A DNA stretch of 64,000 bases from assembly GCA_944349905.1 (NCBI GenBank), contig CALVNR010000002.1, forward strand, positions 98,921 to 162,920, written 5' to 3'. Numbering within the stretch: the first letter of the stretch is position 1; the number at the start of each line of letters is the position of its first letter. The notes below the pieces were generated by a model that was given only the letters and a program-made list of their open reading frames with translations, had not been told where the DNA came from and ran no database searches. Position numbers and translations under genes: made by a program. Positions 1 to 64,000 of the stretch are shown piece by piece. Origin of the DNA: an uncultured Clostridia bacterium. Lineage in GTDB: Bacteria; Bacillota; Clostridia; Christensenellales; UBA1242.

Positions 1-626
1 TCTACAATTAAAATAGTCTTGTTTTTTATTGCTTTTGAATTTATCACAACCATGCTATTTTTTAAATTTTCTTGACGATTTGCAAAAGTTAAAGTTTTTT
101 GAGCCTGAGTTATTGATACTTTTGCAAGTGTTTCTATAACTGGTTTGTTATATAATAATCCCAATTCTTTTGCTAAAATTTGTGCAGGATTATATCCTCT
201 TTGTTTAACTTTTGTTTTATGTGATGGGACAAACGTAATTAAATCAAAATTTATATTTTCTTTATTAATATAATCAAATATAAGTTTTGCATAACTTTTT
301 GCAAGATATGTCGCATTATCATCTTTAAATCTAATTATACTTTTTCTAACATCGTCTTGATAATTTAAAGGGCAGTAACATTTTATAAAACTTCTTTTAT
401 GTTTTTGACAACTATCGCAAATAATATTGCCTTGTTTGATTTGAGTGTCACATTTTACGCATTTGTTTTCATTATTAAATGCTTCTTTTTCGCAGTTTTC
501 ACAATAAGGTGTTATTTCAAAATCAACAATTTCTTCATTACAAAATATACATTTATTGTTTATAGGAAAAACAATATCTAAAATTTTGTCGCCTAGTTTT
601 TTAAAAACATTTTTTATTTTATTCAT
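1..626 (-). CDS. comF: ComF family phosphoribosyltransferase-like protein, 3' end cut by window edge
   Basis: Reading the minus strand from the ATG at 626 gives an open frame of about 208 codons that runs off the window. The N-terminal part has four CxxC-type pairs (CIFC, CENC, CVKC, CDSC), the zinc-ribbon of ComF proteins. After it comes a PRTase-like core with FVPSHKTKVKQRGYNPA and a final ILIVD, the beginning of the PRPP-binding motif that the edge cuts. ComF is known from DNA uptake in competent bacteria, but homologues are widespread in non-competent Firmicutes. The start codon overlaps the recD2 stop by 8 bp, so the two genes are translationally coupled. An ATP-dependent DNA helicase next to comF is a common Clostridia pairing. 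The missing part is the end of the PRTase domain. Confidence 0.88.
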   Translation of the reverse strand, partial: MNKIKNVFKKLGDKILDIVFPINNKCIFCNEEIVDFEITPYCENCEKEAFNNENKCVKCDTQIKQGNIICDSCQKHKRSFIKCYCPLNYQDDVRKSIIRFKDDNATYLAKSYAKLIFDYINKENINFDLITFVPSHKTKVKQRGYNPAQILAKELGLLYNKPVIETLAKVSITQAQKTLTFANRQENLKNSMVVINSKAIKNKTILIV

Positions 627-2856
627 ATAATTCCCTTATTTTATCGTTCGCATTTTTTAACAAATCTTTTAGCATAGTGTATCTTTTTATTGTATGATTA
701 TTAGAAATCATTTTCTTTAAGTTTGCTTTTTCTCCAACAAGCACTACCATTTTTTTTGCTCTTGTTACTGCTGTGTAAATCAAATTTCTTGTCAAAATCA
801 TAGGCGCACCAGCTATGATAGGTATGACAACTATATCAAACTCAGAGCCTTGACTTTTGTGTATGGTTATTGCATATGCAAGGGAAAGTTGAGATATTTC
901 AGTTCTTGGATAATTGCAAATTCTTCCATCTTCAAACTCTACACAAGTCTCATTGTTTTGAAAATCTATGTCAATTATATAACCAATATCTCCGTTAAAA
1001 ACACCTTCGCCTTCTTCTTCTATAAAACCATTCATTTTTTTCCAAACCAAATTGTAGTTATTTGCAGTTTGCATGACTTTATCGCCAACTCTAAATATAT
1101 TTTCTCCGACGACAAGTTCCATTTTCTTTATAGAAGGTGGGTTTATAGTTTCTTGCAAAATTCTATTTAAATTGGAAATTCCACATACGCCAGCTTTTAA
1201 TGGTGCCAAAACTTGAATTTGTGTGCTATCAAGTTTAGTAAAATTTGGTAAGCGTTTTGTGACTAAATCTATAATTGAGTTTTTTACAGAATTTAGGTCA
1301 GTTTTTTCTTCAAAAAAGAAATCTTTGCAACTGTTGTCAATTACAGGCATTTTACCATTGTTGATTAAGTGTGCGTTTGTTATAATCAGACTATCATTGT
1401 TTTGTCTAAATATTTTTGTCAATGTGCAAACAGGTATGATTTGACTTTTTATAATATCGTCCAAAACATTTCCTGCTCCTACGCTTGGAAGTTGGTCTTT
1501 GTCTCCAACCAAAATCAATTTGCATTGTCTTGGAAGAGCTTTGCACAAACTGCTCATAAGAGATACATCAACCATAGACATTTCGTCAACAATAACGGCG
1601 TTTATTTTTAATGGATTGTTTTCATTATAAACAAATTTTCCTAAATTGGAAGCTCCACCTTGTGCAACTTCCAATGCTCTATGAATTGTTTTTGCTTCTT
1701 CATTTGTGCTGTCCGATAGTCGTTTGCTTGCTCTTCCTGTTGGAGCCATGAGTATAAACTTTTGTTTTTGTTGCTTTAAAATTTCAATTATACATTTTAT
1801 AATTGTTGTTTTTCCTGTTCCCGGCCCACCAGTAATTATGCTTACTCCGTTGTTTATTGCTGTTGTTATTGCATTTTTTTGTTCTTGATGAAATTGTATC
1901 TTATTTTTTGCTTCAAAATGAGAAATTTCGTCATCAATTTCAACCTTTTTTATTTTTTGAGTAAAATTTAAAACAGCCAATTTTTGTGCAATTGAACTTT
2001 CATAAAAATAGAATTTTGTAAGAATGACTATTTCAACATTATCGTGCCAAAATTTCATAATAGTTTTGTCTAATGTAAGACCATCGAGAGCATTTTCAAA
2101 TAATTCTGTCAAAACAATGTCGTTTAGTTCTAAGAGTGAACTAGTTTGTGAAAATAAAAGTGGTTTAGGTAGGTATGTATGACCAGTTTTTTCTATTGAG
2201 CTAAAAAGAGTATACAAAATACCTGCACGAACTCTAAATTCGCTGTCTGGATTTATTCCAATGCTTTTAGCGATTTTGTCTGCTGTTAAAAATCCGATTC
2301 CGTCTATATCTTCAACCAATTTGTATGGATTTGATTTTACAATATTTATAGTGTTTGAGCCATAAATTTCATAAATTTTCATTGCCATATTTGTTGAAAT
2401 ATTATATTTTTGCAAAAACATAATTGAGTTCTGCATTTTTTTTAATTCTTTAAATTTTTCACCTATTTCAAGTGCTTTTTTTATTGATATGTTTTTCACT
2501 TGGGCAAGTGAAGAAGGACTCATTTCTATTATATCAAACGTCTGCTCTTTGAAAGTGTTCACAATGTTTTTTGCTGTTACAGGGCCTACACCTTTTATAA
2601 GACCAGAGCTTAAATATCTCTCAATTCCAACTAATGATGTAGGAAGGGTAATTTCGTAACTATTGAAAGAAAATTGATAACCATATTTTGAATTGTTTAC
2701 AAATTCTCCATCAAGAGAAAGATTTTCTCCTATATTTGCACTAACCAATTTTCCTACACAAGTTGTTAATGCACCTTTGAAATCAAGCAAAAAAACAGTG
2801 TAACCATTTTCTTCGTTACGGAAAATAATTTCTTCAATTGGTCCTTCAATTATCAT
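619..2856 (-). CDS. recD2: RecD2-type ATP-dependent 5'-3' DNA helicase
   Basis: 745 aa. The N-terminus (GPIEEIIFRNEENGYTVF) is the OB-fold segment typical of RecD2/YrrC, followed by helix-hairpin-helix repeats (around residues 85-200, e.g. LIKGVGPVTAKNIV and DIDGIGFLTADKIA). The superfamily 1 helicase core has Walker A GGPGTGKTT (about 345), Walker B VDEMSMVD, VGDKDQLPSVGAG, and motif VI near the end (AITIHKSQGSEFD...YTAVTRAK). Full length for the family. RecD2 acts alone, without RecBC, in DNA repair and replication-fork maintenance in Firmicutes. No Shine-Dalgarno sequence precedes the ATG; two TATAAT-like boxes lie within 20 bp upstream on the minus strand, so the mRNA leader may be very short. 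The start is supported by the conserved N-terminus. Overlaps comF by 8 bp. Confidence 0.95.
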   Translation of the reverse strand: MIIEGPIEEIIFRNEENGYTVFLLDFKGALTTCVGKLVSANIGENLSLDGEFVNNSKYGYQFSFNSYEITLPTSLVGIERYLSSGLIKGVGPVTAKNIVNTFKEQTFDIIEMSPSSLAQVKNISIKKALEIGEKFKELKKMQNSIMFLQKYNISTNMAMKIYEIYGSNTINIVKSNPYKLVEDIDGIGFLTADKIAKSIGINPDSEFRVRAGILYTLFSSIEKTGHTYLPKPLLFSQTSSLLELNDIVLTELFENALDGLTLDKTIMKFWHDNVEIVILTKFYFYESSIAQKLAVLNFTQKIKKVEIDDEISHFEAKNKIQFHQEQKNAITTAINNGVSIITGGPGTGKTTIIKCIIEILKQQKQKFILMAPTGRASKRLSDSTNEEAKTIHRALEVAQGGASNLGKFVYNENNPLKINAVIVDEMSMVDVSLMSSLCKALPRQCKLILVGDKDQLPSVGAGNVLDDIIKSQIIPVCTLTKIFRQNNDSLIITNAHLINNGKMPVIDNSCKDFFFEEKTDLNSVKNSIIDLVTKRLPNFTKLDSTQIQVLAPLKAGVCGISNLNRILQETINPPSIKKMELVVGENIFRVGDKVMQTANNYNLVWKKMNGFIEEEGEGVFNGDIGYIIDIDFQNNETCVEFEDGRICNYPRTEISQLSLAYAITIHKSQGSEFDIVVIPIIAGAPMILTRNLIYTAVTRAKKMVVLVGEKANLKKMISNNHTIKRYTMLKDLLKNANDKIRELYE

Positions 2857-2948
2857 GATTATATTTTAATATTATAATTTTAAAAAAACAAGCAAAAACA
2901 CTTGCTTTGGGAAAAAAATTGCATTATACTTAACATGAGGTAGCGGTT

Positions 2949-3335
2949 ATGATGAATAAAATCGGATGTTTGATTGAACTTGAAGCGCTTCTTGAAAACA
3001 TACTAAAGAAAAAATCTGAAAGGGCAATGTTAAAATTTAAAATACTATATTTTGCTTATTTGTATGAAAATTTATCTGTTGGTATGATAGTTGAAAAATT
3101 GGGTATTAAGAAAACTAATTTTGCCTTAATGACAAAACAACTTGAAGATGAAGGATTGCTTACAATAAACAAATCAAAAATGGATAAAAGATGTCATGTT
3201 TTAACTTTAACAGTTGAAGGAGTGAACACTTTGTATAAATATGTATCATCTATTTCTGAAATTGTTGGACCAATAAGTGTAGATAATATAGAACATGCAA
3301 AAAAATTGGTAGATTTTTTAAATAAAATTGTTTAA
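2949..3335 (+). CDS. Small winged-helix (MarR-like) DNA-binding protein
   Basis: 128 aa. Residues about 40-105 read as a winged helix-turn-helix: an initial helix pair, a recognition segment (MIVEKLGIKKTNFALMTKQLEDEGLLTI) and a wing with the MarR signature pattern K-x-D-K-R-x-x-x-L-T-L-T (KMDKRCHVLTLT), followed by xxG. It is shorter than full MarR proteins at both ends. The start may be the first or the second of two adjacent ATG codons (2949 or 2952); GAGG lies at 2937-2940. It sits between divergent recD2 and cysS, with a promoter for cysS just after its stop. Its target cannot be told from the sequence. It could equally be assigned to another wHTH family. Confidence 0.75.
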   Translation: MMNKIGCLIELEALLENILKKKSERAMLKFKILYFAYLYENLSVGMIVEKLGIKKTNFALMTKQLEDEGLLTINKSKMDKRCHVLTLTVEGVNTLYKYVSSISEIVGPISVDNIEHAKKLVDFLNKIV

Positions 3336-3338
3336 AAA

Positions 3339-3368
3339 TTGACCTTTAAAATAAAAAGAACATATAAA
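3339..3368 (+). promoter_or_regulatory. Sigma-A-type promoter for cysS
   Basis: TTGACC at 3339-3344, 18 bp, TATAAA at 3363-3368. The cysS ATG follows at 3383 with AAAGGAA before it. Confidence 0.5.
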
Positions 3369-3382
3369 ATAAAGGAATAGTT

Positions 3383-4738
3383 ATGATAAAATTATTTAAT
3401 TCTTTGACTAGAAAAAAAGAAGATTTTGTGCCAAATGGCGAATTTGTTAAAATGTATAGTTGCGGACCTACTGTATATTCTTATCCACACATCGGAAACA
3501 TGAGAGCATATCTTTTTATGGATAATATAAGAAGGGTATTGAAATACAATGGTTATAAATTAGACGGCGTAATGAATATAACCGATGTTGGACATTTAAC
3601 AAGCGATGCTGATGAAGGTGAAGATAAAATGCTTGTTGCCAGTAAGAAGGAACAAAAAACTCCTTGGGAAATTGCAAAATACTATACAGAAATATTTTTT
3701 AATGAAGCAAAAAAATTAAATATTGATTTGCCAGAGCATATTGTTCCTGCAACTACTGTGATTGATGAAATTATAAAATTTGTTGAGGGGCTCATAGAAA
3801 AAGGCTATGCTTATATAACAACAAAGGGAGTTTACTTTGATATACAGAAATTTCCAGGATACGGCAAGCTAGGTAATAGCATTGACAGCAAAATGGCAGG
3901 GGCAAGAATTGATGTTGATGATGAAAAACATAATCCTGCTGATTTCGTTTTGTGGGTAAAAGCACCAAAAGAACATATTATGAAATGGGATAGTCCTTGG
4001 GGAATTGGTTATCCTGGTTGGCATATAGAATGTTCTGCTATTGGCAATAAATATTTAGGTGAAAAAATAGATATTCATACGGGTGGTGTTGACCACAAAA
4101 CAATACATCATGAAAATGAAATTGCTCAAAGTGACTGTTTGTGTGGACATAGAGTTGTAAACTTTTGGATGCATGTTGAATTTTTGCAAGTAAATGGTGG
4201 AAAAATGGGCAAAAGTTTGAATAACATGTATGTTTTAGATGACTTAAAAGAAAAAGGTTTTAATCCAGAAGATTTTAGATATTTTTATTTTAATGCACAT
4301 TATTCTAAACAACAAAACTTTACATTTGAAGCATTGCAAGGTGCACAAAATGCATTAAAAGCATTCAAAAACTTGGTTGTTTCTAATAAAAACGGAGAAA
4401 ATGTTGTAGATGAAACTGTCATTAATAATTATAAAAATGAATTTTTAGAATCAATTAATGATGATTTAAATATGCCAAAAGCACTTGCTGTTTGTCAAAA
4501 ATTATTAAAAGAGCCAAAAAGCAAACAAGTTTATGATTTAATGATGGATTTCAATAAAATTTTAGGCTTTGATTTTGAATTAACAAAAGAAATTCCAACT
4601 CAAATCAAACAACTTGCAGAACAAAGATGGCAAGCAAAGAAAAATAGAGATTTTGCATTGGCTGATAGTTTAAGAAATCAAATTGAAACTGCTGGTTTTG
4701 TTATAAAAGACAGCAAAGATGGTTATACAATAGAATAA
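3383..4738 (+). CDS. cysS: Cysteinyl-tRNA synthetase
   Basis: 451 aa class I synthetase charging tRNA-Cys in the cytoplasm. The first catalytic motif is SCGPTVYSYPHIGNMRAY (HIGH-type, with the zinc-binding Cys just before it); the other zinc ligands are in GWHIECSA and HHENEIAQS. The KMSKS loop reads GGKMGKSLNN, with Gly in place of the first Ser, a change that is often tolerated. The C-terminal DALR-like helical domain ends with AEQRWQAKKNRDFALADSLRNQI, the conserved CysRS tail. Length is normal for a bacterial CysRS. It has its own promoter and is closed by a long hairpin terminator before valS. Confidence 0.97.
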   Translation: MIKLFNSLTRKKEDFVPNGEFVKMYSCGPTVYSYPHIGNMRAYLFMDNIRRVLKYNGYKLDGVMNITDVGHLTSDADEGEDKMLVASKKEQKTPWEIAKYYTEIFFNEAKKLNIDLPEHIVPATTVIDEIIKFVEGLIEKGYAYITTKGVYFDIQKFPGYGKLGNSIDSKMAGARIDVDDEKHNPADFVLWVKAPKEHIMKWDSPWGIGYPGWHIECSAIGNKYLGEKIDIHTGGVDHKTIHHENEIAQSDCLCGHRVVNFWMHVEFLQVNGGKMGKSLNNMYVLDDLKEKGFNPEDFRYFYFNAHYSKQQNFTFEALQGAQNALKAFKNLVVSNKNGENVVDETVINNYKNEFLESINDDLNMPKALAVCQKLLKEPKSKQVYDLMMDFNKILGFDFELTKEIPTQIKQLAEQRWQAKKNRDFALADSLRNQIETAGFVIKDSKDGYTIE

Positions 4739-4741
4739 TTT

Positions 4742-4798
4742 AAAAGGGCATTATTAAAGTATATAGAATAAACTTTAATTTATAGCCCTTTTATTTGC
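4742..4798 (+). terminator. Terminator after cysS
   Basis: AAAAGGGC (4742-4749) pairs with GCCCTTTT (4785-4792). Inside, TTAAAGT and ACTTTAA can pair too, giving a tall two-part stem. Confidence 0.75.
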
Positions 4799-4805
4799 TT
4801 TTTAC

Positions 4806-4834
4806 TTGCTTTTGTTTTGGCAATTTATTATAAT
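4806..4834 (+). promoter_or_regulatory. Promoter for valS
   Basis: TTGCTT at 4806-4811, 17 bp, TATAAT at 4829-4834, 27 bp before the valS ATG. Confidence 0.55.
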
Positions 4835-4861
4835 AAAATAAACTTATTATTGGGGAGATTT

Positions 4862-7456
4862 ATGGATAAGAATTATACACCAGAATTGTTTGAAAATGAA
4901 ATATATAAAAAATGGTTAGAAAATAATTATTTTACAACAAATCCAGATGGAAGAGAACATTTTAGTATTGTTATGCCACCACCAAATGTTACTGGAAAAG
5001 CGCATGTTGGACATGCTCTTGACAATACAATACAAGATGTTTTGGTTAGAACAAAAAGAATGAAGGGCTACAACACTCTTTGGGTTCCTGGAACTGATCA
5101 TGCAGCTATTGCAACAGAAGAAGTTTTGGCAAGAAAATTGCGCCATGATGGCTTGAAAAAAGAAGATGTAGGTCGTGAAAAATTTTTGGAAATGGGTTGG
5201 AATTGGTATAAAGAATATGGCAACATTATTGTAAATCAATTTCAAAAAATTGGAATTTCTTGTGATTGGTCAAGACTTGCTTTTACCATGGATGAAAACT
5301 TAAATAAAGCTGTTAAACATGTATTTTGTCAATATTACAATGAAGGTCTTATATACAAAGGGAAAAGGGTTGTTAATTATTGTCCAAGTTGCAAAACTAC
5401 TATTTCTGACAATGAAAATGTGCATGTAGATCAAAATACATATCTTTGGTATATAAAATATCCATTTGCAGATGGTGATGGTTATGTAACTGTTGCAACT
5501 ACAAGACCTGAAACTTTGTTTGGTGATACTGCTGTTGCTGTAAATCCAAATGATCCAAAATATAAAGATAAAATTGGCAAAGATTTGATTTTGCCTTTGG
5601 TTAACAAAAAAATCAAACTTATAGCAGATGATTATTGTGAAATTGGTTTTGGAACCGGTGCAGTAAAAATTACGCCAGCTCATGACCCAAATGATTATGA
5701 GGTCGGATTAAGACATAATTTGGATGTTGTTGTTTGTATAGATGATGACGGACTTTTAAATGAAAATGCTGGACAATTTAAAGGTATAGACAGAATTAAA
5801 GCAAGACCATTAATTGAAAAAGCACTTGAAGAATGTGGCTGTTTGGTAAAAAAAGAAAAATATAAAAATCAAGTAGGAACATGCGAAAGATGTCATAGTT
5901 TTACAGAACCAAAGATTTCTACTCAATGGTTTGTTAAAATGAAAGATCTCGTAAAACCTGCAATAGATGCTGTTAAAAATGGAGATTTAAAATTCCACCC
6001 AAAAAGATATGAAAAAACATATTTAAATTGGCTTGAAAACATACAAGACTGGTGTATATCACGTCAAATATGGCTTGGACATAGAATACCTGTTTTTACT
6101 TGTGAAAATGGTCATATTTTTGCAAGCGAAACTGATCCAGTTGAGTGCCCAATTTGCAAAAGTAAACATTTGGAGCAAGAAAAAGATGTGCTTGATACAT
6201 GGTTCTCTTCTGCATTGTGGCCTTTCTCAACATTAGGCTATCCAAATCAAACAGAAGATTTAAAATATTATTATCCAACTTCTACATTAGTTACAGGATA
6301 TGATATTATAACTTTCTGGGTTTCAAAAATGGTATTTTCTGGTCTTAAATTTATGGGGCAAGTTCCATTTAAAGATGTTGTAATACATGGTATTGTGCGT
6401 GATATAAAAGGTGTAAAAATGTCAAAACATCTTGGAAACGGTGTTGACCCTATTGATTTGATAGAAAAATATGGCGCTGATGCTTTAAGACTTTCTTTAA
6501 TCAATGGTATGAGTATGGGCACAGACCTTAAATATGGCGAAGAAAAAGCAAAAGAAGCAAAAATATTTATCAACAAACTTTACAATGCTAGCAAATTTGT
6601 GCTTGCAAACTTAAACAACTTTAAATATATTGACTTGTCAAAATTAAATTTACAAGAAAAAGACAAGTGGATTTTGCAAGAATTTGATAAGTTAATAAAA
6701 TCAGTAAACAAAAATATTGATCGTTATGCTCTCGGTGTTTGTGCAAGCAACTTAATGGAATTTACTGTTGCAAAATTCTGTGATTGGTATATTGAACTTG
6801 CAAAAATTGATTTGTATGGTGATGATGAAACAAGAAAAACAATTACACAAAATGTTTTGTATTATGTTTTTGATGGACTTTTGAAGTTATTTCATCCTTT
6901 TATTCCATTTGTTACAGAATATATTTATCAAGAACTTCCTATTCATGAAGAAAGTATTATGATAAGCAAATTTCCAACAAAGGTTAAAGTTAAAGATTTA
7001 ACAAACAATTTTGAAACTATAATTAATATAATCAGGGAAATAAGAAATTCAAGAGCAAAATACAATTTGCCTGATAATAAAAAAACATCTTTGATGTTTA
7101 AGATAGCAGAAAATGATTTGATTATAAAAGAAAATATAAATCAAATTTGCAAACTTTCTTTTGGAAATGAAAGTGTTATAATTGACAAACTACCAGAAGA
7201 AAAATGTATAAAAATTTTGGCAGGAGATAGTCAAATTTTTATACCACTTGGTCAACTTATTGATACTGAAAAAGAGAAAGAAAAAATAAATAAAGAAATT
7301 GAAACTTTGAGATTTGAAATTTTTCGTTCTGAGAAAATGTTGTCAAATCAAGGTTTTGTTTCAAAAGCTCCAAAGAATTTGATTGAAAATGAAAAATCAA
7401 AACTTGAAAAAAACAAGGAAAAACTTGAAAAGATTTTGAAAGAAAATAATTTGTAA
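4862..7456 (+). CDS. valS: Valyl-tRNA synthetase
   Basis: 864 aa class I synthetase for tRNA-Val. I chose the ATG at 4862 (MDKNYTPELFENEIYKKW) because GGGGAG stands 5 bases before it and the family starts there; an in-frame TTG 45 bp upstream falls in the promoter. Motifs: PPPNVTGKAHVGHALD (HIGH), WVPGTDHAAIATE, the editing (CP1) domain with TTRPETLFGDTAVAV and GTGAVKITPAHDPNDYEVG, and GVKMSKHLGNGVDP (KMSKS). A zinc-like CxxC pair lies in the insert (CPSC, CERC). The C-terminus is the ValRS coiled coil (about 800-864) rich in Lys and Glu. Full length. Nothing unusual. The next gene starts 10 bp after the stop and may be co-transcribed. Confidence 0.97.
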   Translation: MDKNYTPELFENEIYKKWLENNYFTTNPDGREHFSIVMPPPNVTGKAHVGHALDNTIQDVLVRTKRMKGYNTLWVPGTDHAAIATEEVLARKLRHDGLKKEDVGREKFLEMGWNWYKEYGNIIVNQFQKIGISCDWSRLAFTMDENLNKAVKHVFCQYYNEGLIYKGKRVVNYCPSCKTTISDNENVHVDQNTYLWYIKYPFADGDGYVTVATTRPETLFGDTAVAVNPNDPKYKDKIGKDLILPLVNKKIKLIADDYCEIGFGTGAVKITPAHDPNDYEVGLRHNLDVVVCIDDDGLLNENAGQFKGIDRIKARPLIEKALEECGCLVKKEKYKNQVGTCERCHSFTEPKISTQWFVKMKDLVKPAIDAVKNGDLKFHPKRYEKTYLNWLENIQDWCISRQIWLGHRIPVFTCENGHIFASETDPVECPICKSKHLEQEKDVLDTWFSSALWPFSTLGYPNQTEDLKYYYPTSTLVTGYDIITFWVSKMVFSGLKFMGQVPFKDVVIHGIVRDIKGVKMSKHLGNGVDPIDLIEKYGADALRLSLINGMSMGTDLKYGEEKAKEAKIFINKLYNASKFVLANLNNFKYIDLSKLNLQEKDKWILQEFDKLIKSVNKNIDRYALGVCASNLMEFTVAKFCDWYIELAKIDLYGDDETRKTITQNVLYYVFDGLLKLFHPFIPFVTEYIYQELPIHEESIMISKFPTKVKVKDLTNNFETIINIIREIRNSRAKYNLPDNKKTSLMFKIAENDLIIKENINQICKLSFGNESVIIDKLPEEKCIKILAGDSQIFIPLGQLIDTEKEKEKINKEIETLRFEIFRSEKMLSNQGFVSKAPKNLIENEKSKLEKNKEKLEKILKENNL

Positions 7457-7466
7457 GATAGGTAAA

Positions 7467-8228
7467 ATGAAAAGAAAAAATTGGGTTAAGTTTAAAGATT
7501 TGAATAAAAGAGAAAAAATATTTCGTGTGACAAATTTTATTGTCATGTTGCTTTTGTTTGTAGCTTGTGTTGCCATGTCAATTTATTATAAATTTGTTTA
7601 TGACCCAAATGATAGAATAATCCCAGCTGTTTGTATAGCTATTCTGTCTTTATTGCCTGTTCTTTTTGAATTGATTTTTGGCAGAAGGATAAACAATGTT
7701 GTTTTCTTAATTATAGAATTGTATTTGATATTTGCAGGACTTATAGGTAGTGTGCTTAATGTCTACTATGTAGTAAACTGGTATGATATTATTATTCACA
7801 TATTGATGGGGTATTTTGTAGCAATTTTAGGAATTTTTGTTGCTGGAAAGATTGGCAACTATTCCAAATATAATGTTTTATTTGTTGCTGTATTTTGTTT
7901 ATGCTTTTCACTTGCCGTCGAAGTTTTATGGGAAATATTTGAGTGGGGTGCTGATAATTTGTTCAACCAAACAATGCAAGGAGAAAAAATAGAAGGCTAT
8001 GGTCAACCATTGATTTTTGATACTATGTTGGATATGGTTTGCAATACTGTTGGTGCTTTGATTTTCTTTGCTCAATATTTGATTGGAAAATTGTCAAAGT
8101 TTAAATTTGGAATAAATTTTATAGAAAACAATTTGATAGCAAAACCAAATGATGTAAATGATAATAAAATTGAAAGTGACTACAAAGTTGAAAATATAGA
8201 AAAAAAACGAAGACACAAAAGAAAATAA
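7467..8228 (+). CDS. Polytopic membrane protein, DUF2238/YjdF-like
   Basis: 253 aa with about six membrane segments. Conserved-looking polar residues sit in the membrane part: WYDIIIHILMGYF, then EVLWEIFEWGADN, then DTMLDMVCNTVGAL. This order (YD..H..G, WEIFEW, DT..D....GA) matches what I recall of the DUF2238/YjdF group; its function is unknown. The C-terminus is a short charged tail ending in RRHKRK. The gene follows valS by 10 bp with a weak AGATAGG before the ATG, and ends at a bidirectional terminator facing the ABC operon. The family call is from motif memory only; the membrane topology is directly visible. Confidence 0.65.
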   Translation: MKRKNWVKFKDLNKREKIFRVTNFIVMLLLFVACVAMSIYYKFVYDPNDRIIPAVCIAILSLLPVLFELIFGRRINNVVFLIIELYLIFAGLIGSVLNVYYVVNWYDIIIHILMGYFVAILGIFVAGKIGNYSKYNVLFVAVFCLCFSLAVEVLWEIFEWGADNLFNQTMQGEKIEGYGQPLIFDTMLDMVCNTVGALIFFAQYLIGKLSKFKFGINFIENNLIAKPNDVNDNKIESDYKVENIEKKRRHKRK

Positions 8229-8231
8229 AAA

Positions 8232-8259
8232 ACATTAGCAATCGCTAATGTTTTTTTTG
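8232..8259. terminator. Bidirectional terminator between convergent genes
   Basis: ACATTAGC / GCTAATGT with a 4-base loop, A-run on one side and T-run on the other, so it serves both the membrane protein gene (+) and the ABC operon (-). Confidence 0.85.
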
Positions 8260-8272
8260 TTTTATTTTTAAA

Positions 8273-10366
8273 CTACTCATGTCTTAGTGATTCTACTGGA
8301 TCAAGTTTTGCTGCCTTTGATGCAGGGTATAAACCAGCCAAAACACTTATCAAAATGCTTAATCCTAATGCAATAGCAAAATAATACCAATTAAATGTAA
8401 GAGGTGCGAAACCAAGTAAAGCGTTAAATAAAATTGTGAATATTCCACCAATAATTAACGAGAATACAATTCCAACAATTCCACTTAATAATCCTATTAA
8501 AAAGCTTTCTGTTGTAAATATTTTTTTAATATCTCTTTTTCTAGCACCAATACTTTTTAAAACACCAATTTCTTTTGTTCTTTCGGAAACACTCATGTAC
8601 AAAACTACCAAAATCATAATCATTGCCACAAACAATGAAATACCTGCAATTATAGCAAGAGCGATAGAAAATGTTGACATCATTTCTGTAAACATATTTG
8701 CCATTTGATTTTCAATAGAGCCAGTGTATTTATCGCTTGTTGTTAGATAAGCGTTTAACAAATCGGTAGTTTCTTGACTATCTGTTGTTATAAATAATGA
8801 AGAAGGGGAAATTTCTCCACCTTTTTCTTCTACAAGAGAAGAAAGATAATTGTAATCTATATACATAACAAGCATTTGATCAAATGAATTTACGTTTACA
8901 ATTCCTGTAATTTTCATTTTTTGGGTAATTTCTATTTTATTATAATTCACACTAACTGTTACGACTTTGCCTATTGCTTCTTCCATATCACTGTAACCCA
9001 TATCATAAACTATCTTTGATGAAAACATAACTTCGCCAATAGTTTTTCCTGTTTCAGTGTCAGTATAAGTATTATCTGTACTCAAATTTCCAGCAAGTAA
9101 TTGTTCTTCTCCGTAATATGAAGGTGTTGTATATAAATAGAAAATTCCAGTTTTATCTTTTTCAGTATCGCCGTAAATTACGCTTGCACTTTGAGTGAAA
9201 CCTGTTAATGCAGAAAATCCGTAATCTACTTCATTTTTATCAACTCTAAATTGATTATCGGTTGTGCCAAGATAGTTGTTTAAATCTAAAATAGCTTGAT
9301 CTATTTCTTCGTCGGTAAAAGGATTTGGAGTTAAGAAATTCATAAATCCACCAGTCATTGGGTCGTCTGAGTTGCTTTTCTTGCTTACTGTTACAATATA
9401 AGGATTTGAATAAGATTCAGCAGTTGAAGATATATAATTAGTAAGGCCAGAACCAAATGCAAGCATTAATATCATAGAAATTAAAGATATTGAAACTCCT
9501 AATGCCATTAAAAAGTTTTTAGTTTTGCTTGCCCACATATTATGTAAGGATAATCTCATGGCTGAGAATAGTGAAAGATGTTTTTCTTTTTTAGGTTTTT
9601 CTTTTTTATTGTTATTTGTTAATTCTACATGATTTTCTTTATTAATTTCAGTGTTTTGTTCAATAACATCTTTTTCATATTTTTTATTTATTTTATCATT
9701 TATAATTCGCCCATCTGACAATTCTACAATTCTTGAAGAAATTTTTGCAACTTTTTCTGAATGAGTAACCATAACAACCAGTTTTCCATCATCAGCAATT
9801 TTTTTCATAATGTCAAGAATTTGCAGGGTGGTTGCGCTATCAAGAGCACCTGTTGGCTCATCTGCTAAAATTATATCAGGATTGTTGATTAATGCTCTTG
9901 CTATTGCAACTCTTTGTTTTTGTCCGCCTGAAAGTTGAGTTGGCTTTTTCTTTAATTGATTTTCAAGACCAACTTTTTTCAAAATTTCTTTTGCTCTTTC
10001 CAATTTCTCACTTTCTTTTACATCTGAAAGTGTTAATGCTATTGTTACATTATCAAGTATTGACAGGTGAGGAATAAGATTGAAAGACTGAAAAACAAAA
10101 CCTATTTTTTTCTTTCTGTAATCGTCAAGTTCTTTTTCTTTAAAAGATTTTAAATCAATACCTCCTATCTTTATCTCGCCTGTATAATCAGAATCTAATC
10201 CTCCTATTAAATTCATAAGAGTACTTTTGCCACATCCACTTTCTCCAATAATTGAAACTAATTCTCCCTTATCAAAAGAAACGCTTATATCGTTTAATGC
10301 TCTAAATTTTGTTTTGTTTTCAAGTTTATAATCCTTGTAAACATTTTTTAGTTCTAGTTCTTTCAT
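8273..10366 (-). CDS. MacB-like ABC transporter: ATPase fused to FtsX-type permease
   Basis: 697 aa. Residues 1-225 are an ABC ATPase of the LolD/MacB type: Walker A GESGCGKSTL, signature LSGGQKQRVAIARAL, Walker B IILADEPTGALD, switch His in VMVTHSE. A charged linker (about 225-275) leads to an FtsX/MacB permease with one membrane segment near 290, a long outside domain (about 310-560) and three segments at the C-terminus, ending with the FtsX-typical AGLYPASKAAKLDPVESLRHE. Proteins with this layout export peptides, lipids or antibiotics, or act as mechanotransmission machines; the substrate is not visible. It is the last gene of the MarR-ABC operon, 25 bp after the previous gene, with GAGGAG before the ATG. 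Confidence 0.9.
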   Translation of the reverse strand: MKELELKNVYKDYKLENKTKFRALNDISVSFDKGELVSIIGESGCGKSTLMNLIGGLDSDYTGEIKIGGIDLKSFKEKELDDYRKKKIGFVFQSFNLIPHLSILDNVTIALTLSDVKESEKLERAKEILKKVGLENQLKKKPTQLSGGQKQRVAIARALINNPDIILADEPTGALDSATTLQILDIMKKIADDGKLVVMVTHSEKVAKISSRIVELSDGRIINDKINKKYEKDVIEQNTEINKENHVELTNNNKKEKPKKEKHLSLFSAMRLSLHNMWASKTKNFLMALGVSISLISMILMLAFGSGLTNYISSTAESYSNPYIVTVSKKSNSDDPMTGGFMNFLTPNPFTDEEIDQAILDLNNYLGTTDNQFRVDKNEVDYGFSALTGFTQSASVIYGDTEKDKTGIFYLYTTPSYYGEEQLLAGNLSTDNTYTDTETGKTIGEVMFSSKIVYDMGYSDMEEAIGKVVTVSVNYNKIEITQKMKITGIVNVNSFDQMLVMYIDYNYLSSLVEEKGGEISPSSLFITTDSQETTDLLNAYLTTSDKYTGSIENQMANMFTEMMSTFSIALAIIAGISLFVAMIMILVVLYMSVSERTKEIGVLKSIGARKRDIKKIFTTESFLIGLLSGIVGIVFSLIIGGIFTILFNALLGFAPLTFNWYYFAIALGLSILISVLAGLYPASKAAKLDPVESLRHE

Positions 10367-10391
10367 TCTTTCTCCTCTTTAAAAATTTTCT

Positions 10392-12218
10392 TTAAAAATT
10401 TTCACCTGTTTCAAATTGACTTGTATACAAATTTTTGTAAACTCCGCCTTGATTTAACAATTCATCATGTTTTCCAATTTCTACAATATTGCCGTCTTTC
10501 ATTACTATAATTTGGTCAGCGTTTTTTATTGTTGAAAGTCTGTGTGCTATAACAAAACTTGTTCTTCCTTGTGTTAATCTGTCCATTGCTGTTTGAATTA
10601 AGATTTCTGTTCTAGTGTCAACTGAACTAGTTGCTTCATCTAAAATTAGCATTGGTGCATTTTGAACCATCGCTCTTGCAATAGTTAAGAGTTGCTTTTG
10701 TCCAGCGCTTATGTTGCTTTCTTCATCAAGGACCATATCATAGCCTTTTGGTTCGGTTCTTATAAAATGGTCTACATTTGCCATTTTGCAAGCATTTACA
10801 ATTTCTTCGTCGGTTGCTGTTGGATTTCCAAAAGCAATATTTTCTTTTATGGTTCCTTCAAAAAGCCAAGTATCTTGTAATACCATACCAAATAAAGAAC
10901 GAACATAAGTTCTATTCATTTTTTTTGTGGAAATTCCATCAATCAAAATTTCGCCACTGTTAATTTCATAAAAACGCATTAAGAGATTGACAATTGTTGT
11001 CTTTCCTGCCCCAGTTTGACCAACAATGGCAATTTTTTGCCCCGGCAGGGCAGTAAAGTTAAAGTTGTGTATTATTTCTTTGTTTTTACTGTAACCGAAA
11101 CTAACATTTTTAAATTCAACTTTTCCATAAACTTTTGGTATAGTTACTTTTTTATTGCTTTCATCAGGTTCATCTTTTTCATTTAAAAATTCAAACACTC
11201 TTTCTGCGGCAGCAATAGTTGATTGTAGGGTAGCCGAAACAGAAGCGATTTGTGATATAGGTTGATTAAACAATTTTGTATATGTCATAAATGTTATGAT
11301 TGTAGCAAGGAAAGTCATATCGTTGTTTTTTATTGCGATATAGCCACCTAAAAGACAAATTAATACATAAACAATATTGCTTGAAAATACAACCATTGGG
11401 TGCATTATTCCAGAATAAAACTGAGCTTTCATAGAAGATTTTTTTAATTTTTTGTTTATATGGTCAAATTCTTTTTGAGACTTTGCTTCATTATTAAAAG
11501 CTTTTACGACATTATGTGCTGAAAAGTTTTCCTCAATATAACCATTTACATCTCCTAAATATTTTTGTTGGTATACAAAATGTTTTTGATTGTTTTTTAC
11601 AACTATAAAAATAGTTAATATTGCCAATGGAATTTGAAGAAGAGCAACCAAAGTTAATTGCCAGCTTAATGTAAACATGATAACGGGTATTCCAATTATA
11701 GTTACGCTTGAAGTTATAAGTGTTGATAAAGTTCGTTGAAGAGTTCCGCCAACCATATCCACATCATTTGTAACTCTTGAAAGAATATCTCCGTAGCTAT
11801 GTTTATCAAAATAATTTAATGGTAAAGTATTAATTTTTTTAGATATATCACTTCTTAATTTTTTTGAAAGTTGGACTGATACTTTTGCCATGCAATAACC
11901 TTGAAAATAATTTAATATACTTGCAAGTAAATACATTGACATAATGATAATACTATATTTTGTAATTTCAGATATTTGATAATTTTGTCCAAATACAATA
12001 ACCATAAGATTATTTAAAATTCTTGGACCTAATATGTTTAGAACGGTGGCAGTTAATGCAAAAAATACAGCAACTATTAACAAAGATTTATATTTTCCTA
12101 AATTTTTAAAAAGCATTTTTACAGTGCCTTTAAAATCTTTTGCCCTATGTTTTGAAGGGGTTTTAATATTTTTTGTTTTTGCTTCTTTTTTTGTTTTTTC
12201 TAGTTTTTGCGTTTTCAT
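10392..12218 (-). CDS. ABC exporter half-transporter, catalytically competent subunit
   Basis: 608 aa. Six membrane helices (about residues 45-340) are followed by an ATPase domain with Walker A GQTGAGKTTI, signature ISAGQKQLLTIARAM, Walker B MLILDEATSSVD and switch His in VIAHRLSTI. The catalytic Glu after Walker B is present. The signature motif has SA in place of SG, a common change in heterodimeric exporters. The start overlaps the stop of the upstream half-transporter by 4 bp, so the pair is co-translated, as in BmrCD or TM287/288-type multidrug exporters. Located in the cytoplasmic membrane. The substrate is unknown; a MarR-type regulator heading the operon suggests drug or toxic-compound efflux. 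Confidence 0.93.
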   Translation of the reverse strand: MKTQKLEKTKKEAKTKNIKTPSKHRAKDFKGTVKMLFKNLGKYKSLLIVAVFFALTATVLNILGPRILNNLMVIVFGQNYQISEITKYSIIIMSMYLLASILNYFQGYCMAKVSVQLSKKLRSDISKKINTLPLNYFDKHSYGDILSRVTNDVDMVGGTLQRTLSTLITSSVTIIGIPVIMFTLSWQLTLVALLQIPLAILTIFIVVKNNQKHFVYQQKYLGDVNGYIEENFSAHNVVKAFNNEAKSQKEFDHINKKLKKSSMKAQFYSGIMHPMVVFSSNIVYVLICLLGGYIAIKNNDMTFLATIITFMTYTKLFNQPISQIASVSATLQSTIAAAERVFEFLNEKDEPDESNKKVTIPKVYGKVEFKNVSFGYSKNKEIIHNFNFTALPGQKIAIVGQTGAGKTTIVNLLMRFYEINSGEILIDGISTKKMNRTYVRSLFGMVLQDTWLFEGTIKENIAFGNPTATDEEIVNACKMANVDHFIRTEPKGYDMVLDEESNISAGQKQLLTIARAMVQNAPMLILDEATSSVDTRTEILIQTAMDRLTQGRTSFVIAHRLSTIKNADQIIVMKDGNIVEIGKHDELLNQGGVYKNLYTSQFETGENF

Positions 12219-13966
12219 TTTGAAAGTTCCTCCTCAGAAAATTGAGATAGGGCAATCTCTTTATAAATTTGGCAAGTTTTTAACAACTGTTTATGTTTTC
12301 CAATACCAACCATCTTGCCTTGGTCTAAAACTATAATTTGGTCGGCATTCATAATGGTTCCTATTCTTTGAGCCACAATAACTTTTGTTGTGTTTTTGTA
12401 TGCTTTACTCAAATTTTTTCTTACAGTTTTATCTGTTTGATAATCAAGGGCAGAAAAACTGTCGTCAAAAATCAAAATTTCTGGTTCTTTGATAATAGCT
12501 CTTGCTATTGAAAGTCGTTGTTTTTGACCACCAGAAACATTTTTTCCACCTTGTGCTATTTTATAATTAAGTCCGTCAGGAAGGTCGTAAACAAAATTAG
12601 ATTGAGATATTTCAATTACTTTTGAGATTTCACTTTCTTCTGCATTTTCTTTTCCATATTTTAAATTAGATTCAACAGTCCCACTAAAAAGAACACCTTT
12701 TTGTGGCACATATCCTATAAGGTCGTGTAAATCATGCTGTGTGTAATCTTTAACATTTACACCATCAATTAAAATCTTTCCATCAGTGCAATCGTAAAAT
12801 CTTGGTATTAAATTTATTAAAGTGCTTTTTCCACTTCCAGTAGAGCCAATAAAAGCGATTGTTTGACCTTGCTTAACTGAAAAAGATATATTTTCAAGAA
12901 TATTTTCGTCAGCATCAGGATATTTAAAACTTACATTTTTAAACTCAATAGTTCCGACTTCTTTTTTCTCAAAAGTATTTGAACCATCTTTTAAAACTAT
13001 TTGAATATTTAATACTTCGTTGATTCTTTTTGCAGATACAATACCTCTTGGTATAAACATAAATAGCATTGACAAGAAAGTAAAACTCATGATTATGAAT
13101 ACTGAATACTGAGTAAAAGCGCTCAAAACTAAAAGAAGTTGTGGATTTTCACCAGCAAGCAAGCCTACTACCCAAACGATTACAAGAGAAGTTCCTTGCA
13201 TGATTAATGATAAGCTTGGTTCAATTAAGGTTAAAATTTTGTCAACAAAAAGTTCAAGTTTAGCAAATTTTGAATTTACTTTTTCAAATTTTTCTTCTTG
13301 CTCTTTTTCTGCTCCAACAGCTCTTACTACTTTTAAGCCCGTAAGATTTTCTCTTGTTACCATATTTAATTTATCAGTACCTGTTTGTATCTTTTTAAAT
13401 TTTGGTAAAGCCATAACGATAACAAAGAACACAACTAAAATTATAGCAACAACTGATACTACATTTATTAATGATAATTTGCCAGCTCCATAATCTCGTG
13501 ATAATCCAACAATTTTAATTATTGCAAATATTGCAGTAAGGGGAGCTGTCAATCCAAGAGTTATGGTTGTAGTATAAACTTGTTGAAGCTGTGTTATATC
13601 ATTTGTTGACCTAGTAATTAATGAAGGTATTGAAAACTTGTTTATTTCAGTTGCAGAAAAGCTGTTTACTTTTTCAAAAATCTTGCTTCTTATTCTTGCA
13701 AGCAATGAACTTACTACTATTGCTGCAAGAAGTTGAGCTATAAATGAACTGATCAACACACCAGCAACAAAAAATAACATTTGCACACATACCCATACAA
13801 TATCTTGCCAATAAGGAGATATATCAGGTTTTGACAAAAATTCGCTTAATTTTAAAGTGTAGTCAGGAATTGTTATGTTGCACCATACTTGAACAACCAA
13901 AAATGCAAGTGTTAAAAATAAGAAAAACCATTCTTTTGCTTTTAAATATTTTAATAATTTAATCAT
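12215..13966 (-). CDS. ABC exporter half-transporter, subunit with altered catalytic site
   Basis: 583 aa with six membrane helices and a C-terminal ATPase: Walker A GSTGSGKSTLI, signature VSGGQKQRLSIARAI, Walker B ILIFDDSFSALD. The residue after the Walker B Asp is Asp rather than the catalytic Glu, and the switch His position reads VAQRIGTI (Gln instead of His). These are the two marks of the degenerate nucleotide site in heterodimeric exporters, so this protein probably pairs with the product of the following gene. It overlaps both neighbours by 4 bp (regulator upstream, partner downstream). Confidence 0.93.
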   Translation of the reverse strand: MIKLLKYLKAKEWFFLFLTLAFLVVQVWCNITIPDYTLKLSEFLSKPDISPYWQDIVWVCVQMLFFVAGVLISSFIAQLLAAIVVSSLLARIRSKIFEKVNSFSATEINKFSIPSLITRSTNDITQLQQVYTTTITLGLTAPLTAIFAIIKIVGLSRDYGAGKLSLINVVSVVAIILVVFFVIVMALPKFKKIQTGTDKLNMVTRENLTGLKVVRAVGAEKEQEEKFEKVNSKFAKLELFVDKILTLIEPSLSLIMQGTSLVIVWVVGLLAGENPQLLLVLSAFTQYSVFIIMSFTFLSMLFMFIPRGIVSAKRINEVLNIQIVLKDGSNTFEKKEVGTIEFKNVSFKYPDADENILENISFSVKQGQTIAFIGSTGSGKSTLINLIPRFYDCTDGKILIDGVNVKDYTQHDLHDLIGYVPQKGVLFSGTVESNLKYGKENAEESEISKVIEISQSNFVYDLPDGLNYKIAQGGKNVSGGQKQRLSIARAIIKEPEILIFDDSFSALDYQTDKTVRKNLSKAYKNTTKVIVAQRIGTIMNADQIIVLDQGKMVGIGKHKQLLKTCQIYKEIALSQFSEEELSK

Positions 13967-14409
13967 TTCTTTTTCTCCATATTATTTATGAGTTTTATTG
14001 ATTTTTGTGATAGTTTCGCTAAAACTTCTTTTACGATTTTTATTTGCTGATTTGTTATTTCTTCTAACAACAATTTTTGCCATTTTGTAGCATATTTTTC
14101 AAAATTATTCGCATATATTTTTCCTTTTTCAGTCAAAGACAATTTGTTGCTTCCATTTTCAATAGATGAGTAAAACACAAGACCCTTTTGCAACAGTTGG
14201 CTAATTACGCGATGCGTATAACTTTTGTCACAATCAGCAAGTTTACTAAGTGATGCTTGACATAAATTGTTTTCTTTGCTTAAAATGTGCAAAAATTGTG
14301 CTTGACCAGCAGTTATATCATAATTTGAAAAATTTTCATTCATATAACTTTCAAAAGCTTTCTTTATATTAAATATTGATTTTTTTAAAACTGAAAAATC
14401 TTTTTCCAT
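13963..14409 (-). CDS. MarR family transcriptional regulator of the ABC operon
   Basis: 148 aa. The central winged helix reads LSKLADCDKSYTHRVISQLLQKGLVFYSSIENGSNKLSLTEKGK, with the MarR pattern of recognition helix, wing and LT..G. N- and C-terminal helices suit dimerisation. It is the first gene of the operon and overlaps the first ABC gene by 4 bp. A perfect 14-bp palindrome covers the -35 box of its own promoter, which suggests self-repression lifted by a small ligand. The wing lacks the usual D-x-R; Asn-Gly-Ser stands there instead. Regulation of the transporters is inferred from context. Confidence 0.88.
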   Translation of the reverse strand: MEKDFSVLKKSIFNIKKAFESYMNENFSNYDITAGQAQFLHILSKENNLCQASLSKLADCDKSYTHRVISQLLQKGLVFYSSIENGSNKLSLTEKGKIYANNFEKYATKWQKLLLEEITNQQIKIVKEVLAKLSQKSIKLINNMEKKK

Positions 14410-14429
14410 AAAATCACCATTGCTATATG

Positions 14430-14458
14430 ATTATATTTTTTTAAAGTTGACAAGTCAA
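14430..14458 (-). promoter_or_regulatory. Promoter of the MarR-ABC operon
   Basis: On the minus strand TTGACT (14458-14453), 17 bp, TATAAT (14435-14430), leading into the regulator ATG at 14409. Confidence 0.8.
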
Positions 14459-14459
14459 C
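14446..14459. promoter_or_regulatory. Probable MarR operator palindrome
   Basis: GTTGACAAGTCAAC is a perfect inverted repeat (6-bp arms, 2-bp centre). It covers the -35 box of the minus-strand promoter. The size and place fit a MarR-dimer site. Binding by the adjacent regulator is inferred. Confidence 0.65.
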
Positions 14460-14496
14460 CAAATTAATAATTTTGTTTAATTTTTTAAAAAAACAT

Positions 14497-14525
14497 TTGC
14501 ATACTTTGTTTAACTATGTTATATT
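14497..14525 (+). promoter_or_regulatory. Promoter for the 17-residue repeat protein
   Basis: TTGCAT at 14497-14502, 17 bp, TATATT at 14520-14525; the ATG is at 14559. Confidence 0.5.
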
Positions 14526-14558
14526 ATTAAAGAAAAAGAGTCTGTTGTGGAGGTGTTT

Positions 14559-15473
14559 ATGTCTTGGCTATGTCATAAAGAAAAAGTAGTTGACCCTATC
14601 ATTCATGAAGAAGAATCAAACTTTTCATTATCAAGTGGTGTTCATATTTTGAATAAATGTCAAAATGTTTCTTTAACTGGAAATGCTATTGTGCTTGAAA
14701 GTTTTGATTGTTCTTTTAATGAAATAAGTGGCAAAGCAAAAGTTCAAATGGTTGAAAATGGACAAATTACACTTTTAACGGGAAAAGCTAAAATAGGTCT
14801 TTTTAAAAGTGGAAAAATAACAAAAGTAGAGGGTAAAAGTTCTATAACAACTATAAATACATGTGTTATAGATTATGTAAAAGGTAAAGCTTCTATTGGA
14901 ACTATGAATGGTGGTTTTATAAGATTTGTTGATGACAAGGCAGAACTTGCAACAATGACACAAGGCGAAGTTATGTTTGTAAGAAATAAAGCAAGAGTAG
15001 TTTCTATGATTGCTGGTAAAATCACAGGCATTTTGGATAATGCAAAACTTGTTAGTATGTTGAGTGGAGATGTTACTTATCTCTTAAATGAAGCTAAAAT
15101 TGGCACTATAAACGATGGTAATATCCAATTGATTGCTGACAATACAGAAATTTCTACTTTTAATAAAGGCAAAATTGCTGAAATGATTGGAAAAAGTATA
15201 ATCTCTGCAAGTTTGGATGGCGAAATTGGTTTTCAAGACAAACAGACTATAATACTTTATTCGCCACAAGAAAGTTCAAGAAGAATGGCTGAATACAGAC
15301 AAGAAAAAGAAGAACTAAAAGAAAAAATTGTTGGTAATAAAGAGGAAACAGATAAAATAGAAGAAAACAGTGCAGAAGAAGTTTCTTCAAATTCACAAGA
15401 AGAAAATATTGAAAAACCTAAGAGAAAAACCAAAACAAAACAACTTAAAATAGATGACATAACAGACAAATAA
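14559..15473 (+). CDS. Beta-solenoid-like protein of eleven exact 17-residue repeats
   Basis: 304 aa; start at the ATG with GGAGG 5 bases before it (an upstream GTG lies inside that site). Residues 41-227 are eleven ungapped repeats of exactly 17 residues, e.g. GKAKVQMVENGQITLLT, GKAKIGLFKSGKITKVE, GKASIGTMNGGFIRFVD. Consensus: [GDN][KN]A[KR][IVL]xx[MIF]xxGx[IV]xx[VIL]x. Alternating hydrophobics with Gly and Asn turns suit a parallel beta-helix, as in bactofilins, though no bactofilin motif is recognised. The tail (230-304) is charged, Glu/Lys-rich and probably disordered. No signal peptide or membrane segment. The metal exporter gene starts 12 bp after the stop, so the two may work together. 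Function unknown. Confidence 0.85.
   Translation: MSWLCHKEKVVDPIIHEEESNFSLSSGVHILNKCQNVSLTGNAIVLESFDCSFNEISGKAKVQMVENGQITLLTGKAKIGLFKSGKITKVEGKSSITTINTCVIDYVKGKASIGTMNGGFIRFVDDKAELATMTQGEVMFVRNKARVVSMIAGKITGILDNAKLVSMLSGDVTYLLNEAKIGTINDGNIQLIADNTEISTFNKGKIAEMIGKSIISASLDGEIGFQDKQTIILYSPQESSRRMAEYRQEKEELKEKIVGNKEETDKIEENSAEEVSSNSQEENIEKPKRKTKTKQLKIDDITDK
14679..15239 (+). repeat. Array of 51-bp coding repeats (11 units) in the solenoid gene
   Basis: Eleven 51-bp units encode the 17-residue repeats. The DNA of the units has diverged although the protein pattern and the spacing are kept, which indicates an old array under selection for protein fold. Confidence 0.8.
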
Positions 15474-15485
15474 TAGAAGGCTTAT

Positions 15486-16520
15486 ATGGAAATTTTTTTA
15501 CATTCTTTGTTGCATGCTTTGGAAGAAACAGCTTTTACAATTCCAGTTTTGTATTTAGCTTATCTTCTTGTAAGTTACTTTTCACACAATGATAATCAAA
15601 GATATTCAAAAATTTTGCACCATACAAACAAGGCGGGACCTGTTGTTGGTGCTTTTTTGGGTTGTATTCCTCAATGTGGATTTTCTTCTATTATGAGTGA
15701 TTTGTATTCAAAAAAAGTTGTTTCTATTGGCACTTTGTTTGCTGTTTTTGTTGCTACAAGTGATGAAGCTATTCCGCTCATGATATCAAATCCTAGATAT
15801 ATCAAAGATTTAATCTTTTTGATATTAATAAAATTCGTATATGCTGTCATTGTTGGATATGTTATAGATGGTCTCGTTCGTTTATTCTCAAGAAAAAAAA
15901 TAAAGTTAAAAGAATATCACGACAAATTTGATGATGTTGAAAAAGAAGAACATATTTCCTTGACAGAAAATTCTCTGTTGCCAAATGATGTTGAAGTGGA
16001 AACTCATTGTGATTGTCAAGATTGTGGGTGTGGAAATGAAGGACAATCTCACAATCATCATGAACATAATCATGAACATGAGCATAAGCACGAACATAAT
16101 CACACTCATTGTTGCGCTACAAACATATTTTTAGATGCATTAAAACATACTGCAATTATTGTTGCATATGTTTTTGTCGCAACCTTGATTATCAATTTAA
16201 TAGAAGGGTATAGTGGAGGACTTGAACCATTAAAAACTTTGTTTACAAGCAATGCTTATTTGCAAATTTTGATAGCATGCTTGATTGGTTTAATACCAAA
16301 TTGTGCTGCATCAGTATTCTTAGTTGAATTATATATGGGGGGAGTATTACTATTTCCTGCGCTGGTTGCAGGGCTTTGTGCAGGTGCAGGTGTTGGACTT
16401 GTAATATTGTATACAAGAAATTATAAAAAAGTTTGGGAAAATATTGCAATAACATTTTCTCTTTACGGTATTGCAGTAATTGGTGGAATAATAATTAATT
16501 TAATAATGATGTTGTTCTAA
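15486..16520 (+). CDS. Putative 10-TM heavy-metal exporter (ArsP_2/DUF2899 type) with His-rich loop
   Basis: 344 aa membrane protein built as two related halves. The first half has GAFLGCIPQCGFSSIMSDLY, the second GLIPNCAASVFLVELYMGG; both carry the [GA]xIPxCxxS motif seen in this transporter family. Between them lies a cytoplasmic or outside loop with HCDCQDCGCGNEG and then a run of about fifteen His residues alternating with Asn and Glu, ending in CC: a clear metal-binding segment. Family members are annotated as putative manganese or arsenic exporters; the substrate here is not decided by the sequence. It is 12 bp downstream of the solenoid gene and probably in one transcript with it. No manganese riboswitch is visible before either gene. 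Confidence 0.8.
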   Translation: MEIFLHSLLHALEETAFTIPVLYLAYLLVSYFSHNDNQRYSKILHHTNKAGPVVGAFLGCIPQCGFSSIMSDLYSKKVVSIGTLFAVFVATSDEAIPLMISNPRYIKDLIFLILIKFVYAVIVGYVIDGLVRLFSRKKIKLKEYHDKFDDVEKEEHISLTENSLLPNDVEVETHCDCQDCGCGNEGQSHNHHEHNHEHEHKHEHNHTHCCATNIFLDALKHTAIIVAYVFVATLIINLIEGYSGGLEPLKTLFTSNAYLQILIACLIGLIPNCAASVFLVELYMGGVLLFPALVAGLCAGAGVGLVILYTRNYKKVWENIAITFSLYGIAVIGGIIINLIMMLF

Positions 16521-16565
16521 AAATGATATATTTTAGCGAAAATTGTCAATTTTTTACAAAAGAAC

Positions 16566-16594
16566 TTGACTTATTTACAAAAATAATTTATCAT
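16566..16594 (+). promoter_or_regulatory. Promoter for the Rho-like gene
   Basis: TTGACT at 16566-16571, 17 bp, TATCAT at 16589-16594. Transcription would begin near 16601, which leaves room only for the AAAAGGAG site and the ATG at 16617. Confidence 0.65.
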
Positions 16595-16616
16595 GATTGT
16601 TGTAAAAGGAGCCAAA

Positions 16617-17774
16617 ATGTTTTCTGGATTGCTTGATAAAAGTAAAAAAATTGAAATTGAAGTTAAAAGACTTGGAATTTTTGAACTTCGCGGACTTGCT
16701 CGTGAGGTTGGTATTTCTTCGCCTACAACAAAAAAACGTGAAGAACTTATACAACTTATTATAGAAAGATTGAATAAAGGTCAAATAGAAGATATTGTTT
16801 GTAGCAAAAAAGGAAGACCTTATAAGAAACTTGCAGTTGTAGACAATTTATTGACTAGTATGACAGGTCAAGAGTTTAACAATAACTTCAACCCTCAAAA
16901 CAAATTATTTTCTTATGAAGATGTTTTGGCTTTTGCACAAGTTATGCCGATTATTGGTAATGTTGAAACAGAAATAGATAAATTTTACGGCATAATAAGA
17001 AAATCTATGACAAATGATATGTTTATGTTATATGATTTTGTAACAAATCAAGCAGTATTTTTACCATCTGAGCTTAGATTCACAAACAATCTAAAAAATG
17101 GTGATATCGTTTCTGTCAAAGCAAAAAAAATAAATAGCAATCAATTTTTTGCAACTGAAATCTTAACTATCAATAATTTAGATGCTGAAAAATATGTTTT
17201 GAAAAATTATTGTAAAGGGGAACAAATTATATCAAACGAAGTTTTGAAATTTGCTGACAAAAACATATTTGTAGGAAGAAGAAATTTGATTGAATTAAAA
17301 GATAATTTTTATGAAAACAACAATTTTGATAAACTCTATGAAGATGCTATAAAAAAAGGATATAAGGTTGTTTGTTTGTCTTTAAATTCTTCAATAGAAG
17401 ACCAAATAAAAATGCAATCTATGAAGAGTGCTGTTATTTTAAGCACTGTATTCAATGATAGTTGTGAAAAATCTTTAAATAAAGCAGTAGATTGCGTAAG
17501 TTTATGTGAAAACTTGGTTGAAAATGGAGAAAAAGTTTTATTAATTATTCCAGATATTTTAAATATAATTAGAGCTATTGATTGTTGCTTTATGGAAGAG
17601 AAAAAGATGTATGACCACTCTATGCAAGGCATAGTTGTTGCACAAAAAATTTTATCTTTGGGTTGTGCTTATTCAAATAATTGCGATATAACTTTGCTTG
17701 TAGGTTATGATCAATACGATAAAAATGATTTGTTTTTAAACAATCAACTTTTTAAAATTTGCAAAATTATTTAA
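16617..17774 (+). CDS. Degenerate Rho-like protein lacking the ATPase P-loop
   Basis: 385 aa; start chosen because AAAAGGAG lies 5 bases upstream and inside the longer frame. Residues about 15-55 are a Rho_N (SAP-like) domain (LGIFELRGLAREVGI...KREELIQLIIERL). Residues about 123-190 resemble the Rho cold-shock RNA-binding domain (YGIIRK...FLPSELR...LKNGDIVSVKAKK). Residues 215-385 follow the Rho ATPase order: LSLNSSIEDQ at the place of LIDERPEEVT, AVILSTVFND for VVASTFDE, ENLVENGEKVLLIIPDI for KRLVEHGKDVVILLDSI, IIRAIDCC for LARAYN. The Walker A GxxxxGKT is absent (LIELKDNFYENN stands there), and the protein stops before the arginine-finger region. It cannot be a normal Rho motor; it may bind RNA or Rho. 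Flanked by its own promoter and terminator. Confidence 0.75.
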   Translation: MFSGLLDKSKKIEIEVKRLGIFELRGLAREVGISSPTTKKREELIQLIIERLNKGQIEDIVCSKKGRPYKKLAVVDNLLTSMTGQEFNNNFNPQNKLFSYEDVLAFAQVMPIIGNVETEIDKFYGIIRKSMTNDMFMLYDFVTNQAVFLPSELRFTNNLKNGDIVSVKAKKINSNQFFATEILTINNLDAEKYVLKNYCKGEQIISNEVLKFADKNIFVGRRNLIELKDNFYENNNFDKLYEDAIKKGYKVVCLSLNSSIEDQIKMQSMKSAVILSTVFNDSCEKSLNKAVDCVSLCENLVENGEKVLLIIPDILNIIRAIDCCFMEEKKMYDHSMQGIVVAQKILSLGCAYSNNCDITLLVGYDQYDKNDLFLNNQLFKICKII

Positions 17775-17802
17775 AACAAGTTTTTTAACTTGTTTTTTTT
17801 AT
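17775..17802 (+). terminator. Terminator after the Rho-like gene
   Basis: AACAAGTT / AACTTGTT with a TTTT loop and a T-run. Confidence 0.85.
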
Positions 17803-17811
17803 TTCAAATTA

Positions 17812-17840
17812 TTGACAAAATTTTTTATAAATCATAATAT
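17812..17840 (+). promoter_or_regulatory. Promoter of lgt, apparently leaderless
   Basis: TTGACA at 17812-17817, 17 bp, TAATAT at 17835-17840. The ATG of lgt begins 6 bases after the -10 box, at the expected transcription start, and no G-rich ribosome site exists upstream. Confidence 0.75.
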
Positions 17841-17846
17841 ATAAAT

Positions 17847-18791
17847 ATGTTTGGGTTTACAGAACACTCTTTTTTATTTTTTGGTTTGGAAATTACTTAT
17901 TATGGCTTTATTATTGCTATTGGTATGGCAGTAGGTGTTTTTGTTGCTTGTAAAAATGCAAAATTAAGAGGTCTTACTGTTGATGACCTTATTTTGGCAG
18001 CATGTTATGTTTTACCTTTGGCTATAATAGGAGCAAGGATTTATTATGTAATTTTTAGTGAACAAACTTATACTTTTGCTGAGGTATTTAGAATTTGGGA
18101 CGGCGGCATGGCTATATATGGTGGAGTAATAGGTGGCGCTATTGGAGTTATGCTTTTTTGTCTTATTCATAAAAAGAATTTTTTAGATGTAGCAGATATT
18201 GCTGCGCCAAGTTTAATATTAGGGCAAGCGATAGGAAGAATTGGTTGCTATTTTGCTGGTTGTTGCTATGGAATTGAAGTCACACAAGAAAGTTTAATGT
18301 GGTTTCCTTTGTCAACACAAATAAACGGAGTTTGGCATTTATCTACATTTTTTTATGAAAGCCTATGGAACATTATGATTTTTATTTTGCTTTTAATTTT
18401 ACTTAGAAAAAACAAAATGCGTTATAGGGGGTCAATTGTTGCATTATATTTGATAGGTTATGGAACTGGTAGAGCTTGGATTGAAGCGTTAAGGGGAGAT
18501 AGTTTATACTTAGGGTCAATAAAAGTCTCTCAACTTTTGAGTATTATTTTAGTTATTTCTGGAATAGCAGTAATATTAGTTAATTACATTTTAGTTAAAA
18601 AAGGAAAGTGTAAAGATATAGCTCAACTTCAACCATTATGGCAAGAAAATATAAAATTGTATGAAATAAAAATAAAAGAAGAAAAAGAAAAAAGATTAAA
18701 GAAAAAAAATAGAAATATATCAGACGAAAAAAATATTAACAATGAAGAAAAAGAAGATAATAATCAAAAAGAAGAAAATAAAAATAAATAA
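17847..18791 (+). CDS. lgt: Prolipoprotein diacylglyceryl transferase
   Basis: 314 aa membrane enzyme that moves diacylglycerol from phosphatidylglycerol onto the lipobox Cys of prolipoproteins, the first step of lipoprotein maturation. About seven membrane segments. Family motifs: ITYYGFIIAIGMAVG at the N-terminus, IWDGGMAIYGGVIGG, and the Lgt signature in its Clostridia-like form GRIGCYFAGCCYG (Cys where many have Asn). RGSIVALYLIGYGTGRAWIE closes the core. The C-terminal 50 residues are a Lys/Glu/Asn-rich tail not needed in the family. The N-terminal motif fixes the start at this ATG, which has no Shine-Dalgarno site (see promoter). The lipoprotein at 26985-28388 is a likely substrate. Confidence 0.93.
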   Translation: MFGFTEHSFLFFGLEITYYGFIIAIGMAVGVFVACKNAKLRGLTVDDLILAACYVLPLAIIGARIYYVIFSEQTYTFAEVFRIWDGGMAIYGGVIGGAIGVMLFCLIHKKNFLDVADIAAPSLILGQAIGRIGCYFAGCCYGIEVTQESLMWFPLSTQINGVWHLSTFFYESLWNIMIFILLLILLRKNKMRYRGSIVALYLIGYGTGRAWIEALRGDSLYLGSIKVSQLLSIILVISGIAVILVNYILVKKGKCKDIAQLQPLWQENIKLYEIKIKEEKEKRLKKKNRNISDEKNINNEEKEDNNQKEENKNK

Positions 18792-18816
18792 CAAGTTTTT
18801 AAACTTGTTTTTTTAT
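18790..18816 (+). terminator. Terminator after lgt
   Basis: AACAAGTTT / AAACTTGTT with a 2-base loop and T-run; it begins inside the lgt stop codon. It is nearly the same hairpin as the one before lgt at 17775. Confidence 0.8.
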
Positions 18817-18829
18817 TTATAAAAGTTGC

Positions 18830-19333
18830 ATGATTGGCAACAATAAAATAATGCAGGGAAGAATTTTTGGAGTTAAAAAATCTATTATATTAAAATTTTC
18901 AGTTGCTGTGTCAACAATACTTTTTTGTTTTTCAACAATATATTTTATGTTTTTTTCAAATTATAAAGATTTGTGGTTTTATTCTTTTTGCATTGAAGCT
19001 GGATTTTGTATTTTTTTGAAAGGATTTTTGTTAAAAATTGATAGTTTAAATTTTTTTGGGATGTTTTTGATTGCTCTTGGTGGCTTTTATATTTATAATC
19101 TATTTTTTAGTATTGAAGAATTTTATGTTTGTTTTGTATTTTTGGCTTTGGCTCTTTCATCAGCAGTAAACTTTTGTGTTTTTAAAAGCAAATTGCATAT
19201 TAAGTCTTTTGTTTTTTTCTTGATTATAAGTTATTTGATATTTTTCTTACAAATAAATGTTATTCCTTTATTGTTTTTTGTTGCAATTTTATTGTTTAGT
19301 GTGGTAATATTTATCTTAAGCACAGCTATTTAG
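18830..19333 (+). CDS. Small hydrophobic membrane protein, function unknown
   Basis: 167 aa, almost wholly hydrophobic, with five or so membrane segments and very Phe-rich (e.g. FFLIISYLIFFLQI). No family recognised. The start is uncertain: neither the ATG at 18830 nor the in-frame ATG at 18851 has a ribosome site, and the first ATG lies in the loop of a small hairpin (GTTGC / GCAAC). It ends 18 bp before the DivIVA-domain gene, and the two probably form one transcript. Its long open frame and membrane pattern make it a real gene despite the weak start. Confidence 0.65.
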   Translation: MIGNNKIMQGRIFGVKKSIILKFSVAVSTILFCFSTIYFMFFSNYKDLWFYSFCIEAGFCIFLKGFLLKIDSLNFFGMFLIALGGFYIYNLFFSIEEFYVCFVFLALALSSAVNFCVFKSKLHIKSFVFFLIISYLIFFLQINVIPLLFFVAILLFSVVIFILSTAI

Positions 19334-19351
19334 TTTTTATGGAGGAAAATA

Positions 19352-20092
19352 ATGTTTTCATCAGAGATAAATGGTTACAATAAAAATGAAGTTGATAAAT
19401 ATATAGCAAAATTGAAGTCAGAATATGAAGCTTCAATTATGGAAGAAAAATTAAAGGTTATTGAGTCCGAAAGAAAACTGTTAGATTGCAAAAAATATGT
19501 TTCAGAAATTGAGAAAAAACAAAAAAATATAATAAGTGTTCTTGAAACATATAAAAAATTTCAAGATGAAGGAAACAAAAATCTTGAAATTTTGAGAGGA
19601 GAGCAATTTAATCTTGTTTATCAACATATTTTAACATTTTTTGATGAATTGAAAAATAAGTACCCTGGAATTGAACACAACAACTCTTATAAAGAACTGC
19701 TTGAAGATATTTCAAAGATTTTAAGACAAAACAAAGAGAATAAAGAACAAATTGTAAAAAATACTGTGTCGGAAAATGACAGTATGAGAATATTGTTAAG
19801 TAAGATGCAGCAATACAAAAAAGATAGAGAACCTGAAACAAATATAAAAGAAGTTTATATTGAAAGAGCTGGCAAAAATATGATTAAACCTGTCACTGAT
19901 ATGGAGTTAGGTGAAGGGGAAAAATATGACAACTTGGTTGACAAATTTTTAAGTACAAAACCAGAAGAAAATGAAAGGACTATGAAGATACAATCTTCTG
20001 GATTTGATTTGAAAGAGGCTATAAGTCCAACAATGAGTTTATCAGAAATTATGAAAGCTTTTGATTTTTATAATGGTGAAGGCGAGGAATAA
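19352..20092 (+). CDS. DivIVA-domain coiled-coil protein
   Basis: 246 aa. The N-terminus FSSEINGYNKNEVDKYIAKL matches the DivIVA membrane-curvature motif (F..x.xGYxxxEVDxYIxxL). A coiled coil follows (about 20-75, rich in Glu, Lys and Leu), and a second helical region up to about 160; the C-terminal third is acidic and poorly structured. GGAGG stands before the ATG. DivIVA proteins gather at cell poles and septa and recruit partners for division, cell-wall growth or sporulation. Which role applies here is not visible. A membrane protein gene lies just upstream. Confidence 0.8.
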   Translation: MFSSEINGYNKNEVDKYIAKLKSEYEASIMEEKLKVIESERKLLDCKKYVSEIEKKQKNIISVLETYKKFQDEGNKNLEILRGEQFNLVYQHILTFFDELKNKYPGIEHNNSYKELLEDISKILRQNKENKEQIVKNTVSENDSMRILLSKMQQYKKDREPETNIKEVYIERAGKNMIKPVTDMELGEGEKYDNLVDKFLSTKPEENERTMKIQSSGFDLKEAISPTMSLSEIMKAFDFYNGEGEE

Positions 20093-20094
20093 AA

Positions 20095-20122
20095 AAACAG
20101 CAATAGCATTTGCTGTTTTTGT
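20095..20122. terminator. Bidirectional terminator
   Basis: AAACAGCAA / TTGCTGTTT with a 6-base loop, between convergent DivIVA-domain and SDR genes. Confidence 0.85.
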
Positions 20123-20860
20123 TTAAAATCTTAAAACTCCACCAGAAACTGTAATAACTTCTCCTGTTATAAAAGAAGATTGATCTGTTCCTAAAAAATA
20201 AATTGTTTGAGCAATATCTTCGCCGGTTCCAATTCTTGCAAGAGGTGTCGCATCAATTGCATGTTGACGTTCTTTTTGTGTGAAATGCGCAGTCATTTTT
20301 GTGTCTATATAACCAGGTGCTACTGCGTTTGCTCTTATATTGTAAGGTGCTCCTTCAACGGCGACAGCTTTTGTTAATCCAATAATACCTGCTTTTGTTG
20401 CGGTATAAACGGCTTCACAAGGTCCACCATTAACACCAAAAATTGATGATGTATTTACTATATTTCCATGCTTTTGTTTTAAAAATCTTTTAAATGCTTC
20501 TTGATTGCAAATTATAGTTCCTCTTAAATTTGTTTGCAAAATATCATCTATTTTTTCTATTGGTACATCAATCAATAATGATTCTTTATCTGCTTTTCCA
20601 GCATTACAAACGACACAGTCTACATATTGAAAGCGAGAAAAAACCTTATTGAAAGTGTCTATTATTTCATCTTCATTTTTTAAATCCATTTTGTAAGCAA
20701 CAAATTCAACTCCCAATTCTTCACATTTCTTTTGTAAATCAACAACATCTCCTGTTAGATATGTTGTTGCAATATTGTAACCATTTTCAGCAAATTTTAA
20801 TGCAGTTGCTTTGCCAATTCCACCAGAGCCACCAGTAATAAAGGCTGTTTTTCTTAACAT
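20123..20860 (-). CDS. Short-chain dehydrogenase/reductase, FabG-like
   Basis: 245 aa classical SDR. The cofactor motif is FITGGSGGIGKATA, the NNAG-type motif reads VVCNAGKA, and the catalytic Ser-Tyr-Lys are in NTSSIFGVNGGPCEAVYTATKAG. The C-terminus VSGG resembles FabG (3-oxoacyl-ACP reductase). FabG normally sits with other fatty-acid genes; this copy stands alone and is convergent with the DivIVA-domain gene, so a different keto-substrate is possible. AAGGAG precedes the ATG. Confidence 0.88.
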   Translation of the reverse strand: MLRKTAFITGGSGGIGKATALKFAENGYNIATTYLTGDVVDLQKKCEELGVEFVAYKMDLKNEDEIIDTFNKVFSRFQYVDCVVCNAGKADKESLLIDVPIEKIDDILQTNLRGTIICNQEAFKRFLKQKHGNIVNTSSIFGVNGGPCEAVYTATKAGIIGLTKAVAVEGAPYNIRANAVAPGYIDTKMTAHFTQKERQHAIDATPLARIGTGEDIAQTIYFLGTDQSSFITGEVITVSGGVLRF

Positions 20861-20955
20861 TTTTGTTCTCCTTTTGTATTAAAAACCTTTTTAACGAAAA
20901 TAGTATAGCATAAAACATAATTTATTCAAAGTTATTAAAAAAATATCTTAAATGT

Positions 20956-20984
20956 TTTGTTGTTTTTTAAGTGTATGATATAAT
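20956..20984 (+). promoter_or_regulatory. Promoter for the hydrolase fusion gene
   Basis: TTTGTT, 17 bp, TATAAT at 20979-20984 with an extended -10 (TGA before it). Confidence 0.55.
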
Positions 20985-21002
20985 TTAATAGTTGAGGATA
21001 TT

Positions 21003-22400
21003 ATGAATAAAAACAAAAGAAATATTATTATAGATATTGATTGTGGAAACACATTTGAAGATGATTTTGCGTTATGTTATGCTCTTGCAGAACCTACATT
21101 TGAAATTAAGGCTATAACATTGTCGCCATATAAAAGTAAAAATATTAACATAAGAGATGCACAAATAGAAAATGCATTGGAAGTGCATAGATTATTTCGT
21201 TATGTAGGATTAAAAAATTATCAACTATGTTATGAAGGAAGTCAAGGCTTTTGTGATAATTTGTATTTTGATAAAACACCAGCGGTAGAAAAGATAATAG
21301 AATTATCAAAAAAACAAGAAATTACTATTGCTTGTTTTGGCGCATTGACAAATGTCGCAATTGCAATAAATTCAAATCCTCAAATAGCCAAAAATATTAA
21401 TGTTGTTTGGATAGGTCTTAGACATTTTTTTCACCAAGAATTTAATGATTTAAATTATAGTTTAGACAAAAAAGCTTTTGAAATAGTAGCTAAAAGTGGG
21501 GCTAATATAACAATTATTCCAAGTTATATTGGAAAATTGTTTTCAGTTTCTTTTGATAAAATGCACGAGGATATATGTATAAACAAACTAGGAAATTATT
21601 TATATCAAAGACTTGAAATGGAAGCTTATCGCAAAACAGATTTTTGTAAATTGTATAGTTTAAATGTAATAGGCTATTTGGTAAATCAAGAAAATTATTA
21701 TGTTAAATCTTTGCCGGTAAATAGTTTATTAAAAGATTTTCCAAAAACAAGTATTAATAAACTTGTAAACTATGTATATGACTTAAAGTCAACCGAATCA
21801 ATTTGGAAAGATTTTGTAAAGAAACTTGAAAAACTTTCCAACAATTTTATGCCTACAAATTACTTTTTTATTTCTGATACACATTTTAATGATCCAAGAA
21901 AATATAAAATAAAACAATTTGGCTATACTTCAAGGGAAGAAATGCTTGAAGAAATGATTAAAAATTGGAATAGTGTGGTTTCAAAAAAAGATATAGTATA
22001 TCATTTAGGTGATTTTGGTGATTATAACATTATAAAAAGATTAAACGGAAAAATTTATTTAATTTGCGGAAATCATGAAATATTGAAAAAAGGTCAGAGT
22101 TTTGAAGATTTTAGAAAAAAACTTAAAGATTTGGGGTTTGCAGATGTTTATCAAGAAGGCTTGATTTTAGATAAAAAAGTTTTTGGACAAGAAATTTATA
22201 TGAATCATTATCCTTCAAAAACAAAAGAAGGCATGGTTAATTTCTTTGGGCATGTGCATACTTTAAAGCCATTGAAAAGAATGGGTATAAATGTTGCTGC
22301 AAATTATCACAAAAATACGCCAATTAGCAAAAAAGATATGAAATTTTTTATAAAATTTGTGTCTGATAATACTTACAGTAAAGAAGATTTTTCTGAATAA
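21003..22400 (+). CDS. Nucleoside hydrolase-like domain fused to a metallophosphoesterase
   Basis: 465 aa, two enzymes in one chain. Residues 1 to about 280 resemble inosine-uridine nucleoside hydrolases: the N-terminal metal loop reads IDIDCGNTFEDDFALCYAL (the family's DxDxG..DD pattern with a longer loop), and TIACFGALTNVAIAI is the family's second motif. Residues about 285-465 are a calcineurin-like phosphoesterase of the COG4186 type: FFISDTHFND, VYHLGDFGD, ICGNHE and FGHVHT supply the metal ligands. Removing phosphate and base from a nucleotide or nucleoside is a reasonable joint role, which is inference. No stop or frameshift lies between the domains. GAGGA precedes the ATG. Confidence 0.8.
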   Translation: MNKNKRNIIIDIDCGNTFEDDFALCYALAEPTFEIKAITLSPYKSKNINIRDAQIENALEVHRLFRYVGLKNYQLCYEGSQGFCDNLYFDKTPAVEKIIELSKKQEITIACFGALTNVAIAINSNPQIAKNINVVWIGLRHFFHQEFNDLNYSLDKKAFEIVAKSGANITIIPSYIGKLFSVSFDKMHEDICINKLGNYLYQRLEMEAYRKTDFCKLYSLNVIGYLVNQENYYVKSLPVNSLLKDFPKTSINKLVNYVYDLKSTESIWKDFVKKLEKLSNNFMPTNYFFISDTHFNDPRKYKIKQFGYTSREEMLEEMIKNWNSVVSKKDIVYHLGDFGDYNIIKRLNGKIYLICGNHEILKKGQSFEDFRKKLKDLGFADVYQEGLILDKKVFGQEIYMNHYPSKTKEGMVNFFGHVHTLKPLKRMGINVAANYHKNTPISKKDMKFFIKFVSDNTYSKEDFSE

Positions 22401-22596
22401 TAAACAAAATTTGGCTTTTGTGAATAAATTTATTATTATAGATATTAAAAAAGTTTGTGATTTTATTTAATATTTAATGTATAACTTAAAAAAAATAGTT
22501 ATAATCAAAAAAAATAAAAAGATTTTTTAAAAAAAATATCAAAAATTCTTGACATTATTTTATATTTATATTAAAATAAACTCGCAAACTGCTTAA
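22401..22596. other. AT-rich intergenic region before the tRNA operon
   Basis: Almost pure A/T. It holds the tRNA operon promoter at its right end; I see no gene or clear hairpin terminator for the upstream fusion gene. Confidence 0.7.
22549..22577 (+). promoter_or_regulatory. Promoter of the six-tRNA operon
   Basis: TTGACA at 22549-22554, 17 bp, TAAAAT at 22572-22577; tRNA-Pro starts 20 bases later. Confidence 0.8.
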
Positions 22597-22672
22597 CGGG
22601 GTGTAGCGCAGTTGGTAGCGCGCGTGGTTTGGGACCATGAGGTCGGGAGTTCGAGCCTCTCCACCCCGACCA
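22597..22672 (+). tRNA. tRNA-Pro (TGG)
   Basis: Cloverleaf with acceptor CGGGGTG / CACCCCG, anticodon stem CGTGG / CCATG, anticodon TGG at 22630-22632, encoded CCA end. First gene of the operon. Confidence 0.96.
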
Positions 22673-22697
22673 AGTCGTAGCAAATTTTGCTGACTGT

Positions 22698-22774
22698 GGG
22701 CCTTTAGCTCAGTTGGTTAGAGCAACCGGCTCATAACCGGTTTGTCCGGGGTTCGAGTCCCTGAAGGCCCACCA
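22698..22774 (+). tRNA. tRNA-Met (CAT), possibly tRNA-Ile2
   Basis: Acceptor GGGCCTT / AAGGCCC, anticodon stem ACCGG / CCGGT, loop CTCATAA with anticodon CAT, CCA encoded. The first pair is G-C, so it is not initiator tRNA. It could be elongator Met or the Ile2 tRNA modified by TilS to read AUA; the acceptor and D-arm look somewhat like Bacillus Ile2, so the identity is open. Confidence 0.92.
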
Positions 22775-22816
22775 ATCAAATTTTGTTATTGACTTTAAGT
22801 TTGTTGCCACTTTTGT

Positions 22817-22893
22817 GGCTCGGTAGTTCAGTTGGTTAGAACGCCAGCCTGTCACGCTGGAGGTCGTGGGTTCGAGCCCCATTCGAGTCGCCA
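22817..22893 (+). tRNA. tRNA-Asp (GTC)
   Basis: Acceptor GGCTCGG / TCGAGTC with two G-T wobbles, anticodon GTC in loop CTGTCAC, discriminator G, CCA encoded. Confidence 0.96.
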
Positions 22894-22918
22894 AATCCTT
22901 ATTTTAGGATTTAAGTTC

Positions 22919-22994
22919 GCCCTGATAGCTCAGTCGGCAGAGCAAAGGACTGAAAATCCTTGTGTCGGTGGTTCGATTCCACCTTAGGGCACCA
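22919..22994 (+). tRNA. tRNA-Phe (GAA)
   Basis: Acceptor GCCCTGA / TTAGGGC, anticodon stem AGGA / TCCT with loop CTGAAAA, anticodon GAA, CCA encoded. Confidence 0.96.
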
Positions 22995-23066
22995 AGATAA
23001 AGTAAGGAAGCAAATAGATATTTCTTCCTTACAAAATCTTAAATTTTTAAAACTTGAAAACAATAT

Positions 23067-23141
23067 GCTGGTGTGGCTCAATGGTAGAGCAGCTGACTTG
23101 TAATCAGCAGGTTGAAGGTTCGATTCCTTTCACCAGCTCCA
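23067..23141 (+). tRNA. tRNA-Thr (TGT)
   Basis: Acceptor GCTGGTG / CACCAGC, anticodon stem GCTGA / TCAGC, anticodon TGT, discriminator T, CCA encoded. Confidence 0.96.
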
Positions 23142-23172
23142 AAAAAGCACCGTAAAGGTGCTTAAATTTTAT

Positions 23173-23257
23173 GGGTAGGTTGCAGAGCGGCCAAATGCAA
23201 CGGACTGTAAATCCGTCGACTTCGTCTTCGATGGTTCGAATCCATCCCTGCCCACCA
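23173..23257 (+). tRNA. tRNA-Tyr (GTA)
   Basis: Type II tRNA of 85 nt: acceptor GGGTAGG / CCTGCCC, anticodon GTA at 23207-23209, long variable arm (GACTTCGTCTTC), CCA encoded. Nucleotides 31-85 are repeated without change at 24569-24623, so this gene's 3' half was probably supplied by an inserted element. Confidence 0.96.
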
Positions 23258-23270
23258 GTAAAAAAAGTTA

Positions 23271-23304
23271 AAGTCCTATTAATTTTTAATAATAGGTCTT
23301 TTTT
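23271..23304 (+). terminator. Terminator directly after tRNA-Tyr (inside the island)
   Basis: CCTATTA / TAATAGG with an outer AAG / CTT, followed by a T-run. It lets the tRNA operon end although the original terminator has been moved 1.3 kb away. Confidence 0.75.
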
Positions 23305-23462
23305 AATTCACAAATTTTTGTTTTTTGTTTAAATTTATAAATAAATTTACAAATAAATAATTTTATATCAAATTTGTTTGTTGCATTATTTATATAAATG
23401 TAAAATCCAAGTAAAATAAGAGCAATTTAAAAATAATACAAAACCAGATAATATTTAAGAAC

Positions 23463-23497
23463 AAAGAAGATACTAATTTGTAATTAGTATCTTCTTT
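23463..23497 (-). terminator. Perfect-hairpin terminator of the island gene
   Basis: A 16-bp perfect stem (23463-23478 with 23482-23497, loop TGT) that overlaps the last codons of the minus-strand membrane protein gene. Confidence 0.75.
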
Positions 23498-23963
23498 TAG
23501 GATGTTTTAAAAACCTATAATCAATTATCTTGTAAATTCCGAAAATAAATAAAAATATGAAAATTATCGAAAAGTCGATTTTAAACATTTCTGGTATTTT
23601 TTCTATGCACATAAAAACAAGAAACGCAACAATAAGCATCATCCAATAAACCAATAAAAAATCAAAAGCGCTTTTTAATCTTGAAATTGAATTGTTTTCA
23701 TTATTGTCAGTTTCGTTTGTCTTTTTACATAATTTTAAACATATATTTGCACCCGTTAATTCGGCAAATATCAAAACAAAAGGATGCAAAATTTTCAAAA
23801 TCTGCCACATATTTTCCTTACTAAAAAACTTTAGATTATCGTAAATTTCTAATTTTATTTGAGAATCTGCAAAGTTTACAAACTTCAAAAATTCTAACAA
23901 ACATAATAAAATTAAAAACACACTTAAAAATCTTAATAGATATATTTTTTTGCTATTGCACAT
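23484..23963 (-). CDS. Membrane protein carried by the tRNA-Tyr island, function unknown
   Basis: 159 aa with four probable membrane segments (near 10-30, 55-75, 100-120 and 125-145) and a short charged loop rich in Asn, Glu and Asp in the middle. AAGGAG stands before the ATG on the minus strand, so it is a translated gene. No family recognised. It is the only convincing gene between the two tRNA-Tyr 3' copies. Its last codons form part of its own terminator. Small membrane proteins in such islands can be immunity or defence cargo, but nothing here shows that. Confidence 0.7.
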   Translation of the reverse strand: MCNSKKIYLLRFLSVFLILLCLLEFLKFVNFADSQIKLEIYDNLKFFSKENMWQILKILHPFVLIFAELTGANICLKLCKKTNETDNNENNSISRLKSAFDFLLVYWMMLIVAFLVFMCIEKIPEMFKIDFSIIFIFLFIFGIYKIIDYRFLKHPKRRY

Positions 23964-24568
23964 TTTATTTCTCCTTATCCATATTCTATTACATCATGAA
24001 AAAATATGCAAGTATATTTCCGTAATTTTATTTACTTATTTTTATAAAATAATGGCGGAAACGAGAAAAGAGGGATGTGAACAAAGCCGTTGCTATGCGT
24101 TTTTGTGAATTTTTATTATTAAAAATTATTTTGCAATATAGACTAGAACAAAATAGCGGGCTTTCTCATAGCAGACTTGGTTTCTTTATGAAAGAGAAAA
24201 AGAAAACTGTAACGCTTTTAACTGTTATGCTCCCAGCCCAAAGTTTTAACATTACACTTATAGGATTTTCAGACAGCCTGTTCTTTTATATGATTAAATT
24301 AGAAATAGATTAAATACAATCACACGTTTCGGGGGTATATTTCTTTCTGTTTTACAAGCGTTTTTTTGTATATTTTATAAATTATAAGCAAAAAAAGTTT
24401 AGGCTTTTTCGTGAAAAGTATGTAATTTTGTGGTTTTATGTCTTTTCAAAAAAAACTTTAATTCTATTGAAAATTGGTATTTTTGAGTAGTCGGTATATA
24501 TTCATAATTATATGTGTTAAAAATTTATTTAATAGATTTTATAAAGCGACATAAAAAGTCTATGTTAA
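23964..24568. other. Right part of the tRNA-Tyr island without a convincing gene
   Basis: About 600 bases. A GTG-started frame of 78 codons (24077-24313) follows AGAGGG but its product resembles nothing I know, and its base use (several GC-rich words such as GCGGGC) differs from the neighbours. The last 250 bases are AT-rich with no frame, no clear hairpin and no integrase remnant. Confidence 0.6.
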
Positions 24569-24623
24569 GACTGTAAATCCGTCGACTTCGTCTTCGATGG
24601 TTCGAATCCATCCCTGCCCACCA
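24569..24623 (+). repeat. Second copy of the tRNA-Tyr 3' half (att-like site)
   Basis: Same as 23203-23257 over all 55 bases, ending in CCA. The sequence before it does not resemble a tRNA 5' half, so it is not a second tRNA gene. Confidence 0.9.
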
Positions 24624-24913
24624 ATGTTTAAATCGCTATAAGTCTTTATTATAAAGACTTGTAGCGATTTTTTTGTTGACAAAGTATTTTTGGACAAAAA
24701 ACTGAAAATAGTTAAATTTGTATGCCAAAAAATCAAAAAAACTGTGTCAGAAACTGTCTCAAAAGCCGTGTCAATTTAGGTTGTATAAATTGTTTAATTT
24801 TGGCTTAAATAGTTTTATGGTGATAAAGTTTGTAAATGTTTTCGTTTTTTAAAGATTTTCTATTTTTTTGTATTTTCTTTTAAATTATTGCAATAATTTA
24901 CCAGCGAGGTGTT
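24624..24913. other. Intergenic region right of the island
   Basis: Contains a strong terminator (24631-24674) and three related 8-mers with exact 12-bp spacing: CTGTGTCA (24742), CTGTCTCA (24754), CCGTGTCA (24766). In one frame they read TVSETVSKAVSI and a stop, preceded by about 25 open codons. The rest is AT-rich without signals. Confidence 0.6.
24631..24674 (+). terminator. Strong terminator, probably the original end of the tRNA operon
   Basis: An 18-bp stem with one T-G wobble (24631-24648 with 24652-24669) and a T-run, directly after the spare tRNA-Tyr 3' half. Confidence 0.85.
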
Positions 24914-25320
24914 ATGGAAATTTTAAAAGGAAAAACTTATTTTGATAAAAGCAAACTTGGAAAACAATATCCATTGATAGAATTATATTTGGAGGAGAAG
25001 ATACAAAATATAAAGGTGTGATTGACGAAAAACAAGTAAACGAAAAATATCAAATATTGTTAAACAATTTGAAAAACTTGTTTCCTGCATTTAAAGAGCA
25101 AATTAATATTGAATATGCTTTTTGTGGTTTGTTTGCTTCTACAAACAACAATATGGGAATTATTTTAAAGACCAATAAAGATAATGTTTTTATTTTTTCT
25201 AGTTGTGGAGCTAATGGTATAATAAATGCTTTTTTTGGAGTTGAACTTCTTTTAGATTTGTTTGACAATAAGGAAAATTGGTTGGAAAAAATTTTTTCAA
25301 TAGAAAGAAAAATATTTTAA
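24914..25320 (+). pseudogene. Internally deleted FAD-dependent oxidoreductase (DAO family) gene
   Basis: Two frames are needed. The first (ATG at 24914, GAGGTG before it) gives MEILKGKTYFDKSKLGKQYP, like the start of DAO-type oxidoreductases, then stops at 25021. In another frame, from about 24953, IDRIIFGGEDTKYKGVIDEK continues to 25320 with FCGLFASTNNNMGIIL and SSCGANGIINAFFGVELL, the C-terminal part of the same family (GGED and G.NGI motifs). Everything between, including the FAD-binding GxGxxG, is missing. The simplest reading is one large internal deletion of a full-length gene of some 350-400 codons. It lies just right of the tRNA-Tyr repeat. The family call is from motif memory. Confidence 0.65.
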
Positions 25321-25332
25321 AAACAATGATTT

Positions 25333-25361
25333 AGAAAAGGTTGTGTCCTTTTCTTTTTTTT
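25333..25361 (+). terminator. Terminator before spoIIAA
   Basis: AGAAAAGG / CCTTTTCT with loop TTGTGT and a T-run. Confidence 0.85.
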
Positions 25362-25437
25362 ATGTTATTTTTCGCCTAAAAGATATATTTTTCTTAATTT
25401 CTATTATGTTATGCTTGATATATCAAAAGGAGCAAAT

Positions 25438-25746
25438 ATGACAATAAAAAGCAAGGTTTACAATAACACACTTTATGTTTTATTGTGTGGAGAATTGGAC
25501 GAACATTCTGCCATGCACACGAGAATTACATTGGACAATGTTTTTTCTGGTGATGATTTTAATCAAATAATCATTGATTTATCTGAACTTGAATTTATGG
25601 ATAGTACGGGTATTGGAGTTTTGATAGGGCGATATAAAAAAATGAAAGATAGGCATATTCCAATTTATATTTGCAATCCTTCAAAGCATGCTGAAAAAAT
25701 TTTTAAAATGACTGGTTTGTATGAAATTATGCCAAAAATTGTTTAA
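25438..25746 (+). CDS. spoIIAA: Anti-sigma F factor antagonist SpoIIAA
   Basis: 102 aa STAS-domain protein. The start has AAAGGAGC 6 bases upstream; an earlier in-frame ATG lies before that site. The phosphorylated Ser is Ser56 in LEFMDSTGIGVLIGRYK, the standard SpoIIAA site. Unphosphorylated SpoIIAA binds SpoIIAB and frees sigma F in the forespore after asymmetric division; SpoIIAB phosphorylates it, and SpoIIE (not in this window) removes the phosphate. First gene of the spoIIA operon, 11 bp before spoIIAB. I could not identify a confident sigma H promoter upstream. Confidence 0.96.
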   Translation: MTIKSKVYNNTLYVLLCGELDEHSAMHTRITLDNVFSGDDFNQIIIDLSELEFMDSTGIGVLIGRYKKMKDRHIPIYICNPSKHAEKIFKMTGLYEIMPKIV

Positions 25747-25757
25747 GGGGAGAGGTT

Positions 25758-26210
25758 ATGAATATTCAAAATAATTTTATGGAAGTAACATTTAAAGCTT
25801 TATCAATTAATGAGAGCTTTGCAAGGATTTGTGTTTCTGGATTTTGTATACAATTAAATCCAACAGTTGACAAAATAAACGATATAAAAACAGCAGTTTC
25901 AGAAGCAGTAACAAATTGTGTTGTTCATGCTTATCCAAAACACAATGGAATGGTTGTTTTAAGATGCGAGATAGAAGGAGATTGTGTAAAAATAAAAATC
26001 TCTGACAAGGGTGTTGGAATAAAAGATATAAACAGAGCCAGAGAACCTTTCTTTACTACAAAGCCAGATGATGAAAGAAGCGGTATGGGATTTTCAGTTA
26101 TGGAAAGCTTTATGGATAAAGTGGAAGTTGAAAAAAATGATGATAAAGGTATAACTGTTACAATGTATAAAAAGTTGAATAATTGTAAAGTGCAGGTGGG
26201 CAATGCTTGA
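25758..26210 (+). CDS. spoIIAB: Anti-sigma F factor and protein kinase SpoIIAB
   Basis: 150 aa GHKL-type ATPase/kinase: N box EAVTNCVVHAY, G1 box ISDKGVGIKD, and SGMGFSVMESF as the G2 box. It holds sigma F inactive and phosphorylates SpoIIAA on Ser. GGGGAGAGG precedes the ATG. The stop overlaps the start of sigF by 8 bp, the usual coupling of the anti-sigma factor with its sigma factor. Confidence 0.96.
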   Translation: MNIQNNFMEVTFKALSINESFARICVSGFCIQLNPTVDKINDIKTAVSEAVTNCVVHAYPKHNGMVVLRCEIEGDCVKIKISDKGVGIKDINRAREPFFTTKPDDERSGMGFSVMESFMDKVEVEKNDDKGITVTMYKKLNNCKVQVGNA

Positions 26211-26919
26211 TAACCTTCAAATTTTGTCTTTGGTGGAACAAGCTAAAAAAGGCGACCAGAAAGCAAAAGAAGTGTTATTAAAAGAAAATTCTCCTCTTAT
26301 AAAAAGTTTAATAAAAAGATTTAAAGATAAGGGGATTGAATATCAAGATTTATATCAAATTGGCTGTATGGGCTTTTTAAAGGCATTGAATAATTTTAAT
26401 ATTGATTACAATGTAAAATTTTCAACTTATGTTGTTCCGATGGTTATAGGGGAAATAAAAAGATTTATGCGTGACGATGGAGCTATAAAAGTTTCCAGAG
26501 TTTTAAAAACTTTAAATCTTCAAATAAACAAATATATAGAAAAGTATTTTGCTCAGTTTCAAAAGAATCCTACAATAGAAGAAATTGCAAAACATTTTAA
26601 TGTTGAAGAACAGGAAATTATTTTGGCTATGGATTCTGCTAGGATGCCTGTTTCTTTATACTCACCATTGGATGATGGCGATGAATCTTTGCTGGTTATG
26701 GATAGAATTGAAGGTGAAGAAGGGAGTTTTATACTAGATAATTTGGCTTTAAAAGAACTATTATCAAAGTTGGATAAAAGAGAGCAAAAAATAATACTAT
26801 TAAGATTTTATTATGATAAAACGCAAGGAGAAATTGCAAACCAATTAAAAATTTCACAAGTTCAAGTTTCAAGATTGGAAAATAAAATTTTAGAGAATCT
26901 TAGAAAAAAACTTATATGA
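26203..26919 (+). CDS. sigF: RNA polymerase sigma factor F (forespore)
   Basis: 238 aa sigma-70 family protein of the sporulation group. Region 2: LIKRFKDKGIEYQDLYQIGCMGFLKALNNFN and FSTYVVPMVIGEIKRFMRDDGAIKVSR. Region 3 follows (PTIEEIAKHFNVEEQEI). Region 4 has LLSKLDKREQKIILLRFYYDKTQGEIANQLKISQVQVSRLE. The order spoIIAA-spoIIAB-sigF is diagnostic and separates it from sigma G. It directs the first forespore genes. A 22-bp near-palindrome starts 7 bases after its stop, then a terminator. Confidence 0.95.
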   Translation: MLDNLQILSLVEQAKKGDQKAKEVLLKENSPLIKSLIKRFKDKGIEYQDLYQIGCMGFLKALNNFNIDYNVKFSTYVVPMVIGEIKRFMRDDGAIKVSRVLKTLNLQINKYIEKYFAQFQKNPTIEEIAKHFNVEEQEIILAMDSARMPVSLYSPLDDGDESLLVMDRIEGEEGSFILDNLALKELLSKLDKREQKIILLRFYYDKTQGEIANQLKISQVQVSRLENKILENLRKKLI

Positions 26920-26925
26920 TGTGTC

Positions 26926-26947
26926 TAGTATTTATGCATAACTACTA
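26926..26947. repeat. Palindrome site C (TAGTAnTTATG / CATAAnTACTA)
   Basis: Two 11-base arms that match except for one position each, centred between sigF and its terminator. The left arm recurs at 33074 and 50413. Confidence 0.5.
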
Positions 26948-26959
26948 TATATTGAAAAA

Positions 26960-26987
26960 AAGAAAAGTTTTCACTTTTCTTTTTTTA
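26960..26987. terminator. Bidirectional terminator after sigF
   Basis: AAGAAAAGT / ACTTTTCTT with loop TTTC, flanked by A- and T-runs, between sigF and the convergent lipoprotein gene. Confidence 0.85.
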
Positions 26988-28388
26988 CATCACTTTTGAG
27001 CCTTTGTTTTTATCTTCGCAATATCTAGGCGTAGTAAATTTTTTGGTTATTAATTTAGGTTCAACTTTTTCAGAATTTAATTTTGCACTATTTGCAGACA
27101 TTGTATTTGTATTATTTGTATCATTTAAAGTATTCGTTGTGTTTTGAGTGTTATTTAAAGAGCTATTGTCAGTCTTTAAATTCTCTGTTTTTGTTTTTTT
27201 TCTTAAATTTTTTAAAATTGAATTTCTATTGATTTCAATATTATTGTTTTGAGTTTTATCTGTGACAATATTCGTTAAACTATCTTCATTTGCTGTTTGG
27301 TTGTCTATATTGTTGTCAATATTATTGTTTGTTTGAAGAATTTGATTATTTTGATAATTGTAGCCAGTTGTATTTCTACGATTATTTATATTTCTATAAG
27401 TGTCAATATTTCTTCTAAAAGGACCATATGTGTCAGTATTTCTATTTGGATTGAATGTTTGGTTATTTCCATAATTGTTATAATTGTAATATCCATTATT
27501 ATATGCTCTGTTATAGTTGTTTGAATTGTAATAATAAGGATTATTGTTTTCTTGGTAATTGTTATAAGTGTTATTATTTGCAACATTATTATTGTAGTTA
27601 TAACCATTATTGTATGTTTTATATGTGTCTATGTTTGGAGCAAATTTTCTTCTAGTGTTTGTGCTGTTATTGTTGCTGTTATTATTCGTATAATCGTTTT
27701 GATAATTGTTTGTTTGAGAAATATTTTGATTGTCTGTTTGATTTGTATTGTTTAAAGTATTGTTTTGACTGCTGTACAAATCTGTTAAATTATTATTTTG
27801 TTGATTGCATATGTTACAAGATTTATAAATATTTTCTACTTCTTCTAAACTTGTTAAAAGATTTTCAAGATAGGCCTCTCTTTCTTTCAAATTACTGTTT
27901 AATTCAACATAAAGCGAATTTAATTCTTCGTAGTTTGTATTAGAAATATTATTTTTATTTTTTATTTTATTTATACTGTTGTTTAAATCGTTTCGGCTGT
28001 TGCTTAAACAATTTAGATATTTACTTATATTCTTTGATAAATTGTTTATAGCACTTGCTTTGTCATTTCCGAGTTTTAAGTTGTTTTGTTGATATGACTT
28101 TATCATAGAAGTTGTTTGTAAGATTTGTTGTTGTAATGATGATTCTGATTGAGCTGAGTATAAACTTACATTTTTTTGACTGGTCAAGTTTGTGTTGTTT
28201 TCGTTTTCTATATAATTTGCTGGTGTTACAGAATACAAATTGTTTGCATTTGCTGAAACTACAACATTATTAACTCGGTCCAACTGGTTGTTTAAATTTT
28301 TGGTTGCCTCACTATCGCTTATTCCACCACATCCAACAAGTGTTAAGCAAGAAAGTAGACAAATTGATGATAAAATTACTTTTTTCAT
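26985..28388 (-). CDS. Asn-rich putative lipoprotein
   Basis: 467 aa. A signal peptide ends with lipobox LVGC (Cys20), so Lgt should anchor it in the membrane facing outward. Residues about 60-200 are helical and likely coiled coil. From about 200 to 370 the chain is of very low complexity, dominated by Asn, Tyr and Thr, with a recurring motif N-[IT]-D-T-Y (PNIDTYKTY, RNTDTYGPF, RNIDTYRNI). The C-terminal part returns to mixed composition and ends with TTPRYCEDKNKGSKVM. No family recognised. It lies between sigF and spoVAC, and a sporulation role is possible only by position. The Asn/Tyr tract looks prion-like or like a spore-surface or adhesive protein. The ATG has GGAGG upstream. Confidence 0.8.
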   Translation of the reverse strand: MKKVILSSICLLSCLTLVGCGGISDSEATKNLNNQLDRVNNVVVSANANNLYSVTPANYIENENNTNLTSQKNVSLYSAQSESSLQQQILQTTSMIKSYQQNNLKLGNDKASAINNLSKNISKYLNCLSNSRNDLNNSINKIKNKNNISNTNYEELNSLYVELNSNLKEREAYLENLLTSLEEVENIYKSCNICNQQNNNLTDLYSSQNNTLNNTNQTDNQNISQTNNYQNDYTNNNSNNNSTNTRRKFAPNIDTYKTYNNGYNYNNNVANNNTYNNYQENNNPYYYNSNNYNRAYNNGYYNYNNYGNNQTFNPNRNTDTYGPFRRNIDTYRNINNRRNTTGYNYQNNQILQTNNNIDNNIDNQTANEDSLTNIVTDKTQNNNIEINRNSILKNLRKKTKTENLKTDNSSLNNTQNTTNTLNDTNNTNTMSANSAKLNSEKVEPKLITKKFTTPRYCEDKNKGSKVM

Positions 28389-28502
28389 ATTTCCTCCATT
28401 TTTAATTAGGTTGCGAAATTTTAATAAAAATATGCAATTTTATTTTTAGAGTGTTGTTTATTTTTTATATTTATGGCAATAAAAACTAAAAGGAGTTTAT
28501 AA

Positions 28503-28949
28503 ATGGATGAAATAAAAAGAAATCAAGCATATAACCGTTATGTCAAAGCAAAAATTCCTAAAACTCATGCATGGCCAAGTTTGTTCAATTCTTTTTGGGT
28601 AGGAGGAGTTATTTGCTGTTTGGGTCAAGGAATAAATGATTTAATTTTGCTTTGGTTTCCAAATATGGCAGAACAAAACGCTTGGGCATATACTTTAATA
28701 GTTCTTATTTTTCTAGCTTCATTTTTAACAGGTATTGGCATCTATGATAAAATTGGAAAATTTGCTGGTGGTGGCTCAATAGTACCAATAACTGGATTTT
28801 CTAACTCTATTACTTCACCAGCAATTGAGTTTAAGCATGAAGGTATAATTTATGGAATTTTTGTAAAAATGTTTTCTATTGCAGGTCCAGTTATCGTCAC
28901 TGGCGTTATTTCAAGTTTTATTGTTGGCATTATTTATTTGTTTATTTGA
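28503..28949 (+). CDS. spoVAC: Stage V sporulation protein AC
   Basis: 148 aa with four membrane segments. Family stretches: WPSLFNSFWVGGVICCLGQGI, FLTGIGIYDKIGKFAGGGSIVPITGFSNSITSPAIEFK and a C-terminal helix pair. SpoVAC is part of the channel that moves dipicolinic acid into the forespore and out at germination. AAAAGGAG precedes the ATG. Upstream, GGCAATAAAA resembles a sigma F/G -10 region weakly. Unlike in Bacillus, it is not followed directly by spoVAD: rnr lies between them. Confidence 0.93.
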   Translation: MDEIKRNQAYNRYVKAKIPKTHAWPSLFNSFWVGGVICCLGQGINDLILLWFPNMAEQNAWAYTLIVLIFLASFLTGIGIYDKIGKFAGGGSIVPITGFSNSITSPAIEFKHEGIIYGIFVKMFSIAGPVIVTGVISSFIVGIIYLFI

Positions 28950-29141
28950 AATTGAGATTGGTCAGTAAAAGTAAGCATGCGATTATATTTTTAAATATTA
29001 AATGCAAAGGTTGCTTTAATTTAAAAATTAAGTTTTTTAAAATTTCAAATAAATTCTTATTATTTCATTTTTTATAAAACCACTTTTTGATTTTTGTTTG
29101 CTTAGAAAATAAAAAAAGTTTTATATTTTTTGAATAATCTA

Positions 29142-29170
29142 TTGAAATGTTAATTTGTTTGTTATATACT
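29142..29170 (+). promoter_or_regulatory. Promoter of rnr
   Basis: TTGAAA, 17 bp, TATACT (29165-29170), a good vegetative promoter; this supports the rnr start at 29192. Confidence 0.75.
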
Positions 29171-29191
29171 ATTGATGTCAAGAGAGGACAA

Positions 29192-31396
29192 ATGAAAAAT
29201 AGAGAAAATAATAGTAGATTAAAGTGGTCAAAGGAAAGAGTTTTTGATATAATATGCAAAGATAATTTATTTGGAAAAGACTTTAATTCGTTGGTTTGTG
29301 AAGTTGCAAGAAAAGATTCGTCAAATTTCACACGAATTACTAATTATGTAAAAGACCTTTTGAAAGAAAACAGGCTTGTTAAAACAGCAAACGGAAAAAT
29401 TGAAAATGCAACAAAATGTTACAAGGGAAAAGTTATTATCAATCCAGGGGAGAACTTTGCTCATATTGCTGTTGAAGGTAAAAATAAAGATATTTATGTT
29501 TACGATAGGGGAAATACCGTAAATGGAGATATTGTTGAAATTGCAGTAAGGGAACTTTTTGGAAAACAAGAAGGGGTAATTACAAATATTATTAAAAGAG
29601 AAAATGAATTTCTGTATGGGACTATAAGGGAAAATTCAAATGGCGAATTTATCTTTAAACCAAGCGATATAAATTTTGACAAAGATGTAACAATAATTGC
29701 ACACAACATAAAAGAACTAGTTGGAAGAAAAATAAAAATTAAGTTGAATTATGCAGATGTGAGTTTGACTAAAAATAAAAATAATGCAATTATAGGAACA
29801 GTTGAAAAAGTGTATGGTTATGCAGGTGACCCTATCATTGAAAATGTTACAATTGCAGAACAATATGGATTTAGTAGTGAATTTTCAGATGCAGTTATGG
29901 AGTTTGTTGAAAAAATGCCAGAAGAATTGACTGACAAAGACAGAATAGGCACTGTTGATTATACTAGCAAAAATTTCTGCACAATTGACCCTGAGAGTTG
30001 CAAAGATATAGATGATGCAATATATGTTGAAAAGACAAGTAAAGGGTATAAAGCGTATGTTGCATTGGCACATGTTTCTCATTATGTTCCAAAAAATTCT
30101 GTTCTTGATAGTGATGCATTTTTAAGAGCATTAAGTTGTTATTTGGGGGACGGCGTTTACCCTATGCTTCCAGAAAAACTTTCAAATGGAATTTGTTCGT
30201 TAAATCCAAAAGTAGATAGAAGAACTATTTGTGCTGAAATAGATGTTGATAAGCAAGGTAATATAATTGACTATAAATTTGATTTTGCAATTATCAATTC
30301 AAAGCATAAATTGAGTTATGAAAAAGCAGAAGAAATTCATCTTTCGCAAAAAGTTGAAAATGAATTTTTAAATGTTAAACAAAGCATTGATAATGCTTAT
30401 GAATTGTCCGACATACTTGTTGATAATAGAAGGAAAAGAGGAGCTATTGAGATTAACTCAAAAGAACCTACATTTATTTTAAATGGCATGGGTGATAAAG
30501 TTAAAGATATTGTTGATAAAACGAAAATCACTTCAACAAAGATAATTGAATCACTTATGATACTTTTTAATGAAGCAGTTGGAGATTTTGTTGAAAAAAA
30601 TAATTTAGACACTTTATTTAGAGTTCATGAAAAACCTCAACAGCAAAAAGTTAAAATTTTGATGGATATGTGCAATGCTTTGAATATTGCTTATGATGGA
30701 GATTTCTCATCAGCAGGTTTAAATAAACTTCTTAAAAATATAAAAGGAAGACCCGAAGAAGAATTTTTAAATATGCTTGTTTTAAGATGTTTGCCAAAGG
30801 CAAAATATCAACCTGAAAACATAGGGCATTTTGCTCTTGCAAGTGAAAAATATATTCATTCAACGGCGGCTATTAGAAGATATTCTGACATAATTACGCA
30901 AAGAGTTCTTGATAGAGCAATTAAAAAAGAAAATGGTAAAGAAAGTCGTGCTGAACTTGAATACGAAGGAGATTATTTAACACAAAGAGAAATTTGTGCT
31001 GATAAGGCTGAAAGAGAAAGTAAAAAACTTATGAATGCAATTTGGGCAGAAGAAAACTTAAATAAAACGTTTGATGCATATATTTCAAACATAATTCCAT
31101 CAGGTGTTTTTGTTAAAATTAAAAATAAATTTGCAGAAATCTTTATTCCGCTTGAAAACCTTGTTAAAGGAAAAGTAAAAGATTATGTTATAAATGATAA
31201 CAATACGGAGATAAAAAGAAAAAAATCAACAGAAAAGTATAGAATTGGCGACTCTTTAAAAGTTATTGTAACAGATGCTGATAGAAATACAAGACGTGTA
31301 TTTGGGAAAAATGTGAGAAATGATAATAATTTGATTGATAATGCAAGTCAAATTGAAAATGATGATTTTGAAGAATCAAATGAAAAGAATTATTAA
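29192..31396 (+). CDS. rnr: Ribonuclease R
   Basis: 734 aa 3'-5' exoribonuclease. The ATG at 29192 has GAGAGGA before it; an earlier in-frame ATG at 29147 falls inside the promoter. Order of domains: winged helix (about 1-70), two cold-shock domains, the RNB catalytic domain with FCTIDPESCKDIDDAIYV (metal Asp residues), HVSHYVP, and IRRYSDIITQR, then S1 (FDAYISNIIPSGVFVKIK) and a short charged tail. It degrades structured RNA and takes part in quality control with SmpB-tmRNA. In many Firmicutes rnr neighbours smpB or secG; here it stands between spoVAC and spoVAD with its own promoter and terminator. Confidence 0.95.
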   Translation: MKNRENNSRLKWSKERVFDIICKDNLFGKDFNSLVCEVARKDSSNFTRITNYVKDLLKENRLVKTANGKIENATKCYKGKVIINPGENFAHIAVEGKNKDIYVYDRGNTVNGDIVEIAVRELFGKQEGVITNIIKRENEFLYGTIRENSNGEFIFKPSDINFDKDVTIIAHNIKELVGRKIKIKLNYADVSLTKNKNNAIIGTVEKVYGYAGDPIIENVTIAEQYGFSSEFSDAVMEFVEKMPEELTDKDRIGTVDYTSKNFCTIDPESCKDIDDAIYVEKTSKGYKAYVALAHVSHYVPKNSVLDSDAFLRALSCYLGDGVYPMLPEKLSNGICSLNPKVDRRTICAEIDVDKQGNIIDYKFDFAIINSKHKLSYEKAEEIHLSQKVENEFLNVKQSIDNAYELSDILVDNRRKRGAIEINSKEPTFILNGMGDKVKDIVDKTKITSTKIIESLMILFNEAVGDFVEKNNLDTLFRVHEKPQQQKVKILMDMCNALNIAYDGDFSSAGLNKLLKNIKGRPEEEFLNMLVLRCLPKAKYQPENIGHFALASEKYIHSTAAIRRYSDIITQRVLDRAIKKENGKESRAELEYEGDYLTQREICADKAERESKKLMNAIWAEENLNKTFDAYISNIIPSGVFVKIKNKFAEIFIPLENLVKGKVKDYVINDNNTEIKRKKSTEKYRIGDSLKVIVTDADRNTRRVFGKNVRNDNNLIDNASQIENDDFEESNEKNY

Positions 31397-31414
31397 TAAT
31401 CTTTAATAAAAAAA

Positions 31415-31447
31415 ACACATTAAAAAAAATTTTAATGTGTTTTTTTA
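31415..31447 (+). terminator. Terminator of rnr
   Basis: ACACATTAAAA / TTTTAATGTGT with an AAAA loop and T-run. Confidence 0.85.
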
Positions 31448-31615
31448 ATTATTAATAACATACAATTTTTATTCATTTTTTTTAAGATAATTAAAACTTT
31501 CAACTTAAATCATTATTTAAACAACTGTTATTATTTTTTAATTCATTTAAATGATAATAATGAATAATTGCTGTCATAATGGTCAAAAATTATTATGCGT
31601 TATTAAAGGTGAAAT

Positions 31616-32698
31616 ATGAAAAAAAATCAAACTGTAAAATTTAAAAATAAACCTAGAATAATAGGTAGTTATTCAATTGTTGGGCCAAAAGAGGGAAAAG
31701 GTAACTTTGCTTCTTATTTTAATTATGTTATGAAAGATGATTCCTTTGGCGAAGATAGTTACGAAAAAGCTGAGAAAAAAATGTTCGAACATGCAATAGT
31801 TGGTGCTATTGAAGATGCAAAAATCAAGCCTGCTGATGTTAATATATTGCTGGCAGGAGACTTGTTAAATCAAATCATATCGTCATCTTATTCAGCCAGA
31901 AATTTTAATTTTGCATACTTAGGACTTTTTGGAGCGTGTTCTACAATGGCCGAAAGTCTTGCTGTTGGTGCATCTTTAATTGATGGGGGGCAATTTGATA
32001 CTATTGTTTGTGCAACAGGCTCTCATTTTTCAACGGCAGAAAGACAGTTCCGTTTTCCACTGGAATTGGGGAACCAACGCCCACCAACATCTCAATGGAC
32101 TGTTACAGGCGCTGGGGCTTGCGTTTTGTCAAACAAAGGTAAAGGACCAAGAATAACAATGGCTACATTTGGAAAAGTAATTGACTGGGGTATAAAAGAT
32201 GTAAATGATATGGGAGCAGCAATGGCACCTGCAGCAATGGATACAATGCTTACTCACTTTTGCGATACAAAAACAACTCCTGATGACTACGACTTGATAG
32301 TAACAGGAGATTTAGGAAAACTAGGCTCTGAAATATTAATAGATTTGATGGAAGATAATGGTATTAAATTGGGTTTAAATTATAATGATTGTGGGCAAAT
32401 GTATTTTACAAGAAATCAAGGTATGCTTTCTGGGGGAAGTGGATGTGGTTGTAGTGCAACAGTTCTTAATTCATATTTAATAAACAAATTGCGAAAAGGA
32501 GAATTAAAAAGGGTTTTGTTTATGCCAACAGGTGCTTTAATGTCAACAACTGCAACTCAACAAGGTGAAAGTATACCTGGGATTTGCCATGCAATTGTTA
32601 TAGAGTGTGATGAAGAAGATGCAGGTAAAATGTATGAAAAAGTTTCCACAAGCAAAACTTTTAAGACTAAAAATGTTAACATGAAAAAGGAGAAATAA
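31616..32698 (+). CDS. spoVAD: Stage V sporulation protein AD
   Basis: 360 aa protein with a thiolase-like fold: KPRIIGSYSIVGPKEGKG at the start, FGACSTMAESLAVGA with Cys at the former active-site place, HFSTAERQFRFPLELGNQRPPT, and GSGCGCSATVLNSYL. SpoVAD binds dipicolinic acid and works with SpoVAC and SpoVAE in its uptake. GGTGAA precedes the ATG. TGATAA, 17 bp, CATAATG upstream (about 31553-31582) resembles a sigma G-type promoter loosely, which would let the gene be expressed in the forespore apart from rnr. A C-terminal extension of some 20 residues ends in Lys-rich sequence. Confidence 0.95.
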   Translation: MKKNQTVKFKNKPRIIGSYSIVGPKEGKGNFASYFNYVMKDDSFGEDSYEKAEKKMFEHAIVGAIEDAKIKPADVNILLAGDLLNQIISSSYSARNFNFAYLGLFGACSTMAESLAVGASLIDGGQFDTIVCATGSHFSTAERQFRFPLELGNQRPPTSQWTVTGAGACVLSNKGKGPRITMATFGKVIDWGIKDVNDMGAAMAPAAMDTMLTHFCDTKTTPDDYDLIVTGDLGKLGSEILIDLMEDNGIKLGLNYNDCGQMYFTRNQGMLSGGSGCGCSATVLNSYLINKLRKGELKRVLFMPTGALMSTTATQQGESIPGICHAIVIECDEEDAGKMYEKVSTSKTFKTKNVNMKKEK

Positions 32699-32702
32699 AT
32701 CT

Positions 32703-33056
32703 ATGTATTATTTATGGGTATTTTTAATTGGTGGGTTTATTTGTATGCTGGGGGAAATGTTGTTAATTTATACAAACATCACTTCGGCAAGAATTTTGGT
32801 AACTTTTGTTTTGATTGGCGTAATCCTTCAAGCCTTTAATATTTTTGCACCAATTTCAGAATTTGCTAAAGCTGGAATAAATGTGCCAATTATTGGTTTT
32901 GGTGCTTCGCTTGCAAAAGGTGCAATAAATGCAGTTCAATCAAAAGGGTTGTTAGGTGCTTTTACTGGTGGGCTTGAAGCTACGGCAGGTGGAATTGCCG
33001 CTGCTGTTATTTTTGCGTTTTTGTTTGCTTTGATTTTCAGGTCTAGGACTAAGTAA
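32703..33056 (+). CDS. spoVAE: Stage V sporulation protein AE
   Basis: 117 aa with four membrane segments and the SpoVAE stretch FAKAGINVPIIGFGASLAKGAINAV. Start 4 bp after spoVAD with AAGGAG overlapping the end of that gene. It is the third part of the dipicolinic-acid transport unit (SpoVAEb type). Confidence 0.93.
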   Translation: MYYLWVFLIGGFICMLGEMLLIYTNITSARILVTFVLIGVILQAFNIFAPISEFAKAGINVPIIGFGASLAKGAINAVQSKGLLGAFTGGLEATAGGIAAAVIFAFLFALIFRSRTK

Positions 33057-33073
33057 ATTTCTAAAAATCAATA

Positions 33074-33104
33074 TATAGTATTATGCAATGCATAATAGAC
33101 TATA
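33074..33104. repeat. Palindrome site A upstream of yunB
   Basis: TATTATGCA and TGCATAATA around one central A, with outer ATAGT and ACTAT. It shares TATAGTATTATGCA with site B at 50413. Confidence 0.55.
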
Positions 33105-33159
33105 AATATTGTGAATATTTTTTTATCAATTTTATAAACAAATTTGCATATATAATATT

Positions 33160-33822
33160 GTGCAAACTTATAAAGTTGTAAAAGTAAACAAATTAAAAAA
33201 GAATAAAAAAATAAAAAGGAAAATAGTTGTAAGTGTTTTGCTTGCTTTTGTTTTGCTTTGTTTTTTTTATTATTTCAAAATAATTTGTCCGGCAGTTGTT
33301 GCTCTTAGTGAAGAAAAAGTAAGAGCTGTTGCAACACAAACAATAAGTGAGGTTGTTGGGCAAGTGCTTAGTGATGATTATGTAAGTTACGATGATTTGG
33401 TAACGATTTCCTATTCATCTGAAAATAAAGTTAGTCAAATTTCAACCAATTCTACAAAAATAAATTTGTTAGTAAGAAAGGTTACGGAACTTGTTCAGAG
33501 CAGGTTTAACGAACTTGATGAAACCAATATAAATGTTAATTTGGGAACTTTTACTGGAATACCTTTTCTTTTCGGTTATGGACCTGTTATAAAATTAAAT
33601 TTGGTACCAGTCGGCACTGTTAATACATCTTTTGATACAAATTTTGTATCTGCTGGTATAAATCAAACATTGCACTCTTTGTTTTTTGAAGTTAATGCAT
33701 CTATTGGTATGGTATTGCCTGCTTCAACTCAAACATTTCAAACAAAACTAGATGTTTTAATATGTGAAAGTGTTATTGTAGGCGAAATACCTAGCATTTA
33801 TTTGCAGGGGCAAAGTTCTTAG
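33160..33822 (+). CDS. yunB: Sporulation protein YunB
   Basis: 220 aa. A basic N-terminus, one membrane anchor (about 22-45) and an outside domain with the YunB pattern: EEKVRAVATQTISEVV, SQISTNSTKINLLVRK, VNLGTFTGIPFLFGYGP, EVNASIGMVLPA and LPAS...VIVGEIPSIYL. In Bacillus YunB is made under sigma E in the mother cell and is needed for proper spore formation. The start is uncertain: a GTG at 33160 without any ribosome site, close behind a TATAAT-like box; no other good start exists before the membrane anchor. Follows spoVAE after 103 bp that include palindrome site A. Confidence 0.88.
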   Translation: MQTYKVVKVNKLKKNKKIKRKIVVSVLLAFVLLCFFYYFKIICPAVVALSEEKVRAVATQTISEVVGQVLSDDYVSYDDLVTISYSSENKVSQISTNSTKINLLVRKVTELVQSRFNELDETNINVNLGTFTGIPFLFGYGPVIKLNLVPVGTVNTSFDTNFVSAGINQTLHSLFFEVNASIGMVLPASTQTFQTKLDVLICESVIVGEIPSIYLQGQSS

Positions 33823-33846
33823 ATTTTTATAATTTATAGTCATTTA

Positions 33847-33873
33847 AAATTGCAAATTTTTGCAATTTTTTTT
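33847..33873 (+). terminator. Terminator after yunB
   Basis: AAATTGCA / TGCAATTT followed by a T-run. Confidence 0.75.
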
Positions 33874-34002
33874 GTTTTACTTTATTTAAAATGTAAAAAA
33901 TTATGTTATTTTTAAAAATATTTGTTTCTTTTTTATAATTAACAAGGATTTTTAAAATTTTTGTAGTATAATTAAAATGAATAGTTTATTTAGGAGATTG
34001 GT

Positions 34003-35781
34003 TTGCAAAATAAAGGTTTCCCAGCAGATTGGCTTTATCAATTAAAACAAAGAAACAATATAGTATCGGTTGTTGAAAAATATGTTCGTCTTGAAAAGAA
34101 GGGTAGAAAATATTGGGGATGTTGTCCTTTCCATAATGAAAAGACCCCATCTTTTTCTGTTAGTGAAGACGAAGGGCTTTTTTATTGTTTTGGTTGTAAA
34201 GAAAGTGGAGATGTTATCTCATTTGTTATGAAGTATGAATCTTGCGATTTTTATGAGGCTGTGAAAATTTTGGCAAGAAATGCAGGAATGGAAGTTCCTG
34301 AATATACTGGCGAAAAAGATGTTTTAGAAAAAAAGAAACAAAAAGAAAGAATTTTAAAACTTTTAGATTGTACTTATAAACATTATCAAGAAAATTTGCT
34401 TTTGCCAAAAGCAAAACCTGCACAAGAATACATAAAAACTAGACAATTTAATAGAAAGACCTTAGAAGACTTTAAACTTGGTTATTCGCTTGATTGGAAT
34501 GAAATGATAGACTTTTTAAAGACAAAAGGTTTTACTATAAAAGAAATGCTAGACGCTGGAGTTGCACAAGAAAAAAATGGTCGCTGTTATGATGTTCTGG
34601 CTGAAAGATTGGTTTTTCCTATATTTAATTCTTTTGGAGAGTGTGTCGGTTTTAGCGCAAGAGTTTTAGGAAAAGCAGATTTTGCAAAATACATTAATAC
34701 TGCTGAAACTATGGTTTTCCATAAAGGGCGAGTTGTTTACGGTATTGACCTTGTAAAAAAATTAAAGCAACAAGGCAATTTAGATAAAATAATTATCGTT
34801 GAAGGGCAAATTGATGTTATTGCAATGCATAAAGCAGGTTTCAACAACACAGTTGCTTGTATGGGAACTGCTCTTACTAAGGAAAATGCGCATGAATTAA
34901 AAAAACTTTCAAACAATGTTGTTCTTATGTTTGACGGTGATACTGCCGGAGAAAAAGCAACTTATAGAAGTATAGATATTTTAAGAGAAGAAGGCTTTAA
35001 TGTGAAAGTTGCGCTTATGCCTTCAAAATTAGACCCAGATGAAATATTAAAAAATTATGGTAGTAAATACATACAAGATTTGGTTGAAAATGCGTTGCCA
35101 CCAGTTGATTATTTGATTGAAAATGAAAAGAAAAAAGTTGACATTTCAAATCCTACTGAAAAAGGGCAATTTGTAAAAAAGATATTGCAGTTTTTAGTTA
35201 AACTAAATTCTTATGCAGAAGAAGACATATACCTTGCAAAACTGCGTGATTTAACTGCTGTGCCAATAGATATTTTAAGAAGAGACCTTGAAAAAGAAAA
35301 AGGTGGGGATAAAAATAAATCTTTTGAAAAGAAAGATGACGATAGTGTTTTAACTTCGCGCGAAAATGGCAATATTAGAGCTATAAAGTTTGTTCTTGCC
35401 TCAATAATACATGATAAAGATTTTATAAACGAAAAAATAGATTACAATTTGCTTCTACCACAATATCAAGATATTTTAAAACAGGCAGAGAAAAAATTGC
35501 CATTATCTTCTTACTATGATTACTTTGATGTTGACGAAAATCCAATTTTAAAAGATTGTATTAATTATGATTTTTCTTCATATCAAGAAAATGGTAAAAG
35601 ATATTTTGAAGAATGTTTATGGGTGCTTGCAAGTGGAAAATTGCAAGAAAAACAAATTGAACTTACAAAACAATTTAAAGAGTGTCAGGATATTGAATCT
35701 AGACAAAAGATTATGAAAAAATTAAATGATGTTTCTATCTCTATTAGAGAAAAAAAATTGGAGGAATTTTATGCCAGATAA
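34003..35781 (+). CDS. dnaG: DNA primase
   Basis: 592 aa. The start is TTG with AGGAG 6 bases upstream. The N-terminal zinc finger is [14 protein letters not shown]...FYCFGC (CHC2 type). The primase core and TOPRIM domain show [33 protein letters not shown] and [14 protein letters not shown] with the metal-binding acidic residues. The C-terminal 150 residues are helical, as expected for the helicase-binding domain. It lays RNA primers for replication. The stop overlaps the rpoD start by 11 bp: the classic macromolecular-synthesis pair dnaG-rpoD, here without rpsU. Confidence 0.96.
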
Positions 35782-36829
35782 AGATATTGAATCAGCTAAG
35801 AAAAGAATTTTTGATGCCGCTATTAAGGCTGGAAAAATCAACGAAAGTGATATTTATGATAGACTTTTAAGATTTTCTGAAATTTCTGATAAGGAAATTA
35901 AAAATTTTATTAAAAAGTTGCAAGACAACAATATAAGTGTTATCCAAAGAAAAGAAGATGAAGAGGAAGATTTAAATTTAGATTTTACAGGATTTATGGG
36001 TGTTGATGACCCTGTAAAAATGTATCTTAAAGATATTGGACAAGTCCCTCTTCTTACACCAGAAGAAGAAATAGAGCTTGCAAAAAGAATTTTAGAAGGT
36101 GACCAAGATGCTAAGACAAAATTTTGTCAAGCAAACCTTAGACTTGTTGTATCTGTGGCAAAAAAATGGGCTCCTACAAATGCATTGTCTTTTCTTGACC
36201 TTATTCAAGAAGGAAATATGGGACTTTTAAAAGCTGTTGAAAAGTTTGATTATACAAAGGGATACCACTTTTCTACTTATGCAACTTGGTGGATAAGACA
36301 GGCTATTTCTCGTGCTATTGCTGACCAAGCAAGAACTATTAGATTGCCTGTGCATATGAACGAAACAATCAACAGATACAATCGTGTGGTAAGACAACTT
36401 TTGCAAAAACTTTCAAGAGAACCATCACTTGAAGAAATTGCACAAGAAATGGGAATTAGTGAAAGCAAAGTTATTGAAATTCAAAGAGTTGCACTTGAAC
36501 CTATAAGTCTTGAAACACCAGTTGGTGAAGAAGATGACAGCAGAATGAGTGACTTTATTGAAGATACTAAGGTTTCAAATCCTATGGAAATTGCCTCTCA
36601 AAATTTGCTTAGAGAGCAATTGCTTGCTGTTATTGATACATTAACTCCAAGAGAACAACAAGTTATACGCGAAAGATATGGTCTTATGGACGGCAAAGCA
36701 AAAACTTTGGAAGAAGTTGGGAAAGAATTCTCTGTAACTCGTGAAAGAATTCGTCAAATTGAAGCAAAGGCACTTAGAAAATTAAAAAATCCTAATAGAA
36801 GCAAAAAACTTATTGATTTTATTAGTTAA
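35771..36829 (+). CDS. rpoD: Primary sigma factor (sigma A / RpoD)
   Basis: 352 aa. The ATG at 35771 has GGAGGA upstream and lies inside the end of dnaG. A short region 1.1, then [17 protein letters not shown] (1.2), [32 protein letters not shown] and [20 protein letters not shown] (region 2), region 3, and region 4 with [16 protein letters not shown] and [23 protein letters not shown]. It recognises TTGACA/TATAAT promoters, which agree with those seen in this window. Region 2.1-2.2 reads [15 protein letters not shown] where most primary sigma factors have KKY-x-x-RGL-x-FLDLI; this loop is variant. Confidence 0.96.
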
Positions 36830-36869
36830 TCAGCATGCTTTTGTGTAAAATATCTTTAAGGAGAAAGTA

Positions 36870-37568
36870 ATGGATATAAATAAAATTTTGGAATATCAAA
36901 ATCTTGATAGTGAACTTTTTAAAATTGAAAAAAATTTAAGAGAAAATCAAGATAAAAAAACTGCAACACAAATGCAAAATAACGCTAAGGTTGCCCAAGA
37001 GCGCTCTTTTAAACTAAACGAAAAAGCAAGTGAACTTGCAAAAGAGTGTGAAAATACAAAAAAACAGTTTAAAATTCAAAAAAATAAAATGGATGAAATT
37101 TTTGCAAAAGATGTTGAAAAACTTTCTGAGCAAGAAATTGAAAAATTGATGCAGTTGAAAGACAAACTTTTGCAAAACCTTTCAATACTTGAAAGAAATT
37201 TTGCAAAACTTGCAGAAAACATGAATGCATTATTGTCTGATTTTAACAAAACAAAAAATGCTTTCCAAATGGCAAAAGAGCAATTTTCTGTTTCTAAACA
37301 AAATTATGACAAGGCAGTTGAAGAAGCTGAGCCAAAGAAACAAGAAATTTCAAAGAAGCTTGCAAGTTTAGAAAAAGGTATTGATGCAAAAATCATTGAT
37401 GCTTACAAAAAACGTAGAAATGAAAATATTTTTCCTGTTGTTGTTGCTTTGGCTGGAAATTGCTGTGGGGGATGTAGAGTTGAACTTTCTATGGCAAATT
37501 TATCAAAGTTGAAAGAAGATAAAATTTTGAAATGTGAGCATTGTCACAGAATTATATATGTAAAATAA
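36870..37568 (+). CDS. Coiled-coil protein with C4 zinc ribbon (CT398-like)
   Basis: 232 aa. Residues about 1-175 form a long antiparallel coiled coil rich in Lys, Glu and Gln. The end is a C4 zinc ribbon: GNCCGGCRVELS...LKCEHCHRIIY. This layout is the CT398/zf-RING_7 group found across bacteria, often next to rpoD or RNA-polymerase genes; a role as an RNA-polymerase or nucleic-acid accessory protein has been suggested, but the function is not settled. GGAGAAAG precedes the ATG; it follows rpoD by 40 bp and is probably co-transcribed with it. Confidence 0.85.
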   Translation: MDINKILEYQNLDSELFKIEKNLRENQDKKTATQMQNNAKVAQERSFKLNEKASELAKECENTKKQFKIQKNKMDEIFAKDVEKLSEQEIEKLMQLKDKLLQNLSILERNFAKLAENMNALLSDFNKTKNAFQMAKEQFSVSKQNYDKAVEEAEPKKQEISKKLASLEKGIDAKIIDAYKKRRNENIFPVVVALAGNCCGGCRVELSMANLSKLKEDKILKCEHCHRIIYVK

Positions 37569-37576
37569 ATTATTTG

Positions 37577-37611
37577 AAGATAGGGAATTTGCTTGCCTTA
37601 TCTTTTTTTTT
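37577..37611 (+). terminator. Terminator after the dnaG-rpoD cluster
   Basis: AAGATAGGG / CCTTATCTT with one G-T pair, followed by a long T-run. Confidence 0.8.
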
Positions 37612-37644
37612 CATATATAATATTTTTGAAAGAATGTTTATTTT

Positions 37645-40002
37645 ATGATATTTAGAAAGTTTTTTAATAAAGATGCTGATAAGATTGACCTATATTCAAA
37701 AGAGTTGGGATTAGATAGTCGTATATGTGAACTTTTGTTGTCTAGGGGACTTTCCAGCAAAGAACAGATTTTAGAATTTTTAAATCCAACAGTTTTTTAT
37801 GATCCTTTTTTGCTTAAAGGTATGAAAGAATTGGTGGATAGGGTTTTTCTTGCAAAAGAACTAGGCGATAAAGTTCTTATTTTTGGCGATTATGATGTAG
37901 ATGGTGTAAGTGCAACAGCAATCATGCTTAAAGCTCTAAAAATTTTTGGTATTAAGGCTGATTTTTATTTGCCTAATAGATACGAAGATGGTTATGGCTT
38001 AACCAAAAGTGTAATAGACAAAATTTATCAAAAATATAATCCTAATTTAATAATTACTGTTGATTGTGGTATATCATGTTTTGAAGAAATTGAATATGCT
38101 AAAAATAAAGGTATTGAAATTTTTATTACTGACCATCATGAAATACCAGAAATTTTGCCAAATACAATAGTTGTAAATGCAAAAATGCAAGGGCAAGATT
38201 ATCCTTTTAAAGAATTGTGTGGAACAGGTGTTGCGTATAAGTTTGCAGAAGCACTTTTGGGTAGAACAGAAGCAGAACAATTTTTGCCAATATGTGCAAT
38301 TGCAACCATAGTAGATATAGTTCCTTTGCTTGATGAAAACAGAACGATTGTAACAAAGGGATTAAAACTTTGCGAGAAATATCTTCCTATTGGTCTTAAA
38401 ATGATGTTTAAAGAATATGATATTTCGCTTGCAAAACCAAATTCAATAGATGTTTCTTTTAAAATTGGACCAAAGTTGAATGCTCCTGGGAGAATGGGTG
38501 ATGCTTCTGATGCATTAAAATTATATCTTGAAACTGACCCTGTAAAAATAATTAAAATTATAGATAGGATTAAAAATCATAATACTAAAAGACAAGAACT
38601 TTGTAATAAAATTTTTCAAGATTGCGAAAAAGCACTTTCAAAAATGGATTTGTTGTCTTTAAGAGTAATTTCTCTTGCCTCAAAAGTTTGGGATAAAGGT
38701 GTTTTAGGTATTGTTTGTTCTAGGCTTGTAGAAAAATATCACAAACCAGTGTTCTTATTTGCACAAGAAGGCGATGTTTTATCTGGTTCTGGTAGAAGTA
38801 TAGATGACATAAATATTCATCAATTGCTTTCTTCTCTTAAAGATATATTGGAAACTTTTGGTGGTCATTCTATGGCTGCTGGATTAACTTTGAAAAGAAG
38901 TAATTACGAAGAGTTTGTGCAAAAGATTAATTCGTTTGCTTTGAATAATATTAATGATGAAGTCTTTATGCCTATAAAATATTATGACCTTGAAATAACA
39001 GAAAAAGATATTTCTAATGATTTTGTAAAACAGCTTTCTATTTTGGAACCATTTGGTTGTGACAACCCTAGACCAAAATTTAAGATTACTGCAAACGAAA
39101 TAGAAATTTTGCCTATGCGTAAATTTCCACAGCATGCAAATATAAAAATTGGAGATTTTACTTTAACATATTTTAATTGCATAGACAACATGGTAAAAAT
39201 GGCTTTTGCAAGACAAAAATCTTTTATATTTGAATTTCAGGGCAATGGAACAAAGGCAATAGTAAATGAATTTGACGGCGGAAGTTTTATTGTTGAAGAT
39301 GCTTATAAAAAATTGAATTGTATAGAATTAAGTCAACTTGTTATTGATGGTAATGGTGAAGCTAGTTATAAACTTTATCCACAAAAAGACTTGCTTGAAT
39401 TTGTAAGTAAAACCACAACTACTGTTTTTGGAACTTGTTTTGTTGCTTATTCTTGTTATGACTATATTGAATTTGCGAAAAATTATAATACTCACGGAAT
39501 TTATAATTTTAACATTTATGGAGAAAAAGAAATAGGTTATAATAGTTTGCTTTTATCTCCAAAAGGGGTAAATTGGGCGAAGAATTTTTCAAATATAGTT
39601 TTCTTATCTCCTGTTTTGGATACCAAATTTATTTCTGCATTAAACAAAATAAGCAAAGCTCAAATTTATTTGCCTGTTGAAAAAAGTGCAGATTTGAGAA
39701 AGTATAGCGGTATAGATTTGTCAAGAGAGACTTATGCGAAAATTTATAAATATTTGTCAACAAAAGCAGGCAAGGCAATTTATAATGTTTTTGAACTTTA
39801 TGATAAATTTGATTTATCGCAAAAAATTTCTTTTTCTTCATTTTTAGTTTCACTTATTGTCTTTAAGCAACTTGGAATCATTAAAATTGAAGATAATGAG
39901 CAGATAGTTGTTCACATTAATAGAAAAACAAAACAAGAACTTACTCAGTCTAGCATTTATAAAGAGTTTATGTCTTTAAAAAAATTGTATAAAGGGGAAT
40001 AA
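37645..40002 (+). CDS. recJ: Single-stranded-DNA-specific exonuclease RecJ
   Basis: 785 aa. The DHH phosphoesterase motifs are VLIFGDYDVDGVSATAIML, TVDCGIS, ITDHHEIPE and the DHHA1 part with SGSGRSIDDINIHQLL and FGGHSMAAGLT. An OB domain and a long C-terminal extension (about 560-785) follow, as in Firmicutes RecJ. It degrades 5' single strands in recombination repair and mismatch repair. The ATG at 37645 has only a weak GAAAG upstream. The RSH gene starts 4 bp after the stop. Confidence 0.95.
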   Translation: MIFRKFFNKDADKIDLYSKELGLDSRICELLLSRGLSSKEQILEFLNPTVFYDPFLLKGMKELVDRVFLAKELGDKVLIFGDYDVDGVSATAIMLKALKIFGIKADFYLPNRYEDGYGLTKSVIDKIYQKYNPNLIITVDCGISCFEEIEYAKNKGIEIFITDHHEIPEILPNTIVVNAKMQGQDYPFKELCGTGVAYKFAEALLGRTEAEQFLPICAIATIVDIVPLLDENRTIVTKGLKLCEKYLPIGLKMMFKEYDISLAKPNSIDVSFKIGPKLNAPGRMGDASDALKLYLETDPVKIIKIIDRIKNHNTKRQELCNKIFQDCEKALSKMDLLSLRVISLASKVWDKGVLGIVCSRLVEKYHKPVFLFAQEGDVLSGSGRSIDDINIHQLLSSLKDILETFGGHSMAAGLTLKRSNYEEFVQKINSFALNNINDEVFMPIKYYDLEITEKDISNDFVKQLSILEPFGCDNPRPKFKITANEIEILPMRKFPQHANIKIGDFTLTYFNCIDNMVKMAFARQKSFIFEFQGNGTKAIVNEFDGGSFIVEDAYKKLNCIELSQLVIDGNGEASYKLYPQKDLLEFVSKTTTTVFGTCFVAYSCYDYIEFAKNYNTHGIYNFNIYGEKEIGYNSLLLSPKGVNWAKNFSNIVFLSPVLDTKFISALNKISKAQIYLPVEKSADLRKYSGIDLSRETYAKIYKYLSTKAGKAIYNVFELYDKFDLSQKISFSSFLVSLIVFKQLGIIKIEDNEQIVVHINRKTKQELTQSSIYKEFMSLKKLYKGE

Positions 40003-40005
40003 GAT

Positions 40006-42114
40006 ATGGAAGAAAATCTTATCGCAAAAATAAAAGAAAAAATATATAGGCAAAACTACATTAAGCAAGATGATAAAGATTTAATAGAAAAACTTTTATG
40101 CGAAAAGATGAATCTTAAAAGAATTGATTTTATCTCAGAAAAAATAATAGATATGAACATAGATAAAGATTCTATTATTGCTTTTTTGACATACCAACTT
40201 TTTAAAGTTGATGAAGAAAAAGCTACTATTATTGAAAATGAAATAAGTGAAGATGCCAAAGAAATGGTAGAGACTTATAAAGTTATTAAGGATATAAGTC
40301 AACTTACTTTAAGTGAAGAAATTGAAGATATAAAAAGAATGTTTGTTGCTATGAGCAAGGATATGCGTGTTGTATTTATAAAACTTGCAGGTATTTGTTA
40401 CGACATTTCTATTTTAAATTTACCTTTAACAGATGCCCAAAATAGATTTGTAAAACAAGTTGCAGAAATTCATATTCCACTTTCAGAAAGACTTGGCTTT
40501 GACAAACTAAAACAGGAACTTGCAGACCATGTTATCAGATTAACCCATCCTGAGGAATTTCAAAGACTAAAAGAAACAGTTGAAAGCAAATTTGAAGAAA
40601 ATGAAAAACAACTTGCAATCTCAAAATCAAAAATATATGAAATACTTAATGACTTAAAAATAAAAGGTGAAATTGTTTCTAGACAAAAACACATTTCTTC
40701 TATTTACAATAAATTGCATAGCAAAAACATAAGATTAAATCAAATATATGATATTATTGCAATGCGTGTAATTGTAGAAACAGTTGAAGAATGTTATGCT
40801 GTTCTTGGAAGAATTCATGCCATTTATAAACCTATGGCAGGAAGAGTTAAAGATTATATAGCAAACCCAAAACCAAATGGATACAAATCTTTGCATACTA
40901 CCATTATTGTTGAAAATCAACATCCTATGGAAATACAAATTAGAACTTATGAAATGCATAGAGAAAGTGAATATGGTGGTGTTTGTGCACATTGGCTTTA
41001 CAAAGAAAAAAAGAATAAAAAAGATGAACTTGACAGTAGAATGACTTGGTTTAGAGAAACTGTTGAAAACGCCAAAAACATGTCTAATGAAGAGTTTATA
41101 AACACTTTGAAAAGCGACTTGTATGATGGAATTATTTTCGTTCAAACACCGAAAGGTAGAGTTATAGAATTTCCAGAGGGAGCAACCGCTATTGATTTTG
41201 CTTATGCTGTTCACACTGATGTTGGAAATAGTTGTGTAGGGGCAAAAATTAATCAAAAGATGCGTCCTTTAAGCACTCCGCTTGCAAATGGAGATATTGT
41301 TGAAATAATAACTTCTTCTCAATCAAAAGGACCTTCAAGAGATTGGCTGAATATTGTAAGATGCAATAATACAAAATCAAAAATTAGAGCGTTTTTTAAG
41401 TCTGAGATGAAAGAAGAAAATATCAAAATTGGTAAAAGCATTTTGGTAGAACTTTTGCAAGATAAAAATTTTGTGCCATCTCAACTTTTAACAGATGAAT
41501 ATTTAAAAGAAATTTTTGCAAGATTTAATTTTGAAAATGAAGAAGAGCTTTATGCTGCAATTGGTGGTGGTTCTTTATCTGCTGGTCAGGTGGCAGGAAG
41601 ACTTATTTCATATTGGAATAGAGACCACAAGATTAAAAAAATCAATACAAGTGTAGTTCGCTTAAAGAAAAACAAAGAAGGTGTTTTAATTGACGGCGAT
41701 AGTGGACTTTTGGTGCGTTTTGCAGGTTGTTGTTCTCCAATTGAAGGTGATGAAATTACCGGCTATATTTCTAGGGGGAAAGGAGTAACTATCCATAGAA
41801 AAAATTGTCCAAACATAAAATATCTTGAACCAGAAAGATTAATTAGTGCTCAGTGGCAAATAAGAGAAAATGCATCTTTCCTTGCAAGTTTAAAAGTTAT
41901 TGCTGACAAAGCAGACAACAACATAGCAAAACTTACAACTCTTATTACAAACATGAAACTTCCTATTAGGGGATTTGAGGCAAAAGATATTGGTGACATT
42001 TTTGACTGTCTTATTACTATTGAGGTTAAAAATACTGCCGAACTAGAAAAGGTTATAGCTTCTATAAAAACTTTAAAAAATGTTACAGATGTTTATAGGA
42101 GTGAAAAATGGTAA
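40006..42114 (+). CDS. relA: RelA/SpoT homologue (RSH) with decayed HD hydrolase domain
   Basis: 702 aa. The (p)ppGpp synthetase is intact: YDIIAMRVIV, RVKDYIANPKPNGYKSLHTT, MEIQIRTYEMHRESEYG and CAHW. TGS (IIFVQTPKGRVIEFPEGATA) and C-terminal ACT domains are present. The N-terminal HD domain has the right size but not its residues: the AALLHDVVEDT motif reads IAFLTYQLFKVDE (about 58-70), the first HPLxVA is IDFISE, and KLADRLHNMR is KLAGICYDISI (about 126-136). The enzyme should therefore make but not break down (p)ppGpp. In most Firmicutes the long RSH is bifunctional. Overlaps hemZ by 7 bp. Confidence 0.92.
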   Translation: MEENLIAKIKEKIYRQNYIKQDDKDLIEKLLCEKMNLKRIDFISEKIIDMNIDKDSIIAFLTYQLFKVDEEKATIIENEISEDAKEMVETYKVIKDISQLTLSEEIEDIKRMFVAMSKDMRVVFIKLAGICYDISILNLPLTDAQNRFVKQVAEIHIPLSERLGFDKLKQELADHVIRLTHPEEFQRLKETVESKFEENEKQLAISKSKIYEILNDLKIKGEIVSRQKHISSIYNKLHSKNIRLNQIYDIIAMRVIVETVEECYAVLGRIHAIYKPMAGRVKDYIANPKPNGYKSLHTTIIVENQHPMEIQIRTYEMHRESEYGGVCAHWLYKEKKNKKDELDSRMTWFRETVENAKNMSNEEFINTLKSDLYDGIIFVQTPKGRVIEFPEGATAIDFAYAVHTDVGNSCVGAKINQKMRPLSTPLANGDIVEIITSSQSKGPSRDWLNIVRCNNTKSKIRAFFKSEMKEENIKIGKSILVELLQDKNFVPSQLLTDEYLKEIFARFNFENEEELYAAIGGGSLSAGQVAGRLISYWNRDHKIKKINTSVVRLKKNKEGVLIDGDSGLLVRFAGCCSPIEGDEITGYISRGKGVTIHRKNCPNIKYLEPERLISAQWQIRENASFLASLKVIADKADNNIAKLTTLITNMKLPIRGFEAKDIGDIFDCLITIEVKNTAELEKVIASIKTLKNVTDVYRSEKW

Positions 42115-43520
42115 TAAGTACAAATGTTGAAGAATTGAAAATTGAATTGCAAGACCTTGCTAATTTGTTTGGCAAACATGATGAAATAGAGATTGAACAT
42201 ATAGAACAAAAAAATACAACTATGGTAATAAATCAATTTCTATTAAAAAATAACAATACTAATGAACAAAAAAGTTTCAGTTTTAGTTATGAAATTGATG
42301 AAAATTTAAGTCAACTTGAAAAAAAATCACTTATAAAAAAAATGATAAAAAATCATCTTTATCTGATTTTAAGCAAAGAATTGAAAATGGACTTGCCTTG
42401 GGGGTCGCTTACAGGTATAAGGCCTACAAAACTCGTGCGTGATATGATAGATAAAGGACAAACAAAAGATTATCTTGTTTGTGAAACCTTACAAAACAAA
42501 TTTTATGTTTCACCTTCAAAAGCCAAACTTGTAGCAAATATTTTAAAAAATCAAAAATGTATTATAAGAAATGATAATCTTATAGATTTATATGTAAACA
42601 TTCCTATATGTCCTAGCAGGTGTCTGTATTGTTCTTTTATTTCTCATCAACTTTCTACATTAGGGCAAGAAGCAGTAAACAAATATTTAGATTGTCTTGA
42701 AAAAGAATTAGATGCAGTTAAAGAAATTATTGCAAACAAAGCATATATTGTTAGAACAATATATGTTGGTGGTGGCACTCCATCTGTTTTAAGTGAACAA
42801 CAACTTGAAAGACTTATGAATATGCTTAATTTTTCAGTTGATGAAAAAACAGTTGAGTGTGGACGAGCTGATACTATTACAGAGGCAAAACTAGATATAT
42901 TAAGGCGTTATGGTGTAACAAGAATTTCAATAAATCCTCAAACTTTTTGTCAAGCAACACTAAAAAGGATAGGTAGAAATCATACAAACACTCAAATTTT
43001 AAATGCATATTCAATGGCTCTTGAAAAAGGTTTTATTGTGAATATGGATATAATTGCTGGATTGCCTTCGGAAAAAATAGGAACATTTAAAAAGACTGTT
43101 AATACACTTATTGAACTTTATCCTCATAACATAACAGTTCATACTCTTTCTGTCAAGAAAGGAGCAGAACTTAAAGATCAAACTGAAATTTTAGATTCAA
43201 AAAACATAAACAAGATGATAGATTTTGCATACGAAATATTGGATAAAAATGGTTACAAACCTTATTACATGTATAGACAAAAAAATCAATTAGGTGGTCT
43301 TGAAAATGTAGGTTATTTTAGAGATGAATATGTGTGCAAATTCAACATTGACAGTATGGAAGAAACCAACACGGTTATAGGAGTTGGTGCTGGTGCAATG
43401 AGCAAAAGGGTTTTTAACATTGAAAATAAAATTGAAAGACAGCACAATGTAAAATTTATTAATGATTATTGTGATAGAATAGAAAAAATTATTGAAGACA
43501 AAAAAATGCTTTATAAATAA
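42108..43520 (+). CDS. hemZ: HemZ-like radical SAM protein (coproporphyrinogen dehydrogenase family)
   Basis: 470 aa. A N-terminal domain (about 1-160, with LPWGSLTGIRPTKLV, typical of HemZ) precedes a radical SAM core: ICPSRCLYCSF is the CxxxCxxC iron-sulfur site, followed by YVGGGTPS, RISINPQTF and NMDIIAGLPSE. HemZ proteins were linked to oxygen-independent porphyrin synthesis, but related proteins may have other roles; no other haem genes are in the window. Overlaps the RSH gene by 7 bp, a gene order common in Clostridia. Confidence 0.88.
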   Translation: MVISTNVEELKIELQDLANLFGKHDEIEIEHIEQKNTTMVINQFLLKNNNTNEQKSFSFSYEIDENLSQLEKKSLIKKMIKNHLYLILSKELKMDLPWGSLTGIRPTKLVRDMIDKGQTKDYLVCETLQNKFYVSPSKAKLVANILKNQKCIIRNDNLIDLYVNIPICPSRCLYCSFISHQLSTLGQEAVNKYLDCLEKELDAVKEIIANKAYIVRTIYVGGGTPSVLSEQQLERLMNMLNFSVDEKTVECGRADTITEAKLDILRRYGVTRISINPQTFCQATLKRIGRNHTNTQILNAYSMALEKGFIVNMDIIAGLPSEKIGTFKKTVNTLIELYPHNITVHTLSVKKGAELKDQTEILDSKNINKMIDFAYEILDKNGYKPYYMYRQKNQLGGLENVGYFRDEYVCKFNIDSMEETNTVIGVGAGAMSKRVFNIENKIERQHNVKFINDYCDRIEKIIEDKKMLYK

Positions 43521-43547
43521 AATATCAAAATAATTTTAATAAAATAG

Positions 43548-43576
43548 TTTACTTTTAAAAAAAGTTGTGCTATAAT
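43548..43576 (+). promoter_or_regulatory. Promoter of rpsO
   Basis: TTTACT, 17 bp, TATAAT (43571-43576) with extended -10 TGC. Confidence 0.75.
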
Positions 43577-43582
43577 CAATCT

Positions 43583-43665
43583 TAGTCGGTGCCTTAATCA
43601 CAGTTATTCGAGACCTTCTGACGAATTGCTTTGTTTAAGGGTAAAAAATAAAATAGGAGGAAAAT
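43583..43665 (+). promoter_or_regulatory. Structured rpsO leader (probable S15 autoregulation site)
   Basis: CCTTAA (43592-43597) pairs with TTAAGG (43635-43640) around a second hairpin ATTCG / CGAAT (43606-43610 with 43622-43626). This nested layout and the words TTCGAGACCTT and GAATTGCTT resemble Firmicutes rpsO leaders where S15 binds its own mRNA. The AGGAGG site follows downstream. Confidence 0.6.
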
Positions 43666-43926
43666 ATGGAAAAGAAAGATATTATTGACTCATATAAACT
43701 TTCAGAAAACGACACAGGCTCAGTTCAAGTTCAACTTGCTCTTTTGACTGCTAGAATTAACCACTTGAACGAACACTTGAAGAAAAACCCAAAAGATAAT
43801 CATTCTAGAAGAGGTCTTCTTCAAATGGTTGGTAAAAGAAAAGGCTTTATGTTGTATTTGAAAAATAAAGATATTAATGCTTATAGAGAGTTAATCAAAA
43901 AGCTTAATATTCGTGATGTTAAATAA
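43666..43926 (+). CDS. rpsO: 30S ribosomal protein S15
   Basis: 86 aa. Family stretches: [43 protein letters not shown] is typical, here in pieces [15 protein letters not shown] and [15 protein letters not shown]. Binds 16S rRNA early in 30S assembly. AGGAGG 5 bases before the ATG. Followed by pnp, the conserved rpsO-pnp pair. Confidence 0.98.
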
Positions 43927-43992
43927 TTAATAAAAGAAAAAGGGGGTTAGAATTTTTTTCGCCCTCTTTTATTAGTTAATAAGGAGATTATT

Positions 43993-46080
43993 ATGAAAAA
44001 CGATGCAAAAATTTTTAAGATTAATGTTGGTGGAAAGGAAGTTTCTTTTGAAACAGGAAGATTGTGTGAACAATCAAATGGTTCATGTCTTGTAAGATGT
44101 GGTGAAACTGTTATAATGGTTAATGTAACTATGTCAAAAGAGCCAAGACCTGGTATTGACTTTTTCCCTCTTGCTGTTGACTATGAAGAAAAAATGTATT
44201 CAGTTGGGAAAATCCCTGGTGGATTTAAAAAGCGTGAAGGCAAACCTTCTGATAAAGCAATTTTGACTTCAAGACTTATTGACAGACCTTTAAGACCTTT
44301 GTTCCCAAAAGGGTTCTATCATGATGTTTGTGTTGTTGCTACTGCATTGTCTGTTGACCCAGATTTTGCACCTGAACCACTTGCAATGCTTGGTTCATCT
44401 TTTGCTCTTACAATTTCAGATATTCCTTTTATGGGACCTACTGGTTCTGTTCAAGTAGGACTTGTTGATGGCAAATTTATCATCAATCCTAACAGTGAAG
44501 AAAGAGAAAAATCACAAATGCATTTGACTGTTGCAGGAACAGACGAAGCAGTTTTAATGGTTGAAGCAGGAGCAAATGAAATTCCAGAAGAAACAATGCT
44601 TGATGCTATTATGTTTGCTCATGAAGAAATCAAAAAAATTGTTGCTTTCCAAAAAGAAGTAAAAGCACAAATTGGAAAACCTTTGTGTGAAAACTTAATT
44701 TATGATATTGTTCCAGACCAAATCAATGAGCAAGTTCGTGCTTTTGCTAGTGAAAAACTTGATTGGGCATTGGATACATTTGATAGAGAAGAAAGACAAA
44801 CAAGACAAGAACAAGTTGACAAAGAAACACAAGAACACTTTGCAGAAATTTTCCCAGAAAGTGAAAAAGCAATTGGTGATGTTTTGTATAAAATGACAAA
44901 AGAAAAAGTAAGAGCTAAAATCTTGAATAAAGGAATTAGACCAGATGGAAGAACTCTTACTGAAATTCGTCCTATTTGGTGCGAAACTGGTGTATTGCCA
45001 AGAGTTCATGGTAGTGGAATATTTACTCGTGGTCAAACACAAGTTCTTACATCTTTAACTTTGGGAACAGTTTCTGATATGCAAAAGCTTGATGGGCTTG
45101 ATGATGAAGAAGTAAATAGATATGTTCACCATTACAACATGCCACCATACGCTACTGGTGAAGCAAGAAACTTAAAAAGTCCTGGAAGAAGAGAAATAGG
45201 ACATGGTGCACTTGCAGAAAGAGCGCTTGAACCTGTTATTCCAAGCGAAGAAGAATTCCCTTATGCTTTAAGACTTGTAAGTGAAGTTTTGTCTTCAAAC
45301 GGTTCATCTTCTATGGCTTCTGTCTGTGGCTCAACTTTGGCTCTTATGGACGGTGGTGTTCCAATTAAAAGACCTGTTGCTGGAATTGCTATGGGACTTA
45401 TTAAAGATGATGAAAGCAAAAAAGTTGCTGTTCTTTCTGATATTCAAGGTCTTGAAGATTTCCTTGGAGATATGGACTTTAAAGTTACAGGAACAGAAAA
45501 AGGTGTTACTGCTATCCAAATGGATATAAAAATCAAAGGTATTGACAGGGATATTTTGACAACTGCATTAAAACAAGCTAGAGAAGGTAGAATGTTTATT
45601 ATGCAAAAACTTCTTGATGAAATCAAAGAACCAAGAAAAGAACTTTCAAAATATGCACCTAAAATCATTTCATTTACTATTAATCCTGATAAAATCAAAG
45701 ATGTTATTGGCTCTGGTGGAAAAACTATCAATAAAATTATTGATGAAACTGGTGTTAAAATTGATATTGATGATGACGGAAAAGTATTCATTGCTACACA
45801 AGATTTAGCAATGGCAGAAAAAGCAAAAGAAATCATTTTGGGTATTGTAGAAGAAGTTGAAGTTGGAAATGTTTATGACGCAAAAGTTGTAAGAATTACC
45901 AATTTTGGTGCTTTCGTTGAATTTGCTGGAAATAAAGAAGGTATGGTTCACATTTCAAAACTTTCAAAGAAAAGAGTTGAAAAAGTTGAAGATGTTGTTA
46001 AAGTTGGCGATTCAATAGAAGTAGAAGTAATTAAAGTTGATGACAAGGGAAGAATTGACCTTAAAAAAATTGAAAAATAA
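43993..46080 (+). CDS. pnp: Polyribonucleotide nucleotidyltransferase (PNPase)
   Basis: 695 aa. Two RNase PH-like halves (first: [31 protein letters not shown]; second: [60 protein letters not shown]) with a helical linker, then KH ([16 protein letters not shown]) and S1 ([15 protein letters not shown]) domains. Degrades RNA 3' to 5' using phosphate. Somewhat short at the C-terminus after S1, without the usual acidic tail. AAGGAG precedes the ATG; ends at a bidirectional terminator. Confidence 0.97.
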
Positions 46081-46082
46081 AA

Positions 46083-46110
46083 AAAAGAGCTTGTATTAAA
46101 GCTCTTTTTT
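46083..46110. terminator. Bidirectional terminator
   Basis: AAAAGAGCTT / AAGCTCTTTT with loop GTATTA, between convergent pnp and cysteine desulfurase genes. Confidence 0.9.
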
Positions 46111-47263
46111 ATTTGCATTTTGTTTGTTTTAAAATTTTATTTTTTATATTTTTTAATGCATAAAGCAAATGTTGAATTTCGCTGAAAGTGTTAAAATATG
46201 AAAGGCTTACTCTTACAGCTCCTTGGTCTAAGGTTTTTAGTGCCTTGTGTTTTAGGGGAGCGCAATGGTAACCTCCACGAACACAAATGCCATATCTTTC
46301 ATTTAAAATAGTTGCAATTTCGCTGGAATCAAAATCATCAATATTGAAAGCTATTACCCCACTTGAATTTTCAGGCTGTGTGTAAATTTTAAAATCTAAT
46401 TTGTTTAATTCAAAATTTAAATAAGTTGAAAGGTCGTCAAGTTTGTATTTTATTTCTTCAAAATGGCTTTCAACAAAGTTTAAGCCTGCGTTTAATCCTG
46501 CAATTAAGGGAGAAGATAGAGTTCCACTTTCCAGTCTTTCCGGTAAAGAAGATGGCTGGAATAGTTCAAGAGAATTTGTTCCTGTTCCACCATGCAAAAT
46601 AGGTGATATTTCTTTGTCGGTGTTTATTAAAAGACACCCGATAGCTTGCGGAGCATAGAAACCTTTATGTCCAGCAAAGGCAAGTAAATTTATATTTTGT
46701 TCTTCCATGTTAATTTTCTCGTGCCCACAACTTTGTGCGCAATCTAACATGAATAAAATATTTTTGCTTTTGCAAAATTTGCCAATTTCATCAATTTCTG
46801 CTTTTGCTCCGTTAACATTTGATATATGGTTGCAAATTATCATAGAAGTGTTATTTTTAACATATGGCAATATATCGTTTAAAGTTATACCTGTTGGGTT
46901 GTGTTGATATGCTATGTCATATTCTATAACACCATCTTTTTTTAAATTTTCTAATGGTCTTAGAACTGAATTATGTTCGTTTTCTGTTGCTATAATATGA
47001 CAACCTTTTTTTGTATAACCAAATATTGCCATATTTAAGGCAGTTGTGCAATTTTGAGTAAAAATAACATTTTGTATTATATTGAGTCCAAAATGCTTTG
47101 CAATATTTTCTCTTGCTTTTTCAACCATTAAGGCACTTTTGATGCTTGCATTATGACCACTTCTACCAGGATTTGCTGTGTAAAGAGTTAAACTATCATT
47201 AACGGCAGAAATTACTTGTTTTGGTTTTATAAAAGTTGAAGCACTATTATCAAAATAAATCAT
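46109..47263 (-). CDS. Cysteine desulfurase-like PLP enzyme (class V aminotransferase fold)
   Basis: 384 aa from the ATG at 47263, which has AAGGG 10 bases upstream; another in-frame ATG 9 bp earlier touches that site. PLP Lys is in LLAFAGHKGFYAPQ; TQNCTTALNMA and LDCAQSCGH bind the cofactor; the persulfide Cys is in CVRGGYHCAPL, followed by GAVRVSLSYFNT. These mark the family annotated as cysteine desulfurase-related. It mobilises sulfur (or selenium) from Cys. No isc or suf scaffold gene is nearby; a divergent DUF3343 gene is, which is the usual partner of this subgroup. Confidence 0.88.
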   Translation of the reverse strand: MIYFDNSASTFIKPKQVISAVNDSLTLYTANPGRSGHNASIKSALMVEKARENIAKHFGLNIIQNVIFTQNCTTALNMAIFGYTKKGCHIIATENEHNSVLRPLENLKKDGVIEYDIAYQHNPTGITLNDILPYVKNNTSMIICNHISNVNGAKAEIDEIGKFCKSKNILFMLDCAQSCGHEKINMEEQNINLLAFAGHKGFYAPQAIGCLLINTDKEISPILHGGTGTNSLELFQPSSLPERLESGTLSSPLIAGLNAGLNFVESHFEEIKYKLDDLSTYLNFELNKLDFKIYTQPENSSGVIAFNIDDFDSSEIATILNERYGICVRGGYHCAPLKHKALKTLDQGAVRVSLSYFNTFSEIQHLLYALKNIKNKILKQTKCK

Positions 47264-47332
47264 TGTAAACATTCCCTTCTATTTACAATATAGTGATTAT
47301 GAGGGAAATGTGTGATAAAAGGAAAAAATATC

Positions 47333-47587
47333 ATGGACGTTATAGCTATATTTAGTTCTAGAAATGAAACCCTATATTTTTCTCGTTTATTGCAGGATAG
47401 TAGTTTTTATACTCAAATAATCAATACGCCAAAAGAGGCAGGAAAAGCTTGTGGGATATCTGTAAAATTTTCTTATAATATCTTTCCTTATGCAAAAAAC
47501 ATAATAAACTCAAAGCCATTTAGAACTTTTGTTGGATTTTTTAAGTATAACAAAACTCTATCAGGAGTATCTCTTGAAAGATTATAA
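47333..47587 (+). CDS. DUF3343 small protein, putative Se/S carrier
   Basis: 84 aa; start chosen because AAAGGA lies 10 bases before it (a GTG 21 bp upstream is inside that site). VIAIFSSRNETLYFSRLL at the start and KACGISVKFSY with one conserved Cys are typical of DUF3343. Members often sit beside cysteine desulfurase-like genes and are proposed to carry persulfide sulfur or selenium; here the desulfurase gene is divergent, with starts 70 bp apart. Function inferred from context. Confidence 0.75.
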   Translation: MDVIAIFSSRNETLYFSRLLQDSSFYTQIINTPKEAGKACGISVKFSYNIFPYAKNIINSKPFRTFVGFFKYNKTLSGVSLERL

Positions 47588-47637
47588 AATTAATGCTAGA
47601 AGAGTATATTAGTTTTTATTGTTCATAAAATAAAAGT

Positions 47638-48180
47638 GTGAAAGCAGTATTTTCAATTTTATCTTTGCTTATAGTGGTTGTTGTGCTAACTTTTTGTTTG
47701 CAATGTTTTTATAATTATTTTTATCCAATGAAGTATAAAGAGGAAATTGAAAGTGTTGCAAATTCGTATAATATAAAAAGTGCACTTGTTGCTTCTGTTG
47801 TGAATAGTGAAAGTGGATTTAATGAAAATGCAATATCAAACAAAGGTGCTTGTGGAATAATGCAAATTATGCCAACAACAGCACAATGGGTAGCAAATAA
47901 AATAGGGGAAGAATATAGTGAAGAAAAACTTTTTGATGTGGCGTATAATTTGAAAATAGGAAGTTATTATTTGTCATATTTAATAAACTATTTTCAAGAT
48001 GAAAAATTGGCAATATGTGCATATAATGCTGGGCAAGGTAATGTATCAAATTGGCTAATAAATGAAGAGTATTCAACAGATGGTAAAAGTTTAAAAAAAA
48101 TACCTTTTAAAGAAACAGAAGAATATTTAAATAAGGTTTATAAAAACTATTATTATTATTCTAGAAAATATAAAACTTAA
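47638..48180 (+). CDS. Membrane-anchored lytic transglycosylase (SLT domain)
   Basis: 180 aa. An N-terminal anchor (about 5-25) and an SLT domain: ALVASVVNSESGFNENAIS with the catalytic Glu, GACGIMQIMPTTAQW and CAYNAGQGNVSNW. It cleaves peptidoglycan with a 1,6-anhydro product on the outer face of the membrane. Similar to soluble lytic transglycosylases but much smaller. Start is GTG without a clear ribosome site. Ends at a hairpin terminator. Confidence 0.92.
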   Translation: MKAVFSILSLLIVVVVLTFCLQCFYNYFYPMKYKEEIESVANSYNIKSALVASVVNSESGFNENAISNKGACGIMQIMPTTAQWVANKIGEEYSEEKLFDVAYNLKIGSYYLSYLINYFQDEKLAICAYNAGQGNVSNWLINEEYSTDGKSLKKIPFKETEEYLNKVYKNYYYYSRKYKT

Positions 48181-48186
48181 ATAAGC

Positions 48187-48232
48187 AAGATATGTTAAAA
48201 ATAAAAGTTTTATTTGACATATCTTTATTTTT
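48187..48232 (+). terminator. Terminator after the transglycosylase gene
   Basis: AAGATATGT / ACATATCTT enclosing AAATAAAA / TTTTATTT, then a T-rich stretch. Confidence 0.75.
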
Positions 48233-48301
48233 ATGATAAATTAAACCCTGAAGAAAATTTTTGATTTTCATAAATTTTTGTGAAAAAAGAAAGGAGAAAA
48301 T

Positions 48302-49759
48302 ATGGAACAAAATTTATCAAATGAAGTAGACATTAGAAGAGAAAAAATTTCAAAATTACTTGAAATGGGAGAAATCCCTTACAAAGCAAAGTTTGAAAGA
48401 ACTTGTACGATAAAAGAAGCGAGAGAAAAAGTTGGACAAAGAGTTAAAATTGCAGGAAGAATAATATTTAAAAGAGTTATGGGCAAATTTGGCTTTATAC
48501 AAATACGCGATATTGACGCAAAAATTCAAGTTTCAGTTGGAAGAAATGAACTTAGCGAAGAAGATTATGATTTCTATAAAAAGATGATAGATATTGCTGA
48601 TTTTGTAGGCGTAGAAGGTGAAGTATATTTAACTCAAACTGGTGAAGTTACAGTAAAGTGCGAAAAAATAACTTTACTTTCAAAAACTTTAAGACCTTTG
48701 CCTGAAAAATTCCATGGACTTACTGACACAGAAACAAAATATAGACAAAGATATCTTGACCTTATCATGAATGAAGAAACAAGAAAAGTTATGCTTACAA
48801 GAAGCAAAATTGTTTCATTTTTAAGAAGATATCTTGAAGATAATGGTTTTATTGAAGTTGAAACTCCTGTATTGCAAACAAGTGTAAGTGGTGCAAGTGC
48901 AAAACCTTTTTATACTCATCACAACGCGCTTGACCTTGAATGTAATTTGAGAATAGCAACAGAAACTTGGCTTAAACAATGTATTGGTGCTGGTTTTGAT
49001 AGAGTATTTGAACTTGGAAAAGATTTTAGAAACGAGGGTATGGACACTACTCATTTGCAAGAATTTACACAAGTTGAGTGGTATGCTTCATATTGGGATT
49101 TTGAAGATAACATTAAATTCTTTACAAATATGATAACAAAACTTTTAAATGAATGTATTGGAACAACAAAAATTTGTTATCAAGGACAAGAGATAGACTT
49201 TGCGGGACAATGGCCAAGAGTTAATTATGTTGAAAAAATGCAAGAAATTTTAGGCTTTGATTTCTTAGATGAAACAGATGTTGATTCTTTCAAGAAAAAA
49301 GTTGTAGAAAGAGGACTTTTTGGGTATGCAGAGCTTGAAGAGTGTAAAACAATAAGAACACTTATTGACTACATCTACAAAAGAAAAATAAGAGCAGAAA
49401 TCGTAAATCCTACAATTTTATACAACTATCCGGCAGTATTGATTCCACTTGCAAGAAGAAATGATAAAGATAATAGAATAATTGACGTTTTCCAAATTGT
49501 AGCAGGTGGTGCTGAACTTGTAAAAGCATATTCAGAACTTGTTGACCCAACATTACAAAGAAAAAATCTTGAACAACAACTTGTTGAAAAGGCACAAGGT
49601 GATGATGAAACTATGGACGTTGATGAGGATTTCTTGCTTGCTATGGAACATGGTATGCCACCAATCTCAGGATTAGGCTTTGGTATTGATAGGTTTGTAA
49701 TGTTCTTGTTTGATTTACCAAATATTAGAGATACAATCTTATTCCCTATGATGAAATAG
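48302..49759 (+). CDS. lysS: Lysyl-tRNA synthetase, class II
   Basis: 485 aa. N-terminal OB fold (VKIAGRIIFKRVMGKFGFIQIRD) for the anticodon, then class II motifs: RSKIVSFLRRYLEDNGFIEVETP (1), FELGKDFRNEGMD...EFTQVEWY (2) and GLGFGIDRFVMFLFDLPNIRDTILFP (3). The usual HNPEFT before motif 2's end reads HLQEFT. Standard size. GAAAGGAG before the ATG. The nth gene follows after 11 bp. Confidence 0.95.
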   Translation: MEQNLSNEVDIRREKISKLLEMGEIPYKAKFERTCTIKEAREKVGQRVKIAGRIIFKRVMGKFGFIQIRDIDAKIQVSVGRNELSEEDYDFYKKMIDIADFVGVEGEVYLTQTGEVTVKCEKITLLSKTLRPLPEKFHGLTDTETKYRQRYLDLIMNEETRKVMLTRSKIVSFLRRYLEDNGFIEVETPVLQTSVSGASAKPFYTHHNALDLECNLRIATETWLKQCIGAGFDRVFELGKDFRNEGMDTTHLQEFTQVEWYASYWDFEDNIKFFTNMITKLLNECIGTTKICYQGQEIDFAGQWPRVNYVEKMQEILGFDFLDETDVDSFKKKVVERGLFGYAELEECKTIRTLIDYIYKRKIRAEIVNPTILYNYPAVLIPLARRNDKDNRIIDVFQIVAGGAELVKAYSELVDPTLQRKNLEQQLVEKAQGDDETMDVDEDFLLAMEHGMPPISGLGFGIDRFVMFLFDLPNIRDTILFPMMK

Positions 49760-49770
49760 GTGTAAAACAA

Positions 49771-50394
49771 ATGGTTGCTAAAAAGATAAAAGAAGGTTTA
49801 GAACAATTATTTCCAAATCCTGAGTGTGAATTAAAATATAGCACTGATTATCAACTTCTGGTAGCTGTAATTTTGTCTGCTCAATGCACAGATAAAAGAG
49901 TAAATATTGTTACGGAAAAATTGTTCAAAGAATATGGTACTCCTGAAAAAATCTTGTCGCTAACGCAACAGCAACTTGAAGAGAAAATTCATTCATGTGG
50001 ATTTTATCATAATAAAGCAAAAAATATTTTGTCTATGACAAAAGATTTATTGGAAAAATATAATGGAAAAGTTCCTAGTAACGAACAAGATTTGCAAAGT
50101 TTGGCAGGTGTTGGAAGAAAAACTGCAAATGTTGTGATAGGAGAGTTCTTTAAAGGACAAGCCATTGCAGTTGATACACATGTGCTTAGAGTTTCAAACA
50201 GACTGGGGATTGTTAAAACGGAAAATCCTTTAAAGTGTGAAATTGCTTTAAATAAACTTTTTGATAAAAAAGACTGGTCAAAATTGCATTTACAAATGGT
50301 ATTATTTGGTAGATATATTTGTAAAAGTCAAAAACCAATATGTTCAAAATGTCCGTTTGTAGATATATGTATAAGCGATAAAAAACACAATTAA
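49771..50394 (+). CDS. nth: Endonuclease III
   Basis: 207 aa DNA glycosylase/AP lyase for oxidised pyrimidines. Helix-hairpin-helix LQSLAGVGRKTANVVIGEFF with the catalytic Lys, the catalytic Asp in AIAVDTHVLRVSNRLG, and a 4Fe-4S site at the end with Cys spacing C-x6-C-x2-C-x5-C (CKSQKPICSKCPFVDIC). Full length. AGGTG precedes the ATG; 11 bp after lysS, probably one transcript. Confidence 0.97.
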   Translation: MVAKKIKEGLEQLFPNPECELKYSTDYQLLVAVILSAQCTDKRVNIVTEKLFKEYGTPEKILSLTQQQLEEKIHSCGFYHNKAKNILSMTKDLLEKYNGKVPSNEQDLQSLAGVGRKTANVVIGEFFKGQAIAVDTHVLRVSNRLGIVKTENPLKCEIALNKLFDKKDWSKLHLQMVLFGRYICKSQKPICSKCPFVDICISDKKHN

Positions 50395-50423
50395 TTGCAT
50401 ACTACTACAAGATATAGTATTAT
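50395..50423 (+). promoter_or_regulatory. Possible promoter of obg, overlapped by palindrome B
   Basis: TTGCAT, 17 bp, TATTAT (50418-50423). The -10 box lies inside palindrome site B. Confidence 0.45.
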
Positions 50424-50440
50424 GCAAAACATAATATATA
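50413..50440. repeat. Palindrome site B upstream of obg
   Basis: TAGTATTATG and CATAATATATA face each other around CAAAA; the left arm shares TATAGTATTATGCA with site A (33074). Confidence 0.5.
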
Positions 50441-50482
50441 CAAGAAATATATAAAATTTAAAAATAGCAAATAGAGGTAGAA

Positions 50483-51751
50483 ATGTTTTTGGATAGAGCA
50501 AAAATTTCAATAAAAGCTGGTAATGGCGGAAAAGGTTCCACCTCTTTTTTGCGTAATGCCCAAACTGCCAATGGTGGACCTGATGGTGGTGAAGGTGGAA
50601 AAGGTGGAGATATTGTTTTTGAAGCAACTTCAAATTTAAACACTCTTTATAATTTTCAATTTAAGAAAAAGTTTGTTGCTCAAAATGGTGAAGATGGTTC
50701 AAAAAAACTACAAACAGGTGCAAATGGTAAAGACGAAGTGATAATGGTGCCTTGTGGTACTGTTTTAATTGATGCACAAACAAATAAAATTATTGCTGAT
50801 TTGCATGAAAATGGAACAAGATTTGTAGCACTAAAAGGTGGAAAAGGTGGACATGGAAATGCTTACTATAAATCTTCTATAAAGCAAGCTCCACATTATT
50901 CTCAAACGGGTGAAACTACTGTTCAAAAAGAAGTGATATTGGAACTTAAAACTATTGCAGATGTTGGACTTGTTGGATTTCCAAATGCTGGAAAATCAAC
51001 ATTACTTTCTTGTATTTCAAATGCAAATCCTAAAATTGCAAATTATCCTTTTACAACTTTATATCCAAATTTGGGGGTATGCCAAGTTAAAGGTCAAACT
51101 TTTGTTGTTGCAGATATTCCTGGACTTATTGAAGGGGCAAGTCAAGGACAAGGGCTTGGTCATTATTTCTTAAAACATGTTGAAAGAGTTAGGCTGATAC
51201 TACATTTGGTTGATATTTCTCAAAGTGATGGTCGTGATTTTATTGAAGATTACAAAGTAATAAATCATGAACTTGAAAATTACAGTGCTGAACTTGGTAA
51301 AACTCCACAAATCGCTGTTTTGTCAAAAGTTGATTTAATTGATGAAGAAACTTTAAAAGAAAGAGAAGAAAGATTTAAGAAAGAGATTAATGTTAGTTAT
51401 ATAAAAATTTCTGGTGCTACTATGCAAGGTATTGAAGAACTAAAACTTTTAACTCTTGAAAAACTTTCAAAATTACCTAAAAAGAGTGCTATTGAAATTG
51501 AAGAGAACGACTTTGATACACGAGATGTTTCTTCTATAAATATTTATAGAATTGACAATGGTACTTTTGTAGTTGAAGGTGGAAGAATTGACAATTTTAC
51601 AAGAGGAGTTGTGCTTTCAGATAATGTTTCTTTTGCATATTTTCAAAATAGACTTAAAGAAATGGGGATTATTGATATGCTAAAAGAAAAAGGACTTAAA
51701 AATGGTGATAGTGTGCAAATAAAAGACATTGTTTTTGAGTATACTGAATAA
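50483..51751 (+). CDS. obg: GTPase Obg
   Basis: 422 aa. Glycine-rich Obg fold at the N-terminus (residues 1-158, with AKISIKAGNGGKGSTSFLR and GGKGGHGNAYYKSS), a G domain with GFPNAGKSTLLS, VADIPGLIEGASQGQGLG and SKVDLID, and a C-terminal OCT domain (about 345-420). Acts in 50S ribosome assembly and in stress and sporulation control. AGAGG precedes the ATG. yhbY follows after 13 bp. Confidence 0.97.
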   Translation: MFLDRAKISIKAGNGGKGSTSFLRNAQTANGGPDGGEGGKGGDIVFEATSNLNTLYNFQFKKKFVAQNGEDGSKKLQTGANGKDEVIMVPCGTVLIDAQTNKIIADLHENGTRFVALKGGKGGHGNAYYKSSIKQAPHYSQTGETTVQKEVILELKTIADVGLVGFPNAGKSTLLSCISNANPKIANYPFTTLYPNLGVCQVKGQTFVVADIPGLIEGASQGQGLGHYFLKHVERVRLILHLVDISQSDGRDFIEDYKVINHELENYSAELGKTPQIAVLSKVDLIDEETLKEREERFKKEINVSYIKISGATMQGIEELKLLTLEKLSKLPKKSAIEIEENDFDTRDVSSINIYRIDNGTFVVEGGRIDNFTRGVVLSDNVSFAYFQNRLKEMGIIDMLKEKGLKNGDSVQIKDIVFEYTE

Positions 51752-51764
51752 AAAAGGAGCAAAT

Positions 51765-52070
51765 ATGATTGAAAATATTTCAACAAAACAAAGAGCTTAT
51801 TTAAGAGGACTTGCAAATGCACTTGATTGTGTTATGCAAATAGGCAAAGATGGGTTAACTGATAATTCTTATGATGCAATCGAAGCACTTTTGCAAGCAA
51901 GAGAACTTATAAAAATTAAAGTATTAAAAAATTGTCCACTTTCACCAAAAGAAGTATGCAAAGAAATTTGCAACAAACTTAATGCTTTTCCTGTCCAGGT
52001 TATAGGAAGTATTGTTGTAGTTTATAAATTTAGCACTAAAAAAGACTTTAAACACATTGAACTTATTTAA
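51765..52070 (+). CDS. yhbY: YhbY-type CRM-domain RNA-binding protein
   Basis: 101 aa; start with AAGGAG 5 bases upstream, inside the longer frame that begins in obg. The CRM domain reads STKQRAYLRGLANALDCVMQIGKDGL...LLQARELIKIKVLKNC and ends with GSIVVVYKFS. Binds pre-50S ribosomal particles. The pair obg-yhbY is common in Firmicutes. Confidence 0.93.
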   Translation: MIENISTKQRAYLRGLANALDCVMQIGKDGLTDNSYDAIEALLQARELIKIKVLKNCPLSPKEVCKEICNKLNAFPVQVIGSIVVVYKFSTKKDFKHIELI

Positions 52071-52104
52071 GGTTATTGCAAAATATTAAAGCAATAATCT
52101 TTTT
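52070..52104 (+). terminator. Terminator after yhbY
   Basis: AGGTTATTGC / GCAATAATCT (one G-T pair) and a T-run; it starts at the last base of the stop codon. Confidence 0.8.
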
Positions 52105-52112
52105 ATTATATA

Positions 52113-52141
52113 TTGACAATTTAAAGGTGTTTTGATATAAT
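52113..52141 (+). promoter_or_regulatory. Near-perfect promoter of the first WG-repeat gene
   Basis: TTGACA, 17 bp, TATAAT (52136-52141) with extended -10 TGA. One of the closest matches to consensus in the window. Confidence 0.85.
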
Positions 52142-52170
52142 CAATATAACAATATAAGAAGGGGAAGTTT

Positions 52171-53463
52171 ATGAAATTGCCACAAGGAATAAAAAAAATT
52201 TATGATTATAAAGATGGTTTAGCTCGCGTTTTATTAGACAATGATGAATGGGCTTTTATGGATACTTATGGTAAACTACTAGAAGGAAGATACAAAAATG
52301 CCGAAAGTTTTAGTGAAGGTTTTGCTGCTGTTCAAACGCATGATGGAAAATATGCATTTATAAAAAAAGAAGGTAAACTTGAAGAAGGACAGTATGAATA
52401 TGCAAATAGTTTTAGTGAGGGCTTTGCTGCTGTCCGTTTGAAAGGTGGAAAATGTGCATTTCTTAATAAAGAAGGAAGATTGATAGAAGTAGAATATGGC
52501 GTTGTTCGTAGTTTTAGCGAAGGTTTTGCTGCTGTTCAAGTTAAAGAGGGCAAATTTCCAGCCATAACTGTTAGTTATGCTTTTATTGATAATCATGGAA
52601 ATCTTCAAGATGGTAGATATGCACAAGTTTTAGATTATCATGAAGGATTTGCTGCCGTTCAAACAAAAAATAAAAAATGGGCTTTTATAGACAAAGAAGG
52701 CAAACTTCAAGATAGTGTATATGAAAATGTTGGTAATTATAATGAAGGTTTTGCTCCTGTGCAGTTAAGTGATGGAAAATGGGCATTTATAGACAAAAAT
52801 GGAAAACTTCAAGAAGGGCGTTATGAAGATGCTCATGGATTCCATAATGGGTTTGCATCTGTAAAAATGGAAAATAAAGGATGGGTATATATTGATAAAC
52901 AAGGAAAAATTCAAGAAGGAAGGTTTGAACAAATAGAAAATTATAGTGAGGGTTTTGCTGCAGTTAAACTTGATGATTTTACTTGGGGATTTATTGATGA
53001 AATCGGCAAACTTCAAGATGGTAGATTTAAATTTGTTGAAGATTATAAAGATGGATTTGCTAATGTTAAATTAGAAGATGAACATATGACCAGCGTTGAT
53101 TCTGATGGCAATCTATGTTTAAGCGATAATGAATGGAAAGAGTATCTATCAGAAAAGCATTATATGTACAAATATATACCATTTCACAAATTTAATGACG
53201 AAGAATTTATGTCTAATATAAATAAAATTTTAAAAGAAAAATTTGTTGAAAGAGTTAATAAAGTGGATAACCACACAGATTTGAAAACAGAAACGAAATA
53301 TATTCAGCAAATCATGCAAATGATAGAAGAAAAAAATATGAAAGTTAAAGAACAATTAGAAAACTACTTTAACAAAATGAAAGAGGAAAGAGAAAAAGAT
53401 TTAAAAGTTGAAAAAAATAATTTTTTAAATCAAATAGATAAATTTTTTGCTGAACAGGAGTAA
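52171..53463 (+). CDS. WG-repeat protein with helical C-terminal domain (paralogue 1)
   Basis: 430 aa. Residues 1 to about 310 are some nine repeats of about 34 residues with the WG pattern: Y-x-x-A-x-S-F-S-E-G-F-A-A-V-Q-x-x-x-G-K-x-[WY]-A-F-I-x-K-x-G-K-L-Q-[ED]-G-R-[YF], as in FIDKNGKLQEGRYED. WG repeats form beta-propeller or solenoid-like arrays of unsettled function. Residues 320-430 are charged helices and coiled coil (YKYIPFHKFNDEEF, then LKEKFVERVNKV). No signal peptide, so cytoplasmic. GGGGAA precedes the ATG. The same layout occurs in the next large gene; a 33-codon gene lies between. No enzyme motif is visible. Confidence 0.88.
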   Translation: MKLPQGIKKIYDYKDGLARVLLDNDEWAFMDTYGKLLEGRYKNAESFSEGFAAVQTHDGKYAFIKKEGKLEEGQYEYANSFSEGFAAVRLKGGKCAFLNKEGRLIEVEYGVVRSFSEGFAAVQVKEGKFPAITVSYAFIDNHGNLQDGRYAQVLDYHEGFAAVQTKNKKWAFIDKEGKLQDSVYENVGNYNEGFAPVQLSDGKWAFIDKNGKLQEGRYEDAHGFHNGFASVKMENKGWVYIDKQGKIQEGRFEQIENYSEGFAAVKLDDFTWGFIDEIGKLQDGRFKFVEDYKDGFANVKLEDEHMTSVDSDGNLCLSDNEWKEYLSEKHYMYKYIPFHKFNDEEFMSNINKILKEKFVERVNKVDNHTDLKTETKYIQQIMQMIEEKNMKVKEQLENYFNKMKEEREKDLKVEKNNFLNQIDKFFAEQE

Positions 53464-53467
53464 TTTT

Positions 53468-53569
53468 ATGGAAAAGGAAGAACTTGAAAAGAAGAAAAAA
53501 GAACTAATTGAATTAATAGAAGTATTTTTTGATAACAATTTTATTGAAAAAAAACCTGATAAAAAGTAA
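53468..53569 (+). CDS. 33-residue charged small protein
   Basis: ATG at 53468 with AGGAGT 7 bases upstream at the end of the WG gene, stop at 53567. The product starts MEKEELEKKKKELIELIEVF and ends in a Lys-rich tail, one amphipathic helix. A terminator follows directly, so the small frame lies inside the transcript. No family known; the ribosome site and the place before the terminator support it. Confidence 0.55.
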   Translation: MEKEELEKKKKELIELIEVFFDNNFIEKKPDKK

Positions 53570-53571
53570 TC

Positions 53572-53600
53572 AAAGCTTGCAAAGATGTGCAAGCTTTTTT
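53572..53600 (+). terminator. Terminator after the first WG-repeat unit
   Basis: AAAGCTTGCA / TGCAAGCTTT with loop AAGATG and T-run. Confidence 0.88.
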
Positions 53601-53622
53601 GTTTTACATTTTTAGTTTTGTA

Positions 53623-53651
53623 TTGACAAAGAATAACTCTTTTGTTAAAAT
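53623..53651 (+). promoter_or_regulatory. Promoter of the second WG-repeat gene
   Basis: TTGACA, 17 bp, TAAAAT (53646-53651). Confidence 0.8.
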
Positions 53652-53687
53652 TAAAATTGAAAAATAGTTTTATAGAGGTAAAATTTT

Positions 53688-55046
53688 ATGAAATTGCCAA
53701 GTGGTATTAAAAGATTGTATGGGTTTAAAGATGGTTTTGCTGCTGTTTTATTAGACAATAATTATTGGTCATTGATGGATATTAATGGAAAATTATATGG
53801 CAATTATTTGTCAGTTAATGATTTTTGTGAAGGGTATGCTTGCGTTGAGTTAAAGAACGGAGATTTTGCTTTTTTAAACAAAAAAGGTCAGTTACAAAAA
53901 GAAAGATATCAATATGCAGACGATTATCATGAAGGATATGCTCGTGTTAAATTAGGTAAAGATAAGTGTGGATTTGTAGATAAAAATGGAAAGTTGCAAA
54001 AAGAGTTATTTACGTTTGTTTATAATTATAATGAAGGTCATGCATGTGTTCAGTTAGAAGATGGCAGTTGGACTTTTATAGATAAAAATGGAAAGTTGCA
54101 AAATGGAAAATATCAATATGCAGAAAGTTATAGTGAAGGCTATGCCTGCGTTCAATTAAACGATGGAAAATGGTCTTTCATAGATGCCAAAGGTAAATTA
54201 CAAGATGGAAGATATGAATACGCAGAAAGTTACAATGAAGGGTATGCCTGTGTTCAATTAAATGATGGCAAATGGTCTTTTGTAGATACAAATGGTAATT
54301 TGCAAAATGAAAAATATTTATATGCAGAAAGTTATAGTGAAGGGTATGCTTGCGTTCAACTAAACGATGGCAAATGGGCATTTATAGATATATATGGTAA
54401 ATTACAAGAAAAAAGATTTGTTGATGCGAACAGTTATAGCAATGGATTTGCTTTTGTTCAATTAGAATCGGGGCAGTATGCTTTTATTGATAAATCTGGA
54501 AATGTAAAATACAAAGATTTTATTTGGGGAGATAGTTTTGAAGAGGGATTTGCTTGTATAGAATTGCCAAATCATATGAGTGCATTTATGGATAAAAACG
54601 GACAATTACAAGAGGGTAGATTTGAGTGGGCAAACAATTATATGAATGGGTATGCTCGTGTTAAGTTTGTTGACGGAAAGGAAGAGTGTATAGATAGAAA
54701 GGGTAATATTTGTTTTAATAAAGATGAGTGGAAAAAATACATATTTGAAAAACCACAGTTATATAAATATATTCCTTTTTTTAGATTTGCTGACAAAAAA
54801 TTCATTTTTGAAATTCAAGAGATAATAAAAAAATATTTTGAAACAGAAAAAATTTCAAGTGGCAATGAGCACAAAAAACAGTTTGCTGAAAAAATTAAAG
54901 AAATGACTGAAATTATAAAACAAAAAAACATTAAAATTAAAGAAGAATTAGATGATTTTTACAAAATAATCAAGAAAGAAAAAAATAGAGTTTTAGAAAA
55001 TAAAAAAATTAATGATAATAATAATTTCTTTGAAGAGATGCAGTAA
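53688..55046 (+). CDS. WG-repeat protein with helical C-terminal domain (paralogue 2)
   Basis: 452 aa, a clear paralogue of the product of 52171-53463: the same N-terminus (MKLPSGIKRLYGFKDG against MKLPQGIKKIYDYKDG), the same 34-residue WG repeats (here with the variant YSEGYACVQLNDGKWSFID) and the same C-terminal helical domain (LYKYIPFFRFADKKF, then TEIIKQKNIKIKEELDDF). Three neighbouring repeats are almost unchanged at DNA level, which shows recent expansion. Charged throughout, no membrane segment or signal peptide. AGAGG precedes the ATG. Function unknown; partner binding by the repeats is the usual idea for WG proteins. Confidence 0.88.
   Translation: MKLPSGIKRLYGFKDGFAAVLLDNNYWSLMDINGKLYGNYLSVNDFCEGYACVELKNGDFAFLNKKGQLQKERYQYADDYHEGYARVKLGKDKCGFVDKNGKLQKELFTFVYNYNEGHACVQLEDGSWTFIDKNGKLQNGKYQYAESYSEGYACVQLNDGKWSFIDAKGKLQDGRYEYAESYNEGYACVQLNDGKWSFVDTNGNLQNEKYLYAESYSEGYACVQLNDGKWAFIDIYGKLQEKRFVDANSYSNGFAFVQLESGQYAFIDKSGNVKYKDFIWGDSFEEGFACIELPNHMSAFMDKNGQLQEGRFEWANNYMNGYARVKFVDGKEECIDRKGNICFNKDEWKKYIFEKPQLYKYIPFFRFADKKFIFEIQEIIKKYFETEKISSGNEHKKQFAEKIKEMTEIIKQKNIKIKEELDDFYKIIKKEKNRVLENKKINDNNNFFEEMQ
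54120..54425 (+). repeat. Three near-identical 102-bp tandem repeats in the WG gene
   Basis: Units start at 54120, 54222 and 54324, each opening with GCAGAAAGTTA and encoding 34 residues (AESYSEGYACVQLNDGKW...). Differences between units are few and mostly silent. Confidence 0.85.
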
Positions 55047-55126
55047 AGATATGTAATAGCAAGAAATAAAAGAATAGTTTGTTTATTCATTTAAAAACAC
55101 GATTTTATTGTAAAGTAAAAATAAAA

Positions 55127-55154
55127 AAAACTTGCACAAATGTGCAAGTTTTTT
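55127..55154. terminator. Bidirectional terminator
   Basis: AAAACTTGCAC / GTGCAAGTTTT with loop AAAT, between the second WG gene and the convergent membrane protein gene. Confidence 0.88.
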
Positions 55155-55956
55155 ATAAAATGTTATTTATTTTATTCTCTTTTGTAGTTGGCTTTATTAA
55201 ACAAATAAGGGAACATAAAATAAGTAACGATGCAACTATACAATAGTAAAGATTTGTGTTTATTGTAAAACTTATGGCTAATAAAAATATAGCAGAAAAA
55301 AAGTATGATTTTGCTTTGTTTCTATCAAAAGAATAAGACAACAATTCTTTGAATTTTGTTTTTGTATTTTTTTCTTTTTTTATTGGCAGTTCAGGATAAA
55401 AATCATATTCTTTAAATAGATATTGATAGGTGGTGTATTTATCTAAAATCAAAATTTCATAGTCAAATTGAGTTATAAAATTTTCAATGTTTTTATCATA
55501 TAAATTACAACAAATAATTAGTTTATCTTTTTTAATTTTTGTTAGCTTGTTTAATATTTCAAGCAAATTATCATGATTTAGTGATTGGATTTTAAGGTGT
55601 GGATATAGTACAACATCTTTTTTTTCTTGTGTTTTTATCGTAAAAAAATTTTTATGTGTAATAGTGTTAGAATTTCGTTGTTTTAACAGATTATAAAAAA
55701 AATTTGTATCTTGATTTTTTATTAACAATTCAAACATTTGTTCTGCTTCTTGTTGCTCTTTCGTTTTTAAATAAGTTTTTGCTGTCTTGTTTTTTTGATA
55801 ATTGGAAAGTATAATTAGAAGAATTATAGTAAAAAATATTGACAAAGCAAATACTTGCCAAATAGAGTTCAAATAAAATCTTAACCAAACAAAAAATAAC
55901 ACAAATATTATGCTTGCTTTTATTAGAAGTTGTAATATTTTTAACATAACTTTCAT
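55153..55956 (-). CDS. Membrane protein with central soluble domain, function unknown
   Basis: 267 aa from the ATG at 55956 (MKVMLKILQ); a longer reading from a TTG at 56010 has no ribosome site and reaches into the promoter of rsfS. Two membrane segments at the N-terminus, a soluble domain of about 150 residues (EAEQMFELLIKNQDTNFFYN..., DVVLYPHLKIQSLNHDNLLE, KLIICCNLYDKNIENFI), and two membrane segments at the C-terminus. The alternating strand-helix pattern of the middle part could be a small alpha/beta or nuclease-like fold, but no catalytic motif is plain. Start codon uncertain. Confidence 0.65.
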   Translation of the reverse strand: MKVMLKILQLLIKASIIFVLFFVWLRFYLNSIWQVFALSIFFTIILLIILSNYQKNKTAKTYLKTKEQQEAEQMFELLIKNQDTNFFYNLLKQRNSNTITHKNFFTIKTQEKKDVVLYPHLKIQSLNHDNLLEILNKLTKIKKDKLIICCNLYDKNIENFITQFDYEILILDKYTTYQYLFKEYDFYPELPIKKEKNTKTKFKELLSYSFDRNKAKSYFFSAIFLLAISFTINTNLYYCIVASLLILCSLICLIKPTTKENKINNIL

Positions 55957-55997
55957 ATAATTTTTATTGCCTGGAATTGAAAATTTAGACAAAAAAT

Positions 55998-56026
55998 TTG
56001 ACAAAAACAAATTTGTGTATTATATT
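55998..56026 (+). promoter_or_regulatory. Promoter of rsfS
   Basis: TTGACA, 17 bp, TATATT (56021-56026). Confidence 0.75.
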
Positions 56027-56058
56027 AAATAAAAACAAGTAAGGAAAAAGGGGGCATT

Positions 56059-56430
56059 GTGGAAACTGTTGTTCAAAATTTTCATAAATACCTTATAGAA
56101 AAGAAATGTAAAGATATTGCTTTATTTAAAATTGAAATTGATGGGCAGGAATGTAATTCTATTGTGGTTTCAATGCCAAATGTTATTGAAAACAAAAAAC
56201 TTGCAGATGATATTATGAAAGATTTTAGATTGGAAGGATTTCCAGAAGGTTATAATAAAGGCGAATGGATAATCTTTGATTTTAATCAAGTCATTTTAAA
56301 TTGTTTTATACCTTCTGTTCGTGAAAAATTTAATCTTGAAAAATTATGGCAGAAAGAAAAAGTTGAAGGTATTATTAAAGAAGTTGTTGAAAGAAAAACA
56401 AAGGGGAAAAGAGTATCAAAAAAAGATTAA
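56059..56430 (+). CDS. rsfS: Ribosomal silencing factor RsfS, divergent
   Basis: 123 aa with GTG start and AAGGGGG upstream. Although divergent, it keeps the family frame: KKCKDIALFKIEI at the start, FRLEGFPEGYNKGEWIIFDFNQVILNCFIPSVREKFNLEKLW (EG..xGxWxxxDxxxVxxHxF..xxRExYxLExLW in the family). The His before F reads Cys (LNCF). RsfS binds L14 of the 50S subunit and blocks joining in starvation. The C-terminus is a basic tail. Usually found with nadD, which is not seen here. Confidence 0.82.
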   Translation: METVVQNFHKYLIEKKCKDIALFKIEIDGQECNSIVVSMPNVIENKKLADDIMKDFRLEGFPEGYNKGEWIIFDFNQVILNCFIPSVREKFNLEKLWQKEKVEGIIKEVVERKTKGKRVSKKD

Positions 56431-56434
56431 GCAG

Positions 56435-56470
56435 AAAACTGTTTTGGTTTAATTCAAAACAGTTTTATTT
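56435..56470 (+). terminator. Terminator after rsfS
   Basis: AAAACTGTTTTG / CAAAACAGTTTT with an 8-base loop and T-rich tail. Confidence 0.88.
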
Positions 56471-56548
56471 TTATTTATTTTGGAATTTTGGCAAAATCTT
56501 TTGTTTTTTTTATATTTTATGTTAAACTATCGCTAGGTGAGAGTAAAA

Positions 56549-56977
56549 ATGATAACAATTTGCTTTGTTTGCACAGGAAATACATGCCGTTCTATTATGG
56601 CTGAAAGATTGATGAAAAAACATATTAAGCAAAATAATATTGCTGATGTTAAAGTTATTTCTCGTGGCATTAATGCAAATGGAGAAAACATAACAGAAAA
56701 TGCCAAAAAAGTTCTAAAAAAATATAAAGCTCTTGCTTCAAATAGAAAAAGTGTAAAACTTGGCAAAATTGATAAAAATATTTTATATGTTGTTATGAAC
56801 AACAACATGAAAAAGTTTGTAAATTCAAATAAATTGTTGAGTTTTGAAGATTTGACAGGGTATCCGATTTCTGACCCATATGGTTTAAATGAAGAAGTGT
56901 ATGAAAATACATTGTTACAATTGGACAAAGGTGTTAAAATAATTTTAAATCAAATTGAATTAGGGAGAAAAATATGA
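56549..56977 (+). CDS. Low-molecular-weight protein-tyrosine/arginine phosphatase
   Basis: 142 aa; start with AGGTGA about 9 bases upstream (a GTG 12 bp earlier lies within it). The P-loop is FVCTGNTCRSIMAE (CxxxxCRS), and the general-acid loop is ISDPYG. Family members dephosphorylate tyrosine (or arginine, as YwlE) in proteins. It overlaps rpiB by 4 bp (ATGA), the same order as ywlE-rpiB (ywlF) in Bacillus, which makes the arginine-phosphatase type plausible. In YwlE the residue after the first Cys is Thr, and here it is Thr too (CTGNTCRS), which favours protein arginine phosphatase. Confidence 0.88.
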   Translation: MITICFVCTGNTCRSIMAERLMKKHIKQNNIADVKVISRGINANGENITENAKKVLKKYKALASNRKSVKLGKIDKNILYVVMNNNMKKFVNSNKLLSFEDLTGYPISDPYGLNEEVYENTLLQLDKGVKIILNQIELGRKI

Positions 56978-57399
56978 TAGTTTTGGCTAGTGACCATGCA
57001 GGGTATATATTAAAAGAAGAGATTAAAAAATTTTTCAACAAGGAGAGCATTATAGCTATTGATGTGGGGTGTTATTCGAGAGAACAGCTCGATGATTATC
57101 CAGACTTTGCAAAAGCTGGCAATTTGAAAATTTTGGAAGATTCTAGAAATGTTGGTATATATGTTTGTGGCTCTGGAATTGGAATGAGTATGGTTGCAAA
57201 TAGGAATAATAAAATAAGAGCTGCTTTATGTAGAACTGAAAGTGATGCTTCACTTGCTCGTAAACACAACGATGCAAATGTTTTATGTTTGGGAGCAAGA
57301 TTTACAAAACCTAAAAAAGCTATAAAGATTATAAAAGTATTTTTAACAACTGATTTTGAAGGTGGTAGGCACGCTAGACGAGTTAAAAAGATGAGCTAG
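56974..57399 (+). CDS. rpiB: Ribose-5-phosphate isomerase B
   Basis: 141 aa. ASDHAGYILKEEIKKF at the start, DVGCYS, DYPDFAK, GIYVCGSGIGMSMVANR with the catalytic Cys, AALCRTESDASLARKHNDANVL and the C-terminal GGRHARRV. Interconverts ribose 5-phosphate and ribulose 5-phosphate in the pentose-phosphate path. Starts within the last codon of the phosphatase gene. Confidence 0.95.
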   Translation: MIVLASDHAGYILKEEIKKFFNKESIIAIDVGCYSREQLDDYPDFAKAGNLKILEDSRNVGIYVCGSGIGMSMVANRNNKIRAALCRTESDASLARKHNDANVLCLGARFTKPKKAIKIIKVFLTTDFEGGRHARRVKKMS

Positions 57400-57408
57400 G
57401 GAGTATTT

Positions 57409-58185
57409 ATGGTTAATGTTTTGATTCCTATAAATGAAAATTATCAAGAATATTCCAGATTGATTTCTGAAATTTCTTTTTATAATGATATTAACATTAT
57501 AGTTGGTATTACAGAAGATTTGGAAAAAAATGTTATTAAAGATGAAAATGTAAAATATTTGGTTTTTAAAAATGGCTCAAACAAAGAAGAAATTATAAAT
57601 GCTATGAGCAAATTTGTTTTAGCAGGCAAAATTTTAATTTTAAGAAAATCTATCTCAAAAAAAGATTTTAACAAAATTATAGCAACAAATGAAAAAATTG
57701 TAATTGCAAAAAGCAAACCAACAAACAAATTTGTCTCTTTTTTCAAAAAGATTTGGCACAAAATTGTTAAACTCTTTTTTGGTGTTGCTTTTTATGAAGG
57801 TAACACTAGTGTAATTATGTTTGATGATGATTTGTCAGAAGTGTTATTACAGACAGGTAATATAAGTTACAATAGCAGAGTGAATAGATGGCGTGGAATT
57901 GATGAAACTGCCGTTGATATTGAAGATAAAAAAATAGTTAAATTTCCAGTTGACAAAAAACAAAATATTACGTTTAGTATTACCATTGCTTGTTTAATTG
58001 CTTTTGTGGCACTGGCTTCTACATTGATTTGTTTATTTGTTAATTTAACTTTTATATTTGGATTATTTTTGGCTTGTGTGGACATAATTTGTATTTTTGT
58101 GGCTTTGTTGTTACTTTTAATGTTGTTGTTTAATAATAAAGTTGGAGAAAAAAATATTAAAGAAGCTGTTTTAATAGAAAATTGA
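57409..58185 (+). CDS. Two-TM protein with a possible decayed glycosyltransferase-like domain
   Basis: 258 aa. Residues 1 to about 185 are soluble with an alternating strand-helix pattern (VNVLIPINENYQEYSRLISE..., INIIVGITED, KILILRKSIS, TSVIMFDDDLSEVLL, YNSRVNRWRGI); the opening and the spacing recall family 2 glycosyltransferases, but the nucleotide-sugar DxD is not certain (FDDD near 145). Two membrane segments close the protein (about 190-250). The gene follows rpiB by 9 bp. The glycosyltransferase idea is weak; unknown function is the safe call. Confidence 0.5.
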   Translation: MVNVLIPINENYQEYSRLISEISFYNDINIIVGITEDLEKNVIKDENVKYLVFKNGSNKEEIINAMSKFVLAGKILILRKSISKKDFNKIIATNEKIVIAKSKPTNKFVSFFKKIWHKIVKLFFGVAFYEGNTSVIMFDDDLSEVLLQTGNISYNSRVNRWRGIDETAVDIEDKKIVKFPVDKKQNITFSITIACLIAFVALASTLICLFVNLTFIFGLFLACVDIICIFVALLLLLMLLFNNKVGEKNIKEAVLIEN

Positions 58186-58191
58186 TTTTAT

Positions 58192-59291
<1,100 letters not shown>

Positions 59292-59302
59292 TGAGGAATT
59301 TT

Positions 59303-59605
59303 ATGGAAAATAAAAATGTACAAGAAAACAAAAATTCAAAAAAAATTAATTTTAATTCTATTCTTTCTTTTATAGCTTATATAGGTATAGGTTGCATTGC
59401 TGTTGCTTTAATTTTAACTCTGGTTTTTGAAAATGACGCAACTTTATCAAATGCATTTAGAACAGTTGGAGAAGTTATAGCTTATTTAATTTCTATATTT
59501 TTAGCTTTCTTTTGGGTTAAATCCCATCCTCATAAAGCTTGGCTAATTTGCTATGTTGTTTTCGTGGTAACAATTGTAGTGCTTTATATTTTAAGAGTTT
59601 TTTAA
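59303..59605 (+). CDS. Small three-TM protein, function unknown
   Basis: 100 aa; GAGGA 5 bases before the ATG, which lies 11 bp after the gap stop. A polar N-terminus of about 18 residues (MENKNVQENKNSKK) then three membrane segments (about 20-42, 52-72, 78-98) with FWVKSHPHKAWLICYV between the last two. No family recognised. Probably co-transcribed with gap and the next gene. Confidence 0.7.
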   Translation: MENKNVQENKNSKKINFNSILSFIAYIGIGCIAVALILTLVFENDATLSNAFRTVGEVIAYLISIFLAFFWVKSHPHKAWLICYVVFVVTIVVLYILRVF

Positions 59606-59617
59606 AAAGGTTGATAT

Positions 59618-59998
59618 ATGATTAATGTGATTATTACCTGTACTTTAGTGATTTTAATTGCTATGTTTGGTTTGCTAAAAACAATTTGGGGAGGATTTAT
59701 TTATTTTGCACTTAGTGCATTAGTTGTTTTGTTTGTATATTGGCTAATAATATTGATTAAATCATATATTATAACTTTTCATAAAAATATAGATGAAAGG
59801 TATAAAATTTATTGTGCAAATATTGTAAATTCATCATCAATAACTTTACAAGAAATTGAAAGCAAAAACCAAATTTACTTTAATCAGTTTAAAAAGTCAT
59901 TAAGAAAAGAAAAACTTTTAGAAATTGCAAAAATGTTGTTGGTTGCATCTTTACTTGTTATATGTGTAGGACTTTTCTTCTCTGGAAAATTGATTTAA
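59618..59998 (+). CDS. Small membrane protein, function unknown
   Basis: 126 aa. Two membrane segments at the N-terminus (about 3-48), a soluble amphipathic middle part (NIDERYKIYCANIVNSSSI...LEIAK) and one segment at the end. AAAAAGG lies before the ATG; the gene follows the three-TM protein by 12 bp. No family recognised. Ends before a terminator that closes the gap transcript. Confidence 0.7.
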   Translation: MINVIITCTLVILIAMFGLLKTIWGGFIYFALSALVVLFVYWLIILIKSYIITFHKNIDERYKIYCANIVNSSSITLQEIESKNQIYFNQFKKSLRKEKLLEIAKMLLVASLLVICVGLFFSGKLI

Positions 59999-60039
59999 TT
60001 TATGATGTTAATTTGTTAACAAACACTTTTCGACATAAT

Positions 60040-60063
60040 GGGAATTGAGAATTCCCTTTTTTG
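60040..60063 (+). terminator. Terminator of the gap transcript
   Basis: GGGAATT / AATTCCC with loop GAG and T-run. Confidence 0.88.
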
Positions 60064-60075
60064 TTATCAAAATAG

Positions 60076-60104
60076 TTGATTAAAATTTTATTTTGTGGTA
60101 AACT
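60076..60104 (+). promoter_or_regulatory. Promoter of tig-clpP-clpX
   Basis: TTGATT, 17 bp, TAAACT (60099-60104) with extended -10 TGG. Confidence 0.65.
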
Positions 60105-60131
60105 TTCTTGCAGACAAAAAGGAGAAAAAAT

Positions 60132-61406
60132 ATGTATACTTACGAAAAAAAAGAAAAACAAGGAATTTTAAAAATAAAAATTTCAAAAGAAAATTGGGAA
60201 AAAGCAGTAAATGAAGTTTATGAAAAAACAAAAAACAAATTTACCGTTCAAGGATTTAGAAAAGGAAAAGCACCAAAGAAAGTTATAGAACAAACTTATG
60301 GTGATACTGTATTTTTTGATGATGCTTTTGAAAATGTAATAAATCAAGAATACAACAAATTCTTGACTGAAAACAAAGAAGTTGTTCCAGCATCTTATCC
60401 AAGAGTTGAAATGAATTCTTTTACTGTTGATTCTGGTATTGAAGCTACATTAACATTTGACCTTATGCCAGAAATAGAAATTGGCAATTTAAGCAATCTT
60501 ACTTCAAAAAAAGCAGATGTTGTTGTAGAAGACAAACAAATTGATGAAGAACTTAAAAAAGAACAAGAAAAACATGCAAGATTTGTTGAAGAAGATAAAG
60601 CATGTGAAAATGGAGATTTTGCAACAATAGATTTTTCTGGTGCAATTGATGGCGTTAAATTTGATGGAGGCACAGCTGAAGATTATAAATTAGAACTTGG
60701 CTCTCATACTTTTATTGAAGGCTTTGAAGAACAAGTAGTTGGAATGAAAAAGGGTGAGACAAAAGATATTAATGTTGTTTTCCCTGAAAACTACGGTGCT
60801 GAAAATCTTAAAGGAAAACCAGCAGTATTTACTGTAACTGTAAAAAAAGTAGAAAAGAAAGTTTTGCCAGAAATAAATGACAAATTTGTTTCTGATACAA
60901 CAGAATTTGAAACTCTTGAAGATTATAGAAAATCTATTAAAGAAAATTTGTTAAAACAAGAAGAAGAAAAAGTTGAAAGAGACTATGAAGTTGCATTGAT
61001 TGATGAAGTTGTAGATAGATGCAATGTTGATATTCCATATTCTATGATAGAACACGAAGTTTCTCACATGGTTGAAGATTTTGCTCATAGACTTTCTCAT
61101 CAAGGTATGAAAATGGAAGACTATTTGACTTACATCGGAAAAACTTTGGAAGAATTTAAGAAAGAAAGAGAAGAAGATGCTTCTAAAAATATAAAGACAA
61201 GACTTGTTCTTCAAAAAATAATAAGCAAAAACAACATTGTAGCTACTAGTGAAGAACTTGATGCAAAATTGTCAGAATATGCTGGTAAATATGGAATGAA
61301 TTTAGAAGAATTTAAAAAGAATTTATCACCAAATGATTATGCATATTTTGAAAATAATTTAGTTATGACAAAATTATTGGAATTTATTAAATCTAAAAAT
61401 AAATAA
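60132..61406 (+). CDS. tig: Trigger factor
   Basis: 424 aa. Ribosome-binding N-domain with FTVQGFRKGKAPKKVIEQ, the FKBP-type prolyl isomerase (about 150-245: ATIDFSGAIDGVKFDGG, IEGFEEQVVGMKKGETKDI), and a long helical C-domain that holds nascent chains. The ATG has AAAAGGAG upstream; a TTG 24 bp earlier is in the promoter tail. Followed by clpP and clpX, the common order in many bacteria. Confidence 0.97.
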   Translation: MYTYEKKEKQGILKIKISKENWEKAVNEVYEKTKNKFTVQGFRKGKAPKKVIEQTYGDTVFFDDAFENVINQEYNKFLTENKEVVPASYPRVEMNSFTVDSGIEATLTFDLMPEIEIGNLSNLTSKKADVVVEDKQIDEELKKEQEKHARFVEEDKACENGDFATIDFSGAIDGVKFDGGTAEDYKLELGSHTFIEGFEEQVVGMKKGETKDINVVFPENYGAENLKGKPAVFTVTVKKVEKKVLPEINDKFVSDTTEFETLEDYRKSIKENLLKQEEEKVERDYEVALIDEVVDRCNVDIPYSMIEHEVSHMVEDFAHRLSHQGMKMEDYLTYIGKTLEEFKKEREEDASKNIKTRLVLQKIISKNNIVATSEELDAKLSEYAGKYGMNLEEFKKNLSPNDYAYFENNLVMTKLLEFIKSKNK

Positions 61407-61470
61407 TTGGGCAATAACTTTAATATCATAGTTTTGTATAAAATTAAAAATTTTAGGGAGGATAATTGTT

Positions 61471-62061
61471 ATGTTGATACCTATGGTTATAGACCAAACA
61501 GGAACGTCTGAAAGGTCATATGATATTTACTCACGATTACTTGAAGATAGAATAATTTTTCTAAATGGGGAAATCAATGATGATATAGCAAATATTGTTG
61601 TTGCTCAGCTCATTTATCTTGAAGGTAAAAACCCTAATAAAGATGTATTCATATATATTAATAGCCCGGGGGGAAGTGTATCAGCAGGGCTTGCAATTTA
61701 TGATACAATGAAATATATAAAATGTGATGTTTCAACAATTTGTGTGGGCAGAGCTGCTTCTATGGGGGCTTTTTTGCTTGCTGGCGGAACAAAAGGCAAA
61801 AGATTTGCGCTCCCAAATAGTGAAATTATGATTCATCAGCCATTAGGAGGAGCACAAGGTCAAGTTAGTGATATACAAATACAAGCAAATCATATTCAAT
61901 ATATAAAAGATAGAATGAATAAAATGCTTAGTGAAAACACAGGAAAACCACTTGATATTGTAGAAAAAGATACAGATAGAGACAATTATATGACAGCACA
62001 AGAAGCAAAAGATTATGGATTGATTGATGAAATTTTCTTATCTAGAAAAACTGCAAAATAA
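61471..62061 (+). CDS. clpP: ClpP protease subunit
   Basis: 196 aa. Catalytic triad Ser97 ([14 protein letters not shown]), His122 ([11 protein letters not shown]) and Asp171. The N-terminus [10 protein letters not shown]...[18 protein letters not shown] is typical. Forms a 14-mer that degrades proteins fed by ClpX. The usual MAASMG reads RAASMG. GGGAGG precedes the ATG. Confidence 0.97.
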
Positions 62062-62070
62062 GGAGTTATA

Positions 62071-63327
62071 ATGGAGCAAAATGATTATAAATGTTCTTTT
62101 TGTGGAAAAAGCCAAAAAGAAGCAAAAAAATTAATTGCAAGTCCAAACGGAGATGCGTACATTTGTGATGAATGTGTTGTTATTTGTAAAGACATAATTG
62201 CAGAACTAGGGAAAAAATCTTCTTTTGAAAAAATTGAATTGCCAACACCAGCAGAAATCAAGCAAGCTCTTGATGACTATGTTGTAGGGCAAGATGAAGC
62301 AAAAAAAGTTTTAGCAGTTGCTGTTTATAATCACTACAAACGCTTAAATTATAACTTAACAAAAAGTTCAACAGAAAAAGATGATGTTGAACTAGAAAAA
62401 AGTAATATTTTAATGGTTGGACCAACTGGTTCTGGAAAAACTTTGCTTGCAAAAACACTAGCAAAAGTTTTAAAAGTTCCGTTTGCTGCTGCTGATGCAA
62501 CCACTTTAACAGAAGCTGGTTATGTTGGCGATGATGTTGAAAATATTTTGCTTAAACTTATACAAAATGCTGATTATGACATAGAAAAAGCACAGCGCGG
62601 TATTATATATATTGATGAAATAGATAAAATTGCAAAGAAAACACAAAACGTTTCAATAACTAGAGATGTTGCAGGAGAAGGAGTGCAACAAGCACTTTTA
62701 AAGATTATGGAAAGCACTGTTGCTTCTGTTCCACCACAAGGTGGTAGAAAACATCCTCATCAAGAAATGATACAAATAGATACAACAAATATTTTATTCA
62801 TATGTGGTGGCGCTTTTGTAGGAATTGACAAGATAATAGATTCAAGAATAAACGACACAACTCTTGGTTTTAATGCATCAATTAAAACAAATGAAGAAAA
62901 AGAAAAAGTAAATTTTGTTAAAGATATTCAACCGAACGATTTGATTAAATTTGGATTAATACCAGAATTTATAGGAAGGTTACCTGTTGTAGTTGGACTT
63001 GATGACTTAAATCAAGAAGCACTTGTGAAAATTTTGACAGAACCAAAAAATTCTATTGTAAAGCAATATAAACTCATGTTCAAAATTGATGGAGTTGAAA
63101 TAGAATTTTCTGCTGAAGCTGTCAATGCAATAGCAAAAAAAGCTATGGAATTAAAAACAGGTGCAAGAGGATTGCGAACTATTTTGGAAAACAAAATGAC
63201 AAAATTAATGTTTGAGATTCCAAGTTACAAAGATGTGAAAAAAGTTATTATAACTGATAAATTTATTGAGTTTGATAATGCAGAACCTCAAATAATTAAA
63301 GTTGATGATAAAAAAGAAGTGGGCTAA
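62071..63327 (+). CDS. clpX: ClpX ATPase, unfoldase for ClpP
   Basis: 418 aa. N-terminal zinc domain CSFCGKSQ...[10 protein letters not shown], Walker [14 protein letters not shown], Walker [13 protein letters not shown], sensor RPVD-like [12 protein letters not shown], and ARGLR at the end of the AAA module. A six-subunit ring that unfolds tagged proteins. AAGGAG precedes the ATG, 9 bp after clpP. Confidence 0.98.
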
Positions 63328-63392
63328 AATAAGTTCACTTATTTTAACTCTTTGATTAATACTAGCATATATAAAATTGTCAAGGAGGAAAA

Positions 63393-63677
63393 ATGAGAAG
63401 ATTTTTTAACATTTTAGACAATCAAAATCAATCAAATAGATTTTTAACTATTCAAAATGCAAGAGAAGATATAATAGGTGAATTGGAAGCTATTATTCAA
63501 TATGAAAATCATTATAATCAAACAAATGAAACATCTGCAAAAAACACTATTAGGCATATTGCTGATGAAGAAAAAGTACATGTTGGAGAATTGTTTGGAT
63601 TATTGTTTTATTTAGATCCAGACAGTAAAACTTTTTTTGAAGAAGGATTAAAAGAATTTAATGAAGTATTTAAATAA
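63393..63677 (+). CDS. Short ferritin-like (encapsulated-ferritin/rubrerythrin type) protein
   Basis: 94 aa, two long helices: AREDIIGELEAIIQYENHYN and AKNTIRHIADEEKVHVGELFGLLFYLDPD. The residues E-x-E-A-x-x-x-Y-E-x-H in helix 1 and E-E-K-x-H-x-G-E-L in helix 2 match di-iron ligands. Proteins of this size form their four-helix bundle as dimers, as in encapsulated ferritin; no encapsulin gene is in the window and no encapsulin targeting tail is obvious. Probable role in iron or peroxide handling. AAGGAGG before the ATG; ends at a terminator. Confidence 0.78.
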   Translation: MRRFFNILDNQNQSNRFLTIQNAREDIIGELEAIIQYENHYNQTNETSAKNTIRHIADEEKVHVGELFGLLFYLDPDSKTFFEEGLKEFNEVFK

Positions 63678-63705
63678 GAAACAATATTTTTTGTTTCTTT
63701 TTTAT
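63676..63705 (+). terminator. Terminator after the ferritin-like gene
   Basis: AAGAAACAA / TTGTTTCTT with a T-run, beginning in the stop codon. Confidence 0.85.
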
Positions 63706-63723
63706 TAAATATTTAAAAATCTC

Positions 63724-63752
63724 TTGACAATTATATAATAAATAGCTATACT
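63724..63752 (+). promoter_or_regulatory. Promoter of tRNA-Leu
   Basis: TTGACA, 17 bp, TATACT (63747-63752), 22 bases before the tRNA. Confidence 0.85.
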
Positions 63753-63774
63753 TTATAGCGTAACATAAATATTT

Positions 63775-63856
63775 GCGAGCGTGGCGGAATGGCAGACGCG
63801 CTTGTTTAAGGGGCAAGTTCGAAAGAGTGTGGGTTCGACTCCCACCGCTCGCACCA
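63775..63856 (+). tRNA. tRNA-Leu (AAG)
   Basis: Acceptor GCGAGCG / CGCTCGC, D-arm GGCGGAATGGCAGACGC, anticodon stem CTTGT / GCAAG with loop TTAAGGG, which places the anticodon at AAG, a short variable arm (TTCGAAAGAGT), T-arm GTGGGTTCGACTCCCAC and CCA encoded. An anticodon reading of TAA would need a broken stem. Confidence 0.88.
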
Positions 63857-63860
63857 AAAA

Positions 63861-63889
63861 GGTTTTGCTTAGTGGCAAAACTTTTTTTA
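63861..63889 (+). terminator. Terminator of tRNA-Leu
   Basis: GGTTTTGC / GCAAAACT (one G-T pair), T-run after. Confidence 0.82.
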
Positions 63890-63911
63890 TTATTACAATA
63901 AATACATTTTA

Positions 63912-63981
63912 AAAAATGGTAGTCGAACCCACGGGTTCGTGGGGTCCCCAAAAATGCAAAGCATTTTAGGGGTAAGGGCTT
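63912..63981. repeat. Hairpin-rich element between the two tRNA-Leu 3' ends
   Basis: Holds GTCGAACCCAC (the reverse complement of the tRNA-Leu T-arm), then CGAACCC / GGGTTCG around AC, then CCCCAAAAATGC / GCATTTTAGGGG around AAA (one mismatch). No gene. Confidence 0.6.
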
Positions 63982-64000
63982 CCACCGCTCGCACCAAAAA
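63982..64000 (+). repeat. Second copy of the tRNA-Leu 3' end
   Basis: 19 bases equal to 63842-63860 (acceptor end, CCA and the A-run after it); it may continue beyond the window. Confidence 0.85.

Follow-up and report, generated by a model that had tools for sequence, protein, structure and literature searches.

We find that a small insert in a tRNA-Tyr gene and a second island, located in a tRNA-Leu(TAA) gene of another species of the same genus, have in common a non-coding right end and a plan in which an HTH gene lies divergent to a cargo gene. The insert is part of the window, by which we mean the whole 64,000-nt stretch of DNA analysed here, and it is 1.3 kb of foreign DNA that has entered a gut Clostridia genome by clean insertion in a tRNA gene. 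With moderate confidence we consider this island a non-autonomous integrative element with exchangeable cargo, whose right end would be recognized by a tyrosine recombinase acting in trans. The features of the locus are as follows.

23173..23257 (+): tRNA-Tyr (GTA), called by ARAGORN and Rfam; its 3' part, 23203-23257, is the attL-side copy
23258..24568: inserted island, 1311 bp, 23% G+C, missing from the empty sites in G088, G061, G057:C10 and G024
23266..23306 (+): island-borne terminator-like hairpin 3' of the rebuilt tRNA, fold -9.3 kcal/mol, z -3.8
23460..23502: strong terminator-like hairpin where p159 ends, fold -17.3 kcal/mol on the minus and -16.8 kcal/mol on the plus strand
23484..23963 (-): p159, a 159-aa ORFan with four hydrophobic segments and a strong Shine-Dalgarno, no convincing relative
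24008..24021: operator-like site, a perfect palindrome in G116, G053 and G051 and nearly so in G001, broken in the window by two changes
24077..24313 (+): p78, Cro/C1-type HTH gene, probably decaying, 68% identical to its G001 relative
24314..24568 (+): conserved non-coding right end, 255 bp, common to G116 and G097
24537..24556: most conserved block, TTTATAAAnCnnCATAAAA, directly before the core; candidate recombinase site
24569..24623 (+): displaced tRNA-Tyr 3' half (attR-side copy), an exact repeat with no tRNA call
24628..24678 (+): original tRNA-cluster terminator, fold -23.8 kcal/mol, directly behind tRNA-Tyr in empty sites

A clean insertion in the tRNA-Tyr anticodon loop

The last 55 nt of tRNA-Tyr (23203-23257) recur at 24569-24623 in direct orientation and at a spacing of 1366, with 55 of 55 bases identical; the longest exact repeat in 200 dinucleotide-shuffled versions of 22001-27000 is 20 nt. 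Both ARAGORN and Rfam recognize tRNA-Tyr at 23173 but no tRNA at 24569, and no 5' half stands ahead of the spare copy. The insertion point is precise and lies in the anticodon loop, the tRNA gene being whole and its displaced 3' half being found at the far end. The original prediction, which had described a perfect 55-bp repeat of the tRNA-Tyr 3' half around an island lacking an integrase, is borne out on both counts: there is no integrase in the 1311-bp insert, and the eight PF00589 matches of the genome are all on other contigs. It had further placed one terminator, brought by the island, after the rebuilt tRNA and the old one to the right of the spare copy, and both of these fold well. Where it had described a one-gene island, p159 with its four hydrophobic segments stood, while a second gene-like ORF, p78, had been missed; because p78 has relatives, the insert is not a single-gene unit.

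Empty sites were found in four relatives (G088, G061, G057:C10 and G024), in which tRNA-Tyr directly abuts the old terminator or its homologue, as had been anticipated for strains without the island. The aligned rows are similar across the tRNA, with a deviating variable arm in G024, and the terminator stems match up. G088 has the same flanks as the window, namely lgt, divIVA, SDR, nucleoside hydrolase and then the tRNAs on the left, and a p100 relative or remnant, spoIIAA, spoIIAB and sigF on the right (flanking proteins are 80-91% identical). Given these four empty sites, the insertion is specific to the window's lineage among the relatives compared. Together with the spare copy that has no 5' half, they uphold the earlier description of a non-autonomous or shrunken integrative element, to which p78 and a right end common to G116 and G097 (both with tRNA-Leu halves) now have to be added, as these had been overlooked.

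It is very improbable that nothing was inserted here, and that the locus instead arose by duplication of tRNA-Tyr with loss of the 5' half of the second copy, or by an assembly error. One relative, G020, does carry two full tRNA-Tyr genes close together, but comparison with the empty sites reveals the insert as extra DNA between tRNA and terminator, other orphan halves begin at the same anticodon-loop point, the same plan is found again in G116, and the locus lies well within a contig of 162,920 bases. The second tRNA-Tyr remnant with a 5' half that the original prediction had named as the competing case was looked for, and no 5' half was found. As far as sequence can refute it, this alternative is already refuted.

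Of the named relatives obtained via spoIIAB (80 of 374 confirmed loci were kept), most are uncultured Clostridia MAGs. The G057 bin contains an empty as well as an occupied tRNA-Tyr site, on different contigs (C7, C9, C10; L151, L147, L128), and may thus mix strains. To the right of the island, 24915-25320 is what a large internal deletion has left of a FAD-dependent oxidoreductase gene; G061 has a far longer version (L126:1994-3232, listed as two ORFs), and the gene is broken in G088 too.

A right end common to tRNA-Tyr and tRNA-Leu sites

We scanned 617 tRNAs (210 non-redundant fetched loci plus the window) for displaced 3' fragments and obtained 26 matches, two of which, the window and G116, have an insert of more than 1 kb. 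The G116 island measures 2573 bp, lies in the tRNA-Leu(TAA) gene of a different species of the genus, has no integrase and is built as follows.

L256:1620-1705: tRNA-Leu(TAA)
L256:1746-3677 (-): membrane-anchored Mrr nuclease, 643 aa, hydrophobic segments at the N-terminus and an Mrr_cat domain at the C-terminus (E 2e-27)
L256:3775-4023 (+): HTH gene
L256:4279: displaced 57-nt tRNA-Leu half, starting GACTTAAAATCC

The displaced half of the window starts GACTGTAAATCC, at the same position of the anticodon loop as that of G116, and in both islands the HTH stop codon is separated from the core by 255 bp. Their DNA is 70% identical along a 452-bp stretch that starts in the intergenic region, includes the HTH gene and enters the right end, and 76% identical over 64 bp spanning the very end and the first core bases. 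Comparison of the right ends yields 180 identities in 231 aligned positions between window and G116, and 208 in 255 between window and G097. The full 281-base query from the window right end aligns with G097:C6 at 80%, the match reaching as far as a displaced tRNA-Leu half. In all three pairings of window, G116 and G097, none of 300 shuffles scored as well.

A right end of ∼255-266 bp joined to the anticodon loop is thus present in all three, and beside it lie a divergent cargo gene and an HTH gene. The HTH of G097 is of a different type, a DUF4352 lipoprotein is present, and an operator of the G116 kind is missing; several HTH genes occupy the 2.56 kb to the left of its right end. Its displaced tRNA-Leu half has 8 mismatches to the sole intact tRNA-Leu(TAA) in the 58% of the genome read, so that the two are not a matched pair. 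The repeat in G116 does not stop at CCA but continues for 72 nt and reaches the end of the Mrr gene (129 nt in total), suggesting that this site had already received an insertion before.

With a cut-off of E<=1e-5, 3 of 309 family genomes carry the right end, all in this genus, and the two carriers of which both ends are known (window and G116) have no integrase. An integrase-bearing element with this right end was not found in the 309 family genomes, a thin sample of one genome per species, and neither was a recombinase using the right end of window, G116 or G097. When queried with the window right end, G116 itself scores E 3e-4, below short matches in G007, G042, G060 and others; its kinship is based on the longer alignment through the HTH gene, on the G097 query (E 1e-16) and on the three-way shuffle test. 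Matches to the window right end at E<=1e-3 occur in 26 of 112 genus genomes; those beyond window, G097 and G116 are short stretches of 24-65 nt, which we regard as chance and have dropped. The G116 query, which includes the HTH gene, hits 44 of 112 genus genomes, many by the HTH or by short stretches, and the best of these matches were examined further. When the three right ends are folded into one consensus RNA structure, the covariation term is slightly unfavourable (+1.46), and we therefore make no RNA claim; in the first hairpin of that structure, behind the HTH gene, 4 of 7 pairs are broken in the window sequence.

Cargo and control genes

The cargo gene p159 looks intact, together with its ribosome-binding site and terminator. 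AAGGAG precedes its ATG, and an ORF of this length did not arise in any of 2000 dinucleotide shuffles of the insert (longest 130). Its hydropathy profile has four hydrophobic segments, the last two with overlapping edges. The original prediction had proposed looking for this protein in larger islands, and here nothing was found: there are no relatives among the genome contigs, viral contigs, phages and plasmids searched, and within the genus 1 of 112 genomes, the window's own, contains it. At the level of the order, 35 of 396 genomes match at E<=0.1 (the best non-self match, 7e-5, contains stop codons), and we judge these matches to be noise from membrane composition. Profile searches gave DUF2929 at E 0.0019, under its cut-off, and two weaker matches in Pfam, no value better than 0.08 in PHROGs and none in NCBIfam. 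A single-sequence structure prediction (pLDDT 56, five helices, two PDB matches, both E 7.9) was not used.

p78 starts 113 bp from p159 in divergent orientation and belongs to a Cro/C1-type HTH family with members in 73 of the 112 genus genomes. Pfam gives no match for p78, whereas its G001 relative matches HTH_26 (4e-8). The operator-like palindrome reads GCAAGTATACTTGC in G116 and G053 and TACAAGTATACTTGTA in G051, and is broken in the window. The missing Pfam match and the broken palindrome indicate that the control part of the island, p78 plus operator, is probably decaying. Of 23 invariant residues, 5 are changed in p78, compared with 0 to 6 of 23-29 in other relatives, and this count does not settle whether p78 decays.

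Relatives of the HTH gene occur in several surroundings. G001 has a tRNA-Leu(CAA), an Mrr-type gene and the HTH gene, with a tRNA fragment of just 20 nt at a distance of 200 nt behind the tRNA; G118 has an HTH remnant next to tRNA-Leu(CAA). For the relatives in G051 (beside an Mrr-type gene) and G053 (beside a 339-aa protein), the 8 kb read show no neighbouring tRNA; a tRNA site is therefore not required for the HTH-cargo pair to persist.

As to function, the earlier idea of a defence, immunity or satellite role for p159 has found no direct support, the sole hint being the membrane-anchored Mrr nucleases that adjoin relatives of the HTH gene; by analogy with these Mrr-type genes next to close HTH relatives, a role of the cargo in defence is at most plausible. 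Searches for defence proteins returned a weak PADLOC match for p159 (E 0.005) and none for p78, and the Mrr-type protein of G001 matches several PADLOC nuclease models.

Three genes (L256:1746-3677, L257:2147-3562 and L034:5337-6785) encode N-terminal hydrophobic segments followed by a C-terminal Mrr_cat nuclease, each paired with a divergently transcribed HTH gene from which a palindromic or nearly palindromic operator separates it, and we regard the Mrr_cat protein and its divergent HTH as a candidate defence pair. Small Cro-type HTH genes also stand in close arrays, four in L325 (G080:C25) and three in L260 (G012:C1).

Proposed movement in trans, possible decay and other elements at these tRNAs

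Tyrosine integrases use tRNA anticodon loops. With no integrase on board, the recombinase of the window island either came in trans or has been lost since, and the occurrence of the same right-hand module in two islands at two different tRNAs favours the former. A tyrosine recombinase supplied in trans would recognize the right end and the anticodon stem-loop core, and would have joined the attP of the island to the anticodon stem-loop of tRNA-Tyr; the structure expected of this reaction is the one seen in the window. The island's own 3' half would rebuild tRNA-Tyr, with the hairpin at 23266-23306 taking the place of the terminator. The anticodon loops differ little (CTTAAAA in tRNA-Leu and CTGTAAA in tRNA-Tyr), and the same recombinase may insert such islands into different tRNAs. 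The HTH protein would formerly have repressed itself and the divergent cargo gene via the palindromic operator. The cargo would be exchangeable, a membrane-anchored Mrr nuclease in G116 and p159 in the window, and may guard the host against phages.

A serious rival, to which we assign a substantial minority chance, is independent decay, in which the islands are remnants of larger, formerly mobile integrase-bearing elements of one family that once had the integrase at the left end and have since lost all DNA from the tRNA to the last genes. CIMEs (cis-mobilizable elements), which are described as elements that have lost integration and transfer genes and as decay products of ICEs and IMEs (PMC5704250), are the named outcome of such a process. 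Decay also occurs at this very site, where G068, G076 and G065 contain scars of another integrase-bearing family; p78 and the operator look decayed, and the several HTH genes next to the G097 right end are what a prophage or ICE might have. However, two islands in different tRNAs retain the same right-hand module and the same divergent plan with one cargo gene, and no integrase-bearing parent was seen in the 309 family genomes (one per species; the left end of G097 is unread). Structurally, the window island is a CIME-like tRNA island: it keeps attL and attR and has no integration or transfer genes. It differs in that no parent with its right end was found and in its compact plan common to two islands, and the label does not cover a right end shared across tRNAs with swapped cargo.

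A family of integrase-bearing elements occupies the same tRNA-Tyr site, and filamentous-phage parentage was therefore the first idea considered; the end motifs and the missing TGACGAA repeats speak against it. Orphan tRNA-Tyr halves, all starting at the anticodon loop, were found in 4 of 112 genus genomes (window, G049, G057 and G122) with a pattern that by design cannot detect tRNA variants or orphans carrying a G at one position. In G122 and G049, a tyrosine integrase gene ends ∼90 nt before the orphan half at the same breakpoint, and a related integrase in G054 (51%) precedes an orphan tRNA-Leu(TAA) half, so that one integrase clade uses both targets of the small islands. The tentative view of the G122 and G049 elements as filamentous-phage-like is based on their integrase, on a gene resembling replication initiators (PHROGs) and on a weak Zot-like match in G049 (E 0.0018).

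The window island could be a satellite of these elements and use their integrase at the same anticodon loops, as the double target range of the clade and the Zot-like match would allow, but we consider this improbable. The TGACGAA repeats near the ends of those elements are absent from the window insert and from the G116 and G097 stretches. When the window ends were compared with the end motif, 1703 of 2000 shuffles were as good on the right and 1073 of 2000 on the left; the right ends of G122, G049 and G057, by comparison, were equalled by 0, 59 and 57 of 2000. Searches of viral contigs for p159, the tRNA half, the integrase and the ATPase gave no match; the ATPase-like protein of G057:C9 has no family match. 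The G122 and G049 prophages share target and breakpoint with the window island and differ from it in being much larger and in having their own integrase and other end sequences. Phage satellites and hitchers resemble the window island in that it would rely on a helper's enzymes; in contrast to them, no packaging, replication or helper-manipulating gene was recognized in it.

Movement of the island by a recombinase in trans thus remains our preferred reading. More tentatively, and with a probability we place well below even, it may belong to a mini-island family without integrases, 1.3 to 2.6 kb in size, in which a single membrane-bound effector, controlled by an HTH protein and its operator, is combined with the 255-bp right end. 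A helper recombinase would move such islands between the anticodon loops of different tRNAs, making them MITE-like, tRNA-targeted vehicles for defence genes. The pairs of HTH and membrane-anchored Mrr genes in G116, G001 and G051 resemble the window island in their divergent arrangement of an HTH and a membrane-protein gene and in related HTH and intergenic DNA, whereas the window cargo, p159, has no nuclease domain and no known relative. As in the tRNA islands detected by Islander, a rebuilt tRNA and a displaced 3' fragment mark the island ends; the window insert, in contrast, lacks an integrase and is shorter than 2 kb. The published Islander filters demand an integrase and at least 2 kb (PMC4383910) and would reject it, and with such filters in the standard search compact integrase-less islands are overlooked. 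No description of this island or its family was found among the titles and abstract openings surveyed. The right end, shared with two similar pieces beside other tRNAs, hints at a family of tiny islands borrowing another element's recombinase. Being common to tRNA-Tyr and tRNA-Leu sites, it is a concrete probe for further such islands, and a way of asking what recombinase is responsible for their movement and if their exchangeable membrane cargo protects against phages.

The tRNA-Tyr sites of other genomes show further traces of insertion. Among 85 full-length loci of 84 other genomes, of which 76 offered at least 1366 nt for inspection (9 further loci have no full gene by this test), the only additional displaced tRNA-Tyr half downstream was that of the second tRNA-Tyr in G020. 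TGACGAA occurs within 100 nt behind the tRNA at 12 of the 85 loci, and at 10 of them, as assessed by eye, within the AT-rich left-end signature of the integrase-bearing family. Some of these ten are scars: in at least three (G068, G076, G065) the SDR gene that in other genomes follows the tRNA cluster lies within 0.5-1.5 kb, and most of the element must therefore be gone. The tRNA-Tyr prophages of G122 (L138/L264, L146) and G049 (L265, L143) span at least 11.6 and 14 kb, assuming that the two contigs of each represent one element.

Units of ∼150-210 nt were observed behind tRNA-Thr (L225, L220, L208), tRNA-Phe (L081, L139, L244) and tRNA-Tyr (L141, L227, L026). Each contains, by eye, an antisense stretch of its tRNA and ends with a copy of the 3' 20-39 nt of the tRNA; often the beginning of the terminator region is copied after it as well. 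Together they represent a recurrent non-coding unit.
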